DNA of 45,817 bases from an uncultured Clostridia bacterium. GTDB lineage: Bacteria; Bacillota; Clostridia; Oscillospirales; Oscillospiraceae. Below the pieces are notes generated by a model. The model was not told the origin of the DNA, searched no databases, and saw nothing but the letters and a program-made list of their open reading frames with translations. This document shows, in pieces, positions 1-45,817 of the stretch. The position numbers and the translations under genes were made by a program. Position 1 is the stretch's first letter. Each line of letters opens with the position of its first letter. Where the stretch lies: contig CAMONN010000002.1 in NCBI GenBank assembly GCA_946620645.1, positions 1-45,817 of the forward strand, in the 5' to 3' direction.

Positions 1-124
1 CCTTCACGGTGCCGCCGCTCAGGGGTATTTTTTTCGCGCAGCCGCACAGCGAGAGGCACAGAAGCAGAAGGACGCCCAGCCGGAGAAGGGACACCGGGGA
101 CCGATACAGACGGCGGACCCTCAT
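1..124 (-). CDS. lipoprotein, N-terminal part only (runs off window start)
   Basis: Reverse strand from ATG at 124 reads MRVRRLYRSPVSLLRLGVLLLLCLSLCGCAKKIPLSGGTVK..., a signal peptide with a lipobox (LCGC). The ATG overlaps the TGA of the next upstream gene (ATGA). Confidence 0.7.
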   Translation of the reverse strand, partial: MRVRRLYRSPVSLLRLGVLLLLCLSLCGCAKKIPLSGGTVK

Positions 125-1788
125 CGGTCATCACCTGCTCTTCCGGAGTCGTTTCCCATTTTCACGATAAAGAAATCATCCACCGGGCCCATACAGCCCT
201 CTTCCGGGAAACAGGGCATGGCACGGACCCTGGGATCCTGCTGCATGCGGTTCCAGCTTTCGGTATCGGCCATCACAGCGGGACTGTTGAGGATATAGCG
301 GAAATAGGCCGCATAGCTGTTGTAGTTATAGGAGGCGAGAGACTTCTCAATCGGAGAGCTCTCTTCACAGCCGGTAATATCGTAGGTGGCTTCAAATCCG
401 GGCATCCGCACCCGCAGTTCCGGACTGACGCCGACAAAAACCAGAGGGGTTTCCCCGCTGCGGTAATCGGGGTTCGAATCCATCATGGTGAGCACGCGTG
501 TCATCAGGGACAGAGTGGCGTTCTGCTCCAGGTTCTTGCGGGTGTAGACCACGTTGGCGGTCTGTATGTTGGCGCAGAGCAGCAGAGTTGTGAGTGCTGC
601 GGAGAGAACACGCAGAATCGGGCGGGCCTTAAAAAGCTGCCCTGAAGAAGCTCCGGAAAGCGGTGACGAAGCTGAAGAGCCCGGTACCGCGGCATCGGAT
701 TCGGATGCAATAAAGTGGGGCAGCAGGCAGAACAGCCAGAACAGCCAGAAAGCGGTTTTCATCAGGTCGTGGACATCCAGTGTGAAAGCGAGCTGGGCGG
801 TATTCATCCCCAGGGGCAGAAGCAGCGTCAGCGCGGCCAGCAGCAGCTTTTCTGCCGGACCGGTGTCCTTCCTGCAGAACCAGCGGACCAGCGGAATCAG
901 CGCCAGCAGCGGCAGGAGAACAGCGAGGACCAGAACCAATGGCTCAATGTGGGACTTTGCCGGATTCCAGAAAGCCCAGGCCCAGGTTTGAAATGTGTGG
1001 AGGATTCTTCCGGTCAGCGGCAGGGCGGCCGTCTGGCCGACGTCATTGTAACTGCCCATGGCAAGGTTGATGCCCTTCAGGGAGCACATCACCCGGATGC
1101 CCGCCCAGTAGAGCAGGCCGCCCAGCGCCAGCATGACGATGGACCGCAGGCCCTTTCGAAACACCGGGCGGAAGGCCTCTCCCCGAAGAAGCGCCGCGAT
1201 GCTGAGGAGCATGATCAGCGTGACAGGAACCGACACCATGCTCTGATAAATTGAGATGCAGGCGGCAATGAGCAGCGACCCGAGCAGCGCGCCCGGCAGG
1301 CGGTACCGGTCCCAGAGCAGCACCGCAAGCACCCCCAGCAGCAGACCGAAACAGTCGGCGTCCATTTCGTACAGGAACGTGGCAGTCATGGCAATGGTTG
1401 AGAGGTTGGCTGCCAGAATGCCGCCGGCCAGCACCGTAAACCAGGGGCTGCGGATCCGGAAGAGCTTTACCGTCAGAAAGCCGGCAAGGCTCAGCCAGAA
1501 AAGGCTCAGGAGGCCAAGCATCCAGGGCGCCGCAATGAGGCCCCGGACCGTGCGCCGGTAGAGAACGATTCCCGGCCGTCCCAGCTGCATCTTCCAGTAG
1601 GTTTCGACCGGCTCCACAACGAGCGCGTTCAGCATATCATGGGAGAAGCCCGCCCTTAAAAAGCCGTAGGCGTGGGCGGCTAGACCGAAGAAAAAGACCG
1701 CAGCAAAACTGAGCAGAAGCAGACGCTTCTGCTCTTCCCTGCCCAGGCGGTCGTCCTGCCAGCCTTTAAGAAGAGTTGATTCCAACAT
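121..1788 (-). CDS. GtrII-like glucosyltransferase domain polytopic membrane protein
   Basis: ORF with many hydrophobic helices and an acidic N-proximal segment (HDMLNALVVEPVETYWKMQLGRPG) typical of GtrII-type membrane glucosyltransferases. Start set at MLESTLL rather than the upstream M. Confidence 0.65.
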   Translation of the reverse strand: MLESTLLKGWQDDRLGREEQKRLLLLSFAAVFFFGLAAHAYGFLRAGFSHDMLNALVVEPVETYWKMQLGRPGIVLYRRTVRGLIAAPWMLGLLSLFWLSLAGFLTVKLFRIRSPWFTVLAGGILAANLSTIAMTATFLYEMDADCFGLLLGVLAVLLWDRYRLPGALLGSLLIAACISIYQSMVSVPVTLIMLLSIAALLRGEAFRPVFRKGLRSIVMLALGGLLYWAGIRVMCSLKGINLAMGSYNDVGQTAALPLTGRILHTFQTWAWAFWNPAKSHIEPLVLVLAVLLPLLALIPLVRWFCRKDTGPAEKLLLAALTLLLPLGMNTAQLAFTLDVHDLMKTAFWLFWLFCLLPHFIASESDAAVPGSSASSPLSGASSGQLFKARPILRVLSAALTTLLLCANIQTANVVYTRKNLEQNATLSLMTRVLTMMDSNPDYRSGETPLVFVGVSPELRVRMPGFEATYDITGCEESSPIEKSLASYNYNSYAAYFRYILNSPAVMADTESWNRMQQDPRVRAMPCFPEEGCMGPVDDFFIVKMGNDSGRAGDDR

Positions 1789-1852
1789 GTTACAAGACCT
1801 TCCTGTTCTGCAAAGCCCCGGGGGCATACGGGCCCCCGCTGATCATCGGTCC

Positions 1853-2368
1853 TCAACCGGAATGGTGATCGTGGTGATGATGGTGCTCGGTGGAGCCGTC
1901 TGAAAACAGCATATCCATCCCGTGGACAATGGCGTCGATTACGGCCAGAAGGTTTTCCCTGGCGGCCTTCTCACTGCCCGGGAGGTTTACAATCAGGGTT
2001 TTTCCGCGAATGCCGGCAGCGCTGCGGCTCAGGCAGCCCCGGGGAGTGATCTGAAAACTGGCCCAGCGCATGGCCTCGGGGATGCCGCGGGCTTCACGCT
2101 CAATGACGGCGAGGGTGGCCTCGGGGGTAATGTCGCGCTGAGAAAACCCGGTTCCGCCGGTGGTCATGACCAGGGCGATGTGCTGCTCGTCGGCACAGCG
2201 GATCAGCTCCGCCTGAATCTGCTCCTTCTCATCCGGCACGATGGCGGTGTGCACGACCTTAAATCCGGCATCCTCCAGAAGCCGGCAGACGGCCGGACCG
2301 CTGGTGTCCACGCGCTCTCCCCTTGAACCCTTGTCACTGACGGTAATGACAGCTGCGGTGTACTGCAT
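1853..2368 (-). CDS. MogA/MoaB family molybdenum cofactor biosynthesis protein with His-rich C-terminus
   Basis: TVSDKGSRGERVDTSGP...LVMTTGGTGFSQRDITPEAT...GIPEAMRW is the MogA/MoaB signature. C-terminus is STEHHHHHDHHSG. SD aaagggga precedes the ATG at 2368. Confidence 0.88.
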   Translation of the reverse strand: MQYTAAVITVSDKGSRGERVDTSGPAVCRLLEDAGFKVVHTAIVPDEKEQIQAELIRCADEQHIALVMTTGGTGFSQRDITPEATLAVIEREARGIPEAMRWASFQITPRGCLSRSAAGIRGKTLIVNLPGSEKAARENLLAVIDAIVHGMDMLFSDGSTEHHHHHDHHSG

Positions 2369-2606
2369 GGTGTGCTCCCCTTTCTGCATTCGGTGTCAAC
2401 AGCGCTTCTGCGCCTTCTTCTCATTGTAGCATGCGGGGCGGTCAAGAGCAAGAATTTCCTGTGAAAGTTGGCTTCCCGTGCCGCCGGGGGATGGAACCGG
2501 TTTTTCCAGGAAGACGCCCGGGACCGGACTGCTGTGCTGCTGTGTCAGGGACAGCCTTTGTCAGGATCCACAAAAAAGATTTGTCATTTTTGTACAGTTT
2601 TCCGTC

Positions 2607-2635
2607 TTGAATCCTCCCTGGGTTTCGTTTATTAT
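2607..2635 (+). promoter_or_regulatory. sigma-A type promoter of the orphan RNA
   Basis: TTGAAT (2607-2612), 17 nt spacer, TATTAT (2630-2635). Not placed to serve any annotated long gene. Confidence 0.65.
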
Positions 2636-2817
2636 GTAGACGATGAAAGATTCATCCGGCCGGTCAGCCGGATGAGCGCCGATAGGAGCCATAGAGAAAG
2701 TACTCCACAATCAGGTCTGTCCCACCTAACGGGAATTGCGCGAGTCGCAGATATTGTGTTATGGGTGTTTCGTTTGTTTGGTTCCTCGGTCTACTCTGCA
2801 GAAAGAGAGGTTAAAAG

Positions 2818-2847
2818 ATGTTAGATACCAAGAATTTTGAGAAGTAA
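2818..2847 (+). CDS. putative 9-aa micro-ORF MLDTKNFEK
   Basis: ATG preceded by GAGAGG 7 nt upstream. The TAA lies inside the 5' arm of the terminator stem. Confidence 0.35.
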   Translation: MLDTKNFEK

Positions 2848-2890
2848 GCCCTGACCGGTGTGTGATGCGGTCAGGGCTTACTTCTTTTTT
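2840..2890 (+). terminator. intrinsic terminator of the orphan RNA
   Basis: 18-bp perfect stem AGAAGTAAGCCCTGACCG / CGGTCAGGGCTTACTTCT with a 10-nt loop, then TTTTTT. Confidence 0.9.
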
Positions 2891-2937
2891 ACAAGCTATT
2901 TGTGCCTGCTGCAGAGCAGGTTTTTTTGCGGCATGGT

Positions 2938-3972
2938 TCACAGCAGGGCGATCAGCTGTGTCACTTCATCCTCCGTTGTGGCCCAGCTGGTAACCAGGCG
3001 CATCGTGGTGTGCTCGGCATCCGGGTTTTCCCAGAAGCTCATCAGGATTTTTTCGGACAGCTCTTCAAGCTTTTTTCGGTCCAGCGTGAAGAAGATCTGG
3101 TTGGTCGGGGAGTCAAAGGCAAGGCGGTAGCCCTTTTGGCGCAGGGCGCTGCGGATCCGGTCGGCGGCTTCAATCGCCGTCCGCCCGATCCGGCCGTACA
3201 GGTTGTCGGTAAAGAGGGCGTCAAACTGCTGCCCGGCAATGAAACCCTTCGCCAGGACCGCACCGTGCTGCTTGCAGATGGAGAAGAAGTGGGGGATTGA
3301 GTCATGCCGGGGGAAAACGACGGCCTCGCCCAGGAGTGTTCCGCATTTGGTGCCGCCGATATAAAACACATCGCACAGGCGGGCAAGGTCGGGAAGACGG
3401 ACGTCGTTCTCCGGACAGGCCAGGGCGTAAGCCAGCCGCGCGCCGTCCACATAGAGCCGGAGGCCGCAGCCGCGGCAGACCCGGCTGACGGATTCCAGTT
3501 CCGACAGGGAATAGAGCGTCCCGATCTCCGTTGGCTGAGAGAGATACACCGCTCCGGGCATGACCACGTGATCGTGATTTGCATCATTCCGGAAAGCGTC
3601 GACACAGGCCTGAATCTGCGCTGCAGAGAGCTTTCCGTCTTTTCCGGGAAGGGCGAGAACCTTGTGGCCGCCGTGCTCGATGGCGCCGGCTTCGTGAATG
3701 CAGATGTGGCCGGTTTCCGCGGAAATCACGCCCTCATAGGGCCGCAGCAGCGCGTCCAGTACCGTTGCGTTGGTCTGGGTTCCTCCGACCAGAAACCAGA
3801 CATCCGCTTCCGGAGCCTGGCAGGCCTCCCGGATTCTGGCCCGGGCGGATTCGGAGAAGTCATCCTCCCCGTATACGCCGGATTTCACCAGGTTGTTGTC
3901 GGTCAGCCGTTTTAAAACGGCGGGGTGTGCGCCCTGCATATAGTCGCAGGACAGGTTCAGTTTTCCGGCCAT
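2938..3972 (-). CDS. low-specificity L-threonine aldolase / beta-eliminating lyase family PLP enzyme
   Basis: GVYGEDDFSE...VWFLVGGTQTNATVLDALLRPYEGVISAETGHICIHEAGAIEHGGHKV...LYVDGARLAYAL...YIGGTKCGTLLGEAVVF with a PLP-lysine context. Start at MAGKLN after SD agaaagga. Confidence 0.85.
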   Translation of the reverse strand: MAGKLNLSCDYMQGAHPAVLKRLTDNNLVKSGVYGEDDFSESARARIREACQAPEADVWFLVGGTQTNATVLDALLRPYEGVISAETGHICIHEAGAIEHGGHKVLALPGKDGKLSAAQIQACVDAFRNDANHDHVVMPGAVYLSQPTEIGTLYSLSELESVSRVCRGCGLRLYVDGARLAYALACPENDVRLPDLARLCDVFYIGGTKCGTLLGEAVVFPRHDSIPHFFSICKQHGAVLAKGFIAGQQFDALFTDNLYGRIGRTAIEAADRIRSALRQKGYRLAFDSPTNQIFFTLDRKKLEELSEKILMSFWENPDAEHTTMRLVTSWATTEDEVTQLIALL

Positions 3973-4021
3973 CGCTGTTCCTTTCTCATTTCTTCCGCTT
4001 TTCAAAAACCCTGCGCGTCCC

Positions 4022-5404
4022 CTATTCGGACAGCATCAGCTTCTGATCCGCGGAGCGGATTTTTTTCTGCACCCAGTAGTATATAAGCTCAATGATACAG
4101 CAGCTTACCCAACCCACCGGATAGCCGAAGCCGACAAGCAGCGGGGTGTTGGCCACAAAGCGTGTCACAAGGAAGAGGTAAATCTGCCGCAGCCCGACGA
4201 AGGTGGAAAGCATAATAATCATCGGCCCCTTGGAGTCGCCCCTGCCGCGCAGCGCGCCGGCCAGCACGTGGTTAATGCAGTTGAATACCAGGAAGAACAC
4301 GTTGGCGCGCAGGAAAAGGGCCCCGTACTCAATGACCTCGGGATCCGGTGAAAACAGCCGGACGGCCGTGGGGGCATAGGCGAACAGCACAGCGGCGATG
4401 CCTGCCGTAATGGCGCTTGCCAGCACCAGCGCCGATACCGTGCCCCGGTCACTCCGCTGTTCATTGCCGGCGCCGGTGTTCTGGCTTACAAAGGTGGTTG
4501 AGGCCATGGCCATACTCTGCATCGGCAGCAGGATAAACTGGTCCAGCTTGTTGTAACTGCTCCAGCCTGCCATCACGCCGGAGCCGAAGACGTTAATATA
4601 GCCCTGTACGAAGATATTTGAAATCGAGGTCACGGTCGTCTGGAGACCGGCGGGCATTCCGATGGAAAAGATCTTTCGCAAAATCAGACCGTCAATGCGC
4701 AGATCCTTCCAGTCCAGGCGGTAGATGTCCTGCGTCCGGGTCAGCAGGACCAGGATCAGGACCGCAGATACAAACTGGGAGAGAATTGTTGCGATGGCGG
4801 CCCCGGCGATTCCGGCTTTCAGGACCAGAACGAAGAACAGATCCAGTACAATGTTTAAAAGGCTTGTCAGAATGAGATAGTACAGCGGCCGCGTCGAGTC
4901 GCCGACGGCCCTCAGGATACCGCTGCCCATGTTGTAGATGAGCAGGCCGGAGAGGCCGCCGATGTAGATGCGCAGGTACAGTGTCGCATCCTGAAACACA
5001 TCCTCCGGAGTGTTCATCAGCATCAGCAGCGGCCGGACCAGTGCCACCCCCAGCACCGAGAGCAGCAGGCTCAGCACAAAGGTTGCGGCCATCGTCGTCT
5101 GCACGGCGGTGTGCAGCTTTTCCGGATTTCGGGCGCCGAAGTACTGTCCGATCACTACGCCTGCACCGATGGAAAAGCCGTTAAAGAAGAACACCAGAAG
5201 ATTTACGATCATGGTGGTGGAGCCGATGGCCGCCAGGGCCTGTTTTGAGACGTAATTCCCCACGATGACAGAGTCCACGGTGTTGTACAGCATCTGAAAA
5301 ATGTTCCCCAGCATCAGGGGGAGTGCGAACAGAACCAGCTGCTTCAAAATCGGTCCGCTGGTCATATCGCGTACTGTGGAGTTGTTGGTTTTATTTCGTT
5401 TCAT
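4022..5404 (-). CDS. MATE family efflux transporter
   Basis: MTSGPILKQLVLFALPLMLGNIFQMLYNTVDSVIVGNYVS...ALAAIGSTTMIVNLLVFFFNGFSIGAGVVIGQYFGA. A TTG start at 5413 is an alternative. Confidence 0.92.
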   Translation of the reverse strand: MKRNKTNNSTVRDMTSGPILKQLVLFALPLMLGNIFQMLYNTVDSVIVGNYVSKQALAAIGSTTMIVNLLVFFFNGFSIGAGVVIGQYFGARNPEKLHTAVQTTMAATFVLSLLLSVLGVALVRPLLMLMNTPEDVFQDATLYLRIYIGGLSGLLIYNMGSGILRAVGDSTRPLYYLILTSLLNIVLDLFFVLVLKAGIAGAAIATILSQFVSAVLILVLLTRTQDIYRLDWKDLRIDGLILRKIFSIGMPAGLQTTVTSISNIFVQGYINVFGSGVMAGWSSYNKLDQFILLPMQSMAMASTTFVSQNTGAGNEQRSDRGTVSALVLASAITAGIAAVLFAYAPTAVRLFSPDPEVIEYGALFLRANVFFLVFNCINHVLAGALRGRGDSKGPMIIMLSTFVGLRQIYLFLVTRFVANTPLLVGFGYPVGWVSCCIIELIYYWVQKKIRSADQKLMLSE

Positions 5405-5610
5405 CTGTTGCAATACACCGGGCGTTCCGACCTGTGCGCCGCTTTTCTTTCCTGTTTCTGTGCAGCCGCCATTTTACTCCCCGCAGTCGGACCGCGTCAA
5501 CTGAAATCTCTGCGCGGGAAGGTCTGTCCTCCGAAACCGGCAGCCCGGGAACATTGAATTCTGCAGGCTCCTGTGATAAGATGCCGCTATCCTGCTTTCT
5601 GGAGTTGGCT

Positions 5611-6105
5611 ATGAGCTTTGACATTATTCTTCATGAACCGGAGCAGCCCGGGAATACCGGGGCGGTGGGCCGCACCTGCCTCTGTGCGGGAGCCGGCCTG
5701 CACCTCATCCGCCCCCTGGGCTTTCAAACCGATGAAAAAAGCGTACGCCGGGCGGGCCTGGATTACTGGCCGCGCCTGAATGTACGCGAATATGAGAATC
5801 TGGACGCCTTTTACGCCGCTCATCCCGGCGCACGGGTCTGGTATCTGACCACGAAGGCCAGAAAGACCATTGCCGAGGGGGATTACCGGGATGGGGACTT
5901 TCTGATGTTCGGGAAGGAAAGTGCGGGCCTGCCGGAGGAGCTGCTGATTCGGAATCCGGAATTCTGCGTCCGGATCCCGATGGCAGCCGGTGAACGGTCC
6001 CTGAACCTGTCCAACGCCGTGGCCGTCGCCCTGTACGAAGCGCTGCGGCACACCGGCTACGCGGGGCTCGAGACCCGGGGAAGTCTCCACCGGCTGTCAT
6101 GGTGA
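5611..6105 (+). CDS. trmL: tRNA (cytidine/uridine-2'-O-)-methyltransferase TrmL
   Basis: MSFDIILHEPEQPGNTGAVGRTCLCAGAGLHLIRPLGF...LMFGKESAGLPEELL...RIPMAAGERSLNLSNAVAVALYEALRH is the SPOUT TrmL signature. Confidence 0.93.
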   Translation: MSFDIILHEPEQPGNTGAVGRTCLCAGAGLHLIRPLGFQTDEKSVRRAGLDYWPRLNVREYENLDAFYAAHPGARVWYLTTKARKTIAEGDYRDGDFLMFGKESAGLPEELLIRNPEFCVRIPMAAGERSLNLSNAVAVALYEALRHTGYAGLETRGSLHRLSW

Positions 6106-6141
6106 GCCTTCCGTTCGCATCCGGCAAGTCTGAAAACAGAG

Positions 6142-6172
6142 CCACCCCGGTTCCATTTTGGGACCGGGGTGG
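6142..6172. terminator. GC-rich intergenic hairpin between convergent trmL and the TRAP operon
   Basis: CCACCCCGGTTCC / GGGACCGGGGTGG. The T-tract is weak on both sides. Confidence 0.45.
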
Positions 6173-6194
6173 TCGTATGATGAGCAGTGCCGGT

Positions 6195-8300
6195 TTAAGC
6201 CGGTTCTGCAGTCTGGCGCTTTGAGGCTACAATCTGCCAGACCATAGCGGCGGCAAAGAGCACGATGCCGATGACGTCGGTGATGACGGACGGATCCAGC
6301 ATCAGCAAACCGCCGGCGGCGAAAAGGATGCGGACCAGGGGATTAATCCGGCAGAAGAGATGGCCGTTCAGGGCGGCGGAAACGCCGAATATTCCGATGA
6401 GCGAAGTGATGACCACCAGCACGACCTGCAGCGTGGAGGTGTTCACAAACAGCATGGCCGGATTCATGGCGAAGATGTACGGAACCACGAAGGCGGCGAT
6501 GGCAAGCTTGGTGGCGTTGACGGCGGTCTTCATGGGCGGCGCATGCGCAATGGCGGAACCGGCATAGGCAGCCAGAGCCACCGGCGGTGTAATATCCGCT
6601 ACAATGCCGAAGTAAAACACAAAGAAGTGTGCTGCAATCGTTGACACCCCGAGCTGAATCAGGATCGGAGCGCAGGTGGAAGCCATAATGCAGTAGTTGG
6701 CTGTGGTGGGCACGCCCATGCCGAGGACAATGCAGCAGAGCATTGTGAAGAACAGCGCGATAAACAGGGACCCGTGGGAGAGCGTGATAACGGCGGTAAT
6801 GATCTGGGAGGCGAGACCGGTGATGGTAATGCAGCCGCCGATCATACCGGCAACGCCGCAGGCGGCGGCGACCGTAACGGAGCTTTTGGCGCCGTTTGCC
6901 AGCGCATCAAAGAGAACCACGGGCGTCATGACAGCGCCCTTTTTCAGCATACAGGCGAGGGCACAGGCGATACTGATGAAAAGCAGGGCGAGCTTTACCG
7001 TGCCGCCAACGTTCAGGAAAAGATAGAACAGCAGAGAGGCGATTCCGGTAATACCGAGAATGACATTGTCATGGGCGTTGGAAACCGAAACCGCGAAGAG
7101 GATGGCGATCGCGGCGGCAAAAGCCATGGTGCTGTTGCCGGAGGAGACCAGGTAAACCAGAATTACCAGCGGGAGAAGCAGATATACCCGGCGCAGCAGG
7201 TGCTTCAAAACGGGAAGACTGTCCTTGTCAATCCCCTTGAGGCCGAGCTTTTTGGCTTCAAGATGAACGGCGATAAAAATCCCGGTAAAGTACAGAATAG
7301 CCGGCAGGATCGCCCGGACAATGATATTGGAATAGGGAACGCCCACATACTCCGCCATCAGGAAGGCGGCAGCGCCCATAATAGGCGGCATGATCTGACC
7401 GCCGGTAGATGCCGCGGCTTCAACAGCGCCGGCAAACTCCGGCTTGTATCCGGTTTTTTTCATCATCGGTATCGTGACCGAGCCGGTGGTTACAGTGTTG
7501 CCCACGGAGGAGCCGGAAACCATGCCGCAAAGAGCGGAGGAGATGACGGCGACCTTTGCCGGACCGCCGGAAAAACGGCCGACGAGAGAGTTTGCAAGGT
7601 CAATAAAGAACTGGGAAATGCCGGTTCTTTCCAAAAAGGCGCCGAAGACGATGAAGACGATGATGAATTTGGAGCAGACCTGTACAGGCGTGCCAAGGAT
7701 GCCGCCGCCCTGTACGTGATAGAACAGGCTCTTTGCCACATTCCGGACTGCGCCTGCCGCCCCGAGATTTTTGGTAAACGCATAGTAATACAGGGCATAG
7801 ATTGTGAAAACGCCTGCCACACACAGGATGGGGATGCCGACACTGCGGCGGCAGAGCTCCAGCGTCGCAAGAATTCCGACAATGGCGATGGCGATTTCAT
7901 AGGGATAGATCCGGGACATGCCAAGCCGAACCGTAAGGCTTTTCGCATTGACCACAACATAGAAGAACGCTGCGGCGCCGGCCAGCATGAGAATCCAGTC
8001 ATACCAGGGAATGTGGTTTGGCCGGTGATCCCCTTTTTTTGCGGGAAAGACCAGATATCCGATGAGCAGAATGCCGCCGAAAAACGACGGGTATCGGACC
8101 AGGTCCAGCCAGGTGGCAAAAAGCGTGACATAAATGACGAACAGCGAAAAGGCGGCAAGGATTCCGTAGACAACCCAGCGCTGCCAGCCCTCCCAAAGAC
8201 GGGTATTGGACTCGCGGTCGTATTTTTTCATGACCGCATCCACGGCGGCCTGGTCAAATTCGGCTTCGTGGACGGGAACCTTCTGATTGGTTGATGACAT
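6195..8300 (-). CDS. TAXI-type TRAP transporter, fused small+large permease (DctQM-like)
   Basis: Long polytopic protein with SGGPAKVAVISSALCGMVSGSSVGNTVTTGSVTIPMMKKTGYKPEFAGAVEAAASTGGQIMPPIMGAAAFLMAEY. Start MSSTNQK. Confidence 0.92.
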   Translation of the reverse strand: MSSTNQKVPVHEAEFDQAAVDAVMKKYDRESNTRLWEGWQRWVVYGILAAFSLFVIYVTLFATWLDLVRYPSFFGGILLIGYLVFPAKKGDHRPNHIPWYDWILMLAGAAAFFYVVVNAKSLTVRLGMSRIYPYEIAIAIVGILATLELCRRSVGIPILCVAGVFTIYALYYYAFTKNLGAAGAVRNVAKSLFYHVQGGGILGTPVQVCSKFIIVFIVFGAFLERTGISQFFIDLANSLVGRFSGGPAKVAVISSALCGMVSGSSVGNTVTTGSVTIPMMKKTGYKPEFAGAVEAAASTGGQIMPPIMGAAAFLMAEYVGVPYSNIIVRAILPAILYFTGIFIAVHLEAKKLGLKGIDKDSLPVLKHLLRRVYLLLPLVILVYLVSSGNSTMAFAAAIAILFAVSVSNAHDNVILGITGIASLLFYLFLNVGGTVKLALLFISIACALACMLKKGAVMTPVVLFDALANGAKSSVTVAAACGVAGMIGGCITITGLASQIITAVITLSHGSLFIALFFTMLCCIVLGMGVPTTANYCIMASTCAPILIQLGVSTIAAHFFVFYFGIVADITPPVALAAYAGSAIAHAPPMKTAVNATKLAIAAFVVPYIFAMNPAMLFVNTSTLQVVLVVITSLIGIFGVSAALNGHLFCRINPLVRILFAAGGLLMLDPSVITDVIGIVLFAAAMVWQIVASKRQTAEPA

Positions 8301-8389
8301 AAGGGGACCTCCGTGGCGGTGGTTAAAATGCGGAGTGCCGCCCGTAATGAGAGGCACTCCGTAGGGTCGTCAAATCAGTTGAGAACAGG

Positions 8390-9403
8390 TCAGGCGGCAG
8401 TGTCAACCGTAATGCCGTTCTCTGCATAGAACTTGGCAGCGCCGGCGGCAAAGGGAACCGCAATTCCGTCGGTGGCGAAGTCAAGAGAAAGCTCGGCTCC
8501 CTTGGCGTGAAGCTCGGAAATAGCCGCGGCATTGTTGTAAATATTGGAAACAATGTTATAGGCGGTGTCGTCATCCAGATCAGCGCGGCAAACCAGCGTA
8601 GCCTTTACAGTGACCGTTTCGGTGTCTTCATCAAAGCCGTTGTAGGTGCCGGCGGGGATGGTGTAGGAGGCGTACCAGGGGCAATCGGCAAGCAGCTTTT
8701 CCATGTGCTCATCATCGATGGAAACCAGATAGACCTGCTTCGAGGTTGCAAGGTCGACAATGGCGGTGGTCGGAGCGCCTGCGGTGAGGATTGCGGCATC
8801 GATCTTGCCGTCCTTAATGCTGTCTGCGGAATCGGCGAAGGACTGATACTTCGCATCGACATCGTCAATGGTCATGCCGTACGCGGCGAGAATATCCACC
8901 GTGTTGAAGTAGGTACCGGAACCGACGTCGCCCACGCAGATGGAGCGGCCCTTCAGGTCAGCGACGGACTTGATGTCGGGGTTGCAGGTAAAGATCTGCA
9001 CCGTCTCGGCATAGAGGCCGCCCAGAACGCGGAAATCACTCATGGCGCCGCCGTCGGCAAAGGAATTGGTGCCGTTGTAGGCATATGTCATAACATCGGA
9101 CTGTACCGTAGCCAGGTCATAGGTCTTATCTACCACAATACCGGTGATGTTGGCAGCACTGCCGCCGGTGGAGACGACATTGATGTTCGTGCCGGCATTC
9201 TGATTCAGATACCCTGCCACTACGCCGCCAAAGGCGTAATAGGTGCCGGATTCACCGCCGGTGCCCATGGTCAGTGCAGAGGCGGCCGCGGGAGCGGCAT
9301 CGGCTGCCGGGGCTGCGGTTGCCGCAGGTGCTGAAGAGCCGCCGCAGGCGCAGAGGGCAAAGACCATCATGGCTGCCAGCAGAAGAGCGATCATTTTCTT
9401 CAT
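8390..9403 (-). CDS. TAXI family TRAP transporter solute-binding subunit (lipoprotein)
   Basis: MKKMIALLLAAMMVFALCACGGSS lipobox; TMGTGGESGTYYAFGGVVAGYLNQ...STGGSAANITGI typical of the TAXI family. Confidence 0.92.
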   Translation of the reverse strand: MKKMIALLLAAMMVFALCACGGSSAPAATAAPAADAAPAAASALTMGTGGESGTYYAFGGVVAGYLNQNAGTNINVVSTGGSAANITGIVVDKTYDLATVQSDVMTYAYNGTNSFADGGAMSDFRVLGGLYAETVQIFTCNPDIKSVADLKGRSICVGDVGSGTYFNTVDILAAYGMTIDDVDAKYQSFADSADSIKDGKIDAAILTAGAPTTAIVDLATSKQVYLVSIDDEHMEKLLADCPWYASYTIPAGTYNGFDEDTETVTVKATLVCRADLDDDTAYNIVSNIYNNAAAISELHAKGAELSLDFATDGIAVPFAAGAAKFYAENGITVDTAA

Positions 9404-9442
9404 TTTGTTTTCCTCCTGTACTTGCTTGAATTGGGAATGTAC

Positions 9443-9488
9443 TGTATCATAATACAACAAATTGAAAAAGAATGCAATAGTAAATGTG
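9443..9488 (-). promoter_or_regulatory. promoter of the TAXI-TRAP operon with an overlapping inverted-repeat operator candidate
   Basis: On the minus strand TTGCAT-17 nt-TATTAT. The -10 lies within the inverted repeat TGTAT-N4-ATACA (9443-9456). Confidence 0.6.
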
Positions 9489-9533
9489 TTGAAATATGAA
9501 AATATACCTGTATACACAGGAGAAACCGACGAT

Positions 9534-10367
9534 ATGAATGTGAAACTGATCGCTTTTGACCTGGACGGTACCCTGCTGGATGACCGGAAGAGGCTGCCGG
9601 AAGGCAATCTTGAAGCACTGCGGGCGGCGAGAGCTGCCGGTGTGGAGCTGGTTCCCGCCACCGGACGGATACTGCGCGCCATGCCGGAACATCTGATGGA
9701 GCTGGGCCTCTTCCGCTACTTCATCTTTGCAAACGGCGCCTCGGTCTATGATCTGAAGGAGAATAGAAATATAGCCGAAGCCGGTCTGCCTCCGGAGCTG
9801 GCACTGCGGATCTGTGAATATATGGACACCCTGCCGGTTGTGTACGACTGCTACCGGGGCGAATGGGGATATATGACTGCCTGGATGTACGACGCCTCAC
9901 CGGAGTATTTTGCGGAGGAGCCGGAAATCCTGAAGCTGGTGAAGAACCTTCGCAGACCGGTACCGGACCTGAAAGAAAATATCCGCCAGGTGAATCTCCC
10001 GCTGGAGAAGCTCCAGATGTACTTCCGGCCGGAGCAGAAGGAGGAACGTGCCAGACAGCTGGAAGAACTCCCGAGACGCTTCCCGGAAATCCTGGCCACC
10101 AGTTCTCTGAAGAACAACATTGAAATCAACAGCGCCGATGCCGGGAAGGGGCGGGCGCTTCTGGCACTCTGCGCCGTCCTCGGCATCGATCCGGCAGAGA
10201 CGATGGCCTTCGGAGACGGGCTGAACGACATCGACATGCTTCAGGCGGCCGGGCGGGGAATCGCCATGAAAAATGCGGATCCGAGGGTCAAAGAAAAGGC
10301 GGACGCCGTTACGGAGAACAGTAATAATGATGGCGGTGTGGGGAAGGAGATTTTCCGCTCTCTCTGA
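9534..10367 (+). CDS. Cof-type HAD superfamily hydrolase
   Basis: MNVKLIAFDLDGTLLDDRKRLPEGNLEALRAARAAGVELVPATGR...KGRALLALCAVLGIDPAETMAFGDGLNDIDMLQAAGRGIAMKNAD. Confidence 0.93.
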   Translation: MNVKLIAFDLDGTLLDDRKRLPEGNLEALRAARAAGVELVPATGRILRAMPEHLMELGLFRYFIFANGASVYDLKENRNIAEAGLPPELALRICEYMDTLPVVYDCYRGEWGYMTAWMYDASPEYFAEEPEILKLVKNLRRPVPDLKENIRQVNLPLEKLQMYFRPEQKEERARQLEELPRRFPEILATSSLKNNIEINSADAGKGRALLALCAVLGIDPAETMAFGDGLNDIDMLQAAGRGIAMKNADPRVKEKADAVTENSNNDGGVGKEIFRSL

Positions 10368-10523
10368 CTTCCATGCGGCATTGTTTCCTTCGGGGCGACC
10401 GGAGAAACGGGCGGTCAAATAACAGTTGACGCTTTGAATCCGCCATGTTAAACTGAACACAATAATTACTTCAAAAATTTGTTGTTTAAAGACGGAAACA
10501 AAGGAAAGGAAGGCTTGCGCGGT

Positions 10524-12101
10524 ATGAAGACCCTGTTTCGAAACGGAAGTATTTATGACGGAACCGGCTCTGCGCCGGTTGCGGGAGATGTGCTGATTGA
10601 AGATGACCGCATCCTGAAAGTCGGCGGGAGTATTCCAGATGAGGCGGACCGGGTCATTGAGCTTGGGGGGCTGGCCATCTGTCCGGGGCTCATTGATGCC
10701 CATTCCCATAACGATTTCTTTTATGACCGGGAGGATTCGGAAAAATTTTACAGGCCCTTCGTCGAGCAGGGCATCACCACCCAGATCACCGGCAACTGCA
10801 GCTTTTCTCCCTTTGGTATGGAGCCGGATACGCCCCATCGGGAAAAGATCGGCGGGGGACTCTTTGACGCGCAGCACCCCGGAAGCTTTGCGGACTTCAA
10901 GGCCCGGGCGGAAGGGAATCTGTTTGTGAATCTGGTGCCCCTCATCGGGCAGGGCTCTGTCCGGGCGGGAATGACAGGCTATGATCCCGCACCCTATACG
11001 CCGGAACAGATTGAGCGGGAGCTCACCTATGTGCGGGAGGCCATGGAAGGCGGCGCTTTCGGCGGTTCCTTCGGCTTCATGTACGAGCCGGACCGCTATG
11101 CGAAGGAGGATGAAATTATCGCCTTCGCCCGGGAGATTGCGAAGTACGACGGTATTGTCACTGTCCATCCGAGAGCCTGCTCCATCGTCAGTGCGGATTA
11201 CCCGCTGCTGACGAAAAAGTCCCATCTGGAGATGGGGCTGGACGAGGCGGTGGAGATCATGCACAAATCCGGCTGCCGGCTGGTATACAGCCACCTGATC
11301 TTTACCGGGGCCCGGAGCTGGAAGCTGAAGGACAAAATGCTGAAGGTCTTCCACCGGGAGCGGGAAAAGGGAAACCCCATTGCGTTCGATAACTACGCTT
11401 TCCATTACGGGGCCTCCGTCATTACGGTGGTGTTCCCGGAATGGTATGCCCAGCTTTCAAAGGAGGAAGCGAAGAAGCCTCTGAACCGGCGTAAGCTGGA
11501 GCTCACCATCCTGATGTACCGGAAAGTGCTGGGCATTGACTGGGATGACATGGTAGTGGCATATATTTCAGATGAACATCCGGAATACGAGGGAAAGACG
11601 ATTCCGGAATGTGCGGCGGAAGAGGGCCTTTCCAACCTTGACATGTATCTGAAGCTGGTGGACCTGTCCAATCGGGCGGGGAGCATTTACCTGGGCAAGT
11701 ACTATAATGATGAGATTGTTCGCAGCCTGATGGAAGATGACCTTTCCGTCTTTATGACCGACGCCTGGGTGGAGGATAAAGGACTGCAGAACATCGCGGC
11801 CTTCCAGACCTTCCCGCAGTTCTTCCTGCTGGCGAAACGTTACGGAATTCCGGCGGAGAGAATTGTCCGCAAGATGACAGGTGCAACTGCTGACCGCTAC
11901 AGGATTCCGGACCGCGGCTATCTGAAGCCGGGCTTCAAGGCCGACATTACAGTGCTGGATCTGAAGAACCTGAAGGTCAATGAAAAGAAGCCGGACTTCA
12001 AGCCCGGCGGAATTGTGCATGTCTTTGTAAACGGCAAGCCTGTTCTGGAAAGCGGAAGCTTCACCGGCGCCCGCGCCGGCGAGGTGGTGCTGAAGCACTG
12101 A
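10524..12101 (+). CDS. amidohydrolase / N-acyl-D-amino-acid deacylase family
   Basis: LFRNGSIYDGTGSAPVAGDVLIEDDRILKVGG...VIELGGLAICPGLIDAHSHNDFF...C-terminal RYRIPDRGYLKPGFKADITVLDLKNL...VNGKPVLESGSFTGARAGEVVLKH. Confidence 0.88.
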   Translation: MKTLFRNGSIYDGTGSAPVAGDVLIEDDRILKVGGSIPDEADRVIELGGLAICPGLIDAHSHNDFFYDREDSEKFYRPFVEQGITTQITGNCSFSPFGMEPDTPHREKIGGGLFDAQHPGSFADFKARAEGNLFVNLVPLIGQGSVRAGMTGYDPAPYTPEQIERELTYVREAMEGGAFGGSFGFMYEPDRYAKEDEIIAFAREIAKYDGIVTVHPRACSIVSADYPLLTKKSHLEMGLDEAVEIMHKSGCRLVYSHLIFTGARSWKLKDKMLKVFHREREKGNPIAFDNYAFHYGASVITVVFPEWYAQLSKEEAKKPLNRRKLELTILMYRKVLGIDWDDMVVAYISDEHPEYEGKTIPECAAEEGLSNLDMYLKLVDLSNRAGSIYLGKYYNDEIVRSLMEDDLSVFMTDAWVEDKGLQNIAAFQTFPQFFLLAKRYGIPAERIVRKMTGATADRYRIPDRGYLKPGFKADITVLDLKNLKVNEKKPDFKPGGIVHVFVNGKPVLESGSFTGARAGEVVLKH

Positions 12102-12119
12102 ATACCCATCAGACATCAA

Positions 12120-12150
12120 AATGGCCGCACGGTCCTGCCGTGCGGCCATT
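12120..12150. terminator. bidirectional intrinsic terminator between D-aminoacylase and fhs
   Basis: AATGGCCGCACGG tcctg CCGTGCGGCCATT perfect 13-bp stem with A/T flanks. Confidence 0.8.
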
Positions 12151-12165
12151 TATTCTGTGGAAGAC

Positions 12166-13836
12166 TCAGAACAGCCCGGTAATGCGACCGTTTTCGTCTA
12201 CATCGATCTTTTCAGCAGCCGGCACTTTCGGCAGTCCCGGCATGGTCATAATATCGCCGGTCAGGGCGACAATGAAGCCTGCCCCGGCAGAAACCTTCAG
12301 GTTCCGCACAGTGACCGTGAATCCCTTCGGCGCGCCAAGGAGAGCTGCGTCATCAGAGAAGGAATACTGAGTCTTTGCCATGCAGACGGGGAGAGACGCA
12401 AAGCCCAGCTCTGTGAGCTGCTGCGCCTGCTTCTTCGCATTCGGCGTGAGGGCAACTCCGTCAGCGTGATAAATGCGTTTGCAGATGGCCTCCAGTTTTT
12501 CTTCAATCGATGTGTCAAGATCGTAGGAGAACCGGAAGGAGTTCGGCTCGTCACACAGGCGCACAACCTCTTCCGCCAGAGCTTTTCCGCCTTCGCCGCC
12601 TTTCGCCCAGACTTCGCTGAGGGCAACGTTCACGCCCAGCTCGCCGCACTTGGCCGCTACCAGGTCAAGCTCTGCCTTTGTATCCGTGGGAAAAGCGTTG
12701 ATGGCGACCACGCAGGGCAGGCCGAAGACGTCCCGAATGTTGGCAACGTGCTGGAGCAGATTGGGCAGCCCTTTCTCCAGGGCCTCCAGGTTCTCAGTGT
12801 TCAGCTCAGTCTTCGGAACGCCGCCGTGGTACTTGAGCGCCCGGACTGTCGCCACAATGACGACGGCATCAGGGTGCAGGGCCGACATACGGCACTTGAT
12901 ATCCAGAAACTTCTCGGCACCGAGGTCCGCGGCAAAACCGGCTTCTGTGACCACGTAGTCTGCCAGCTTCAGGGCCGTATGTGTGGCGGAAACCGAGTTG
13001 CAGCCGTGGGCAATGTTGGCAAAGGGACCGCCGTGGATGAAGGCGGGCGTGCCCTCCAGGGTCTGTACCAGGTTGGGCTTGATAGCCTCCTTCAGCAGCG
13101 CGGTCATGGCGCCCTCCGCCTTCAGATCATGGGCTGTGACAGGCCTTCCGTCATAGGTATAGCCCACAATGATGCGGGCGAGCCGCGCCTTCAGGTCCAT
13201 CAGATCGGAAGCCAGACAGAGAACGGCCATAATCTCGGAAGCGACGGTAATGTCGAACCCGTCTTCCCGGGGAACGCCCTGAGCCTTGCCGCCGAGGCCG
13301 TCCACAATGTGGCGCAGCTGCCGGTCATTCATATCCACTGCGCGTTTCCAGGTGATCTGTTTGGGATCGATGCCCAGGGCATTCCCCTGCTGAATGTGAT
13401 TGTCCAGCATGGCGGCAAGGAGATTGTTTGCCGCGCCGATGGCGTGGAAATCGCCGGTAAAGTGGAGGTTAATATCTTCCATCGGCACTACCTGGGCGTA
13501 GCCGCCGCCGGCGGCGCCGCCCTTGATGCCGAACACAGGACCCAGAGAGGGTTCCCGCAGGGCGACAACGGCGTTTTTGCCGATCTTCCGGAGGCCGTCG
13601 GCCAGGCCGACCGAGGTGGTGGTTTTTCCCTCTCCGGCCGGGGTCGGGGTGATGGCCGTGACAAGAATCAGCTTGGCCTTCTCGGGCCGCTCCCTCAGGG
13701 GGCGGGGATCAATTTTGGCCTTGTAGCGGCCGTAGTTTTCGACGGCGTCCTCCGGAATTCCCAGGGATGCCGCAACAGCGCTGATGGGCAGGAGCTCAGC
13801 CTCCTGGGCAATCTCAATGTCTGTTTTGTAAGCCAT
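12166..13836 (-). CDS. fhs: formate--tetrahydrofolate ligase
   Basis: [18 protein letters not shown]...[27 protein letters not shown]...[41 protein letters not shown]-term [30 protein letters not shown]. Confidence 0.98.
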
Positions 13837-13916
13837 GACGAAAGCCTCCTGATCGGTATTTTTATATGCAGATTAACAGAAGAAGAGCGAAAAGTAAATG
13901 ACTTTCTGCGGAAGGA

Positions 13917-14612
13917 TCACAAAGCCGCGGCTGCGGAGAAAGGACAGCGGCGGCCGATGCACTGGTTGTTCTGGGATGAATACCGGCACAGGACATTCTG
14001 CTTTTCCATCTCAACACCGAAATGCGCTTTAACGAAGTCGACGGCGGAGAGAATGGACAGGAAAGAATCCCTTTTACAGCAGCGGGGTCCCCCCACTTCA
14101 CCGATCTTTCCCAGGGCTTTTGCCGTCATCTGATGGGCCAGGGCGAAGGGTTCGTTGGCCAGGGGGGTGGACTTTGAAATGATTGAGATAAACATTCCGG
14201 TGCTGATGCCTGCTCCGCAGGCGCCCCAGAATCCGCAGGCGCCGCCCGGAACACTTTTTCCCCGGCTGATCATTTCGGCCAGAGCTTCAGGCAGGTCAAT
14301 CTCGCCTCCGGCGTTATGATAGGCGGTCAGCAGCGCCGCGCCGACCATGACATGGTGTTCGGGGCCGTGCATGTGGCAGAAGGGCATGTCCATCATTTTC
14401 TCGATGATGGCAATGGGATCTTTTGATGTTTCTGAAAGGCACACCCCGACGATGGAGGCCAGACCCTGTGTATGGCAGTCGTCACAGACATAATGACCAT
14501 TGACACACCGGGTTTTGCTCATTACCTTTTTGTGGCAGATCTCGCATTCCATCAGGATGTCGGACTCCAGATACTCCAGAGGCGCCTTGCAGATCAGACA
14601 TTCTTCCTTCAC
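13917..14612 (-). CDS. DUF5714-like Cys-rich protein of unknown function
   Basis: CLICKAPL..CEICHKKV..CVNGHYVCDDCHTQG Zn-ribbon-like motifs, then FCHMHGPEHHVMVGAALLTAYHNAGG...CGFWGACGAGISTG...GGPRCCKR. Likely GTG start at 14612, just after the TGA of the upstream gene. Confidence 0.7.
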   Translation of the reverse strand: MKEECLICKAPLEYLESDILMECEICHKKVMSKTRCVNGHYVCDDCHTQGLASIVGVCLSETSKDPIAIIEKMMDMPFCHMHGPEHHVMVGAALLTAYHNAGGEIDLPEALAEMISRGKSVPGGACGFWGACGAGISTGMFISIISKSTPLANEPFALAHQMTAKALGKIGEVGGPRCCKRDSFLSILSAVDFVKAHFGVEMEKQNVLCRYSSQNNQCIGRRCPFSAAAAL

Positions 14613-14619
14613 AGGCCTG

Positions 14620-16461
14620 TCATCCTTTCTTCGCACAGTTCGTTTCTGCCGGGAACAATACAAGCCCGGCCTCGGTTACGGCGGCATCCATGGGGATATC
14701 CCGCCCTTCGGTAAAAACACGCTCCAGGCGCTGGGCCTCGAAGGCGACCAGAACCTTTGCTGCATTGAGGCACTGGGGGAGAAAGCGGTCATAGTAGCCC
14801 CGTCCCATGCCAAGACGCCGGCCCTCCCCGTCAAAGGCCGAGCAGGGACAGAGAACGAGATCAATATCTTTCGCTTCAACGGCAGAGGACTGATCGGGGG
14901 CCGGAGACAGAATTCCGCAGAAGTCCGCCTTCCAGGCGCCGCCGGACTTCACAGCCAGCATACGGGTCCGGTCAGTGCAGACCGGGTAAAGAACCGTTTT
15001 GCCGTCCCGCTCCGCCTGGTCCGCCACGGCGCTCAGGTCAACTTCGCTCCCGAAGGCCCGGAACAGGAAGATGGTGCCGGCGTTTCGGTACAGTCCGGAG
15101 GAGAGGACAGCCCGGCATACGGCGGCGGAATCCGCCGCCCGCTTCTCCGGCGGCAGGCTGTCACGGCGCTGGAGAGCCATCTGCCGCTGCAGCCGTTTTT
15201 TCTCCTGGGGGAAGAGGGTGCGTACATGTCCCGCAAGATACAGGGAGCCGAAGGCGAGGACGGACTCCAGGGTTTCGAGGGACTGACGAACCCCGTCACG
15301 GATCCTGTCACAGACGGAGGCTTCCAGGCCGAGGCTGCGCACTTCCTCCGCCAGCTCCGCCGCGGGCAGGGCCCTGGGGCTGTCCGGGGTCACGCAGATC
15401 ACCTGAGAAGCAAAAGGCGCGACCGACCTCAGCATCTGCCGGTAATCCTTATCCCGCAGTACGCCCAGAAGAACACAGAGCTTCTGACCGGGGAGATATT
15501 CCCGGAGATTTGCTGCGAGGGCGTCGGCGCACTGTGGATTGTGTCCGCCGTCGAGAATGAAGAGGGGATTGCGGTCCAGGACCTCGAACCGGGCTGGCCA
15601 GGTTACCCTTCGAAGGCCCTCCGCAACTGCGCTCTCCGGGATGTCCCAGCCCTTTTCCCGCAGAGCTGAAAGGGTCTCCAGCGCCGTGCCGGCGTTGCGC
15701 AGCTGGTGCTGCCCCAACAGCGGGAGCCGGTAATCCCGGCCCTTCCAGGAAAAGAGCTGTCCTTCCAGGCTGTGGGAGTGTTCCTGCAGGTCTTCGGCGC
15801 GGGAAACACGGAAAGAGGCCCCCTGCTCCAGGCAGACCGCCCGCAGGGTGTCCATTACGTCCGGGACGGAATCGTAGCAGACGGCTGTGCAGCCGGGCTT
15901 CACGATACCGCCCTTGGTCCGTGCAATTTCCGCAAGGGTGTTTCCCAGATATTCAGTGTGCTCCAGCCCGATGTTGGTGATGACGGCGGCCTCGGGACAG
16001 TCGATGACGTTGGTGGAATCCAGTGCTCCGCCCATACCGACTTCCAGTACCACAATATCGCAGCGCTGCTCCATAAAGTACTGCATGGCGATGGCGGTAA
16101 CCAGCTCAAACTGACTGGGATGATCCTCCATGCCATCGGCGAAAGCACGCACCTGTTCTGTAATACGGGCAAGATCACTGCCGTCGATATTCTGTCCGTT
16201 CACTTGCATGCGTTCACAAAAGTCCTGAAGGTACGGCGAGGTGTAGAGCCCCACGCGGTACCCCGCCGCCCGGAGAACGGAATCCAGCATGGCGCAGGTG
16301 GAGCCTTTGCCGTTGCTTCCGGCCACGTGGATGAACTTCAGCCTCTTCTGGGGATCTCCCAGGGCCTGCAGCAGTCTGCGCGTACGGTCAAGGCCCAGCC
16401 GGGTGGTGCTCCAGGTGTAATTTTCAATATATGCGATGGCTTCCTGAGCGGTCATGGGCAT
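14620..16461 (-). CDS. folC: fusion: folylpolyglutamate synthase/dihydrofolate synthase (N-term) + 5-formyltetrahydrofolate cyclo-ligase (C-term)
   Basis: N-terminal FolC motifs (FIHVAGSNGKGSTCAMLDSVLRAAGYRVGLYTSPYL; VLEVGMGGALDSTNVI; FEVLDRNPLFILDGGHNPQCADAL). C-terminal 5-FCL motifs (KKRLQRQMALQRRDSLPPEKRAADS; LCPCSAFDGEGRRLGMGRGYYDRFL). One uninterrupted frame. Confidence 0.93.
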   Translation of the reverse strand: MPMTAQEAIAYIENYTWSTTRLGLDRTRRLLQALGDPQKRLKFIHVAGSNGKGSTCAMLDSVLRAAGYRVGLYTSPYLQDFCERMQVNGQNIDGSDLARITEQVRAFADGMEDHPSQFELVTAIAMQYFMEQRCDIVVLEVGMGGALDSTNVIDCPEAAVITNIGLEHTEYLGNTLAEIARTKGGIVKPGCTAVCYDSVPDVMDTLRAVCLEQGASFRVSRAEDLQEHSHSLEGQLFSWKGRDYRLPLLGQHQLRNAGTALETLSALREKGWDIPESAVAEGLRRVTWPARFEVLDRNPLFILDGGHNPQCADALAANLREYLPGQKLCVLLGVLRDKDYRQMLRSVAPFASQVICVTPDSPRALPAAELAEEVRSLGLEASVCDRIRDGVRQSLETLESVLAFGSLYLAGHVRTLFPQEKKRLQRQMALQRRDSLPPEKRAADSAAVCRAVLSSGLYRNAGTIFLFRAFGSEVDLSAVADQAERDGKTVLYPVCTDRTRMLAVKSGGAWKADFCGILSPAPDQSSAVEAKDIDLVLCPCSAFDGEGRRLGMGRGYYDRFLPQCLNAAKVLVAFEAQRLERVFTEGRDIPMDAAVTEAGLVLFPAETNCAKKG

Positions 16462-16729
16462 CTCCTCAACGGGTGATATTCTTACAGGGAACGGATCAAA
16501 TCAGACTGCGGAATTTTTTCGAAATTATAACAAACTCCCGGTATAAATTCAATAAGAAAGCACAGCAATAATCCCTGCGGGCGGCGGTATAGGGGCGCCC
16601 GCTTAAGAATTCTGAATTTCCGGCGCGTTTCATTGCTTTTCCGATCTGTATAGCGTAAGATACCGCTACCGGATAATGCCCAAGTGTTTCCGGCGGTCCG
16701 CAAAAACGAAACTTTAAGGAGGACAAATC

Positions 16730-17431
16730 ATGAAAAAGATCCTTTCCCTGCTGCTGACCCTGCTGCTGATTCTTTCTGTGCCCACCCTGGCCTTCGCGGA
16801 TTCCGAGATTACCGTGACCGGCACGGGTGAAGTTCAGGTCCCTGCAGACATGGCGATCGTATCCCTGGGAGTCACCGTGACGGACAAGGAAGTCCTGAAA
16901 GCCCAGAAGCGTGCAAATCAGGCGGTCGCGGATATCCGTGAGGCGCTGATTGACCTGGGCATTGAAGAAGAGAACATCAACACGGACTACATTAATATTT
17001 ATGCGCAGTATGACTATTCCGCCGGTACCGAAGTGCTGGCCGGATACTATGCCGGCTCCACCCTTGCCATCCGGGTCACGGATATGGAACAGGTGGGCGA
17101 GGTCATTGATGCCGCTTTTGCCGCGGGCGCCAACACCCTCAACGGAATCACCTTCTCCGCTACCGACACGAAAGATGCGAAGGCGAAGGCCTTGAAGGCC
17201 GCTGTGGAGGATGCCCGGGAGAAGGCCGAGGTGCTGGCCGCAGCATCGGACCTGGAGCTTCTCTCCATTGAAAGCATCACGGAAGGAGGCACCTTCAGCT
17301 ACGACCGCGGCGTGATGAATAATTTTGCCAAAGAAGAAGCGGCTGCCGGAACGATGAACAGCAGTACGGTTGTCCGTGCGGCAAAACTGACCGTGAGTTC
17401 CAGTGTTACCGTGAGCTTCAAGGCGGATTGA
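16730..17431 (+). CDS. SIMPL (DUF541) domain secreted protein
   Basis: Signal peptide MKKILSLLLTLLLILSVPTLAFA, then ITVTGTGEVQVPADMAIVSLGVTVTDKEVLKAQKRANQAVADIREAL...LTVSSSVTVSFKAD. Confidence 0.9.
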   Translation: MKKILSLLLTLLLILSVPTLAFADSEITVTGTGEVQVPADMAIVSLGVTVTDKEVLKAQKRANQAVADIREALIDLGIEEENINTDYINIYAQYDYSAGTEVLAGYYAGSTLAIRVTDMEQVGEVIDAAFAAGANTLNGITFSATDTKDAKAKALKAAVEDAREKAEVLAAASDLELLSIESITEGGTFSYDRGVMNNFAKEEAAAGTMNSSTVVRAAKLTVSSSVTVSFKAD

Positions 17432-17485
17432 GCCGGAAACAAGGACGGGCTGCCCGCAATTTTAAAAGGATACAGAGAGACCATT

Positions 17486-17513
17486 CGGCGCTGTGCACAA
17501 ATGCACAGCGCCG
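17486..17513 (+). terminator. intrinsic terminator after the SIMPL gene
   Basis: CGGCGCTGTGCA caaa TGCACAGCGCCG followed by ATTTTGT. Confidence 0.75.
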
Positions 17514-17558
17514 ATTTTGTGCAAAGATCCAAATTTCCTGTGAAATAAATGGCAACTC

Positions 17559-17597
17559 TTGACCGTTAATTTAGCATATTGTATAGTTGTATTACAA
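17559..17597 (+). promoter_or_regulatory. promoter and candidate GntR/FCD operator of the transketolase/TRAP operon
   Basis: TTGACC-17-TATAGT (17559-17587) immediately followed by the inverted repeat TTGT-ATT-ACAA (17587-17597). Confidence 0.6.
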
Positions 17598-17644
17598 ATC
17601 TACAAATTTCAAACTCTATCATCCTGAAACAGGAGGCATCATCT

Positions 17645-18667
17645 ATGAACGTATTGATGATCGGCGCGGGCGACATTGCGAAGTCCCATGGCCGCGCAGT
17701 TGTGAAACTCGGCGGTAAGGTCTTTGCAGCCTATGACGTCAATGAGGCCGGCCTGAAGCGCTACGCCGAGGAATTCGGCTGCGAGATGCTGACCTATGAG
17801 CAGATTGAGGAGAACGTGCCCAGGGCGGACTATGTCGTGCTCTGCACGCCCCCGACGAAGCGTCTGGACTATGTGGAGATGGTGCTGAAGCATCACGTGC
17901 CCCTTTATATGGAAAAGCCCATCGCCACGAGCCTGGAAGACGCCCGGAAGATTAAGGAGATGGAACAGAAGTACGACGGTAAAATTATCGTCGGCTTTGC
18001 GCATTTCTACCGGCCGGCTTTCCAGAAGATGCTGGAGCTTGTGTCCAGCGGTGCCCTCGGCGATCCGATCAGTGTCTTTGACAACCGCGTTGGCCCGGGT
18101 TACGGCTTCCGGGGCACCTGGTTCCAGCCCTCCTGGCGTACCGACCCGCGCTTTGCCTGCGGTTTCACCATTGAGTCCATTTCCCATGAGTGGAATCTGC
18201 TGACGGCCCTCTGCGGTGAGTTTGAAACACTGTCGGCCAACACCTGGTGCACGATTGACAGTCTCCCGACCTATGACACCAACTTCTCCGCCACAATGAA
18301 AATCAAAAAGGGAGGCATTGCCACCATCAATGCCAGCTGGAGTTCGGACCTGGGCGGCAATTTTAAGGGGTACATCGGTACCAAGGGCACCTGCTTCCTG
18401 AAAGGCAGCGACATGTTCGAGTTTGACGAGGTGACCTGGAAAACCTCAGAGATGGCGCAGGCGGAGACGCTCCACTTTAACGATTCCTACAAGCATAACC
18501 AGGACGGCGTCATCTTTAACATCCACGAATACTTCCAGGACTGCCTGAAGAACAACAAACCCATCCGGACCCCGCTGGACGAGGGGATCAAGGTGCTGAA
18601 GCTTTCCACGCTGGCGCTGGAGTCCTCCCGTGAGCATACCGAAATCATACTGGACGAGAGGATGTGA
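17645..18667 (+). CDS. Gfo/Idh/MocA family oxidoreductase
   Basis: MNVLMIGAGDIAKSHGRAVVKLGGKVFAAYDVNEAGLKRYAEEFG...ADYVVLCTPPTKRLDYVEMVLKHHVPLYMEKPIATSLEDA. Confidence 0.93.
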   Translation: MNVLMIGAGDIAKSHGRAVVKLGGKVFAAYDVNEAGLKRYAEEFGCEMLTYEQIEENVPRADYVVLCTPPTKRLDYVEMVLKHHVPLYMEKPIATSLEDARKIKEMEQKYDGKIIVGFAHFYRPAFQKMLELVSSGALGDPISVFDNRVGPGYGFRGTWFQPSWRTDPRFACGFTIESISHEWNLLTALCGEFETLSANTWCTIDSLPTYDTNFSATMKIKKGGIATINASWSSDLGGNFKGYIGTKGTCFLKGSDMFEFDEVTWKTSEMAQAETLHFNDSYKHNQDGVIFNIHEYFQDCLKNNKPIRTPLDEGIKVLKLSTLALESSREHTEIILDERM

Positions 18668-18674
18668 CCGCAGA

Positions 18675-19520
18675 ATGGACCGCAAAGAACTGATTCAGCT
18701 GAAAAACAAGGCAACCGAACTTCGTATCCGCATTGTTGACATGATCTGGAAAGCCCAGTCCGGGCACCCGGGCGGGTCCCTGTCGGTGGCGGATTTTATG
18801 ACGGCCTGCTACTTTAAATACATGAATGTGGACCCGGCCAACCCCCGCTGGGCGGACCGCGACCGTTTTGTACTTTCCAAGGGCCATGTGTGCCCGGCTC
18901 AGTATGCGGCGCTTGCGATGAAAGGCTTCTTCCCGTTGGAGGTTCTGGATACGCTGCGCAAGGAGGGGTCCCCTCTTCAGGGTCACCCCAGCATGAACAA
19001 ATGCCCCGGTATCGATATCTCGACCGGCTCCCTGGGACAGGGCCTGGCCTGTGCGGTTGGCATGGCGCTGGCGGGTAAAATGGATAAAAAAGACTACCGT
19101 GTCTTTGCGGCCGTTGGCGACGGCGAATGCAACGAGGGAGAAATCTGGGAGGCCTGCGGCACCGCCCATAAGTACAAACTGGATAATCTGGTTGTCTTTG
19201 TCGACTGGAACAACCTGCAGCTGGACGGAACCTGTGAGGAGATCATGCCTCCCGTAAACCTGGCGCGGAAGTTCGAGGCTTTCGGCTTTGAAGTGTTTGA
19301 GTGCGATGGAAATGACATGGCTCAGCTGGTTGAAGTGATGGATAAGGCCCTCGCCTCAAAGAACGGCCTGCCCAAGTGCATTGTGGGCAAGACAGTCAAG
19401 GGGAAGGGCGTCAGCTACATGGAGAACGTCTGCGGCTGGCACGGCACTGCCCCCAATGACGCGCAGTATCAGCAGGCGATGGAAGAGCTCAACGCGCTCT
19501 ACATAAAAGAGGAGGCCTGA
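18675..19520 (+). CDS. transketolase, N-terminal (TPP-binding) subunit
   Basis: DMIWKAQSGHPGGSLSVADFMTACYFKYMNVDPANPRWADRDRFVLSKGH...GSLGQGLACAVGMALAGK...VGDGECNEGEIWEA. Confidence 0.95.
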   Translation: MDRKELIQLKNKATELRIRIVDMIWKAQSGHPGGSLSVADFMTACYFKYMNVDPANPRWADRDRFVLSKGHVCPAQYAALAMKGFFPLEVLDTLRKEGSPLQGHPSMNKCPGIDISTGSLGQGLACAVGMALAGKMDKKDYRVFAAVGDGECNEGEIWEACGTAHKYKLDNLVVFVDWNNLQLDGTCEEIMPPVNLARKFEAFGFEVFECDGNDMAQLVEVMDKALASKNGLPKCIVGKTVKGKGVSYMENVCGWHGTAPNDAQYQQAMEELNALYIKEEA

Positions 19521-19522
19521 AC

Positions 19523-20458
19523 ATGGAAACCAGAAAGATCGCAACCCGTGACGGTTTCGGCGAGGCAATTGTAGAAGCGGGAAAGAAGAACCCCAATGTC
19601 CTGGTTGTGGACATTGATATCGGCAAGAGCTGCAAGACGGCTGCTTTTCATAAAGAACTTCCGGATCAGTACCTGAACGTTGGCATCGCCGAGCAGAACG
19701 GCGCCGGAGTGGCGGCGGGCCTTGCCACCTGCGGGAAGATCCCGTTCGTAGTAACCTATGCGGCCTTCGGCAGCATGCGCATTTGTGAGATGATCCGGCA
19801 GGAGATCTGCTATCCCAACCTGAATGTGAAGATTGCCTGCTCTCACGGAGGTCTGACCCCGGCCAATGACGGGGCGAGCCATCAGGCGATTGAGGATATG
19901 GGCATTATGCGCACCCTCCCGAACATGACGGTTATCATGCCGGCGGACTACTATGCGGCCAAGGCACTGGTGAAGGCGGCAGCGGAGTTTGAAGGCCCGG
20001 TGTACCTGCGCTTTACCCGTGACGCCATTCCCGTTATCTATGATGAGAACGAGACCTTCGAGATTGGAAAAGCCAAGAAGCTTTCCGATGGAGACGATGT
20101 TGCCATCATTGCGAACGGAGACACGGTGCGTCTGGCCCTCGAGGCGGCCCAACAGCTCCGGGAAAAAGGGATCGGCGCCCGGGTGGTCGATATGCACACC
20201 ATCAAGCCTCTGGATGTCAACTGCGTCAATACCTGCATCGAACAGGTCGGTAAAATCATCACCGTGGAGGATCACAACATCCTGAACGGCCTCGGCAGCG
20301 CCGTGGCCGAGGTGATTGCCGAAGCCGGCAAAGGGAAGCTGAAGCGCATCGGTGTTCAGGACCAGTTCGGACAGTCCGCTCCCTATGAGCGGCTGCTGGA
20401 GATGAACGGCATCACCGTAGAGAACATTGTTGCCCAGGCAGAAAAACTGCTGAAATAA
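19523..20458 (+). CDS. transketolase, C-terminal subunit
   Basis: ATRDGFGEAIVEAGKKNPNVLVVDIDIG...YLNVGIAEQNGAGVAAGLATCGKIPFVVTYAAF...ITVEDHNILNGLGSAVAEV. Confidence 0.95.
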   Translation: METRKIATRDGFGEAIVEAGKKNPNVLVVDIDIGKSCKTAAFHKELPDQYLNVGIAEQNGAGVAAGLATCGKIPFVVTYAAFGSMRICEMIRQEICYPNLNVKIACSHGGLTPANDGASHQAIEDMGIMRTLPNMTVIMPADYYAAKALVKAAAEFEGPVYLRFTRDAIPVIYDENETFEIGKAKKLSDGDDVAIIANGDTVRLALEAAQQLREKGIGARVVDMHTIKPLDVNCVNTCIEQVGKIITVEDHNILNGLGSAVAEVIAEAGKGKLKRIGVQDQFGQSAPYERLLEMNGITVENIVAQAEKLLK

Positions 20459-20509
20459 TCCGTAAAAACCCGGGTAACCCGGAAAAATATAAAAAATTGG
20501 AGGAAAAAA

Positions 20510-21499
20510 ATGAAGAAACTGATCGCACTGTTGCTCGCCGTTGTCATGGTGTTTGCACTGGCGGCCTGCGGAGGGAGCAAGGCCAATGACAAGATCACCA
20601 TTAATATCGGCCACAGCGACACCACGCAGAACCTGATCCACATCTCCCTCGAGCACTTCGCCGCCGCCGTCAAGGAGCGCACCAACGGCAAGGTAGAAGT
20701 CGTCATCCACGCTGCCGAAGAGCTTGGCAGCAACAAGGAAATGATCGAAATGGTCAAGATGGGCAACCTCGATGCCATGATGCTGCCCTCCGGCCAGCAG
20801 GCGGACTTCTGCCCGAAGTTCAAGGCTCTGAGCCTTCCTTTCCTGTTCTCGGACTATGACCATGTGTACAGGGTCCTGGACGGCGAGCTGGGCCAGGAGC
20901 TGCTGGAAGGCCTGGAAGAGAACAACCTCATCCAGCTGGCCTACTGGGAGAACGGCCTGCGCCAGTTCACCAACAACAAGCGCCCCATTGAGAAGCCCGA
21001 AGATCTGCAGGGCCTGAAGTTCCGTACTCCGGAAGATCAGCTGACCATGGCCATCTTCTCCGCCTATGGCGCCAGCGCCGCCCCCTTCGCCTTCTCTGAG
21101 CTGTATCTTGCTCTGCAGCAGGGCACCTTTGACGGCCAGGAGAACCCGGTCTCCAATATCTACGCCAACAACTTCCAGGATGTTCAGAAGTATCTGACCA
21201 TGGTGAACTATCAGTATCAGCCGAAGGACATGATCTTCTCCCTGAAGGTTTGGAACAGCTATCCCGAAGATGTCCAGAAGGTCCTGCTGGAGTGCGCAAA
21301 GGAATTCGGCGCCGAGCACCGCCAGGCCATCCGCGACAATGAGGCCACCTATCTGGCTGAGCTTGAGGCTGCCGGCATGCAGGTCGGCTATCCCGATGTC
21401 CAGCCCTTCATTGACAAGGCCCAGAGCGTGTACCAGGACTTCTATGCTCAGTATGACTGGGCGGAGGATCTTGTTGCCCGCATTAATGCTCTGAAGTAA
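20510..21499 (+). CDS. TRAP transporter substrate-binding protein, DctP family
   Basis: Lipoprotein MKKLIALLLAVVMVFALAACGGS; GHSDTTQNLIHISLEHFAAAVKERTNGKVEVVIHAAEELGSNKEMIEMVKMGNLDAM...GLKFRTPEDQLTMAIFSAYGASAAPFAFSELYLALQQGTFDGQENPVSNI. Confidence 0.95.
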   Translation: MKKLIALLLAVVMVFALAACGGSKANDKITINIGHSDTTQNLIHISLEHFAAAVKERTNGKVEVVIHAAEELGSNKEMIEMVKMGNLDAMMLPSGQQADFCPKFKALSLPFLFSDYDHVYRVLDGELGQELLEGLEENNLIQLAYWENGLRQFTNNKRPIEKPEDLQGLKFRTPEDQLTMAIFSAYGASAAPFAFSELYLALQQGTFDGQENPVSNIYANNFQDVQKYLTMVNYQYQPKDMIFSLKVWNSYPEDVQKVLLECAKEFGAEHRQAIRDNEATYLAELEAAGMQVGYPDVQPFIDKAQSVYQDFYAQYDWAEDLVARINALK

Positions 21500-21615
21500 T
21501 CATTCTGTTAATCGCCGGGGAGGCGCCGGTTTCCGCGCGCTTCCCCTTTCCTTACGTGACCGTAAGGAATCTGCCAAGGAACCTTCCTGAAAAAAGAGAG
21601 GTGGAGTACAGCCCC

Positions 21616-22131
21616 ATGAAAGCGTTTATCCACAAGCTGAGCCGGACTCTGGACAGGATTTCCGGTGTGATCTGCGCGGCCATTCTTGCCGGTCTCTGCA
21701 TCATTATCGTATACTCCGTCATTATGCGCTTTATCTTCAACAACCCGGTGCAGTGGCAGTACGAGCTGACCCTGGTGGGCCTCTGCTGGGCCATCTTCAT
21801 CGGAATGCCGATGACCTTCCATAAACAGGAACATCTTCGCTTGACCTTTGTGACCGACAAACTGCCTCCGAAGACCTGGAAAGTCTACATGGATGTCATT
21901 GATCTTTTGCTCATCGCCTTCCTGGCGGCGGGCATTGTCTGCAGTGTTTCGATCATTTCGTCGACCTGGTCGACCTATTATAAAACCATCGCCATTCGAA
22001 ATGGGGTCTATTACCTGGCCTTCCCGGTGGGCTGCGCGTTTTCCATTGTTCACCTGGTTGACCTGATCCTGAACCGCAAACCGGAAGACGCTCCGGTGGC
22101 GAAGAAAGCGAAGGAGGTTGCCGTTCAATGA
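21616..22131 (+). CDS. TRAP transporter small permease (DctQ)
   Basis: Four predicted TM helices; FNNPVQWQYELTLVGLCWAIFIGMPMTFHKQEHLRLTFV. ATGA overlap with the next gene. Confidence 0.9.
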   Translation: MKAFIHKLSRTLDRISGVICAAILAGLCIIIVYSVIMRFIFNNPVQWQYELTLVGLCWAIFIGMPMTFHKQEHLRLTFVTDKLPPKTWKVYMDVIDLLLIAFLAAGIVCSVSIISSTWSTYYKTIAIRNGVYYLAFPVGCAFSIVHLVDLILNRKPEDAPVAKKAKEVAVQ

Positions 22132-23414
22132 GTTTTGCAGGGTATGTTCTTTTGCTGGTGGGCGGTTTCCTGCTTTTGATGATACTGGGAGTTCCCATCG
22201 CCTTTTCTCTCTCCATTTCCGCCATCTTCACGGTCCTCGTCACCGGGAACTTTACCGTAACGGCGATCTTCCACCGCATGGTGGGTAATGCCAGCGGTTA
22301 TACGCTGCTTGCCATTCCCTTCTTTATTCTGGCAGCGAAGCTGATGAACACCGGCGGCGTCACTCGAAAGATTTTCCGGGCCTGCTCGGCATGGGTGGGT
22401 TCTGTCCCGGGAGGTCTCGGCCATGCGAACATCGTGGCTTCGATCGTCTTCTCCGGTATGAGCGGCTCGGCGGTTGCTGACGCCGGCGGTCTGGGGCAGA
22501 TTGAGGTTGACGCCATGATCAAAGACGGCTTTGACCCGGACTTCTCCGCGGCTGTGACGGCAGCATCCGCCACCATCGGCCCCATCATCCCGCCCAGCAT
22601 CCCCATGGTGGTCTACGGCATGATGACAGAGGTCTCGGTCGGCGCGCTGTTCATCGGAGGCATCGTTCCCGGCCTCTGCCTGGCCCTTGCCTGCGGCGTT
22701 CTGGTTTTTGTGATGGCCAAGAAGCGCAACTATCCCGTAAAAAAGTTCAGCTGGAAAGAGGTCGGTCAGGCGACGAAGGAAGCGCTGCTCTCTCTCCTGA
22801 CGCCGGTCATCATCATCGGCGGCATCTGGACAGGCGTCTTCAGCCCCACCGAGGCGGCCTGCATCGCGGCGCTCTACGCCTTCATCCTGGCTGTGCCCGT
22901 GTATCATGAGCTGGGCTGGAAGGATGTTTATCAGGCTCTTATTGAGACAGCCCGTGACAGTGCCGGTATCCTGTGCCTGATTTGCGGCGCCGCGGCCTTC
23001 TCCTGGTTGGTTACCATGCTGGGTATGACCCGTGCCCTCAGTACGGCACTGGTGTCCCTGACAGACAACAAGTATGTGATGCTCCTCATTGTGAACATCG
23101 CCTTCCTCATTATCGGCATGTTCATGGAGGCTCTTGCCGCGATGACCATTACGCTTCCCTTCCTGGTGCCATTGATGGCTGCATACGGTATTGACCCCCT
23201 GCATCTCGGTGTGGTGCTGGTGCTGAACCTGATGATCGGGCTCTGCACGCCGCCGGTGGGCACCAGCCTCTTCATCTGTGCGAAGACCGCGAAGATCAGC
23301 ATCGAGAAGATGTACAAGGCAATTCTCCCCTTCCTGATTCCGCTGATTATCGTGCTGTTCCTGATTACCTATATCCCGGGTCTGGTGACCTGGCTGCCGG
23401 GCACACTCGGCTGA
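22128..23414 (+). CDS. TRAP transporter large permease (DctM)
   Basis: GVPIAFSLSISAIFTVLVTG...SGMSGSAVADAGGLGQIEVDAMIKDGFDPDFSAAVTAASATIGPIIPPSIPMVVYG...GLCTPPVGTSLFICAK. Confidence 0.95.
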   Translation: MSFAGYVLLLVGGFLLLMILGVPIAFSLSISAIFTVLVTGNFTVTAIFHRMVGNASGYTLLAIPFFILAAKLMNTGGVTRKIFRACSAWVGSVPGGLGHANIVASIVFSGMSGSAVADAGGLGQIEVDAMIKDGFDPDFSAAVTAASATIGPIIPPSIPMVVYGMMTEVSVGALFIGGIVPGLCLALACGVLVFVMAKKRNYPVKKFSWKEVGQATKEALLSLLTPVIIIGGIWTGVFSPTEAACIAALYAFILAVPVYHELGWKDVYQALIETARDSAGILCLICGAAAFSWLVTMLGMTRALSTALVSLTDNKYVMLLIVNIAFLIIGMFMEALAAMTITLPFLVPLMAAYGIDPLHLGVVLVLNLMIGLCTPPVGTSLFICAKTAKISIEKMYKAILPFLIPLIIVLFLITYIPGLVTWLPGTLG

Positions 23415-23547
23415 TCGGAAAACGGACAGTGGAAACGCATGAAGAGACACGCAAAACCTGCGTGTCTGTTCGTGTTGACAAACATGGCAGGAGAATGATA
23501 GAACCTGCGGATAAAAACGCAGCCACCAGAATAATGAAGGGGTATCC

Positions 23548-24234
23548 ATGAAGGAGTTCAGCCCGGTAATCAGCAATAAGCTGTACATTCAGATTTACAA
23601 CCAGCTGCATCACGCCATTACTTCCGGCCGTTTTAAAGTCGGGGACAAACTCCCCAGTGAAAAGGAACTCTGCCAGATCTTCAACGTCAGCCGGGTACCG
23701 GTGCGCGAGGCTCTCTGTGCGCTGGAATTGAACGGCCTGGTCGATTCGGTACAGGGCGGCGGAGTTTATGTCCGGAAGCAAAGCGGTACGGATCAGGAGC
23801 TGCCTCAGGATGTGGAACCGCAGGATATCATCCGCGCCCGTATGGTACTGGAGCCTGATATTGCCAGAGAAGCTGCCCTGCATCTGGATGATGAAAGTCG
23901 TGCCGCGCTGCGGGAGATCTGCTCCCGCATGTGGAAGGAAGCGGAAGAGGGTATCATCACCAAAGAAACCGACCGCGCCTTTCACCTTGCGGTGGCGAAC
24001 GCCAGTGGCAGCAGTCTGTACCCCAGGATTATGGAGCTGGTGCTGGGGGCTATGGAGCAGGAGCTCTGGGAGCTGATCCTGAGCCGCACGATTGCTACCA
24101 AAAAGTACCGGGACCAAAACAACCTGGAGCACATCAGAATTTGCGAGGCCATTCTGGAGGGCCGTGCGGATGATGCTTACGCCGGTATGAAAGCTCACAT
24201 GGAAATGCTGTATGAGCGTTATTGGAGCGAATAA
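23548..24234 (+). CDS. GntR family (FadR/FCD subfamily) transcriptional regulator
   Basis: LYIQIYNQLHHAITSGRFKVGDKLPSEKELCQIFNVSRVPVREALCALELNGLVDSVQGGGVYV plus an FCD-type C-terminal helical domain. Confidence 0.93.
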   Translation: MKEFSPVISNKLYIQIYNQLHHAITSGRFKVGDKLPSEKELCQIFNVSRVPVREALCALELNGLVDSVQGGGVYVRKQSGTDQELPQDVEPQDIIRARMVLEPDIAREAALHLDDESRAALREICSRMWKEAEEGIITKETDRAFHLAVANASGSSLYPRIMELVLGAMEQELWELILSRTIATKKYRDQNNLEHIRICEAILEGRADDAYAGMKAHMEMLYERYWSE

Positions 24235-24261
24235 AAGCTGCCAGGCATAAACCGGAAAATA

Positions 24262-24291
24262 CAGGCCGCTGAGGATTTCCTCAGCGGCCTG
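24262..24291 (+). terminator. intrinsic terminator after the GntR gene
   Basis: CAGGCCGCTGAGGA/TCCTCAGCGGCCTG stem followed by TTTAAC. Confidence 0.65.
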
Positions 24292-24444
24292 TTTAACAGT
24301 TGGGTTGTTACGTTTTAGAAGCCCGGCGCTTCTTACGCTGGAGAGGTCGACTTCCGCATCACTGGCGGCCCTGTATACCTCGGACAGGACGTCATCCTTT
24401 CCGGCGGGTTCTGTCTGCCTGCGGGGAGGTTCATACACAGAGCT

Positions 24445-25203
24445 CTAAACGGGAATTACGTCAACCACGATTAACAGCTCGTCTTCTACCCGGAAACGGA
24501 TATCCAGGCCGGCAAAAGCCATGCCGTATACACGCTCCGGAGCGTCCTGATATTGAGGCCGGGGATCCTGGGCCAGCACCGAGAGCAGACCCGCGCGTTT
24601 CTCCTCCGGAACCCGCGTCAGCAGCGTATCCGGAAAGTCCACGGTGAGCTGCTTTCCCGGGTCCGGCGCAAAACCGGAGGCGGCGTCCGGAACACTGTCG
24701 GCATAAGGGATGTAGGGCTTGATGTCGTAAATCGGGGTACCGTCCATCAGGTCGGCCCCGGCGACAAGCAGGGTGGAACCCTGGGCGCCGCCTGTTTCAC
24801 TGGCCCGTTGGACCCGGAGCAGCCGCACGCAGGAAAGCCCAAGCCCGTTGGGACGAAAGGGTGAGCGGGTGGCGAAAACGCCCATCCGCTCATTTCCGCC
24901 CAGCCGCGGCGGCCGCACGGTGGGAGACCAGGGTCTTCCCTCGTTCTCCGAAAATCCCCAGATCAGCCACAGGTGCGAAAAACACTCCAGCCCCCGCAGC
25001 GCCTCATCAACGCGGTATTCAGGGGTAAAAACGATGGTCCCCTGCAGTCCGCCGTCGAGGCCCGGCTGCCGCGGAATGCCGAACTTCGTTGGAAAATCCG
25101 TCCGGATATGCGCAATGGGGGTGATCCGCTTTTCCTCCGCAGCGGTGTCCAGGCTGCCCGTATGGACAGAAACCGGCTCTGTGAGCCTTCCCTTCTCCGG
25201 CAC
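24445..25203 (-). CDS. trmO: tRNA (N6-threonylcarbamoyladenosine(37)-N6)-methyltransferase TrmO
   Basis: ITPIAHIRTDFPTKFGIPRQPGL...FSHLWLIWGFSENEGRPWSPTVRPPRLGGNERMGVFATRSPFRPNGLGLSCVRL...DLMDGTPIYDIKPYIPYADS. GTG start assumed. Confidence 0.92.
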   Translation of the reverse strand: MPEKGRLTEPVSVHTGSLDTAAEEKRITPIAHIRTDFPTKFGIPRQPGLDGGLQGTIVFTPEYRVDEALRGLECFSHLWLIWGFSENEGRPWSPTVRPPRLGGNERMGVFATRSPFRPNGLGLSCVRLLRVQRASETGGAQGSTLLVAGADLMDGTPIYDIKPYIPYADSVPDAASGFAPDPGKQLTVDFPDTLLTRVPEEKRAGLLSVLAQDPRPQYQDAPERVYGMAFAGLDIRFRVEDELLIVVDVIPV

Positions 25204-25209
25204 GGGAAC

Positions 25210-25782
25210 TCAGCCCTCCGGCCTGCCGGACCCGGCAGGGTCAAAGGATGCCGCACCGGCCATCTCGATCTCATGCTGATAGAATACAAAGGTCCTTTCA
25301 TCAAAGAGCACCCAGAGAATCCGGTCCAGCGCCTCGGGATACTGATTTACAAACTGCCGGGCAGTCCAGACGGCGATCTCTGCGGCTTCCTTCAGCGGGA
25401 AGTGATAAACTCCGGTAGAGATGGAGGGAAAGGCGACACTGCGGATGCCGTGCTCCATACAGAGCTGGAGGCTTGTGTAGTAACAGGAGGCCAGCAGCTC
25501 CCGCTCGTCGTGTTCGCCGTCCTTCCAGCGGGGGCCGGGGGTGTGAATGACATAACTGCAGGGTAGCCGGTAGGCTTTTGTAATTTTCGCATCGCCTGTT
25601 TCGCACCCGTGCAGCCCGCGGCACTCCTCCAGCAGCTCAGGTCCCGCTGCGCGGTGGATGGCGCCATCGACCCCGCCGCCGCCCAGAAGGCTGGTGTTTG
25701 CGGCGTTTACGATGGCCTCCACGCCATGGTCTTTTGTAATATCGCCCTGTACGGCGAGCACCTCGGTATTTTCCCAGATCAT
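25210..25782 (-). CDS. macro domain-containing protein (O-acetyl-ADP-ribose deacetylase-like)
   Basis: VLAVQGDITKDHGVEAIVNAANTSLLGGGGVDGAIHRAAGPELLEEC...AYRLPCSYVIHTPGPRW...AFPSISTGVYHFPLKEAAEIAV. Confidence 0.95.
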   Translation of the reverse strand: MIWENTEVLAVQGDITKDHGVEAIVNAANTSLLGGGGVDGAIHRAAGPELLEECRGLHGCETGDAKITKAYRLPCSYVIHTPGPRWKDGEHDERELLASCYYTSLQLCMEHGIRSVAFPSISTGVYHFPLKEAAEIAVWTARQFVNQYPEALDRILWVLFDERTFVFYQHEIEMAGAASFDPAGSGRPEG

Positions 25783-25955
25783 AGTCTGTCCTTCTTTCCT
25801 GTAACAACCGCACTGTCAGCGGACATGGGCCTTTCCCATTGTCCGATTCAGGCGGCGGAGAATGAAAATATTGTAGCATAATTCCCAAAAGTAGACAAGA
25901 AAAACAACAAAAAACGGAAATATTGCGGAAAAACCGGAGACAAAGCAGTTTGTTC

Positions 25956-25984
25956 TTGCAATGCGGGCGGCTGAGTGATATGAT
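25956..25984 (+). promoter_or_regulatory. promoter upstream of the glycine riboswitch
   Basis: TTGCAA-17-TATGAT. Confidence 0.55.
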
Positions 25985-26049
25985 ACGCACATAATTCAAT
26001 ACCAGCGATGCTTTCGGAATTCAGCAGAGGGAGACCGGAAGCGGAGGAA

Positions 26050-26121
26050 CTCTGGAGAATCCCTTTAAGGGTGCCGAAGGTGCAAGGCGACAGGCCGAAT
26101 CTCTCAGGCAAAAGGACAGAG
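26050..26121 (+). promoter_or_regulatory. glycine riboswitch aptamer (single canonical core)
   Basis: CTCTGGAGAATCCC...GGGTGCCGAAGGTGCAAGGCGA...CTCTCAGGCAAAAGGACAGAG; P1 CTCTG/CAGAG. Confidence 0.93.
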
Positions 26122-26184
26122 CGGAAGTCAGCTTCCCGATGCCGCATACAGAATGCGGCGCTGCGGTGAGGCGGACGAAAACCG

Positions 26185-26216
26185 GAGTTGCTCATGTTCA
26201 GGGCAGCTCTTTTTGT
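26185..26216 (+). terminator. expression-platform terminator of the glycine riboswitch
   Basis: GAGTTGC ... GCAGCTC 7-bp stem (one G-U) followed by TTTTTGTTTT. Confidence 0.65.
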
Positions 26217-26276
26217 TTTATGGAAGATCTGCAGTTCTGCTGGATTGAATGAATTCAGAGAAAAGGACGGAAAAAC

Positions 26277-27680
26277 ATGGAGAACTTTATTTCAACGGTG
26301 GAGGCCGTTAACGGCAAGCTTAACAGCTTTGCCTGGGGCCCGCTGATGCTTCTGCTGTTGGTCGGTACCGGCGTGTTTCTGACCGTCAAGGTGAACTGGC
26401 TGCAGGTTACCCACTTCGGCAGAATCCTCAAAGCCACGGTCGGAACCCTCTTTAAGAAGAAAGAGAAGACCGACCATGGTGCGAACATTTCTTCCTTCCA
26501 GGCGGTCTCCACCGCTCTGGCGGGCACGGTGGGAACCGGCAACATCGCCGGCGTGACCGGCGCCATCTTCACCGGCGGCGCGGGAGCGGTCTTCTGGATG
26601 TGGGTGGCCGCCTTCTTCGGAATGGTCACGAAGTATGCAGAAATTGTTCTGGCGATGAAGTACCGCGTGAAGGATGAAAGCGGCGCCTACCACGGCGGGC
26701 CCATGTACTACATCGAAAACGGAATCGGTAAAAACTGGAAATGGCTTGCGGTAATCTTCTGCATTCTGGGAGGCCTGGCATCTTTCGGCATCGGCAACAT
26801 TGCCCAGAGCAGTGAGATCTCCGGCGCACTGGGAGATCTGTTCCACCTTCCGCCGCTGGCGTCCGGTCTGCTGATTGCCCTGGTGGTTGCGCTGGTTACC
26901 CTGGGCGGCATTAAGCGTATCGGCAAGGTGACGGAGCTTCTGGTTCCCTTTATGTCGGCGTTCTATATCCTGGCCGGCATTATCCTCATCGTCATGCGCA
27001 TCGGTCAGATCCCGGCCGTGTTCGTCAGAATTTTTGCCGGTGCCTTTTCCTTCAAGAGTGTTGGCGGCGGCCTCTTTGGTTATACCATCATGATGGCGAT
27101 GCGCCAGGGCTTTGCTAGGGGTGTCTTCTCTAATGAGGCCGGTCTCGGTTCCGCACCGATTGCCCATGCGGCATCCTCTTTAGAGGAGCCCTGTGAGCAG
27201 GCCATCTGGGGCGTGTTCGAGGTGTTCATTGACACCATCGTCATCTGCAGCATTACAGCCTTCGCGGTACTGCTGTCCGGTGTGCTGGATGTGGAGGGAG
27301 GACTCTCCGCCTATGCCTCCAAGGGGGCGGCAGCGGCAGCGGCCTTCAACTCCATTCTGCCCGGAACCCTGGGCGGAAAGATCATTGAGCTGAGCCTGCT
27401 GTTCTTCGCTCTGTCCACCATTCTTTCCTGGGCTTATTACGGAGAGAACTGCTGGGGCTATCTTACAAAGAACAACAGAACCTTCCTTCTGGTGTACAAG
27501 ATCATCTTTGCGCTGGTCTGCATTGTCGGGGCTACCGGTTCCGGCACCCTGATGTGGGATATCGCCGACACGCTGAACGGCCTGATGGCAATTCCGAACC
27601 TGATTGCGCTTCTGGTCCTCTCCGGCGTGGTGGCGAAAGTTACCAGAGACTATTTTTCCGACCATATGCTGAAGAAGTAA
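26277..27680 (+). CDS. sodium:alanine/glycine symporter (AgcS family)
   Basis: AVSTALAGTVGTGNIAGVTGAIFTGGAGAVFWMWVAAFFGMVTKYAEIVLAMKYR...GFARGVFSNEAGLGSAPIAHAAS. Sits downstream of the glycine riboswitch. Confidence 0.96.
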   Translation: MENFISTVEAVNGKLNSFAWGPLMLLLLVGTGVFLTVKVNWLQVTHFGRILKATVGTLFKKKEKTDHGANISSFQAVSTALAGTVGTGNIAGVTGAIFTGGAGAVFWMWVAAFFGMVTKYAEIVLAMKYRVKDESGAYHGGPMYYIENGIGKNWKWLAVIFCILGGLASFGIGNIAQSSEISGALGDLFHLPPLASGLLIALVVALVTLGGIKRIGKVTELLVPFMSAFYILAGIILIVMRIGQIPAVFVRIFAGAFSFKSVGGGLFGYTIMMAMRQGFARGVFSNEAGLGSAPIAHAASSLEEPCEQAIWGVFEVFIDTIVICSITAFAVLLSGVLDVEGGLSAYASKGAAAAAAFNSILPGTLGGKIIELSLLFFALSTILSWAYYGENCWGYLTKNNRTFLLVYKIIFALVCIVGATGSGTLMWDIADTLNGLMAIPNLIALLVLSGVVAKVTRDYFSDHMLKK

Positions 27681-27723
27681 GCGGAGTGACGCGACACGCG
27701 CACAGGCGCGGCGACTGAAATTC

Positions 27724-27753
27724 AAACCCGCCCGGACAATTCCGGGCGGGTTT
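27724..27753 (+). terminator. intrinsic terminator after the AgcS gene
   Basis: AAACCCGCCCGGA caat TCCGGGCGGGTTT. Confidence 0.75.
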
Positions 27754-27784
27754 CCTGCATGCAGGGGCAGTTCAGCAATTTCAG

Positions 27785-27813
27785 TTGACATTCTGCCGGT
27801 ATATTTTTATACT
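27785..27813 (+). promoter_or_regulatory. promoter of the RyR-domain gene
   Basis: TTGACA-17-TATACT. Confidence 0.65.
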
Positions 27814-27845
27814 GAGTAGAAACTGTAACAGATGGAGGCTGCGTG

Positions 27846-29726
27846 ATGCTGACCGTTTCTTCCCTTGTTCTTTCTACGGCGCTGTTCCTTGCCATGGTGG
27901 CAAACCTTACCCTGAAGCCGAAGTTTTCTGCCAAAATCGCTGCGGGCTGTATGCTGGTCGGCGTGGTCGGAGGACTTCTGTTCTACGGCATCGGCTTTGC
28001 CGAAACGACCGGCAGCCTTGCGCTCAGCCTGCTTCGAACGCCCTTCAGTGTCATGCGTATGTTCGTCGGGATCAATGAGCTCTCGGCGATCGAGAATTCC
28101 ACTCTGGTCTCAACCCAGACAGGGATTGTTGTTTTCTGGATTGTGCATCTGGCGGCCTTTTATTCCATGACCAGTGCCGCCCTGACGACCCTGGGCGCAA
28201 AAATCCTGCGGAGCCTCCGCCTGATGATGTCCCGGCGAGGAGACCTGACCCTGATCTACGGGATCAATGAGCGGAGCCGGGGGATTGCCAGAGAATGCCT
28301 CTCTGATCCGGGAACCTCGGTTATTTTTCTTGCGGAGGACGCTTCGGACAGCCTGGTGTCTGACCTGAACAACCTGGGCGCCTCGGTTCTTACCGGTGCG
28401 GAGGCCGTCGCATCATCGAAATCGGCCGTGAAAAAGCTCCACCTGAAAAACCGTACCGTCACGGTTTACGCTCTGGACGAGGACGCGGATAAGGATCTGC
28501 AGTACGCCCTGCAGCTGCGAAACGCGCTGGAGCAGGCCGGTATTCCGGCGGAAAAGACACGCCTGACCCTGCCCGGTACCGAAGATATTATCGCGTCAAT
28601 GCTGCAGGTGTCTGAAAGCCGCTACGGCTTCGGCTATGTGAATGTTTATGATCCGGCGGAGCTGACGGCCAGAGCGCTGATCCGCACCTGCCCGCCCTGG
28701 GACTGCATCTCCTTCTGGGAAGACGGACACGCCAAGGAGGACTTCTCCTGCGCCATTGTGGGCTTTGGCAGCCACGGGCAGGAGGTGCTGAGGCAGCTGG
28801 TTATGAACGCCCAGTTTGCCGGAAGCAGCTTTCATGCCACAGTATTTTCTCTGCGCAGCCAGATGGAGGCGGGCTATCTGCTGACAGACTGCCCCGAACT
28901 TCAGAAGCAGTATGATATTAAGGGCATAAACGCCGATGGAAGAGGGAAAGAGTTTTATGAGTTTGTGGAAAAGAACCTTTCCACTCTGAAGCTGATTGCC
29001 ATCTGCACCGGTAATGACGCCATGAACCGTGAAATTGCGGAAAATCTTCTGCTTTTTCTCCATCGGCGGCACGCCGAGAACATCTGCGTGGTACAGTGCG
29101 GCTCGGAGGGCGTTCGCTATCAGGCCTCCATCGGAAGCCCGATCATCCGCACAAAGATCTATACCCGGGCATTTCTGTCCGCGGAAGAGGCGGACCGCAA
29201 CGCCATTCTGCTCAACAGCACCTACGATACCTCGAACCGGACCGACTGGGAAAAATGGGTGGCTTGTGACAGCTTCAGCAAGATGTCATCCCGGGCATCT
29301 GCGGAATTTCTTCCGGCCTTTATCCGAATTTCCGGAAGCACGAAAGAGGCCATGCTGAAGGGCGAATGGAATCCGACGCCGGAAATGCAGAAGGTGCTCG
29401 GTGAGACCGAACACCTTCGCTGGTGCGCATTCCATTACGCTATGGGCTATACCGCCATGACCGCGGAGCAGTTTGAAGCCAATGCGGAAACCTGGGCACG
29501 CCTTCAGCAGGATGGCGGCGGGAAGAATATCAAAATCGCCAAAGACACCCATGCCCGGCGCCACGCCTGTCTGGTGCCCTGGACGGCTCTGGACGAGCTG
29601 TCCGAAAAGGAGAACCGCCTGACGGGGCGCAACGTGGATTACAAACAGATTGACATCAACAATGTTCTCGCTCTTCCAAAGCTTCTTCAGCAGACGGAAA
29701 GGGCGGGAAAGAAAACAGGTCAATAA
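27846..29726 (+). CDS. membrane protein with two Rossmann/RCK-like (TrkA-N-like) regions and a C-terminal RyR-like domain
   Basis: N-terminal hydrophobic helices; nucleotide-binding-like segments LTLIYGINERSRGIARECL and CAIVGFGSHGQEVLRQLV; C-terminal LGETEHLRWCAFHYAMGYTAM...HARRHACLVPWTALDELSEKENRLTGRNVDYKQID resembles bacterial RyR domains. Confidence 0.7.
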   Translation: MLTVSSLVLSTALFLAMVANLTLKPKFSAKIAAGCMLVGVVGGLLFYGIGFAETTGSLALSLLRTPFSVMRMFVGINELSAIENSTLVSTQTGIVVFWIVHLAAFYSMTSAALTTLGAKILRSLRLMMSRRGDLTLIYGINERSRGIARECLSDPGTSVIFLAEDASDSLVSDLNNLGASVLTGAEAVASSKSAVKKLHLKNRTVTVYALDEDADKDLQYALQLRNALEQAGIPAEKTRLTLPGTEDIIASMLQVSESRYGFGYVNVYDPAELTARALIRTCPPWDCISFWEDGHAKEDFSCAIVGFGSHGQEVLRQLVMNAQFAGSSFHATVFSLRSQMEAGYLLTDCPELQKQYDIKGINADGRGKEFYEFVEKNLSTLKLIAICTGNDAMNREIAENLLLFLHRRHAENICVVQCGSEGVRYQASIGSPIIRTKIYTRAFLSAEEADRNAILLNSTYDTSNRTDWEKWVACDSFSKMSSRASAEFLPAFIRISGSTKEAMLKGEWNPTPEMQKVLGETEHLRWCAFHYAMGYTAMTAEQFEANAETWARLQQDGGGKNIKIAKDTHARRHACLVPWTALDELSEKENRLTGRNVDYKQIDINNVLALPKLLQQTERAGKKTGQ

Positions 29727-29739
29727 CGGTATTGTCTGA

Positions 29740-31017
29740 TCAGACAGCGCCGGGCTTGCCAAGCATGCGGAACATATTCTTCTTGTAGGCCTCAACGCCC
29801 GGCTGGTCAAAGGGATTCACGCCGGACATGTAGCCGGAAAGCGCGCAGGCCAGCTCAAAGAAGCAGACCAGTTCCGCAAGGCCTTCCTCATCCCGCGCTG
29901 AGCAGCTGATGACCAGGTTCGGCACGCCGCCGTCGATGTGCGCCTCACGGACGGCATCGGCCGCAACGCCGCAGATCTCCGCCAGATCGCGGCCCGAGAG
30001 GTAATTCAGGCCGTCGGCGTTGTCTTCGGAATTCGGAACCGGGCAGGAATAACGGGAGCGGCGGAAGCGGACAACGGACTCCATCAGATTCCGGGGGCCC
30101 TCCTGAATATACTGTCCCATCGAGTGCAGGTCGGCAGTGAACTCCACGGATGCCGGGAAAATGCCCTTGTTGTCCTTGCCCTCACTTTCGCCGTAGAGCT
30201 GCTTCCACCACTCCGCCATGAAGCGGAAACTCGGCTCATAGCAGCCCAGGATTTCCACACCGAAGCCCTTGCTGCAGAGGTTCTGCCGTGCGGCGGCGTA
30301 CTGCCAGGCGGGGTTTTCACTGCTGCGCAGGTCCAGCGCGTCGAACTCGCGGATGGCGGCGTCAATGACTCTGCGAATATCGATGCCGGCCACTGCCATC
30401 GGCAGCAGCCCGACAGCGGAGAATATGCTGAAGCGGCCGCCGACGTCGTCAGGGACCACAAAGCTTTCCCAGCCGTTTGAGTCGGCCAGAGTCTTCAGAA
30501 CGCCGCGGCGGGCGTCGGTGGTCGCAAAAATATGCTCATCGGCAGCGGCGCCGTACTTTTTCTTCAGCAGTTCCCGGAAGATCCGAAAGGCGACGGCGGG
30601 CTCCAGGGTAGTGCCGGACTTGGAAATAACATTCACATCGAAGTCCCGGTCACCGAGCTTTTCAAGCGTGTCGCAGAACGCGTCGGCGGAAAGTCCGTTG
30701 CCGACAAAAAAGACCTCGGGGTCTCCCTTGCCCGGGACCGGCCGCAGCAGTTCAATGGCGCCGCGGGCACCAAGATAAGAGCCGCCAATCCCGATTACCA
30801 CCAGTGCGCCGGAGCGGGAACGGATTTTTTCGGCTGCGGCAACAATGCGGTCCAGCTCAGTATCCAGTATGGCTTTCGGCAGTTTCAGCCAGCCGGTAAA
30901 GTCCGCCCCCAGCCCGCTTCCGGATGTGAGCATCTCATGCGCGCGCGAGGCGGCGGCATAATCCGGGCCGGCCTTCGTAAAGAATTTCTGAGCGCCGGAC
31001 AGATCAATCTGTATCAT
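29740..31017 (-). CDS. pgi: glucose-6-phosphate isomerase
   Basis: ALVVIGIGGSYLGARGAIELLRP...VNVISKSGTTLEPAVAFRIFRELL...GGRFSIFSAVGLLPMAVAGIDI...GVNPFDQPGVEAYKKNMFRMLGKP. Confidence 0.97.
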   Translation of the reverse strand: MIQIDLSGAQKFFTKAGPDYAAASRAHEMLTSGSGLGADFTGWLKLPKAILDTELDRIVAAAEKIRSRSGALVVIGIGGSYLGARGAIELLRPVPGKGDPEVFFVGNGLSADAFCDTLEKLGDRDFDVNVISKSGTTLEPAVAFRIFRELLKKKYGAAADEHIFATTDARRGVLKTLADSNGWESFVVPDDVGGRFSIFSAVGLLPMAVAGIDIRRVIDAAIREFDALDLRSSENPAWQYAAARQNLCSKGFGVEILGCYEPSFRFMAEWWKQLYGESEGKDNKGIFPASVEFTADLHSMGQYIQEGPRNLMESVVRFRRSRYSCPVPNSEDNADGLNYLSGRDLAEICGVAADAVREAHIDGGVPNLVISCSARDEEGLAELVCFFELACALSGYMSGVNPFDQPGVEAYKKNMFRMLGKPGAV

Positions 31018-31277
31018 ATCAGAGCCTCCTGTGTTTATTATCGTACCGCTTCATTATATAGTTTTTTCCGGGGAAAGCAACTGAAAAATACATTGAAAAT
31101 GGTTTACAGAATACTGAATAAATTCTTGTAACTTATGAATAATCCATTTCAAAACAGTGAAAAAATATCGACATCAGCCGGGTTTTCGACTTTTTGAACC
31201 GGTTTTTCAACAGGCTGAAGTGCATAAAACCGCACATTCGGTAGACATAATCTAAAAAAGCTTCAGGGGTTTTCGGA

Positions 31278-31306
31278 TTGACAAATCCCGATGAGAGATT
31301 TATAAT
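31278..31306 (+). promoter_or_regulatory. promoter of the thiamine operon
   Basis: TTGACA-17-TATAAT. Confidence 0.8.
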
Positions 31307-31325
31307 ACCCTTTGCAAATTGATAT

Positions 31326-31410
31326 GGGCGCTGGGTTTTCCCGGCTGAGATGGAGTAATGGAGCTCTAACACCATGGAACCTGATCCGGGTAATGCCGGC
31401 GTAGGGAACA
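31326..31410 (+). promoter_or_regulatory. TPP riboswitch (THI element)
   Basis: CTGAGATGG...CCATGGAACCTGATCCGGGTAATGCCGGCGTAGGGAA matches the conserved THI-box core. Confidence 0.96.
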
Positions 31411-31416
31411 CCGAAC

Positions 31417-31451
31417 ACGGTAGGTTCTTTACGGAACCCGCCGTTTTTTTT
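31417..31451 (+). terminator. TPP riboswitch expression-platform terminator
   Basis: ACGGtaGGTTC tttacg GAACCcgCCGT followed by TTTTTTTT. Confidence 0.8.
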
Positions 31452-31647
31452 GAAGGAGGCGATGCAGAAAACGTAAGGCGCCCCGCAATTGCGGGAGCGG
31501 GCCGAGGGGAGCGCCTTGGGTCCGGGCCAAAAGACAGCGATGGGAAGCCGTGTTCCGGCGTGAGAGGAGACCAGCAAGTCTCGACCGCTCTTCCTTGCAG
31601 TGTAAGGAAGATTCCGCTAACGTTTTCTTCATCTGATTTCAAAAAAA
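31445..31647 (+). ncRNA. second structured leader element between the TPP-riboswitch terminator and thiW
   Basis: Closing inverted repeats TTTTTTTGAA/TTCAAAAAAA and GATGcAGAAAACGT/ACGTTTTCtTCATC, enclosing AAGGCGC/GCGCCTT, CCCGC-aatt-GCGGG, GAGAC/GTCTC and CTTCCTT/AAGGAAG. Confidence 0.5.
31462..31476 (+). CDS. possible micro-ORF MQKT in the leader
   Basis: GAAGGAGG-cg-ATGCAGAAAACGTAA. Encodes the same first four residues as ThiW (MQKTSVKK). The SD-to-ATG spacing of about 2 nt is short. Confidence 0.2.
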   Translation: MQKT

Positions 31648-31661
31648 GGAGTTCGGTTTCA

Positions 31662-32174
31662 ATGCAAAAGACATCTGTAAAAAAATTGGCTCTTGCCAGC
31701 ATGATGGTGGCGGTTGCCGTTGTCGGCAGCACGTTTTCCTTCCCGGTGCTCGGCAGCCGCTGCGCCCCTGTTCAGCATATGGTGAACGTTCTGTGCGCGG
31801 TATTGCTGGGCCCCTGGTACGGACTGGGGGTTGCTTTTGTGGCAAGCCTTCTGCGCAATCTTCTGGGGCTTGGATCGCTGCTTGCCTTTCCGGGCAGCAT
31901 GTGCGGGGCTCTCCTCTGCGGGCTGGGTTACCGCTTCACCAGGAATCTTCCGGTGACGCTGCTGTGCGAGATCTTCGGAACCGGCATTATCGGCGGGCTC
32001 CTCTCCTACCCGATTGCGATTGCGTTTATGGGTAAGACTGCGGGAAGCCTCGCATTCTACGCCTATGTGGTGCCGTTTCTTGTTTCCACGGTGGGCGGAA
32101 GCATCATTGCTGGAATCATCGTGCTGGCGCTGCAGAAAAACGGCGCCCTTCACCAGATCCAGGCAAAGCTGTAA
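31662..32174 (+). CDS. thiW: ThiW-like energy-coupling factor S component (thiazole transport)
   Basis: KKLALASMMVAVAVVGSTFSFPVLGSRCAPVQHMVNVLCAVLLGPWYGLGVAFVASLLRNLLGLGSLLAFPGSMCGALLCGLGYR; TPP-riboswitch-controlled and next to thiM. Confidence 0.93.
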   Translation: MQKTSVKKLALASMMVAVAVVGSTFSFPVLGSRCAPVQHMVNVLCAVLLGPWYGLGVAFVASLLRNLLGLGSLLAFPGSMCGALLCGLGYRFTRNLPVTLLCEIFGTGIIGGLLSYPIAIAFMGKTAGSLAFYAYVVPFLVSTVGGSIIAGIIVLALQKNGALHQIQAKL

Positions 32175-32194
32175 GCAGAAAGGGACGTAACCCG

Positions 32195-32998
32195 ATGCCG
32201 GATTTTTCTCAACTGAATGAAATCAGGCGGCGTCGGCCGCTTCTCCACTGTGTGAGCAATCTTGTTTCCATTAACGACTGCGCCAACATCGCGCTTGCCG
32301 CCGGGGCAAGCCCGATGATGGCGCCGGCGGCGGTAGAAGCGGAGGAGATTACGGCGCGGTCCCAGGCAACGGTTCTGAATACCGGGACCCCGGATGAGGA
32401 GCGCTTTCGGACCTGCGAGGCCTGCTTCCTGGCAGTGGAAAAGTTTCCGCAGCCGGTGATTCTCGACCCGGTGGGCGTTGGGGCAAGCAGCTGGCGCCTG
32501 CGGCAGATTCTGGTGCTGCTGGATCACTTCCGCCCGTCGGTCCTGCGGGTAAACTTTGGGGAGGCCCAGGCCTTGTGCGGGGTTTCCGGCCAGGAGCAGG
32601 GCGTCGACAGCGTAAAGTTTGCGTCCGTGGAAGAACGGGCGGAGCTGGCCCGCCGTCTGGCAGGGTACAGGCATACGACAGTTCTGCTCACCGGAGAACA
32701 GGATCTGGTCTCCGATGGGAGCCGGGTCGTCCGGATTTCCGGAGGGAGCGGAAAAACAGGGCTGGTTACCGGCTGCGGGGATATGCTCTCAGTGCTTTGC
32801 GGGGCTTTTGCGGCGGTGGAGCCTGACATGCTGTCGGCAGCCGTGCTGGCCTCCGCGTTCTGGAAGTGCTGCGCCGCAGATGCGGAGGCGGCGTCGAAAA
32901 CCCGCGGAATCGGAAGCTTTCACGAGGCGCTGTTTTCCGCCGCGGAAATGATGACAGCCGAAAAACTGGAGAAAACCAGCAGCATTCAGGCCCTGTAA
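32195..32998 (+). CDS. thiM: hydroxyethylthiazole kinase
   Basis: RRPLLHCVSNLVSINDCANIALAAGASPMMA...VILDPVGVGASSWR...LRVNFGEAQAL...TGEQDLVSDGSRVVRISGGSGKTGLVTGCGDMLSVLCGAF. Confidence 0.94.
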   Translation: MPDFSQLNEIRRRRPLLHCVSNLVSINDCANIALAAGASPMMAPAAVEAEEITARSQATVLNTGTPDEERFRTCEACFLAVEKFPQPVILDPVGVGASSWRLRQILVLLDHFRPSVLRVNFGEAQALCGVSGQEQGVDSVKFASVEERAELARRLAGYRHTTVLLTGEQDLVSDGSRVVRISGGSGKTGLVTGCGDMLSVLCGAFAAVEPDMLSAAVLASAFWKCCAADAEAASKTRGIGSFHEALFSAAEMMTAEKLEKTSSIQAL

Positions 32999-33037
32999 GG
33001 GGCCGATACCATGAAACCGGCAGGGAGTGTTATTAAA

Positions 33038-33667
33038 ATGAAAAGGGAAAGCCTGAAGTTATATGTTGTTACGGACCGAAGCTGGCTGAACGGAGAGAGT
33101 CTGAGAGACCAGGTGGAGAAGGCGCTGCGGGGAGGAGCAAGCTTTGTTCAGCTGAGAGAAAAGAATCTGGACCGGGAGCGGTTTCTGGCGGAGGCAGTGG
33201 AACTTCGCAGCCTTTGCAGACAGTATCAGGTTCCCTTTGTTGTAAATGACAACGTGGAGATCGCCCGTCTCTGTGACGCCGACGGCGTGCACATCGGCCA
33301 GGAGGACATGGCTCTTTCCGAAGCGCGGAAAATGCTGGGCGCCGGAAAGATCATCGGTGTAACCTGCAAGACGGTGGAAGAAGCTCTGAAAGCCCAGGCG
33401 GACGGGGCGGACTATATCGGATCGGGAGCCATGTTTCAAAGCACCGCAAAGCCCGGTGCGAAACCGATCACGGTGGAGCAGCTCCGGGAAATCTGCGCTG
33501 CTGTTTCGATTCCGGTGGTGGCGATCGGCGGGATTACACGGGAGAATGTGACCCGGCTGCGCGATACCGGGATTGCGGGAGTCGCCGTTGTCAGCGCCGT
33601 TTTTCAGCAGAAGGACATCGAGCAGGCGGCACGTGCCCTGTTTGAGACCGTAACACAGTTATTCTGA
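33038..33667 (+). CDS. thiE: thiamine phosphate synthase
   Basis: LYVVTDRSWLNGESLRDQVEKALRGGASFVQLREKNLDRERFLAEA...NDNVEIARLCDADGVHIGQEDM...DYIGSGAMFQSTAKPGAKP...PVVAIGGITREN. An upstream ATG at 33011 is also possible. Confidence 0.96.
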   Translation: MKRESLKLYVVTDRSWLNGESLRDQVEKALRGGASFVQLREKNLDRERFLAEAVELRSLCRQYQVPFVVNDNVEIARLCDADGVHIGQEDMALSEARKMLGAGKIIGVTCKTVEEALKAQADGADYIGSGAMFQSTAKPGAKPITVEQLREICAAVSIPVVAIGGITRENVTRLRDTGIAGVAVVSAVFQQKDIEQAARALFETVTQLF

Positions 33668-33746
33668 GGGAAACCCTCTGCGGAACATTGGGGGCACCAC
33701 CTTGTTTCGCGTAATAAAATCATTGCTGTACTGAAAGGAGAAACTT

Positions 33747-34541
33747 ATGAAAACAGCACTGACAATCGCTGGATCTGATTCCAGCGGAGGCGCCGGCATC
33801 CAGGCTGATATCAAAACCATGACCGCCAACGGCGTGTATGCCATGAGCGCGATCACGGCCCTGACAGCCCAGAACACAACCGGCGTCCAGGGAATCTTTG
33901 AGGTTCCGGAAAGTTTCCTCGCCATGCAGATCGACAGTATCTTTACCGACATCCGGCCGGATGCCGTCAAGATCGGTATGGTCTCCTCCGCCGGCCTGAT
34001 AGAAGTTATTGCCGAAAGGCTTCGCTTCTACGAGGCTGAGAACATTGTGGTGGACCCGGTTATGGTGGCGACCAGCGGAGCGAAGCTGCTGAGCGACAAC
34101 GCGGTGGATGCTCTGAAGACGCTGCTTCTTCCTCTGGCAACGGTTCTGACACCGAATATTCCGGAAGCGGAGGTCCTGTCCGGAAAGAAAATTCTGACGC
34201 AGGACGACATGGAAGAGGCTGCCAGGAGCATCAGTGAAAAATACGGATGCGCAGTGCTTTGCAAAGGCGGCCACAACATTAATGACGCCAATGATCTCCT
34301 CTTCGACGGTGAAGAGATGCACTGGTTTTACGGTCGGCGGATCGACAACCCGAACACGCACGGGACGGGCTGTACCCTCTCCAGCGCCATAGCCGCAAAC
34401 CTTGCCAAGGGGAGAGACCTCTGCTCTGCGGTAGAACAGGCAAAGAACTATATTTCCGGCGCCCTTTCCGCCATGCTGGATCTCGGCAAAGGTTCCGGCC
34501 CCATGAACCATGCTTTTGCCATTGACGGCAATTACAGGTAG
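33747..34541 (+). CDS. thiD: bifunctional hydroxymethylpyrimidine kinase/phosphomethylpyrimidine kinase
   Basis: KTALTIAGSDSSGGAGIQADIKTMTANGVYAMSAITALTAQNTTGVQ...VVDPVMVATSGAKLL...GTGCTLSSAIAANLAKG. Confidence 0.97.
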   Translation: MKTALTIAGSDSSGGAGIQADIKTMTANGVYAMSAITALTAQNTTGVQGIFEVPESFLAMQIDSIFTDIRPDAVKIGMVSSAGLIEVIAERLRFYEAENIVVDPVMVATSGAKLLSDNAVDALKTLLLPLATVLTPNIPEAEVLSGKKILTQDDMEEAARSISEKYGCAVLCKGGHNINDANDLLFDGEEMHWFYGRRIDNPNTHGTGCTLSSAIAANLAKGRDLCSAVEQAKNYISGALSAMLDLGKGSGPMNHAFAIDGNYR

Positions 34542-34544
34542 GGG

Positions 34545-35738
34545 GTGGAAGACGTGGAATCAAGACGTACTACGGTCTTTGAAAACGGTCTCATCTGGTT
34601 TGGGGCCGCCGTCTCCATTGCGGAGATTCTGACAGGAACCTACTTTGCTCCGCTGGGCTTCCGGAGAGGTCTGCTGGCCATTTTGATAGGCCACGTAATC
34701 GGCTGTGGGCTGCTGTTTCTGGCGGGCCTCATCGGCGGGCAGCGCCGTCTGAGCGCGATGGAGACCGTAAAGCTCAGCTTCGGCCGCATCGGAGGACTGT
34801 TTTTCTCGCTGCTTAATATTCTGCAGCTGTTAGGCTGGACGGCGATCATGATTTTTGACGGGGCCGCCGCAGCCGGGGAAATCCTGTCGGTTCCCACATG
34901 GATCTGGTGCCTGATTATCGGGGCGCTGATTCTGCTGTGGATTATGATCGGCATTCAGAATCTCGGAAAGCTGAACACAATCGCCATGTCGGCGCTGTTT
35001 CTGCTGACGGTGGTGCTGTGCTTTGTTATTTTCGGGAAGGGAAGTCTGAGCAGCGCGGCCGGCGATGCCATCAGCTTCGGCGCTGCGGTGGAGCTGTCGG
35101 TGGCCATGCCGCTTTCGTGGCTGCCGCTTATAAGCGACTATACGCGGGAAGCTGAGAAGCCTGTGAAGGCAACAGCCGTCAGTGCCCTTGTTTACGGACT
35201 GGTCAGCTGCTGGATGTATGTGATCGGCATGGGAAGCGCGATCTTCACCGGGGAGAGCGATATCGCCCTGATCATGGTAAAGGCCGGGCTGGGTGTTGTC
35301 GGTCTGCTGATTATTGTGTTTTCAACCGTGACGACGACCTTCCTGGATGCCTGGTCCGCCGGAATATCCAGTGAAGCGGTTTCCCCGAAGCTGAAGGGGA
35401 AGGCGGTTGCCGCGGTTGCGACGATCCTCGGCACTTTGGGGGCAATTTTCCTGCCGCTGGCGGATATTACTGATTTTCTCTACCTGATCGGGTCGGTTTT
35501 CGCGCCGATGATCGCGGTGCAGATTGCCGACACCTTTATCCTGAAACAGGATTGCGGAAAGCAGGCCTTCTCCGTCAGGAACCTTCTGATCTGGCTGCTG
35601 GGTTTTATAGCCTACCGGCTTCTGATGCGGGTCGACCTGATCTGCGGAAATACACTGCCGGACATGGTGATCACCATTCTGCTCTGTGTGGTCTGCGCTA
35701 AACTCGAAGGGAAAAAACAGGCCGGTTCCGTCGGCTGA
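34545..35738 (+). CDS. cytX: CytX-like putative hydroxymethylpyrimidine transporter (NCS1 family)
   Basis: FENGLIWFGAAVSIAEILTGTYFAPLGFRRGLLAILIGHVIGCGLLFLAGLIG...AMPLSWLPLISDYTREAEKP; last gene of the thiamine operon. GTG start (34545 or 34554). Confidence 0.88.
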   Translation: MEDVESRRTTVFENGLIWFGAAVSIAEILTGTYFAPLGFRRGLLAILIGHVIGCGLLFLAGLIGGQRRLSAMETVKLSFGRIGGLFFSLLNILQLLGWTAIMIFDGAAAAGEILSVPTWIWCLIIGALILLWIMIGIQNLGKLNTIAMSALFLLTVVLCFVIFGKGSLSSAAGDAISFGAAVELSVAMPLSWLPLISDYTREAEKPVKATAVSALVYGLVSCWMYVIGMGSAIFTGESDIALIMVKAGLGVVGLLIIVFSTVTTTFLDAWSAGISSEAVSPKLKGKAVAAVATILGTLGAIFLPLADITDFLYLIGSVFAPMIAVQIADTFILKQDCGKQAFSVRNLLIWLLGFIAYRLLMRVDLICGNTLPDMVITILLCVVCAKLEGKKQAGSVG

Positions 35739-35783
35739 GCGGGTGTAAGGATCTGTCTGACCCCGCATCTTGCGCAATAACAG

Positions 35784-35815
35784 AACGGACTCTGTCTACT
35801 GACAGAGTCCGTTTT
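35784..35815 (+). terminator. intrinsic terminator of the thiamine operon
   Basis: AACGGACTCTGTC tact GACAGAGTCCGTT then TTT. Confidence 0.88.
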
Positions 35816-35835
35816 TCTGCGGACGGTATTTTCTG

Positions 35836-37128
35836 TTATTCCGGCAACAGCCGGCCCTGAAGCAGCTTCGGCCCCGCCGAGAGAATTTTAACCCGGCGAA
35901 GCTGACCCCGCAGACCCGGCTCCGGGACCTGAACGCGCAGATAGGTGTCGCTGTGGCCGATACTGCCGGAGACGTCTTCGCTTTCAAACAGAACCGGAAG
36001 CACCTGACCGACGCAGGCTTCCCTGTAAGCCCGGCCGGATTCTTCCGACAGCGCCTTGGCCTCCCGGGCGCGGCGGTTTTTTACCGCGTGGGTAAGCTGA
36101 CCGGGCAGACGGTCGGCGGGGGTGCCCGGCCGGCGGGAGTAGGGAAAGACGTGAAGCTCCGAGAAGGCGCATCGGCGCAGAAAGCCGAGAGTTTCGGAGT
36201 GGTCCTCTTCGGTCTCCCCCGGGAAACCGGTGATCAGATCCCCCGTCAGAGCACAGCCCGGGAAATACCGGCGCAGAAGCTCTGCGCGCTCATAAAAGAA
36301 GGCCGTATCATATTTTCGGTTCATGGCCTTCAGGATCCGGTCACAGCCGGACTGCAGGGAGAGGTGAAAATGCCGGCAGACTTTGCCTGTACCTGCAAGC
36401 CGGCGGCAGAAGTCCTCTGTGATCACCGTGGGCTCCAGAGAGCCGAGACGCAGACGCATGCCGCCGGAGACGGCGGAAACCGCCTCCACCAGATCTGCCA
36501 GATCGGGGGACCCTTCCAGATCAAGACCATAGGACGCAACCTCAATACCGGTGAGCACCAGCTCAAGAAAGCCTTCTCTCTGAAGTCTCTCGGTCTCTTT
36601 CACGGCGGCATCAACAGGCATGCTCCGAAGGCTTCCGCGGGTATAGGGAATGATGCAGTAGGTGCAGAAGTTCCGGCAGCCATCCTGTACCCGCAGCATT
36701 GCGCGGGTTCTGCCGGAAACGGCCCCCGCGGGCAGAAGCTCAATCTCTTTCCGGGAAAAGGGCCGGTCAATGTGCGTCGCGGTTTCGCCTGTTTCAACGG
36801 CCCGTTCCACCGCGTCTATAAAAGCCATACGGTCGCCGGTTCCGAAAAGGACGCCGGCTCCGATTTCAGCATTTTCTTCCGGGCTGAGCTGGGCATAGCA
36901 GCCGCAGACGGCGATAACGGCATTTGGATTTTCCTCCTGCAGGCGGCGAATGGTCTGGCGGGATTTGCGCCCGCTTTCGGCGGTTACGGCGCAGGTATTC
37001 ACGATGACGGCATCCGCCGCTTCGCCCGGAGCAGCGGGGGTATGTCCGTCCCGGAGCAGACGCTCCTCCATGGCCTGGGTTTCAAACTGGTTGACTTTAC
37101 AGCCGAGAGTGGCTATCATATACTTCAT
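35836..37128 (-). CDS. mtaB: tRNA threonylcarbamoyladenosine methylthiotransferase MtaB (radical SAM)
   Basis: MKYMIATLGCKVNQFETQAMEERL...VNTCAVTAESGRKSRQTIRR...RAMLRVQDGCRNFCTYCIIPYTRGSLRSM...RLRLGSLEPTVIT...CRHFHLSLQSGCDRILKAMNRKYD. Confidence 0.95.
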   Translation of the reverse strand: MKYMIATLGCKVNQFETQAMEERLLRDGHTPAAPGEAADAVIVNTCAVTAESGRKSRQTIRRLQEENPNAVIAVCGCYAQLSPEENAEIGAGVLFGTGDRMAFIDAVERAVETGETATHIDRPFSRKEIELLPAGAVSGRTRAMLRVQDGCRNFCTYCIIPYTRGSLRSMPVDAAVKETERLQREGFLELVLTGIEVASYGLDLEGSPDLADLVEAVSAVSGGMRLRLGSLEPTVITEDFCRRLAGTGKVCRHFHLSLQSGCDRILKAMNRKYDTAFFYERAELLRRYFPGCALTGDLITGFPGETEEDHSETLGFLRRCAFSELHVFPYSRRPGTPADRLPGQLTHAVKNRRAREAKALSEESGRAYREACVGQVLPVLFESEDVSGSIGHSDTYLRVQVPEPGLRGQLRRVKILSAGPKLLQGRLLPE

Positions 37129-37199
37129 AGAAAACCTCACATAAGGAATTGCCACACCGGCCTGCGGACCGGTTCGCAGTGGCAGATACGGAGAGAACA

Positions 37200-38327
37200 A
37201 TGCATTATCTGGATAATTCCGCCACCACGCAGGTCTGCCCGGAAGCGGCGCAGGCCGCAGTGGAGGCGATGACTGTCACTTTCGGTAACCCCAGCTCCAC
37301 GCACACGGCGGGCCGGGAAGCCAAAAGACTGCTGGACCGCTCCCGCGCGTCGGTTGCAAAGGCCCTTGGCTGCCGGCCGGAGGAGCTGATCTTTACCTCC
37401 TGCGGCTCTGAAAGTGACAACTGGGCCCTTCTGGCCGGGGCGGAAAGCATGAAGCGCCGCGGCAGGCACATCATTAGTTCCGCAGCCGAGCATGACGCCA
37501 TCCGCCGCAGCCTGGACTTGCTGGAGTCCCAGGGCTACGAGGTGACCCGCCTGAAACCGGGGGCCTCCGGGGCGGTTCCGGCGGACGCGGTTCGGAAGGC
37601 CCTGCGGGAGGATACTGTTCTCGTCTCGCTGATGCTGGTAAACAATGAAACGGGCTCGGTAACGGATATCAAGGCCGTTTCAGCGGTCCTGAAAGAGGCC
37701 GGCTCTTCCGCGCTGCTCCACACCGATGCGGTGCAGGCCTTCCTGAAGATCCCCTTTTCTCCCGATTCCCTCGGAGCGGACATGATCAGCGTCAGCGGCC
37801 ATAAAGTACACGCGCCGAAGGGGATCGGGGCGCTCTATGTCCGGAAGGGATTGCGGCTGCGGCCGATGATCCTGGGCGGAAGCCAGGAGGAGGGGCGGAG
37901 GGCCGGAACAGAGGCCACCGCGCAAATTGCCGCCTTTGCAGCCGCCTGTGAGGCGGCGCTGCCAAAGCTGGAGGAAAATGCGGAGAAGATGCGCATGCAG
38001 CGGGAAGAGCTGATCCGCCGGCTTTCCGCCGACATTCCGGAGCTGAAGGTCCTGGGAGGCGGCGCTCCACATATTCTGTCGGTGTCCCTTCCCGGCTGGC
38101 GCAGCGAAGTGCTGATGAACTTCCTGGAAGCCCGCGAAGTATACGTATCAAAAAGCTCCGCCTGCAAAAAAGGCGGGCGGAGCCATGTACTGGAAGCCAT
38201 GGGTCTGGACACAAGAACTGTAGACGGCGCCCTTCGCATCGGGCTGAGCCGCTTTACATCTCAGGAGGATCTGGACGCTCTGTGCCTCGGGCTGCGGGAT
38301 GCCCACACGCAGCTTGCGCACCGCTAG
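37200..38327 (+). CDS. cysteine desulfurase (NifS/IscS family)
   Basis: MHYLDNSATTQVCPEAAQAAVEAM...FGNPSSTHTAGREAKRLLD...SAAEHDAIRRSLDLL...HTDAVQAFLKIPFSPDSLGADMISVSGHKVHAPKGIGALYVRKG. Confidence 0.96.
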   Translation: MHYLDNSATTQVCPEAAQAAVEAMTVTFGNPSSTHTAGREAKRLLDRSRASVAKALGCRPEELIFTSCGSESDNWALLAGAESMKRRGRHIISSAAEHDAIRRSLDLLESQGYEVTRLKPGASGAVPADAVRKALREDTVLVSLMLVNNETGSVTDIKAVSAVLKEAGSSALLHTDAVQAFLKIPFSPDSLGADMISVSGHKVHAPKGIGALYVRKGLRLRPMILGGSQEEGRRAGTEATAQIAAFAAACEAALPKLEENAEKMRMQREELIRRLSADIPELKVLGGGAPHILSVSLPGWRSEVLMNFLEAREVYVSKSSACKKGGRSHVLEAMGLDTRTVDGALRIGLSRFTSQEDLDALCLGLRDAHTQLAHR

Positions 38328-38373
38328 GCGAAGTGTCACGGATGCCGGCACCCGGGTGGGTCCCGGGCCCGGG

Positions 38374-39759
38374 TTAATCGCTGTCCGTCTTCCGATCTGC
38401 TCCGATGTCTGTTTCAGGCGGGGTCTGGGATGGAAGGTCCTCCGTGACGGCGGGGGGCGCCGCTTTGCGCTTCTCCCGCTCGTGCTTCAGTTCTTCCCGC
38501 CGGACGCTGGCCTTTTTGACAACCTGCAGGGTGGCGGGGTCAATATAGTCTATTTCCTTGTAATCGGCGATCTCCCACGGGAGGTCGCTTTTTTTCAGCT
38601 TCCGGACGATGAGCTTTGTTGCCAGGGTATAGATGACGACAAAAACCGGTACGCCCAGCAGCATGCCCCAGAAACCGAAAAGACCGCTGCCGAGGATGAT
38701 GGAGAACATTACCCAGAAGCCGGTAATGCCGGTTGAACTGCCGAGAATTCTGGGACCGATGATGTTTCCGTCAATCTGCTGCAGGATAACGATAAATACG
38801 ATGAAAATCAGAGCTTTGGTGGGGTCCACCATCAGAATGATCAGTGCACTGGGCACCAGGCCGATGAAGGGACCGAAGAAGGGAATAATGTTGGTGACGC
38901 CCACAATGACACTGACCAGCAGGGTATAGGGCATGCGGAGGATGGCGCAGACAATATAGCAGATGATGCCGATAATCAGAGAATCCAGGAGCTTTCCAGT
39001 CAGAAAGCTCATAAAGGTGCGGTCCACAAACAGCATCCCGGCGCGAAGGCGGTCGGCCGTTTCCACGCTGAAGATGGAGTAGGTCAGACGCTTGAGGGCG
39101 GCCAGATAGCCTTCTTTGTCCCCGAGAAGATAGATGGACACGATTATACCGATGATCAGGTTGTAGATGCTCCTGGCGAAGCCGTAAACACCGGAGGTGA
39201 CCGAGGTGATCAGATTTCCCAGCTGGGGCAGGAGCTTGGTTTCCAGCCAGTTGCCGACGTTGGCGTTAAAGTTGTCCAGAACTTCACCGGCGTACTGGTC
39301 CAGTTCGGGATAATCCTTCAGCAGTCCGTCCAGCCAGGTGGAAAAGTTCTGCGCATAGGTGCCGCTGTTCTGTACCAGAGTCTGAACACTCGAAAGCATC
39401 TGCGGGATGATGAGGTACACCAGGGCAACCAGAACGAGGATCAGGATAACCTCTGCAAACAGGATAGACAGGACACGGGCAAATTTTTTCCCGCCACTCT
39501 TTTTGCTCTTGCGGTAAAGCGCCCTCCCCAGCGGAAGAAACAGCCAGTTCTCCATGAACTTCATCAGCGGGGACAGCAGGTAGCAGATGACCACGCCCCA
39601 TATAAAAGGCGCCAGAATCGACAGCAGCCTGCGGACGGCCTTGCCCAGGACGGAAATGTTTCCCAGTGCGAAATAGAACAGCAGGGATGCCGCAATCACA
39701 CAGAAGGCGGTCAGGCCCCAGTTCATATAGGTTCTGTCCCATTTAAAACGCCGTCTCAT
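38374..39759 (-). CDS. AI-2E family transporter
   Basis: LLSILAPFIWGVVICYLLSPLMKFMENWL...VGVTNIIPFFGPFIGLVPSALIILMVDPTKALIFIVFIVILQQIDGNIIGPRILGSSTGITGFWVMFSIILGSGLFGFWGMLLGVPVFVVIY. Confidence 0.95.
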   Translation of the reverse strand: MRRRFKWDRTYMNWGLTAFCVIAASLLFYFALGNISVLGKAVRRLLSILAPFIWGVVICYLLSPLMKFMENWLFLPLGRALYRKSKKSGGKKFARVLSILFAEVILILVLVALVYLIIPQMLSSVQTLVQNSGTYAQNFSTWLDGLLKDYPELDQYAGEVLDNFNANVGNWLETKLLPQLGNLITSVTSGVYGFARSIYNLIIGIIVSIYLLGDKEGYLAALKRLTYSIFSVETADRLRAGMLFVDRTFMSFLTGKLLDSLIIGIICYIVCAILRMPYTLLVSVIVGVTNIIPFFGPFIGLVPSALIILMVDPTKALIFIVFIVILQQIDGNIIGPRILGSSTGITGFWVMFSIILGSGLFGFWGMLLGVPVFVVIYTLATKLIVRKLKKSDLPWEIADYKEIDYIDPATLQVVKKASVRREELKHEREKRKAAPPAVTEDLPSQTPPETDIGADRKTDSD

Positions 39760-39919
39760 TGAAGGCTCCTTTCCAGCTTGTCACTCCCATCCGAAGACGG
39801 AAAGATCAAAAGCAAGACCCCGTGTCAGTGGTCCCTATTGTACTATTTTGCTCCCCTTCCGTCAAGCGTTTTGCCCTGGCCGGAAAGCGGAAGGGAGGGA
39901 CGGAGTGATAACATTTCAT

Positions 39920-39948
39920 TTGACAGCGGGGCATGGTTCATATATAAT
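39920..39948 (+). promoter_or_regulatory. consensus promoter of the serCA operon
   Basis: TTGACA-17-TATAAT exact consensus. Confidence 0.82.
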
Positions 39949-40025
39949 TTTGCGGAATAACGTCATGAAATATCTGATAAACAGCTGCCGCATCCGCGGC
40001 GATATGTGAGGACGAAGGGAAAGCC

Positions 40026-41108
40026 ATGACAGAAGACAGAGTCTATAACTTTTCAGCCGGGCCGTCCATCCTGCCGGAGCCGGTTCTGCAGCGGGCCCGG
40101 GCGGAACTGATGAACTATCGGGGTACCGGTATGTCGGTGATGGAGATGAGTCATCGGAGCGCCGCTTTTTCCGAGATCTTTGCTGAGACCAAGGAGAAGT
40201 TCCGTAAGCTGATGCGGGTGCCCGGGAGCCATGAGATTCTCTTCCTTCAGGGCGGAGCGACGCTGCAGTTTGCCGCAATCCCCATGAACCTGATGGAAGG
40301 CGGGACGGCTGACTATGCGATAACGGGGAACTTCTCAGGAAAAGCCGCGAAGGAGGCGGAGAAGTACGGCACGGTGAATATTGCCTTCAGTACGGAATCC
40401 TGCGGCCACAGCCGCATTCCGGCCCAGGAGGAGCTGCGGCTGACCCCGGATGCAAAGTATTTCTACTACTGCGCCAATAACACCATATACGGAACGGAAT
40501 GGCAGTATGTTCCGGAATCGGGTTCTCCCCTGGTCTGCGACATGTCGTCAGACATCCTGTCCCGGCCGGTGGATGTGGGGAAGTTCGGCCTGATCTATGC
40601 GGGCGCCCAGAAAAACCTGGCGCCGGCGGGCCTGACGGTGGTTATTGTGGATAAAAGTCTTGCCGGGCGGGAGCTTCCGTATACCCCGCAGATCATGAGC
40701 TATGAAACGATGATCCGCCACGACTCTCTGCTGAACACCCCGCCCTGCTGGTGCATCTACATGCTGTCCCTGATGCTGGACTGGGTCCAGGAACAAGGCG
40801 GCGCAGCAGGTATGGAGCAGCTGAAAAAGGCCAGGGCGCAGCTGGTGTATGACTGTCTGGATGACAGCAGGCTGTTTCATGCCCATGCGGAAAAAGGCTC
40901 CCGCAGCGACATGAATGTGACCTTCCGCACCGGTGATGCGGCGCTGGATGCCGAGTTTATCGCCTTCGCCGCAGCGCGGGGGCTGGCAAACCTGAAGGGG
41001 CACAAGCTGGCAGGCGGTATGCGGGCGTCTCTCTACAACGCCATGCCAATCGAAGGCGCGGAGGCTCTGGTAAGGACCATAAAGGAGTTTGAAAGAAACC
41101 ATGTTTAA
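40026..41108 (+). CDS. serC: phosphoserine aminotransferase
   Basis: RVYNFSAGPSILPEPVLQRARAELMNYRGTGMSVMEMSHRSAAF...FLQGGATLQFAAIPMNLM...DMSSDILSRPVDVGKFGLIYAGAQKNLAPAGLTVVIV. Confidence 0.98.
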   Translation: MTEDRVYNFSAGPSILPEPVLQRARAELMNYRGTGMSVMEMSHRSAAFSEIFAETKEKFRKLMRVPGSHEILFLQGGATLQFAAIPMNLMEGGTADYAITGNFSGKAAKEAEKYGTVNIAFSTESCGHSRIPAQEELRLTPDAKYFYYCANNTIYGTEWQYVPESGSPLVCDMSSDILSRPVDVGKFGLIYAGAQKNLAPAGLTVVIVDKSLAGRELPYTPQIMSYETMIRHDSLLNTPPCWCIYMLSLMLDWVQEQGGAAGMEQLKKARAQLVYDCLDDSRLFHAHAEKGSRSDMNVTFRTGDAALDAEFIAFAAARGLANLKGHKLAGGMRASLYNAMPIEGAEALVRTIKEFERNHV

Positions 41109-42264
41109 GATACAGACCATGAACAAGATTGCCGCGGCCGGTATTGAAGCCCTGGAAAAGGCCGGCTGCGAGGTCGGGGAGGATATCCGTCATCCCAGCG
41201 GCCTGCTGCTGCGCAGCGCCGACATCCACGAAATGCGTTTTCCGGACAGCCTGCTGGCCATTGCAAGGGCCGGTGCCGGATACAACAACATTCCGGTGGA
41301 TCGCTGCACGGAAGAGGGCATCGTTGTCTTTAATGCCCCCGGCGCCAATGCGCAGGCGGTGAAGGAGCAGGAGATCTGCTCGCTGGTGATGGCTTCCCGG
41401 GACATTCTCGGAAGCATTGCATGGGTGCAGAGCATCGCCGGAGAGGGAGAGCGGATTCCGGAACTGGTGGAGAAAAACAAGTCCCGGTACGCGGGACCTG
41501 AACTCCTGGGGAAAACCCTCGGCGTTGTCGGCCTGGGCGCCGTGGGCGCGCTGGTGGCCAATGTGGGCGTGGACCTGAATATGAAGGTTCTGGGTTATGA
41601 TCCCTTCCTGTCGGTGGATGCGGCCTGGCGGCTTTCCCGGAAGGTTATTCACACCGAAAACCTGGAGGAGCTGTACGAAAACAGCGACTATATCAGCATC
41701 AATGTGCCCTTTACGGAAAGTACCCATCACATGCTGGATGCCGAGGCCTTTTCCAGGATGAAGGACGGCGTGCGAATCATCAACGAATCCCGGGCGGAAG
41801 TGGTGAACGATGAGGATATGACCGAGGCGCTGAAGAGCGGCAAAGTGGCAAAGTACGTGACGGACTTCCCCAATGAAGTCATCCTGAAAGCGCCGAACGT
41901 GATTGCCATGCCGCACCTGGGTGCCTGCACACCCGAGAGTGAAGACCGCTGTGCCGAGATGGCCGCCAATGAGATGCTGGACTATCTTGTGAACGGGAAC
42001 ATCCGAAACTCCGTGAACCTGCCGGATATTTATCTGAACCGGGCGGGAATCTGCAGGCTGTGTGTTATTCACCGCAATGTGCCCCGCATGATCACCCGGA
42101 TCCTGGACTTTATCAGTGAAAAGGATATTAACGTCGAGCACATGATTAATAAAAACCGCGGCAAGTACGCCGTGACCATTGTGGACCTTGGCAGCGCGCT
42201 TTATGAGGAGACCATCAACGGCATCCGCGAGATGGATGAGGTGGTCCGGGTGAGGGTAATCTGA
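41101..42264 (+). CDS. serA: phosphoglycerate dehydrogenase (short, ACT-type)
   Basis: GAGYNNIPVDRCTEEGIVVFNAPGANAQAVKEQEICSLVMASRDI...LGKTLGVVGLGAVGALVANVGVDL...MPHLGACTPESEDRCAEMAANEMLDYL; C-terminal ACT-like segment. Overlaps the serC stop. Confidence 0.95.
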   Translation: MFKIQTMNKIAAAGIEALEKAGCEVGEDIRHPSGLLLRSADIHEMRFPDSLLAIARAGAGYNNIPVDRCTEEGIVVFNAPGANAQAVKEQEICSLVMASRDILGSIAWVQSIAGEGERIPELVEKNKSRYAGPELLGKTLGVVGLGAVGALVANVGVDLNMKVLGYDPFLSVDAAWRLSRKVIHTENLEELYENSDYISINVPFTESTHHMLDAEAFSRMKDGVRIINESRAEVVNDEDMTEALKSGKVAKYVTDFPNEVILKAPNVIAMPHLGACTPESEDRCAEMAANEMLDYLVNGNIRNSVNLPDIYLNRAGICRLCVIHRNVPRMITRILDFISEKDINVEHMINKNRGKYAVTIVDLGSALYEETINGIREMDEVVRVRVI

Positions 42265-42951
42265 ATGGGACATAAACGAAGTATCGGCATGCTGGTGGCC
42301 GTGGAGATGGACAGCATTTTTGCCCGTTACGGCACTCCCGGGGCCAAAGAAAAGCGGGGTGGATTTGATATCTACCGCTTTGAAAATGAAGAATATGTGC
42401 TGTACGTGATCCACAGCGGTATCGGAGAACTTGCGGCGGCTGCGGCAACAGAACTGCTGATCGACCGGTACGGCACTGAACTGGTGGTAAACTTCGGTGT
42501 AGTGGGCGGACTTACTGAGGCAGCGGCGCAGGCCACCCTGTGCGTGGTGACAAAGGTTGTGCACTACGATTTTGACGTCTCGGGTATTGACCCGGTGCAG
42601 CCGGCACAGTATCCGGGCTATGAGGATGCTTATCTCCCGGCGGATGAAGCGCTGGTGAAAAAGGCGCTCGCCCTCTGCCCGCAGCTGCAGCCGGTGATCT
42701 GCGCCTCGGCGGATAAATTTGTCGGGAATCGGGCGGACAAGGAACAGCTGCATGAACGTTACGGCGCCGACATCTGTGAGATGGAAAGCGCGGCGGTGCT
42801 GCTGACCTGCCGGCGCAACGGGGTACCCTGCCTGATGATCAAGGCCGTTTCCGACGGGCTTGCCGGAGGCGGGAAAGAGTACTATGAGGCACTGCAGGAG
42901 TGCGCGGATCTGGCCCTGTCGGTGACGGACCAGGTCATTCGGGGGTTGTGA
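42265..42951 (+). CDS. 5'-methylthioadenosine/S-adenosylhomocysteine nucleosidase-like (PNP/UDP phosphorylase superfamily)
   Basis: IGMLVAVEMDSIFARYG...IHSGIGELAAAAATELLIDRYGTELVVNFGVVGGL...CEMESAAVLLTCRRNGVPCLMIKAVSDG. Confidence 0.85.
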   Translation: MGHKRSIGMLVAVEMDSIFARYGTPGAKEKRGGFDIYRFENEEYVLYVIHSGIGELAAAAATELLIDRYGTELVVNFGVVGGLTEAAAQATLCVVTKVVHYDFDVSGIDPVQPAQYPGYEDAYLPADEALVKKALALCPQLQPVICASADKFVGNRADKEQLHERYGADICEMESAAVLLTCRRNGVPCLMIKAVSDGLAGGGKEYYEALQECADLALSVTDQVIRGL

Positions 42952-44162
42952 TGACAGAAAGGCTTTATTACACCGACAGCCACCTCTTTAATTTTACGGC
43001 GTCTGTGCTGGAGTGCGCCCCGGAGGAGAAAAGAGCGCCCGGTTCCGACGGACGCTGGAAAATTGTTCTGGATGCCACGGCCTTCTTTCCGGAGGGCGGG
43101 GGGCAGTCTGCGGATACGGGGACACTGACGCAGCTGGAGGCTGTGGAGGACGGCGCTCCGCGGTGTGTCCGGGTTTTGGATGCCCACGAGAAAAACGGAA
43201 CGGTCTTTCACTACTGCGACGGTCCCCTGGAGCCGGGAACCCGGGTCACCGGTGTACTGGATGCCGAGCAGCGCAGGCGGAGAATGCAGAATCATTCCGG
43301 AGAGCATATTCTCTCCGGTACCGCGCATCGGATCTACGGGTGCGAAAACGTCGGCTTCCATTTGGGGGATGCCGGAATGACCATAGACTTTGACCGCGAG
43401 CTGGGTTCGGAAGAGCTTCTGAGGCTGGAAACAGAAGCCAATGAAGCGGTACGGGCCAATCTCCCGGTGCGTACCTTCTTCCCGTCGGCGGAGGAGCTTT
43501 CCCTTCTGGAGTATCGCAGTAAGAAGGAGCTTTTTGGAGATGTCCGCATTGTGGAAATCCCGGGAGTGGACCGCTGCGCCTGCTGCGCGCCCCATGTCAG
43601 CTTCACGGGGGAAGTGGGGCTGATTAAAATTCTGGAGGCCGAACGGCACCGCGGCGGGATTCGGCTGACGGTGGTCTGCGGAATGCAGGCCCTTGAGGAG
43701 GTTCGTATGCGCCAGCAGAGCGTCACGGACATCTCCACTCTCCTGAGCGCGAAGCGCGATGAAGTGGCGTCTGCCGTGCAGCGGCTGCTGGGCGAACGGG
43801 ATGCACTCAAGGAGAAAAACGCCGCCCTGGCCATGGAGCTGGTGCGCTTCAAGGCGGAGCAGCAGGGCGAAACCGCGGGAAATATCTGCCTGCTGGAAAG
43901 CATGACGGACGAGGTGGCGGTGCGGGAGCTGGTCAACCTGCTGGTTCCGAAATGCGGCGGCCTTGCAGCGGTGTTCTTCCCGGCGGCCTCCGGCGGCCTG
44001 CGCTATATTATCGGCAGCAGAAGCCTGGACCTGCGCAAGGCGGCAAAGGCCGTCAACGCGGGGATCGGCGGCCGGGGCGGCGGACGCCCGGAGATGATTC
44101 AGGGCAGCGCAAGTGCATCATTTGAAGAAATCCAAACTTTTCTGGAGGCCTTTCAGAGCTGA
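42951..44162 (+). CDS. alanyl-tRNA editing protein AlaX-like (AlaX-L with DHHA1-like C-terminus)
   Basis: DATAFFPEGGGQSADTGTL...RRRMQNHSGEHILSGTAHRIYGCENVGFHLGDAGMTIDFDREL...RVVEIPGVDRCACCAPHVSFTGEVGLIKILEAERHRGGIRLTVVCG (as DVRIVEIPGVDRCACCAPHV); C-terminal GGRGGGRPEMIQGS DHHA1 motif. Confidence 0.93.
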   Translation: MTERLYYTDSHLFNFTASVLECAPEEKRAPGSDGRWKIVLDATAFFPEGGGQSADTGTLTQLEAVEDGAPRCVRVLDAHEKNGTVFHYCDGPLEPGTRVTGVLDAEQRRRRMQNHSGEHILSGTAHRIYGCENVGFHLGDAGMTIDFDRELGSEELLRLETEANEAVRANLPVRTFFPSAEELSLLEYRSKKELFGDVRIVEIPGVDRCACCAPHVSFTGEVGLIKILEAERHRGGIRLTVVCGMQALEEVRMRQQSVTDISTLLSAKRDEVASAVQRLLGERDALKEKNAALAMELVRFKAEQQGETAGNICLLESMTDEVAVRELVNLLVPKCGGLAAVFFPAASGGLRYIIGSRSLDLRKAAKAVNAGIGGRGGGRPEMIQGSASASFEEIQTFLEAFQS

Positions 44163-44175
44163 AGGGCAGGATGTA

Positions 44176-44216
44176 AAAAACCGGCGCCGCGGGGTTGTTC
44201 CGCGGCGCCGGTTTTT
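44176..44216 (+). terminator. intrinsic terminator of serCA-MTAN-alaX operon
   Basis: AAAAACCGGCGCCGCGG ggttgtt CCGCGGCGCCGGTTTTT. Confidence 0.9.
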
Positions 44217-44229
44217 GCTTATGAAGGGA

Positions 44230-44460
44230 TTACATCAGATTCTGCAGGGAGTTGAACAGCGCGACATCGCTCTGCTTTACCCGGATGCCGGACTTCAGTT
44301 CTTCCCCGTCCGGATAGTGGGCGATGATCTCAATCTGAAGATCTTCCTTTACACCCTTCTGCAGGAGCTCCTTCAGGAAGGGGACGATGTTGGGGTGGTT
44401 GCCGCGGAAGGTGCTCCAGGCACCGCGGAGGCTCATCAGCGTCTGAATGTTGAATTTCAT
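44230..44460 (-). CDS. small protein of unknown function (76 aa)
   Basis: MKFNIQTLMSLRGAWSTFRGNHPNIVPFLKELLQKGVKEDLQIEIIAHYPDGEELKSGIRVKQSDVALFNSLQNLM; SD agaaagaagg upstream of ATG; no competing ORF of real-protein character. Confidence 0.75.
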   Translation of the reverse strand: MKFNIQTLMSLRGAWSTFRGNHPNIVPFLKELLQKGVKEDLQIEIIAHYPDGEELKSGIRVKQSDVALFNSLQNLM

Positions 44461-44511
44461 AACCGTAACCTTCTTTCTTATAGTGATGCGTTGCAGGCGG
44501 CCTGTTCGCCC

Positions 44512-45336
44512 TTAGTCTGCTACAGTATAGACATCCTCCCGCAGGTGCAGGAAGGTCGGAAGCTGGGCGCGGACTTCGTCAATGCGGTTCAGGTCGATCT
44601 CGGCTATGATCGTCTGCTCAGTCTCATCGGCTGCCGCGAGGGCGGCGCCGAAGGGGTCGAGAATCATGGAATGCCCCCAGCACTCGTAGGAAAAGCCATC
44701 GTACCGGGCGGCGGAGGCGCCGACAAAGAAGACCTCATTATCCACCGCGCGCATACGCAGAGAGGCTTCCCAGTGGGCGGGGCCCGTGGTCATGTTAAAC
44801 TGCGCCGGGAGGCAGATTACTTCCGCGCCCCGTCTCGCCATGGCGCGAAACAGCTCCGGAAAACGCACGTCGAAACAGATGGCAAGACCGAAGCGGCCGT
44901 AACGGGTGTCGAATACGGTGATCTCCCGGCCGGGGGTGAAGGTGTGGGACTCAAAAAAGCGCATGCCGGGCAGATCCACATCGAACAGATGAACTTTCCG
45001 GTGTCGGGCAAGCAGACTGCCGTCGGAATCATAGACAAAAGAGCTGTTGTACAGCCGGCCGTCTTCAGCTTCGGGAACAGAGCCCCCCACCAGAATCACG
45101 CGGTTATCCCGCGCGAAACCGGCAAGCTGCCGGCAGACGTCCTCATGACCGCGGGAGGCCGCCTTCCGGAAGTATTCCCTGCTGTAGGGGCAGGAGAACA
45201 TTTCCGGGAGTACCACAACGGCGGCGCCGGAGGCCGCGGCGTCCCGGATCATGCCGGCGGTTTTTTCCAGTGTGGCGTCATAGTCCGTTTCGGTCCGCAG
45301 CTGGCAGACCGCAAGGGGAAAACGTCCGCGGCTCAT
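44512..45336 (-). CDS. carbon-nitrogen hydrolase (nitrilase/omega-amidase-like)
   Basis: FPLAVCQLRTETDYDATLEKTAGMIRDAAASGAAVVVLPEMFSCPY...HRKVHLFDVDLPG...RFGLAICFDVRFPELFRAMARRGAEVICLPAQFNMTTGPAHWE (Glu-Lys-Cys triad context). Confidence 0.93.
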   Translation of the reverse strand: MSRGRFPLAVCQLRTETDYDATLEKTAGMIRDAAASGAAVVVLPEMFSCPYSREYFRKAASRGHEDVCRQLAGFARDNRVILVGGSVPEAEDGRLYNSSFVYDSDGSLLARHRKVHLFDVDLPGMRFFESHTFTPGREITVFDTRYGRFGLAICFDVRFPELFRAMARRGAEVICLPAQFNMTTGPAHWEASLRMRAVDNEVFFVGASAARYDGFSYECWGHSMILDPFGAALAAADETEQTIIAEIDLNRIDEVRAQLPTFLHLREDVYTVAD

Positions 45337-45338
45337 TT

Positions 45339-45817
45339 TTACAGCTCCCAGATGCGGTCGGCGTATTCCTGGATGGCCCGGTCGGCGGAGAAGAAGCCGC
45401 TTTCTGCGGTGTTGACCAGCGCCAGACGGGCGCGCTCATTCTGATCGGCCAGACGGGCATACATGCGGTCCCGGCACTCCACGTAGGCACGGTAGTCGGC
45501 GATCAGCATGTAGGGATCGCCTCCGTACAGCAGGCCTGATACCAGGTCGGAATAGCTCTTCCCGTCGGAGAATCCGCGGCTGAAGCGGGTCATCACCCGG
45601 TTGATTTCCGGATCATTGTTGGCGATGTCTGCGGGGCGGTAACCGTTGCGGCGCCGCTCGGCAATTTCATCGGTGTGCAGACCGAAGAGGAACATGTTCT
45701 CATCCCCGAGGCGCTCGTACATTTCAACATTGGCGCCGTCCAGGGTGCCGATGGTGACTGCACCGTTCATCATCAGCTTCATGCAGCCGGTGCCGGAGGC
45801 CTCCTTGCCGGCGGTGG
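45339..45817 (-). CDS. glgP: glycogen/starch phosphorylase, C-terminal part (runs off window end)
   Basis: TAGKEASGTGCMKLMMNGAVTIGTLDGANVEMYERLGDENMFLFGLHTDEI...DYRAYVECRDRMYARLADQNERARLALVNTAESGFFSADRAIQEYADRIWEL. Confidence 0.97.
   Translation of the reverse strand, partial: TAGKEASGTGCMKLMMNGAVTIGTLDGANVEMYERLGDENMFLFGLHTDEIAERRRNGYRPADIANNDPEINRVMTRFSRGFSDGKSYSDLVSGLLYGGDPYMLIADYRAYVECRDRMYARLADQNERARLALVNTAESGFFSADRAIQEYADRIWEL

Follow-up and report, generated by a model that had tools for sequence, protein, structure and literature searches.

The unit at positions 2589-2928 (+) of the window, the 45,817-nucleotide stretch of DNA from an uncultured Clostridia bacterium analysed here, is a real transcription unit and one copy of a widespread, apparently undescribed RNA gene family. 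At the level of sequence, the comparison of copies establishes a gene family with independent location, a conserved mini-ORF, a covarying stop codon within an intrinsic terminator (T1), and a second terminator (T2), and this anatomy is well supported. We infer translation, readthrough of T1, and action in trans. The preferred reading, held with modest confidence, is a translated small RNA in which the translation state of the mini-ORF would select between a T1-ended and a T2-ended form.

Anatomy of the unit

The unit starts with a conserved distal promoter motif, TTTGTACAGTTTTCCGTCTTG (2589..2609, +), which overlaps the -35 region; the match is exact, and the motif also precedes many other copies. 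The sigma-70-type promoter TTGAAT-17-TATTAT (2607..2635, +), proposed earlier from the letters alone (hereafter the sequence-only reading), is confirmed. Its -10 element aligns with TGCTATATTATAG in other copies, and the promoter region is conserved among copies as TTTTGTACAnnnTnCC.TCTTG 5' of the -10.

Directly 3' of the expected RNA 5' end lies hairpin A, TCATCCGGC-cggtca-GCCGGATGA (2652..2675, +), with changes on both sides in 9 of 9 pairs among 13 homologues. It had been described as one of two mutually exclusive 5' hairpins; this one (TCATCCGGC/GCCGGATGA) is conserved, while its proposed alternative, GATGAA/TTCATC (2642-2656), is without equivalent in the alignment. An imperfect rod (2678..2790, +) follows, with an outer stem GCCGA.. 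/ ..TCGG and inner stems around hairpin B, TCCC-ACCTAAC-GGGA (2720..2734, +), and hairpin C, TGCG-cgagt-CGCA (2737..2749, +). The CCC/GGG and GCG/CGC hairpins of the sequence-only reading are thereby borne out and supported in homologues; its long-range CCATA/TATGG pairing has no equivalent in their alignment. For the rod and hairpins A, B, and C together, both-sided changes occur in 17/32 pairs in the window subgroup (13 sequences), a result found in 0/500 shuffles. A proposed kissing or pseudoknot interaction between the loop of hairpin B and the 5' region was rejected, since such pairing does not exceed the level in shuffles.

The 3' module consists of an extended Shine-Dalgarno (SD) sequence, AGAAAGAGAGGT (2800..2811, +), near-invariant in the homologue alignment, the mini-ORF MLDTKNFEK (2818..2847, +; ATG TTA GAT ACC AAG AAT TTT GAG AAG TAA), and terminator T1 (2839..2890, +). 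The 5' arm of T1 (2839-2857) is GAGAAGTAAGCCCTGACCG and includes the stop codon TAA (2845-2847); the 3' arm occupies 2868-2886, and the U-tract extends to 2890. Both the GAGAGG SD with the ORF at 2818-2847 and the strong terminator with the stop codon in its stem (2839-2886 with U-tract) had been recognised from the letters and hold. T2 (2904..2928, +) has its stem at 2904-2921, followed by a T-run. T2 and the 5' mini-ORF of other copies had been overlooked. The folding of the whole unit gives z = -5.3, beating all 200 shuffles, and that of the unit minus the terminator z = -1.3, which is unexceptional.

Distribution of the family

In a BLAST search with the unit, 74 of 149 related genomes were matched, nearly always by the SD-ORF-terminator module. 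A DNA-pattern search for this module recovered at least 119 such stretches across named genomes; most are metagenome assemblies of Oscillospiraceae, Ruminococcaceae, and Clostridia from gut and rumen. A covariance model of the 3' module (R1, comprising SD, mini-ORF, and T1) detects it in 93/101 genomes within the genus (30/34 among those of good quality), usually in one or two copies per genome with a maximum of about six. Elsewhere in Clostridia it is patchy (R1 matches in 14/393 genomes of a class-wide sample), and matches outside the genus in a phylum sample are weak. These features also bear on the notion of a mobile repeat, dispersed and without cellular function, that brings along a promoter and terminators. 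The scatter of positions, the copy number of one to about six, the tandem arrangements at some loci, and patchiness outside the genus are in line with such a repeat. However, presence across almost the whole genus, usually as one or two diverged copies, and the compensatory changes and codon constraint that point to selection on a product make it quite improbable.

Searches of 2400-3100 and of homologous copies with the Rfam 15 covariance models yielded nothing at the gathering score, raiA RNA included, which leaves the suggested raiA-type identity unsupported. One distant copy matches the Streptococcus sRNA SpF19 (RF02430) over the ORF start and terminator with 29.7 bits (E = 0.0016); this similarity was judged too weak, the score being half of the gathering value of 60 and the alignment containing no matching ORF. 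The other Rfam matches are one tRNA in the locus of a relative and two riboswitches elsewhere in the window, a glycine riboswitch at 26042-26129 (+) and a TPP riboswitch at 31314-31426 (+), both above the gathering score. A literature search with the peptide strings found no paper containing any of the searched strings, and phage and plasmid records contained no similarity except for a roughly 30-base chance match in a Streptomyces plasmid.

The mini-ORF and its stop codon

The mini-ORF was compared in 93 copies that the model detected and a relaxed start pattern subsequently picked up. Its consensus is MLD[T/I/N]KN..., and its length is exclusively 8 or 9 codons. Codon 2 encodes Leu in 93/93 (TTA 73, CTA 16, CTC 2, CTT 2) and codon 3 is GAT in 93/93, counts to be read with the pattern itself in mind, which fixes ATG, T as the second base of codon 2, G at the start of the third codon, and GA[C/T] at codon 3; the silent GAC is allowed by the pattern yet absent. 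Codon 4 encodes Thr, Ile, or Asn with synonymous variation, and codon 5 encodes Lys in all 93 (AAG 74, AAA 19). All three stop codons are used, and the last three residues drift along with the terminator stem. The codon constraint favours translation of the mini-ORF, which on this evidence is likely, and the invariant GAT marks an additional constraint. Since GAC would be silent, part of the conservation must be non-coding and act at the nucleotide level. The sequence-only reading had staked its attenuator interpretation on conservation of the micro-ORF, which proves to be the best conserved part of the unit.

The stop codon lies wholly within the 5' arm of T1 in 118 of the 121 copies that have a detectable terminator. 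Its partner in the stem covaries, with TAA opposite TTA in 51 copies and TGA opposite TCA in 50, and TAG stops are paired with CTA, CTG, or TTA in 9. By comparison, 190 ordinary genes at these loci have a strong terminator near the stop codon, and in only 3 of them does the stop fall in the arm; the arrangement is therefore selected and does not reflect a general tendency of these genomes. The T1 stem itself is changed on both sides in 16/19 pairs among 45 homologues (0/500 shuffles), and both-sided changes amount to 122 cells against 28.7 in shuffles of these 45 sequences. In one copy (L213 and L075) the stop codon has become CAA and the ORF runs for 14 codons through the terminator stem, which makes this copy a natural mutant of the stop-in-terminator design.

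These data can also be read with the peptide as the product. The unit would then be an independent mRNA for an 8-9-aa MLDxKN... peptide, with the T1 overlap arising from compactness and T2 serving as a back-up. Synonymous variation at Leu2, Thr4, and Lys5, the fixed ORF length, the variability of the remaining sequence, and the occurrence of rod-less copies are consistent with this. Against it, the last three residues follow the terminator stem, GAT is invariant, and an overlap that is nearly unique to the family cannot be attributed to compactness alone. A unit devoted to the peptide is thus regarded as rather unlikely.

A metabolite riboswitch or RNA-antiterminator attenuator was also considered and rejected, as no alternative upstream pairing with the T1 5' arm was found. 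In the search for an upstream complement to this arm, the longest match averages no excess over chance (6.28 observed, 6.27 shuffled), which leaves a ribosome on the stop codon as the plain candidate for opening T1.

The second terminator

Under strict criteria, T2 is found within 85 nt 3' of T1 on the same strand in 84/176 copies, at a median spacing of 20 nt, and a detectable T2 is missing in about half of the copies. As a control, of 244 strong terminators found elsewhere at these loci, 8 are followed by a further one (Fisher p = 4e-29), and on the opposite strand the corresponding stretch has a terminator in 13/125. The possibility that T2 is a leftover terminator of the upstream gene was rejected: T2 is equally common where the upstream gene has the opposite orientation, and it occurs in 17 of the 28 copies whose two neighbours both face the other strand. 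Such a frequency of T2 would be expected with frequent readthrough of T1.

The 5' end and the middle region

Many copies have an SD-like AAAGGGTGATACC a few nt after TGCTATATTATAG, followed by a mini-ORF just two or three codons long, such as ATG TAC AGG TAA. Of the SD-anchored 5' candidates, 38/42 stop after two or three codons, and 15/183 other ATGs of the same upstream regions stop that early (p = 4e-37, which is overstated because related copies are not independent). In six distant copies from other families the 5' mini-ORF reads MEE, MY, MAK, MYK, MRN, and MR; its codons thus differ, and its length rather than its sequence appears to be kept. In the window copy and those most closely related to it, the 5' mini-ORF is missing, and a covarying hairpin takes its place.

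Another reading is a stand-alone regulatory RNA for capturing or tethering ribosomes, in which mini-ORFs at one end or at both would park ribosomes on a protected, structured RNA and the peptides would be by-products. The extended SD and a 5' mini-ORF of varied codons and fixed length, in the 38 candidates as well as in the six copies of other families, agree with such a function, whereas the absence of this mini-ORF from the window copy and from closely related copies does not. This explanation is considered unlikely.

The middle region is too divergent for a family-wide sequence alignment. A hairpin UCYC-RCYURN-GRGA is found about 95-110 nt 5' of the start codon in 55 of 177 copies (6 and 11 in controls). 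There are also rod-less copies consisting of just a mini-ORF, a short hairpin, the SD-ORF, and T1. Tandem copies, two or three in number and ~440-900 bp apart, occur at five loci (L089, L060, L081, L101, and L114), where sometimes one copy is full and the other rod-less. Outside the genus the middle region is different and longer. Copies in other families (L153, L155, L157, L158, and L160) have another, well-conserved middle that extends up to ~300 nt 5' of the mini-ORF and includes the motifs ACACGRCGGUGU, AAUUCGCCUUUUGC, and a UUCUC-NNUA-GAGAA-like hairpin.

Genomic setting

The window copy lies between a molybdopterin-binding MogA-type gene (1853-2389) and a beta-eliminating lyase or threonine-aldolase-type gene (2938-4005). 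Both are on the - strand, so the flanking genes are not convergent as first described. With regard to INDEPENDENCE, in 66/112 copies the downstream neighbour gene runs along the opposite strand, and upstream neighbours are evenly split between the strands. Clustering of neighbour proteins from 134 loci gave no common family beyond small groups of relatives. With unrelated, randomly oriented neighbours and a conserved promoter, the unit is, as far as its sequence context indicates, an independent gene, neither a leader nor a fixed aldolase antisense. The earlier designation as an orphan transcription unit stands.

The overlap of a short ORF with an intrinsic terminator, seen here in the sequence, does look like the leaders of cis-acting leader-peptide attenuators. 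Nevertheless, no regulated same-strand gene lies directly downstream, the neighbours share no family, and T1 is followed by T2. An antisense role towards the aldolase, which had also been proposed, conflicts with the unrelated genes, in either orientation, that adjoin other copies. Control of a downstream gene in cis or of the aldolase by antisense is largely refuted and very improbable. The dual-function or attenuator-like logic suggested by the sequence-only reading fits the arrangement of the elements, including the promoter and terminator of its own that a dual-function sRNA would have, and from this arrangement we infer the mechanism itself.

Proposed mechanism

In the preferred reading, a strong promoter would produce an RNA of about 250 nt, in which a folded 5' part (a hairpin here, a 2-3-codon mini-ORF elsewhere) and then a rod in the middle precede a very strong SD and an 8-9-codon ORF. 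A ribosome trailing the polymerase would halt at the mini-ORF stop and cover the T1 5' arm, leaving T1 unformed, and the polymerase would continue to T2. If the mini-ORF is not translated in time, T1 would act and the short form would be produced. In E. coli, the efficiency of a terminator a few bp past a stop codon falls from ~90% to below 10% (PMC4824070). The main doubt comes from the runaway transcription reported for Bacillus-like bacteria (PMC13323073), in which the polymerase can outrun the ribosome and which would weaken ribosome control of terminators.

A broader proposal, made tentatively, is a new class of free-standing translation-reporting RNAs, which would combine a mini-ORF at either or both ends with a terminator formed around a stop codon. 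Terminating translation would choose the 3' end without a downstream gene, and the isoforms or held ribosomes would act in trans. A conserved stand-alone attenuator of this kind, with a back-up terminator of its own, would mean that translation-coupled termination serves to make or switch a small RNA, beyond gating a downstream gene. For this lineage of gut and rumen, the family adds strongly supported ORFs of 8-9 and 2-3 codons, sizes overlooked in genome annotation, and because the stop codon covaries, the mechanism is open to a direct test.

Relation to known systems

Leader-peptide attenuators are known as parts of operon leaders. In the enterobacterial pyrBI and pyrE attenuators, a ribosome finishing a short ORF at or in an intrinsic terminator governs readthrough. 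The RNA gene family likewise has a short ORF ending by or inside an intrinsic terminator; in contrast to pyrBI and pyrE, which regulate the gene directly downstream, it has a second terminator in place of such a gene. SgrS, RNAIII, and SR1 are independent dual-function small RNAs with a short ORF and resemble the family in this respect, but have longer ORFs, which end outside the terminator stem. To our knowledge, rnTrpL/peTrpL has no sequence similarity to the family. This system of Sinorhizobium meliloti combines an attenuator-type small RNA and a tiny peptide with trans roles (PMC7298713); it is still a biosynthetic-operon leader there, whereas the family never precedes a fixed gene. By analogy, the family would act like translation-coupled attenuators, yet it is without the downstream gene that defines them, and there is a real chance that it represents a new class.

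Other occurrences of the promoter motif

The distal promoter motif, in the form TTTGTGCA..CCATCTTG, also precedes prophage-like or mobile-element operons at L282, L287, L288, L296, L298, L300, and L301, around position 1500. These operons contain a gene for a small protein matching the end of the RecE-like phrog_434, together with SprT-like and XerC-like genes, and operator-like repeats often flank the motif. Near one of them, a 6A RNA (RF02925) is located at 747-798 (-) of L288.
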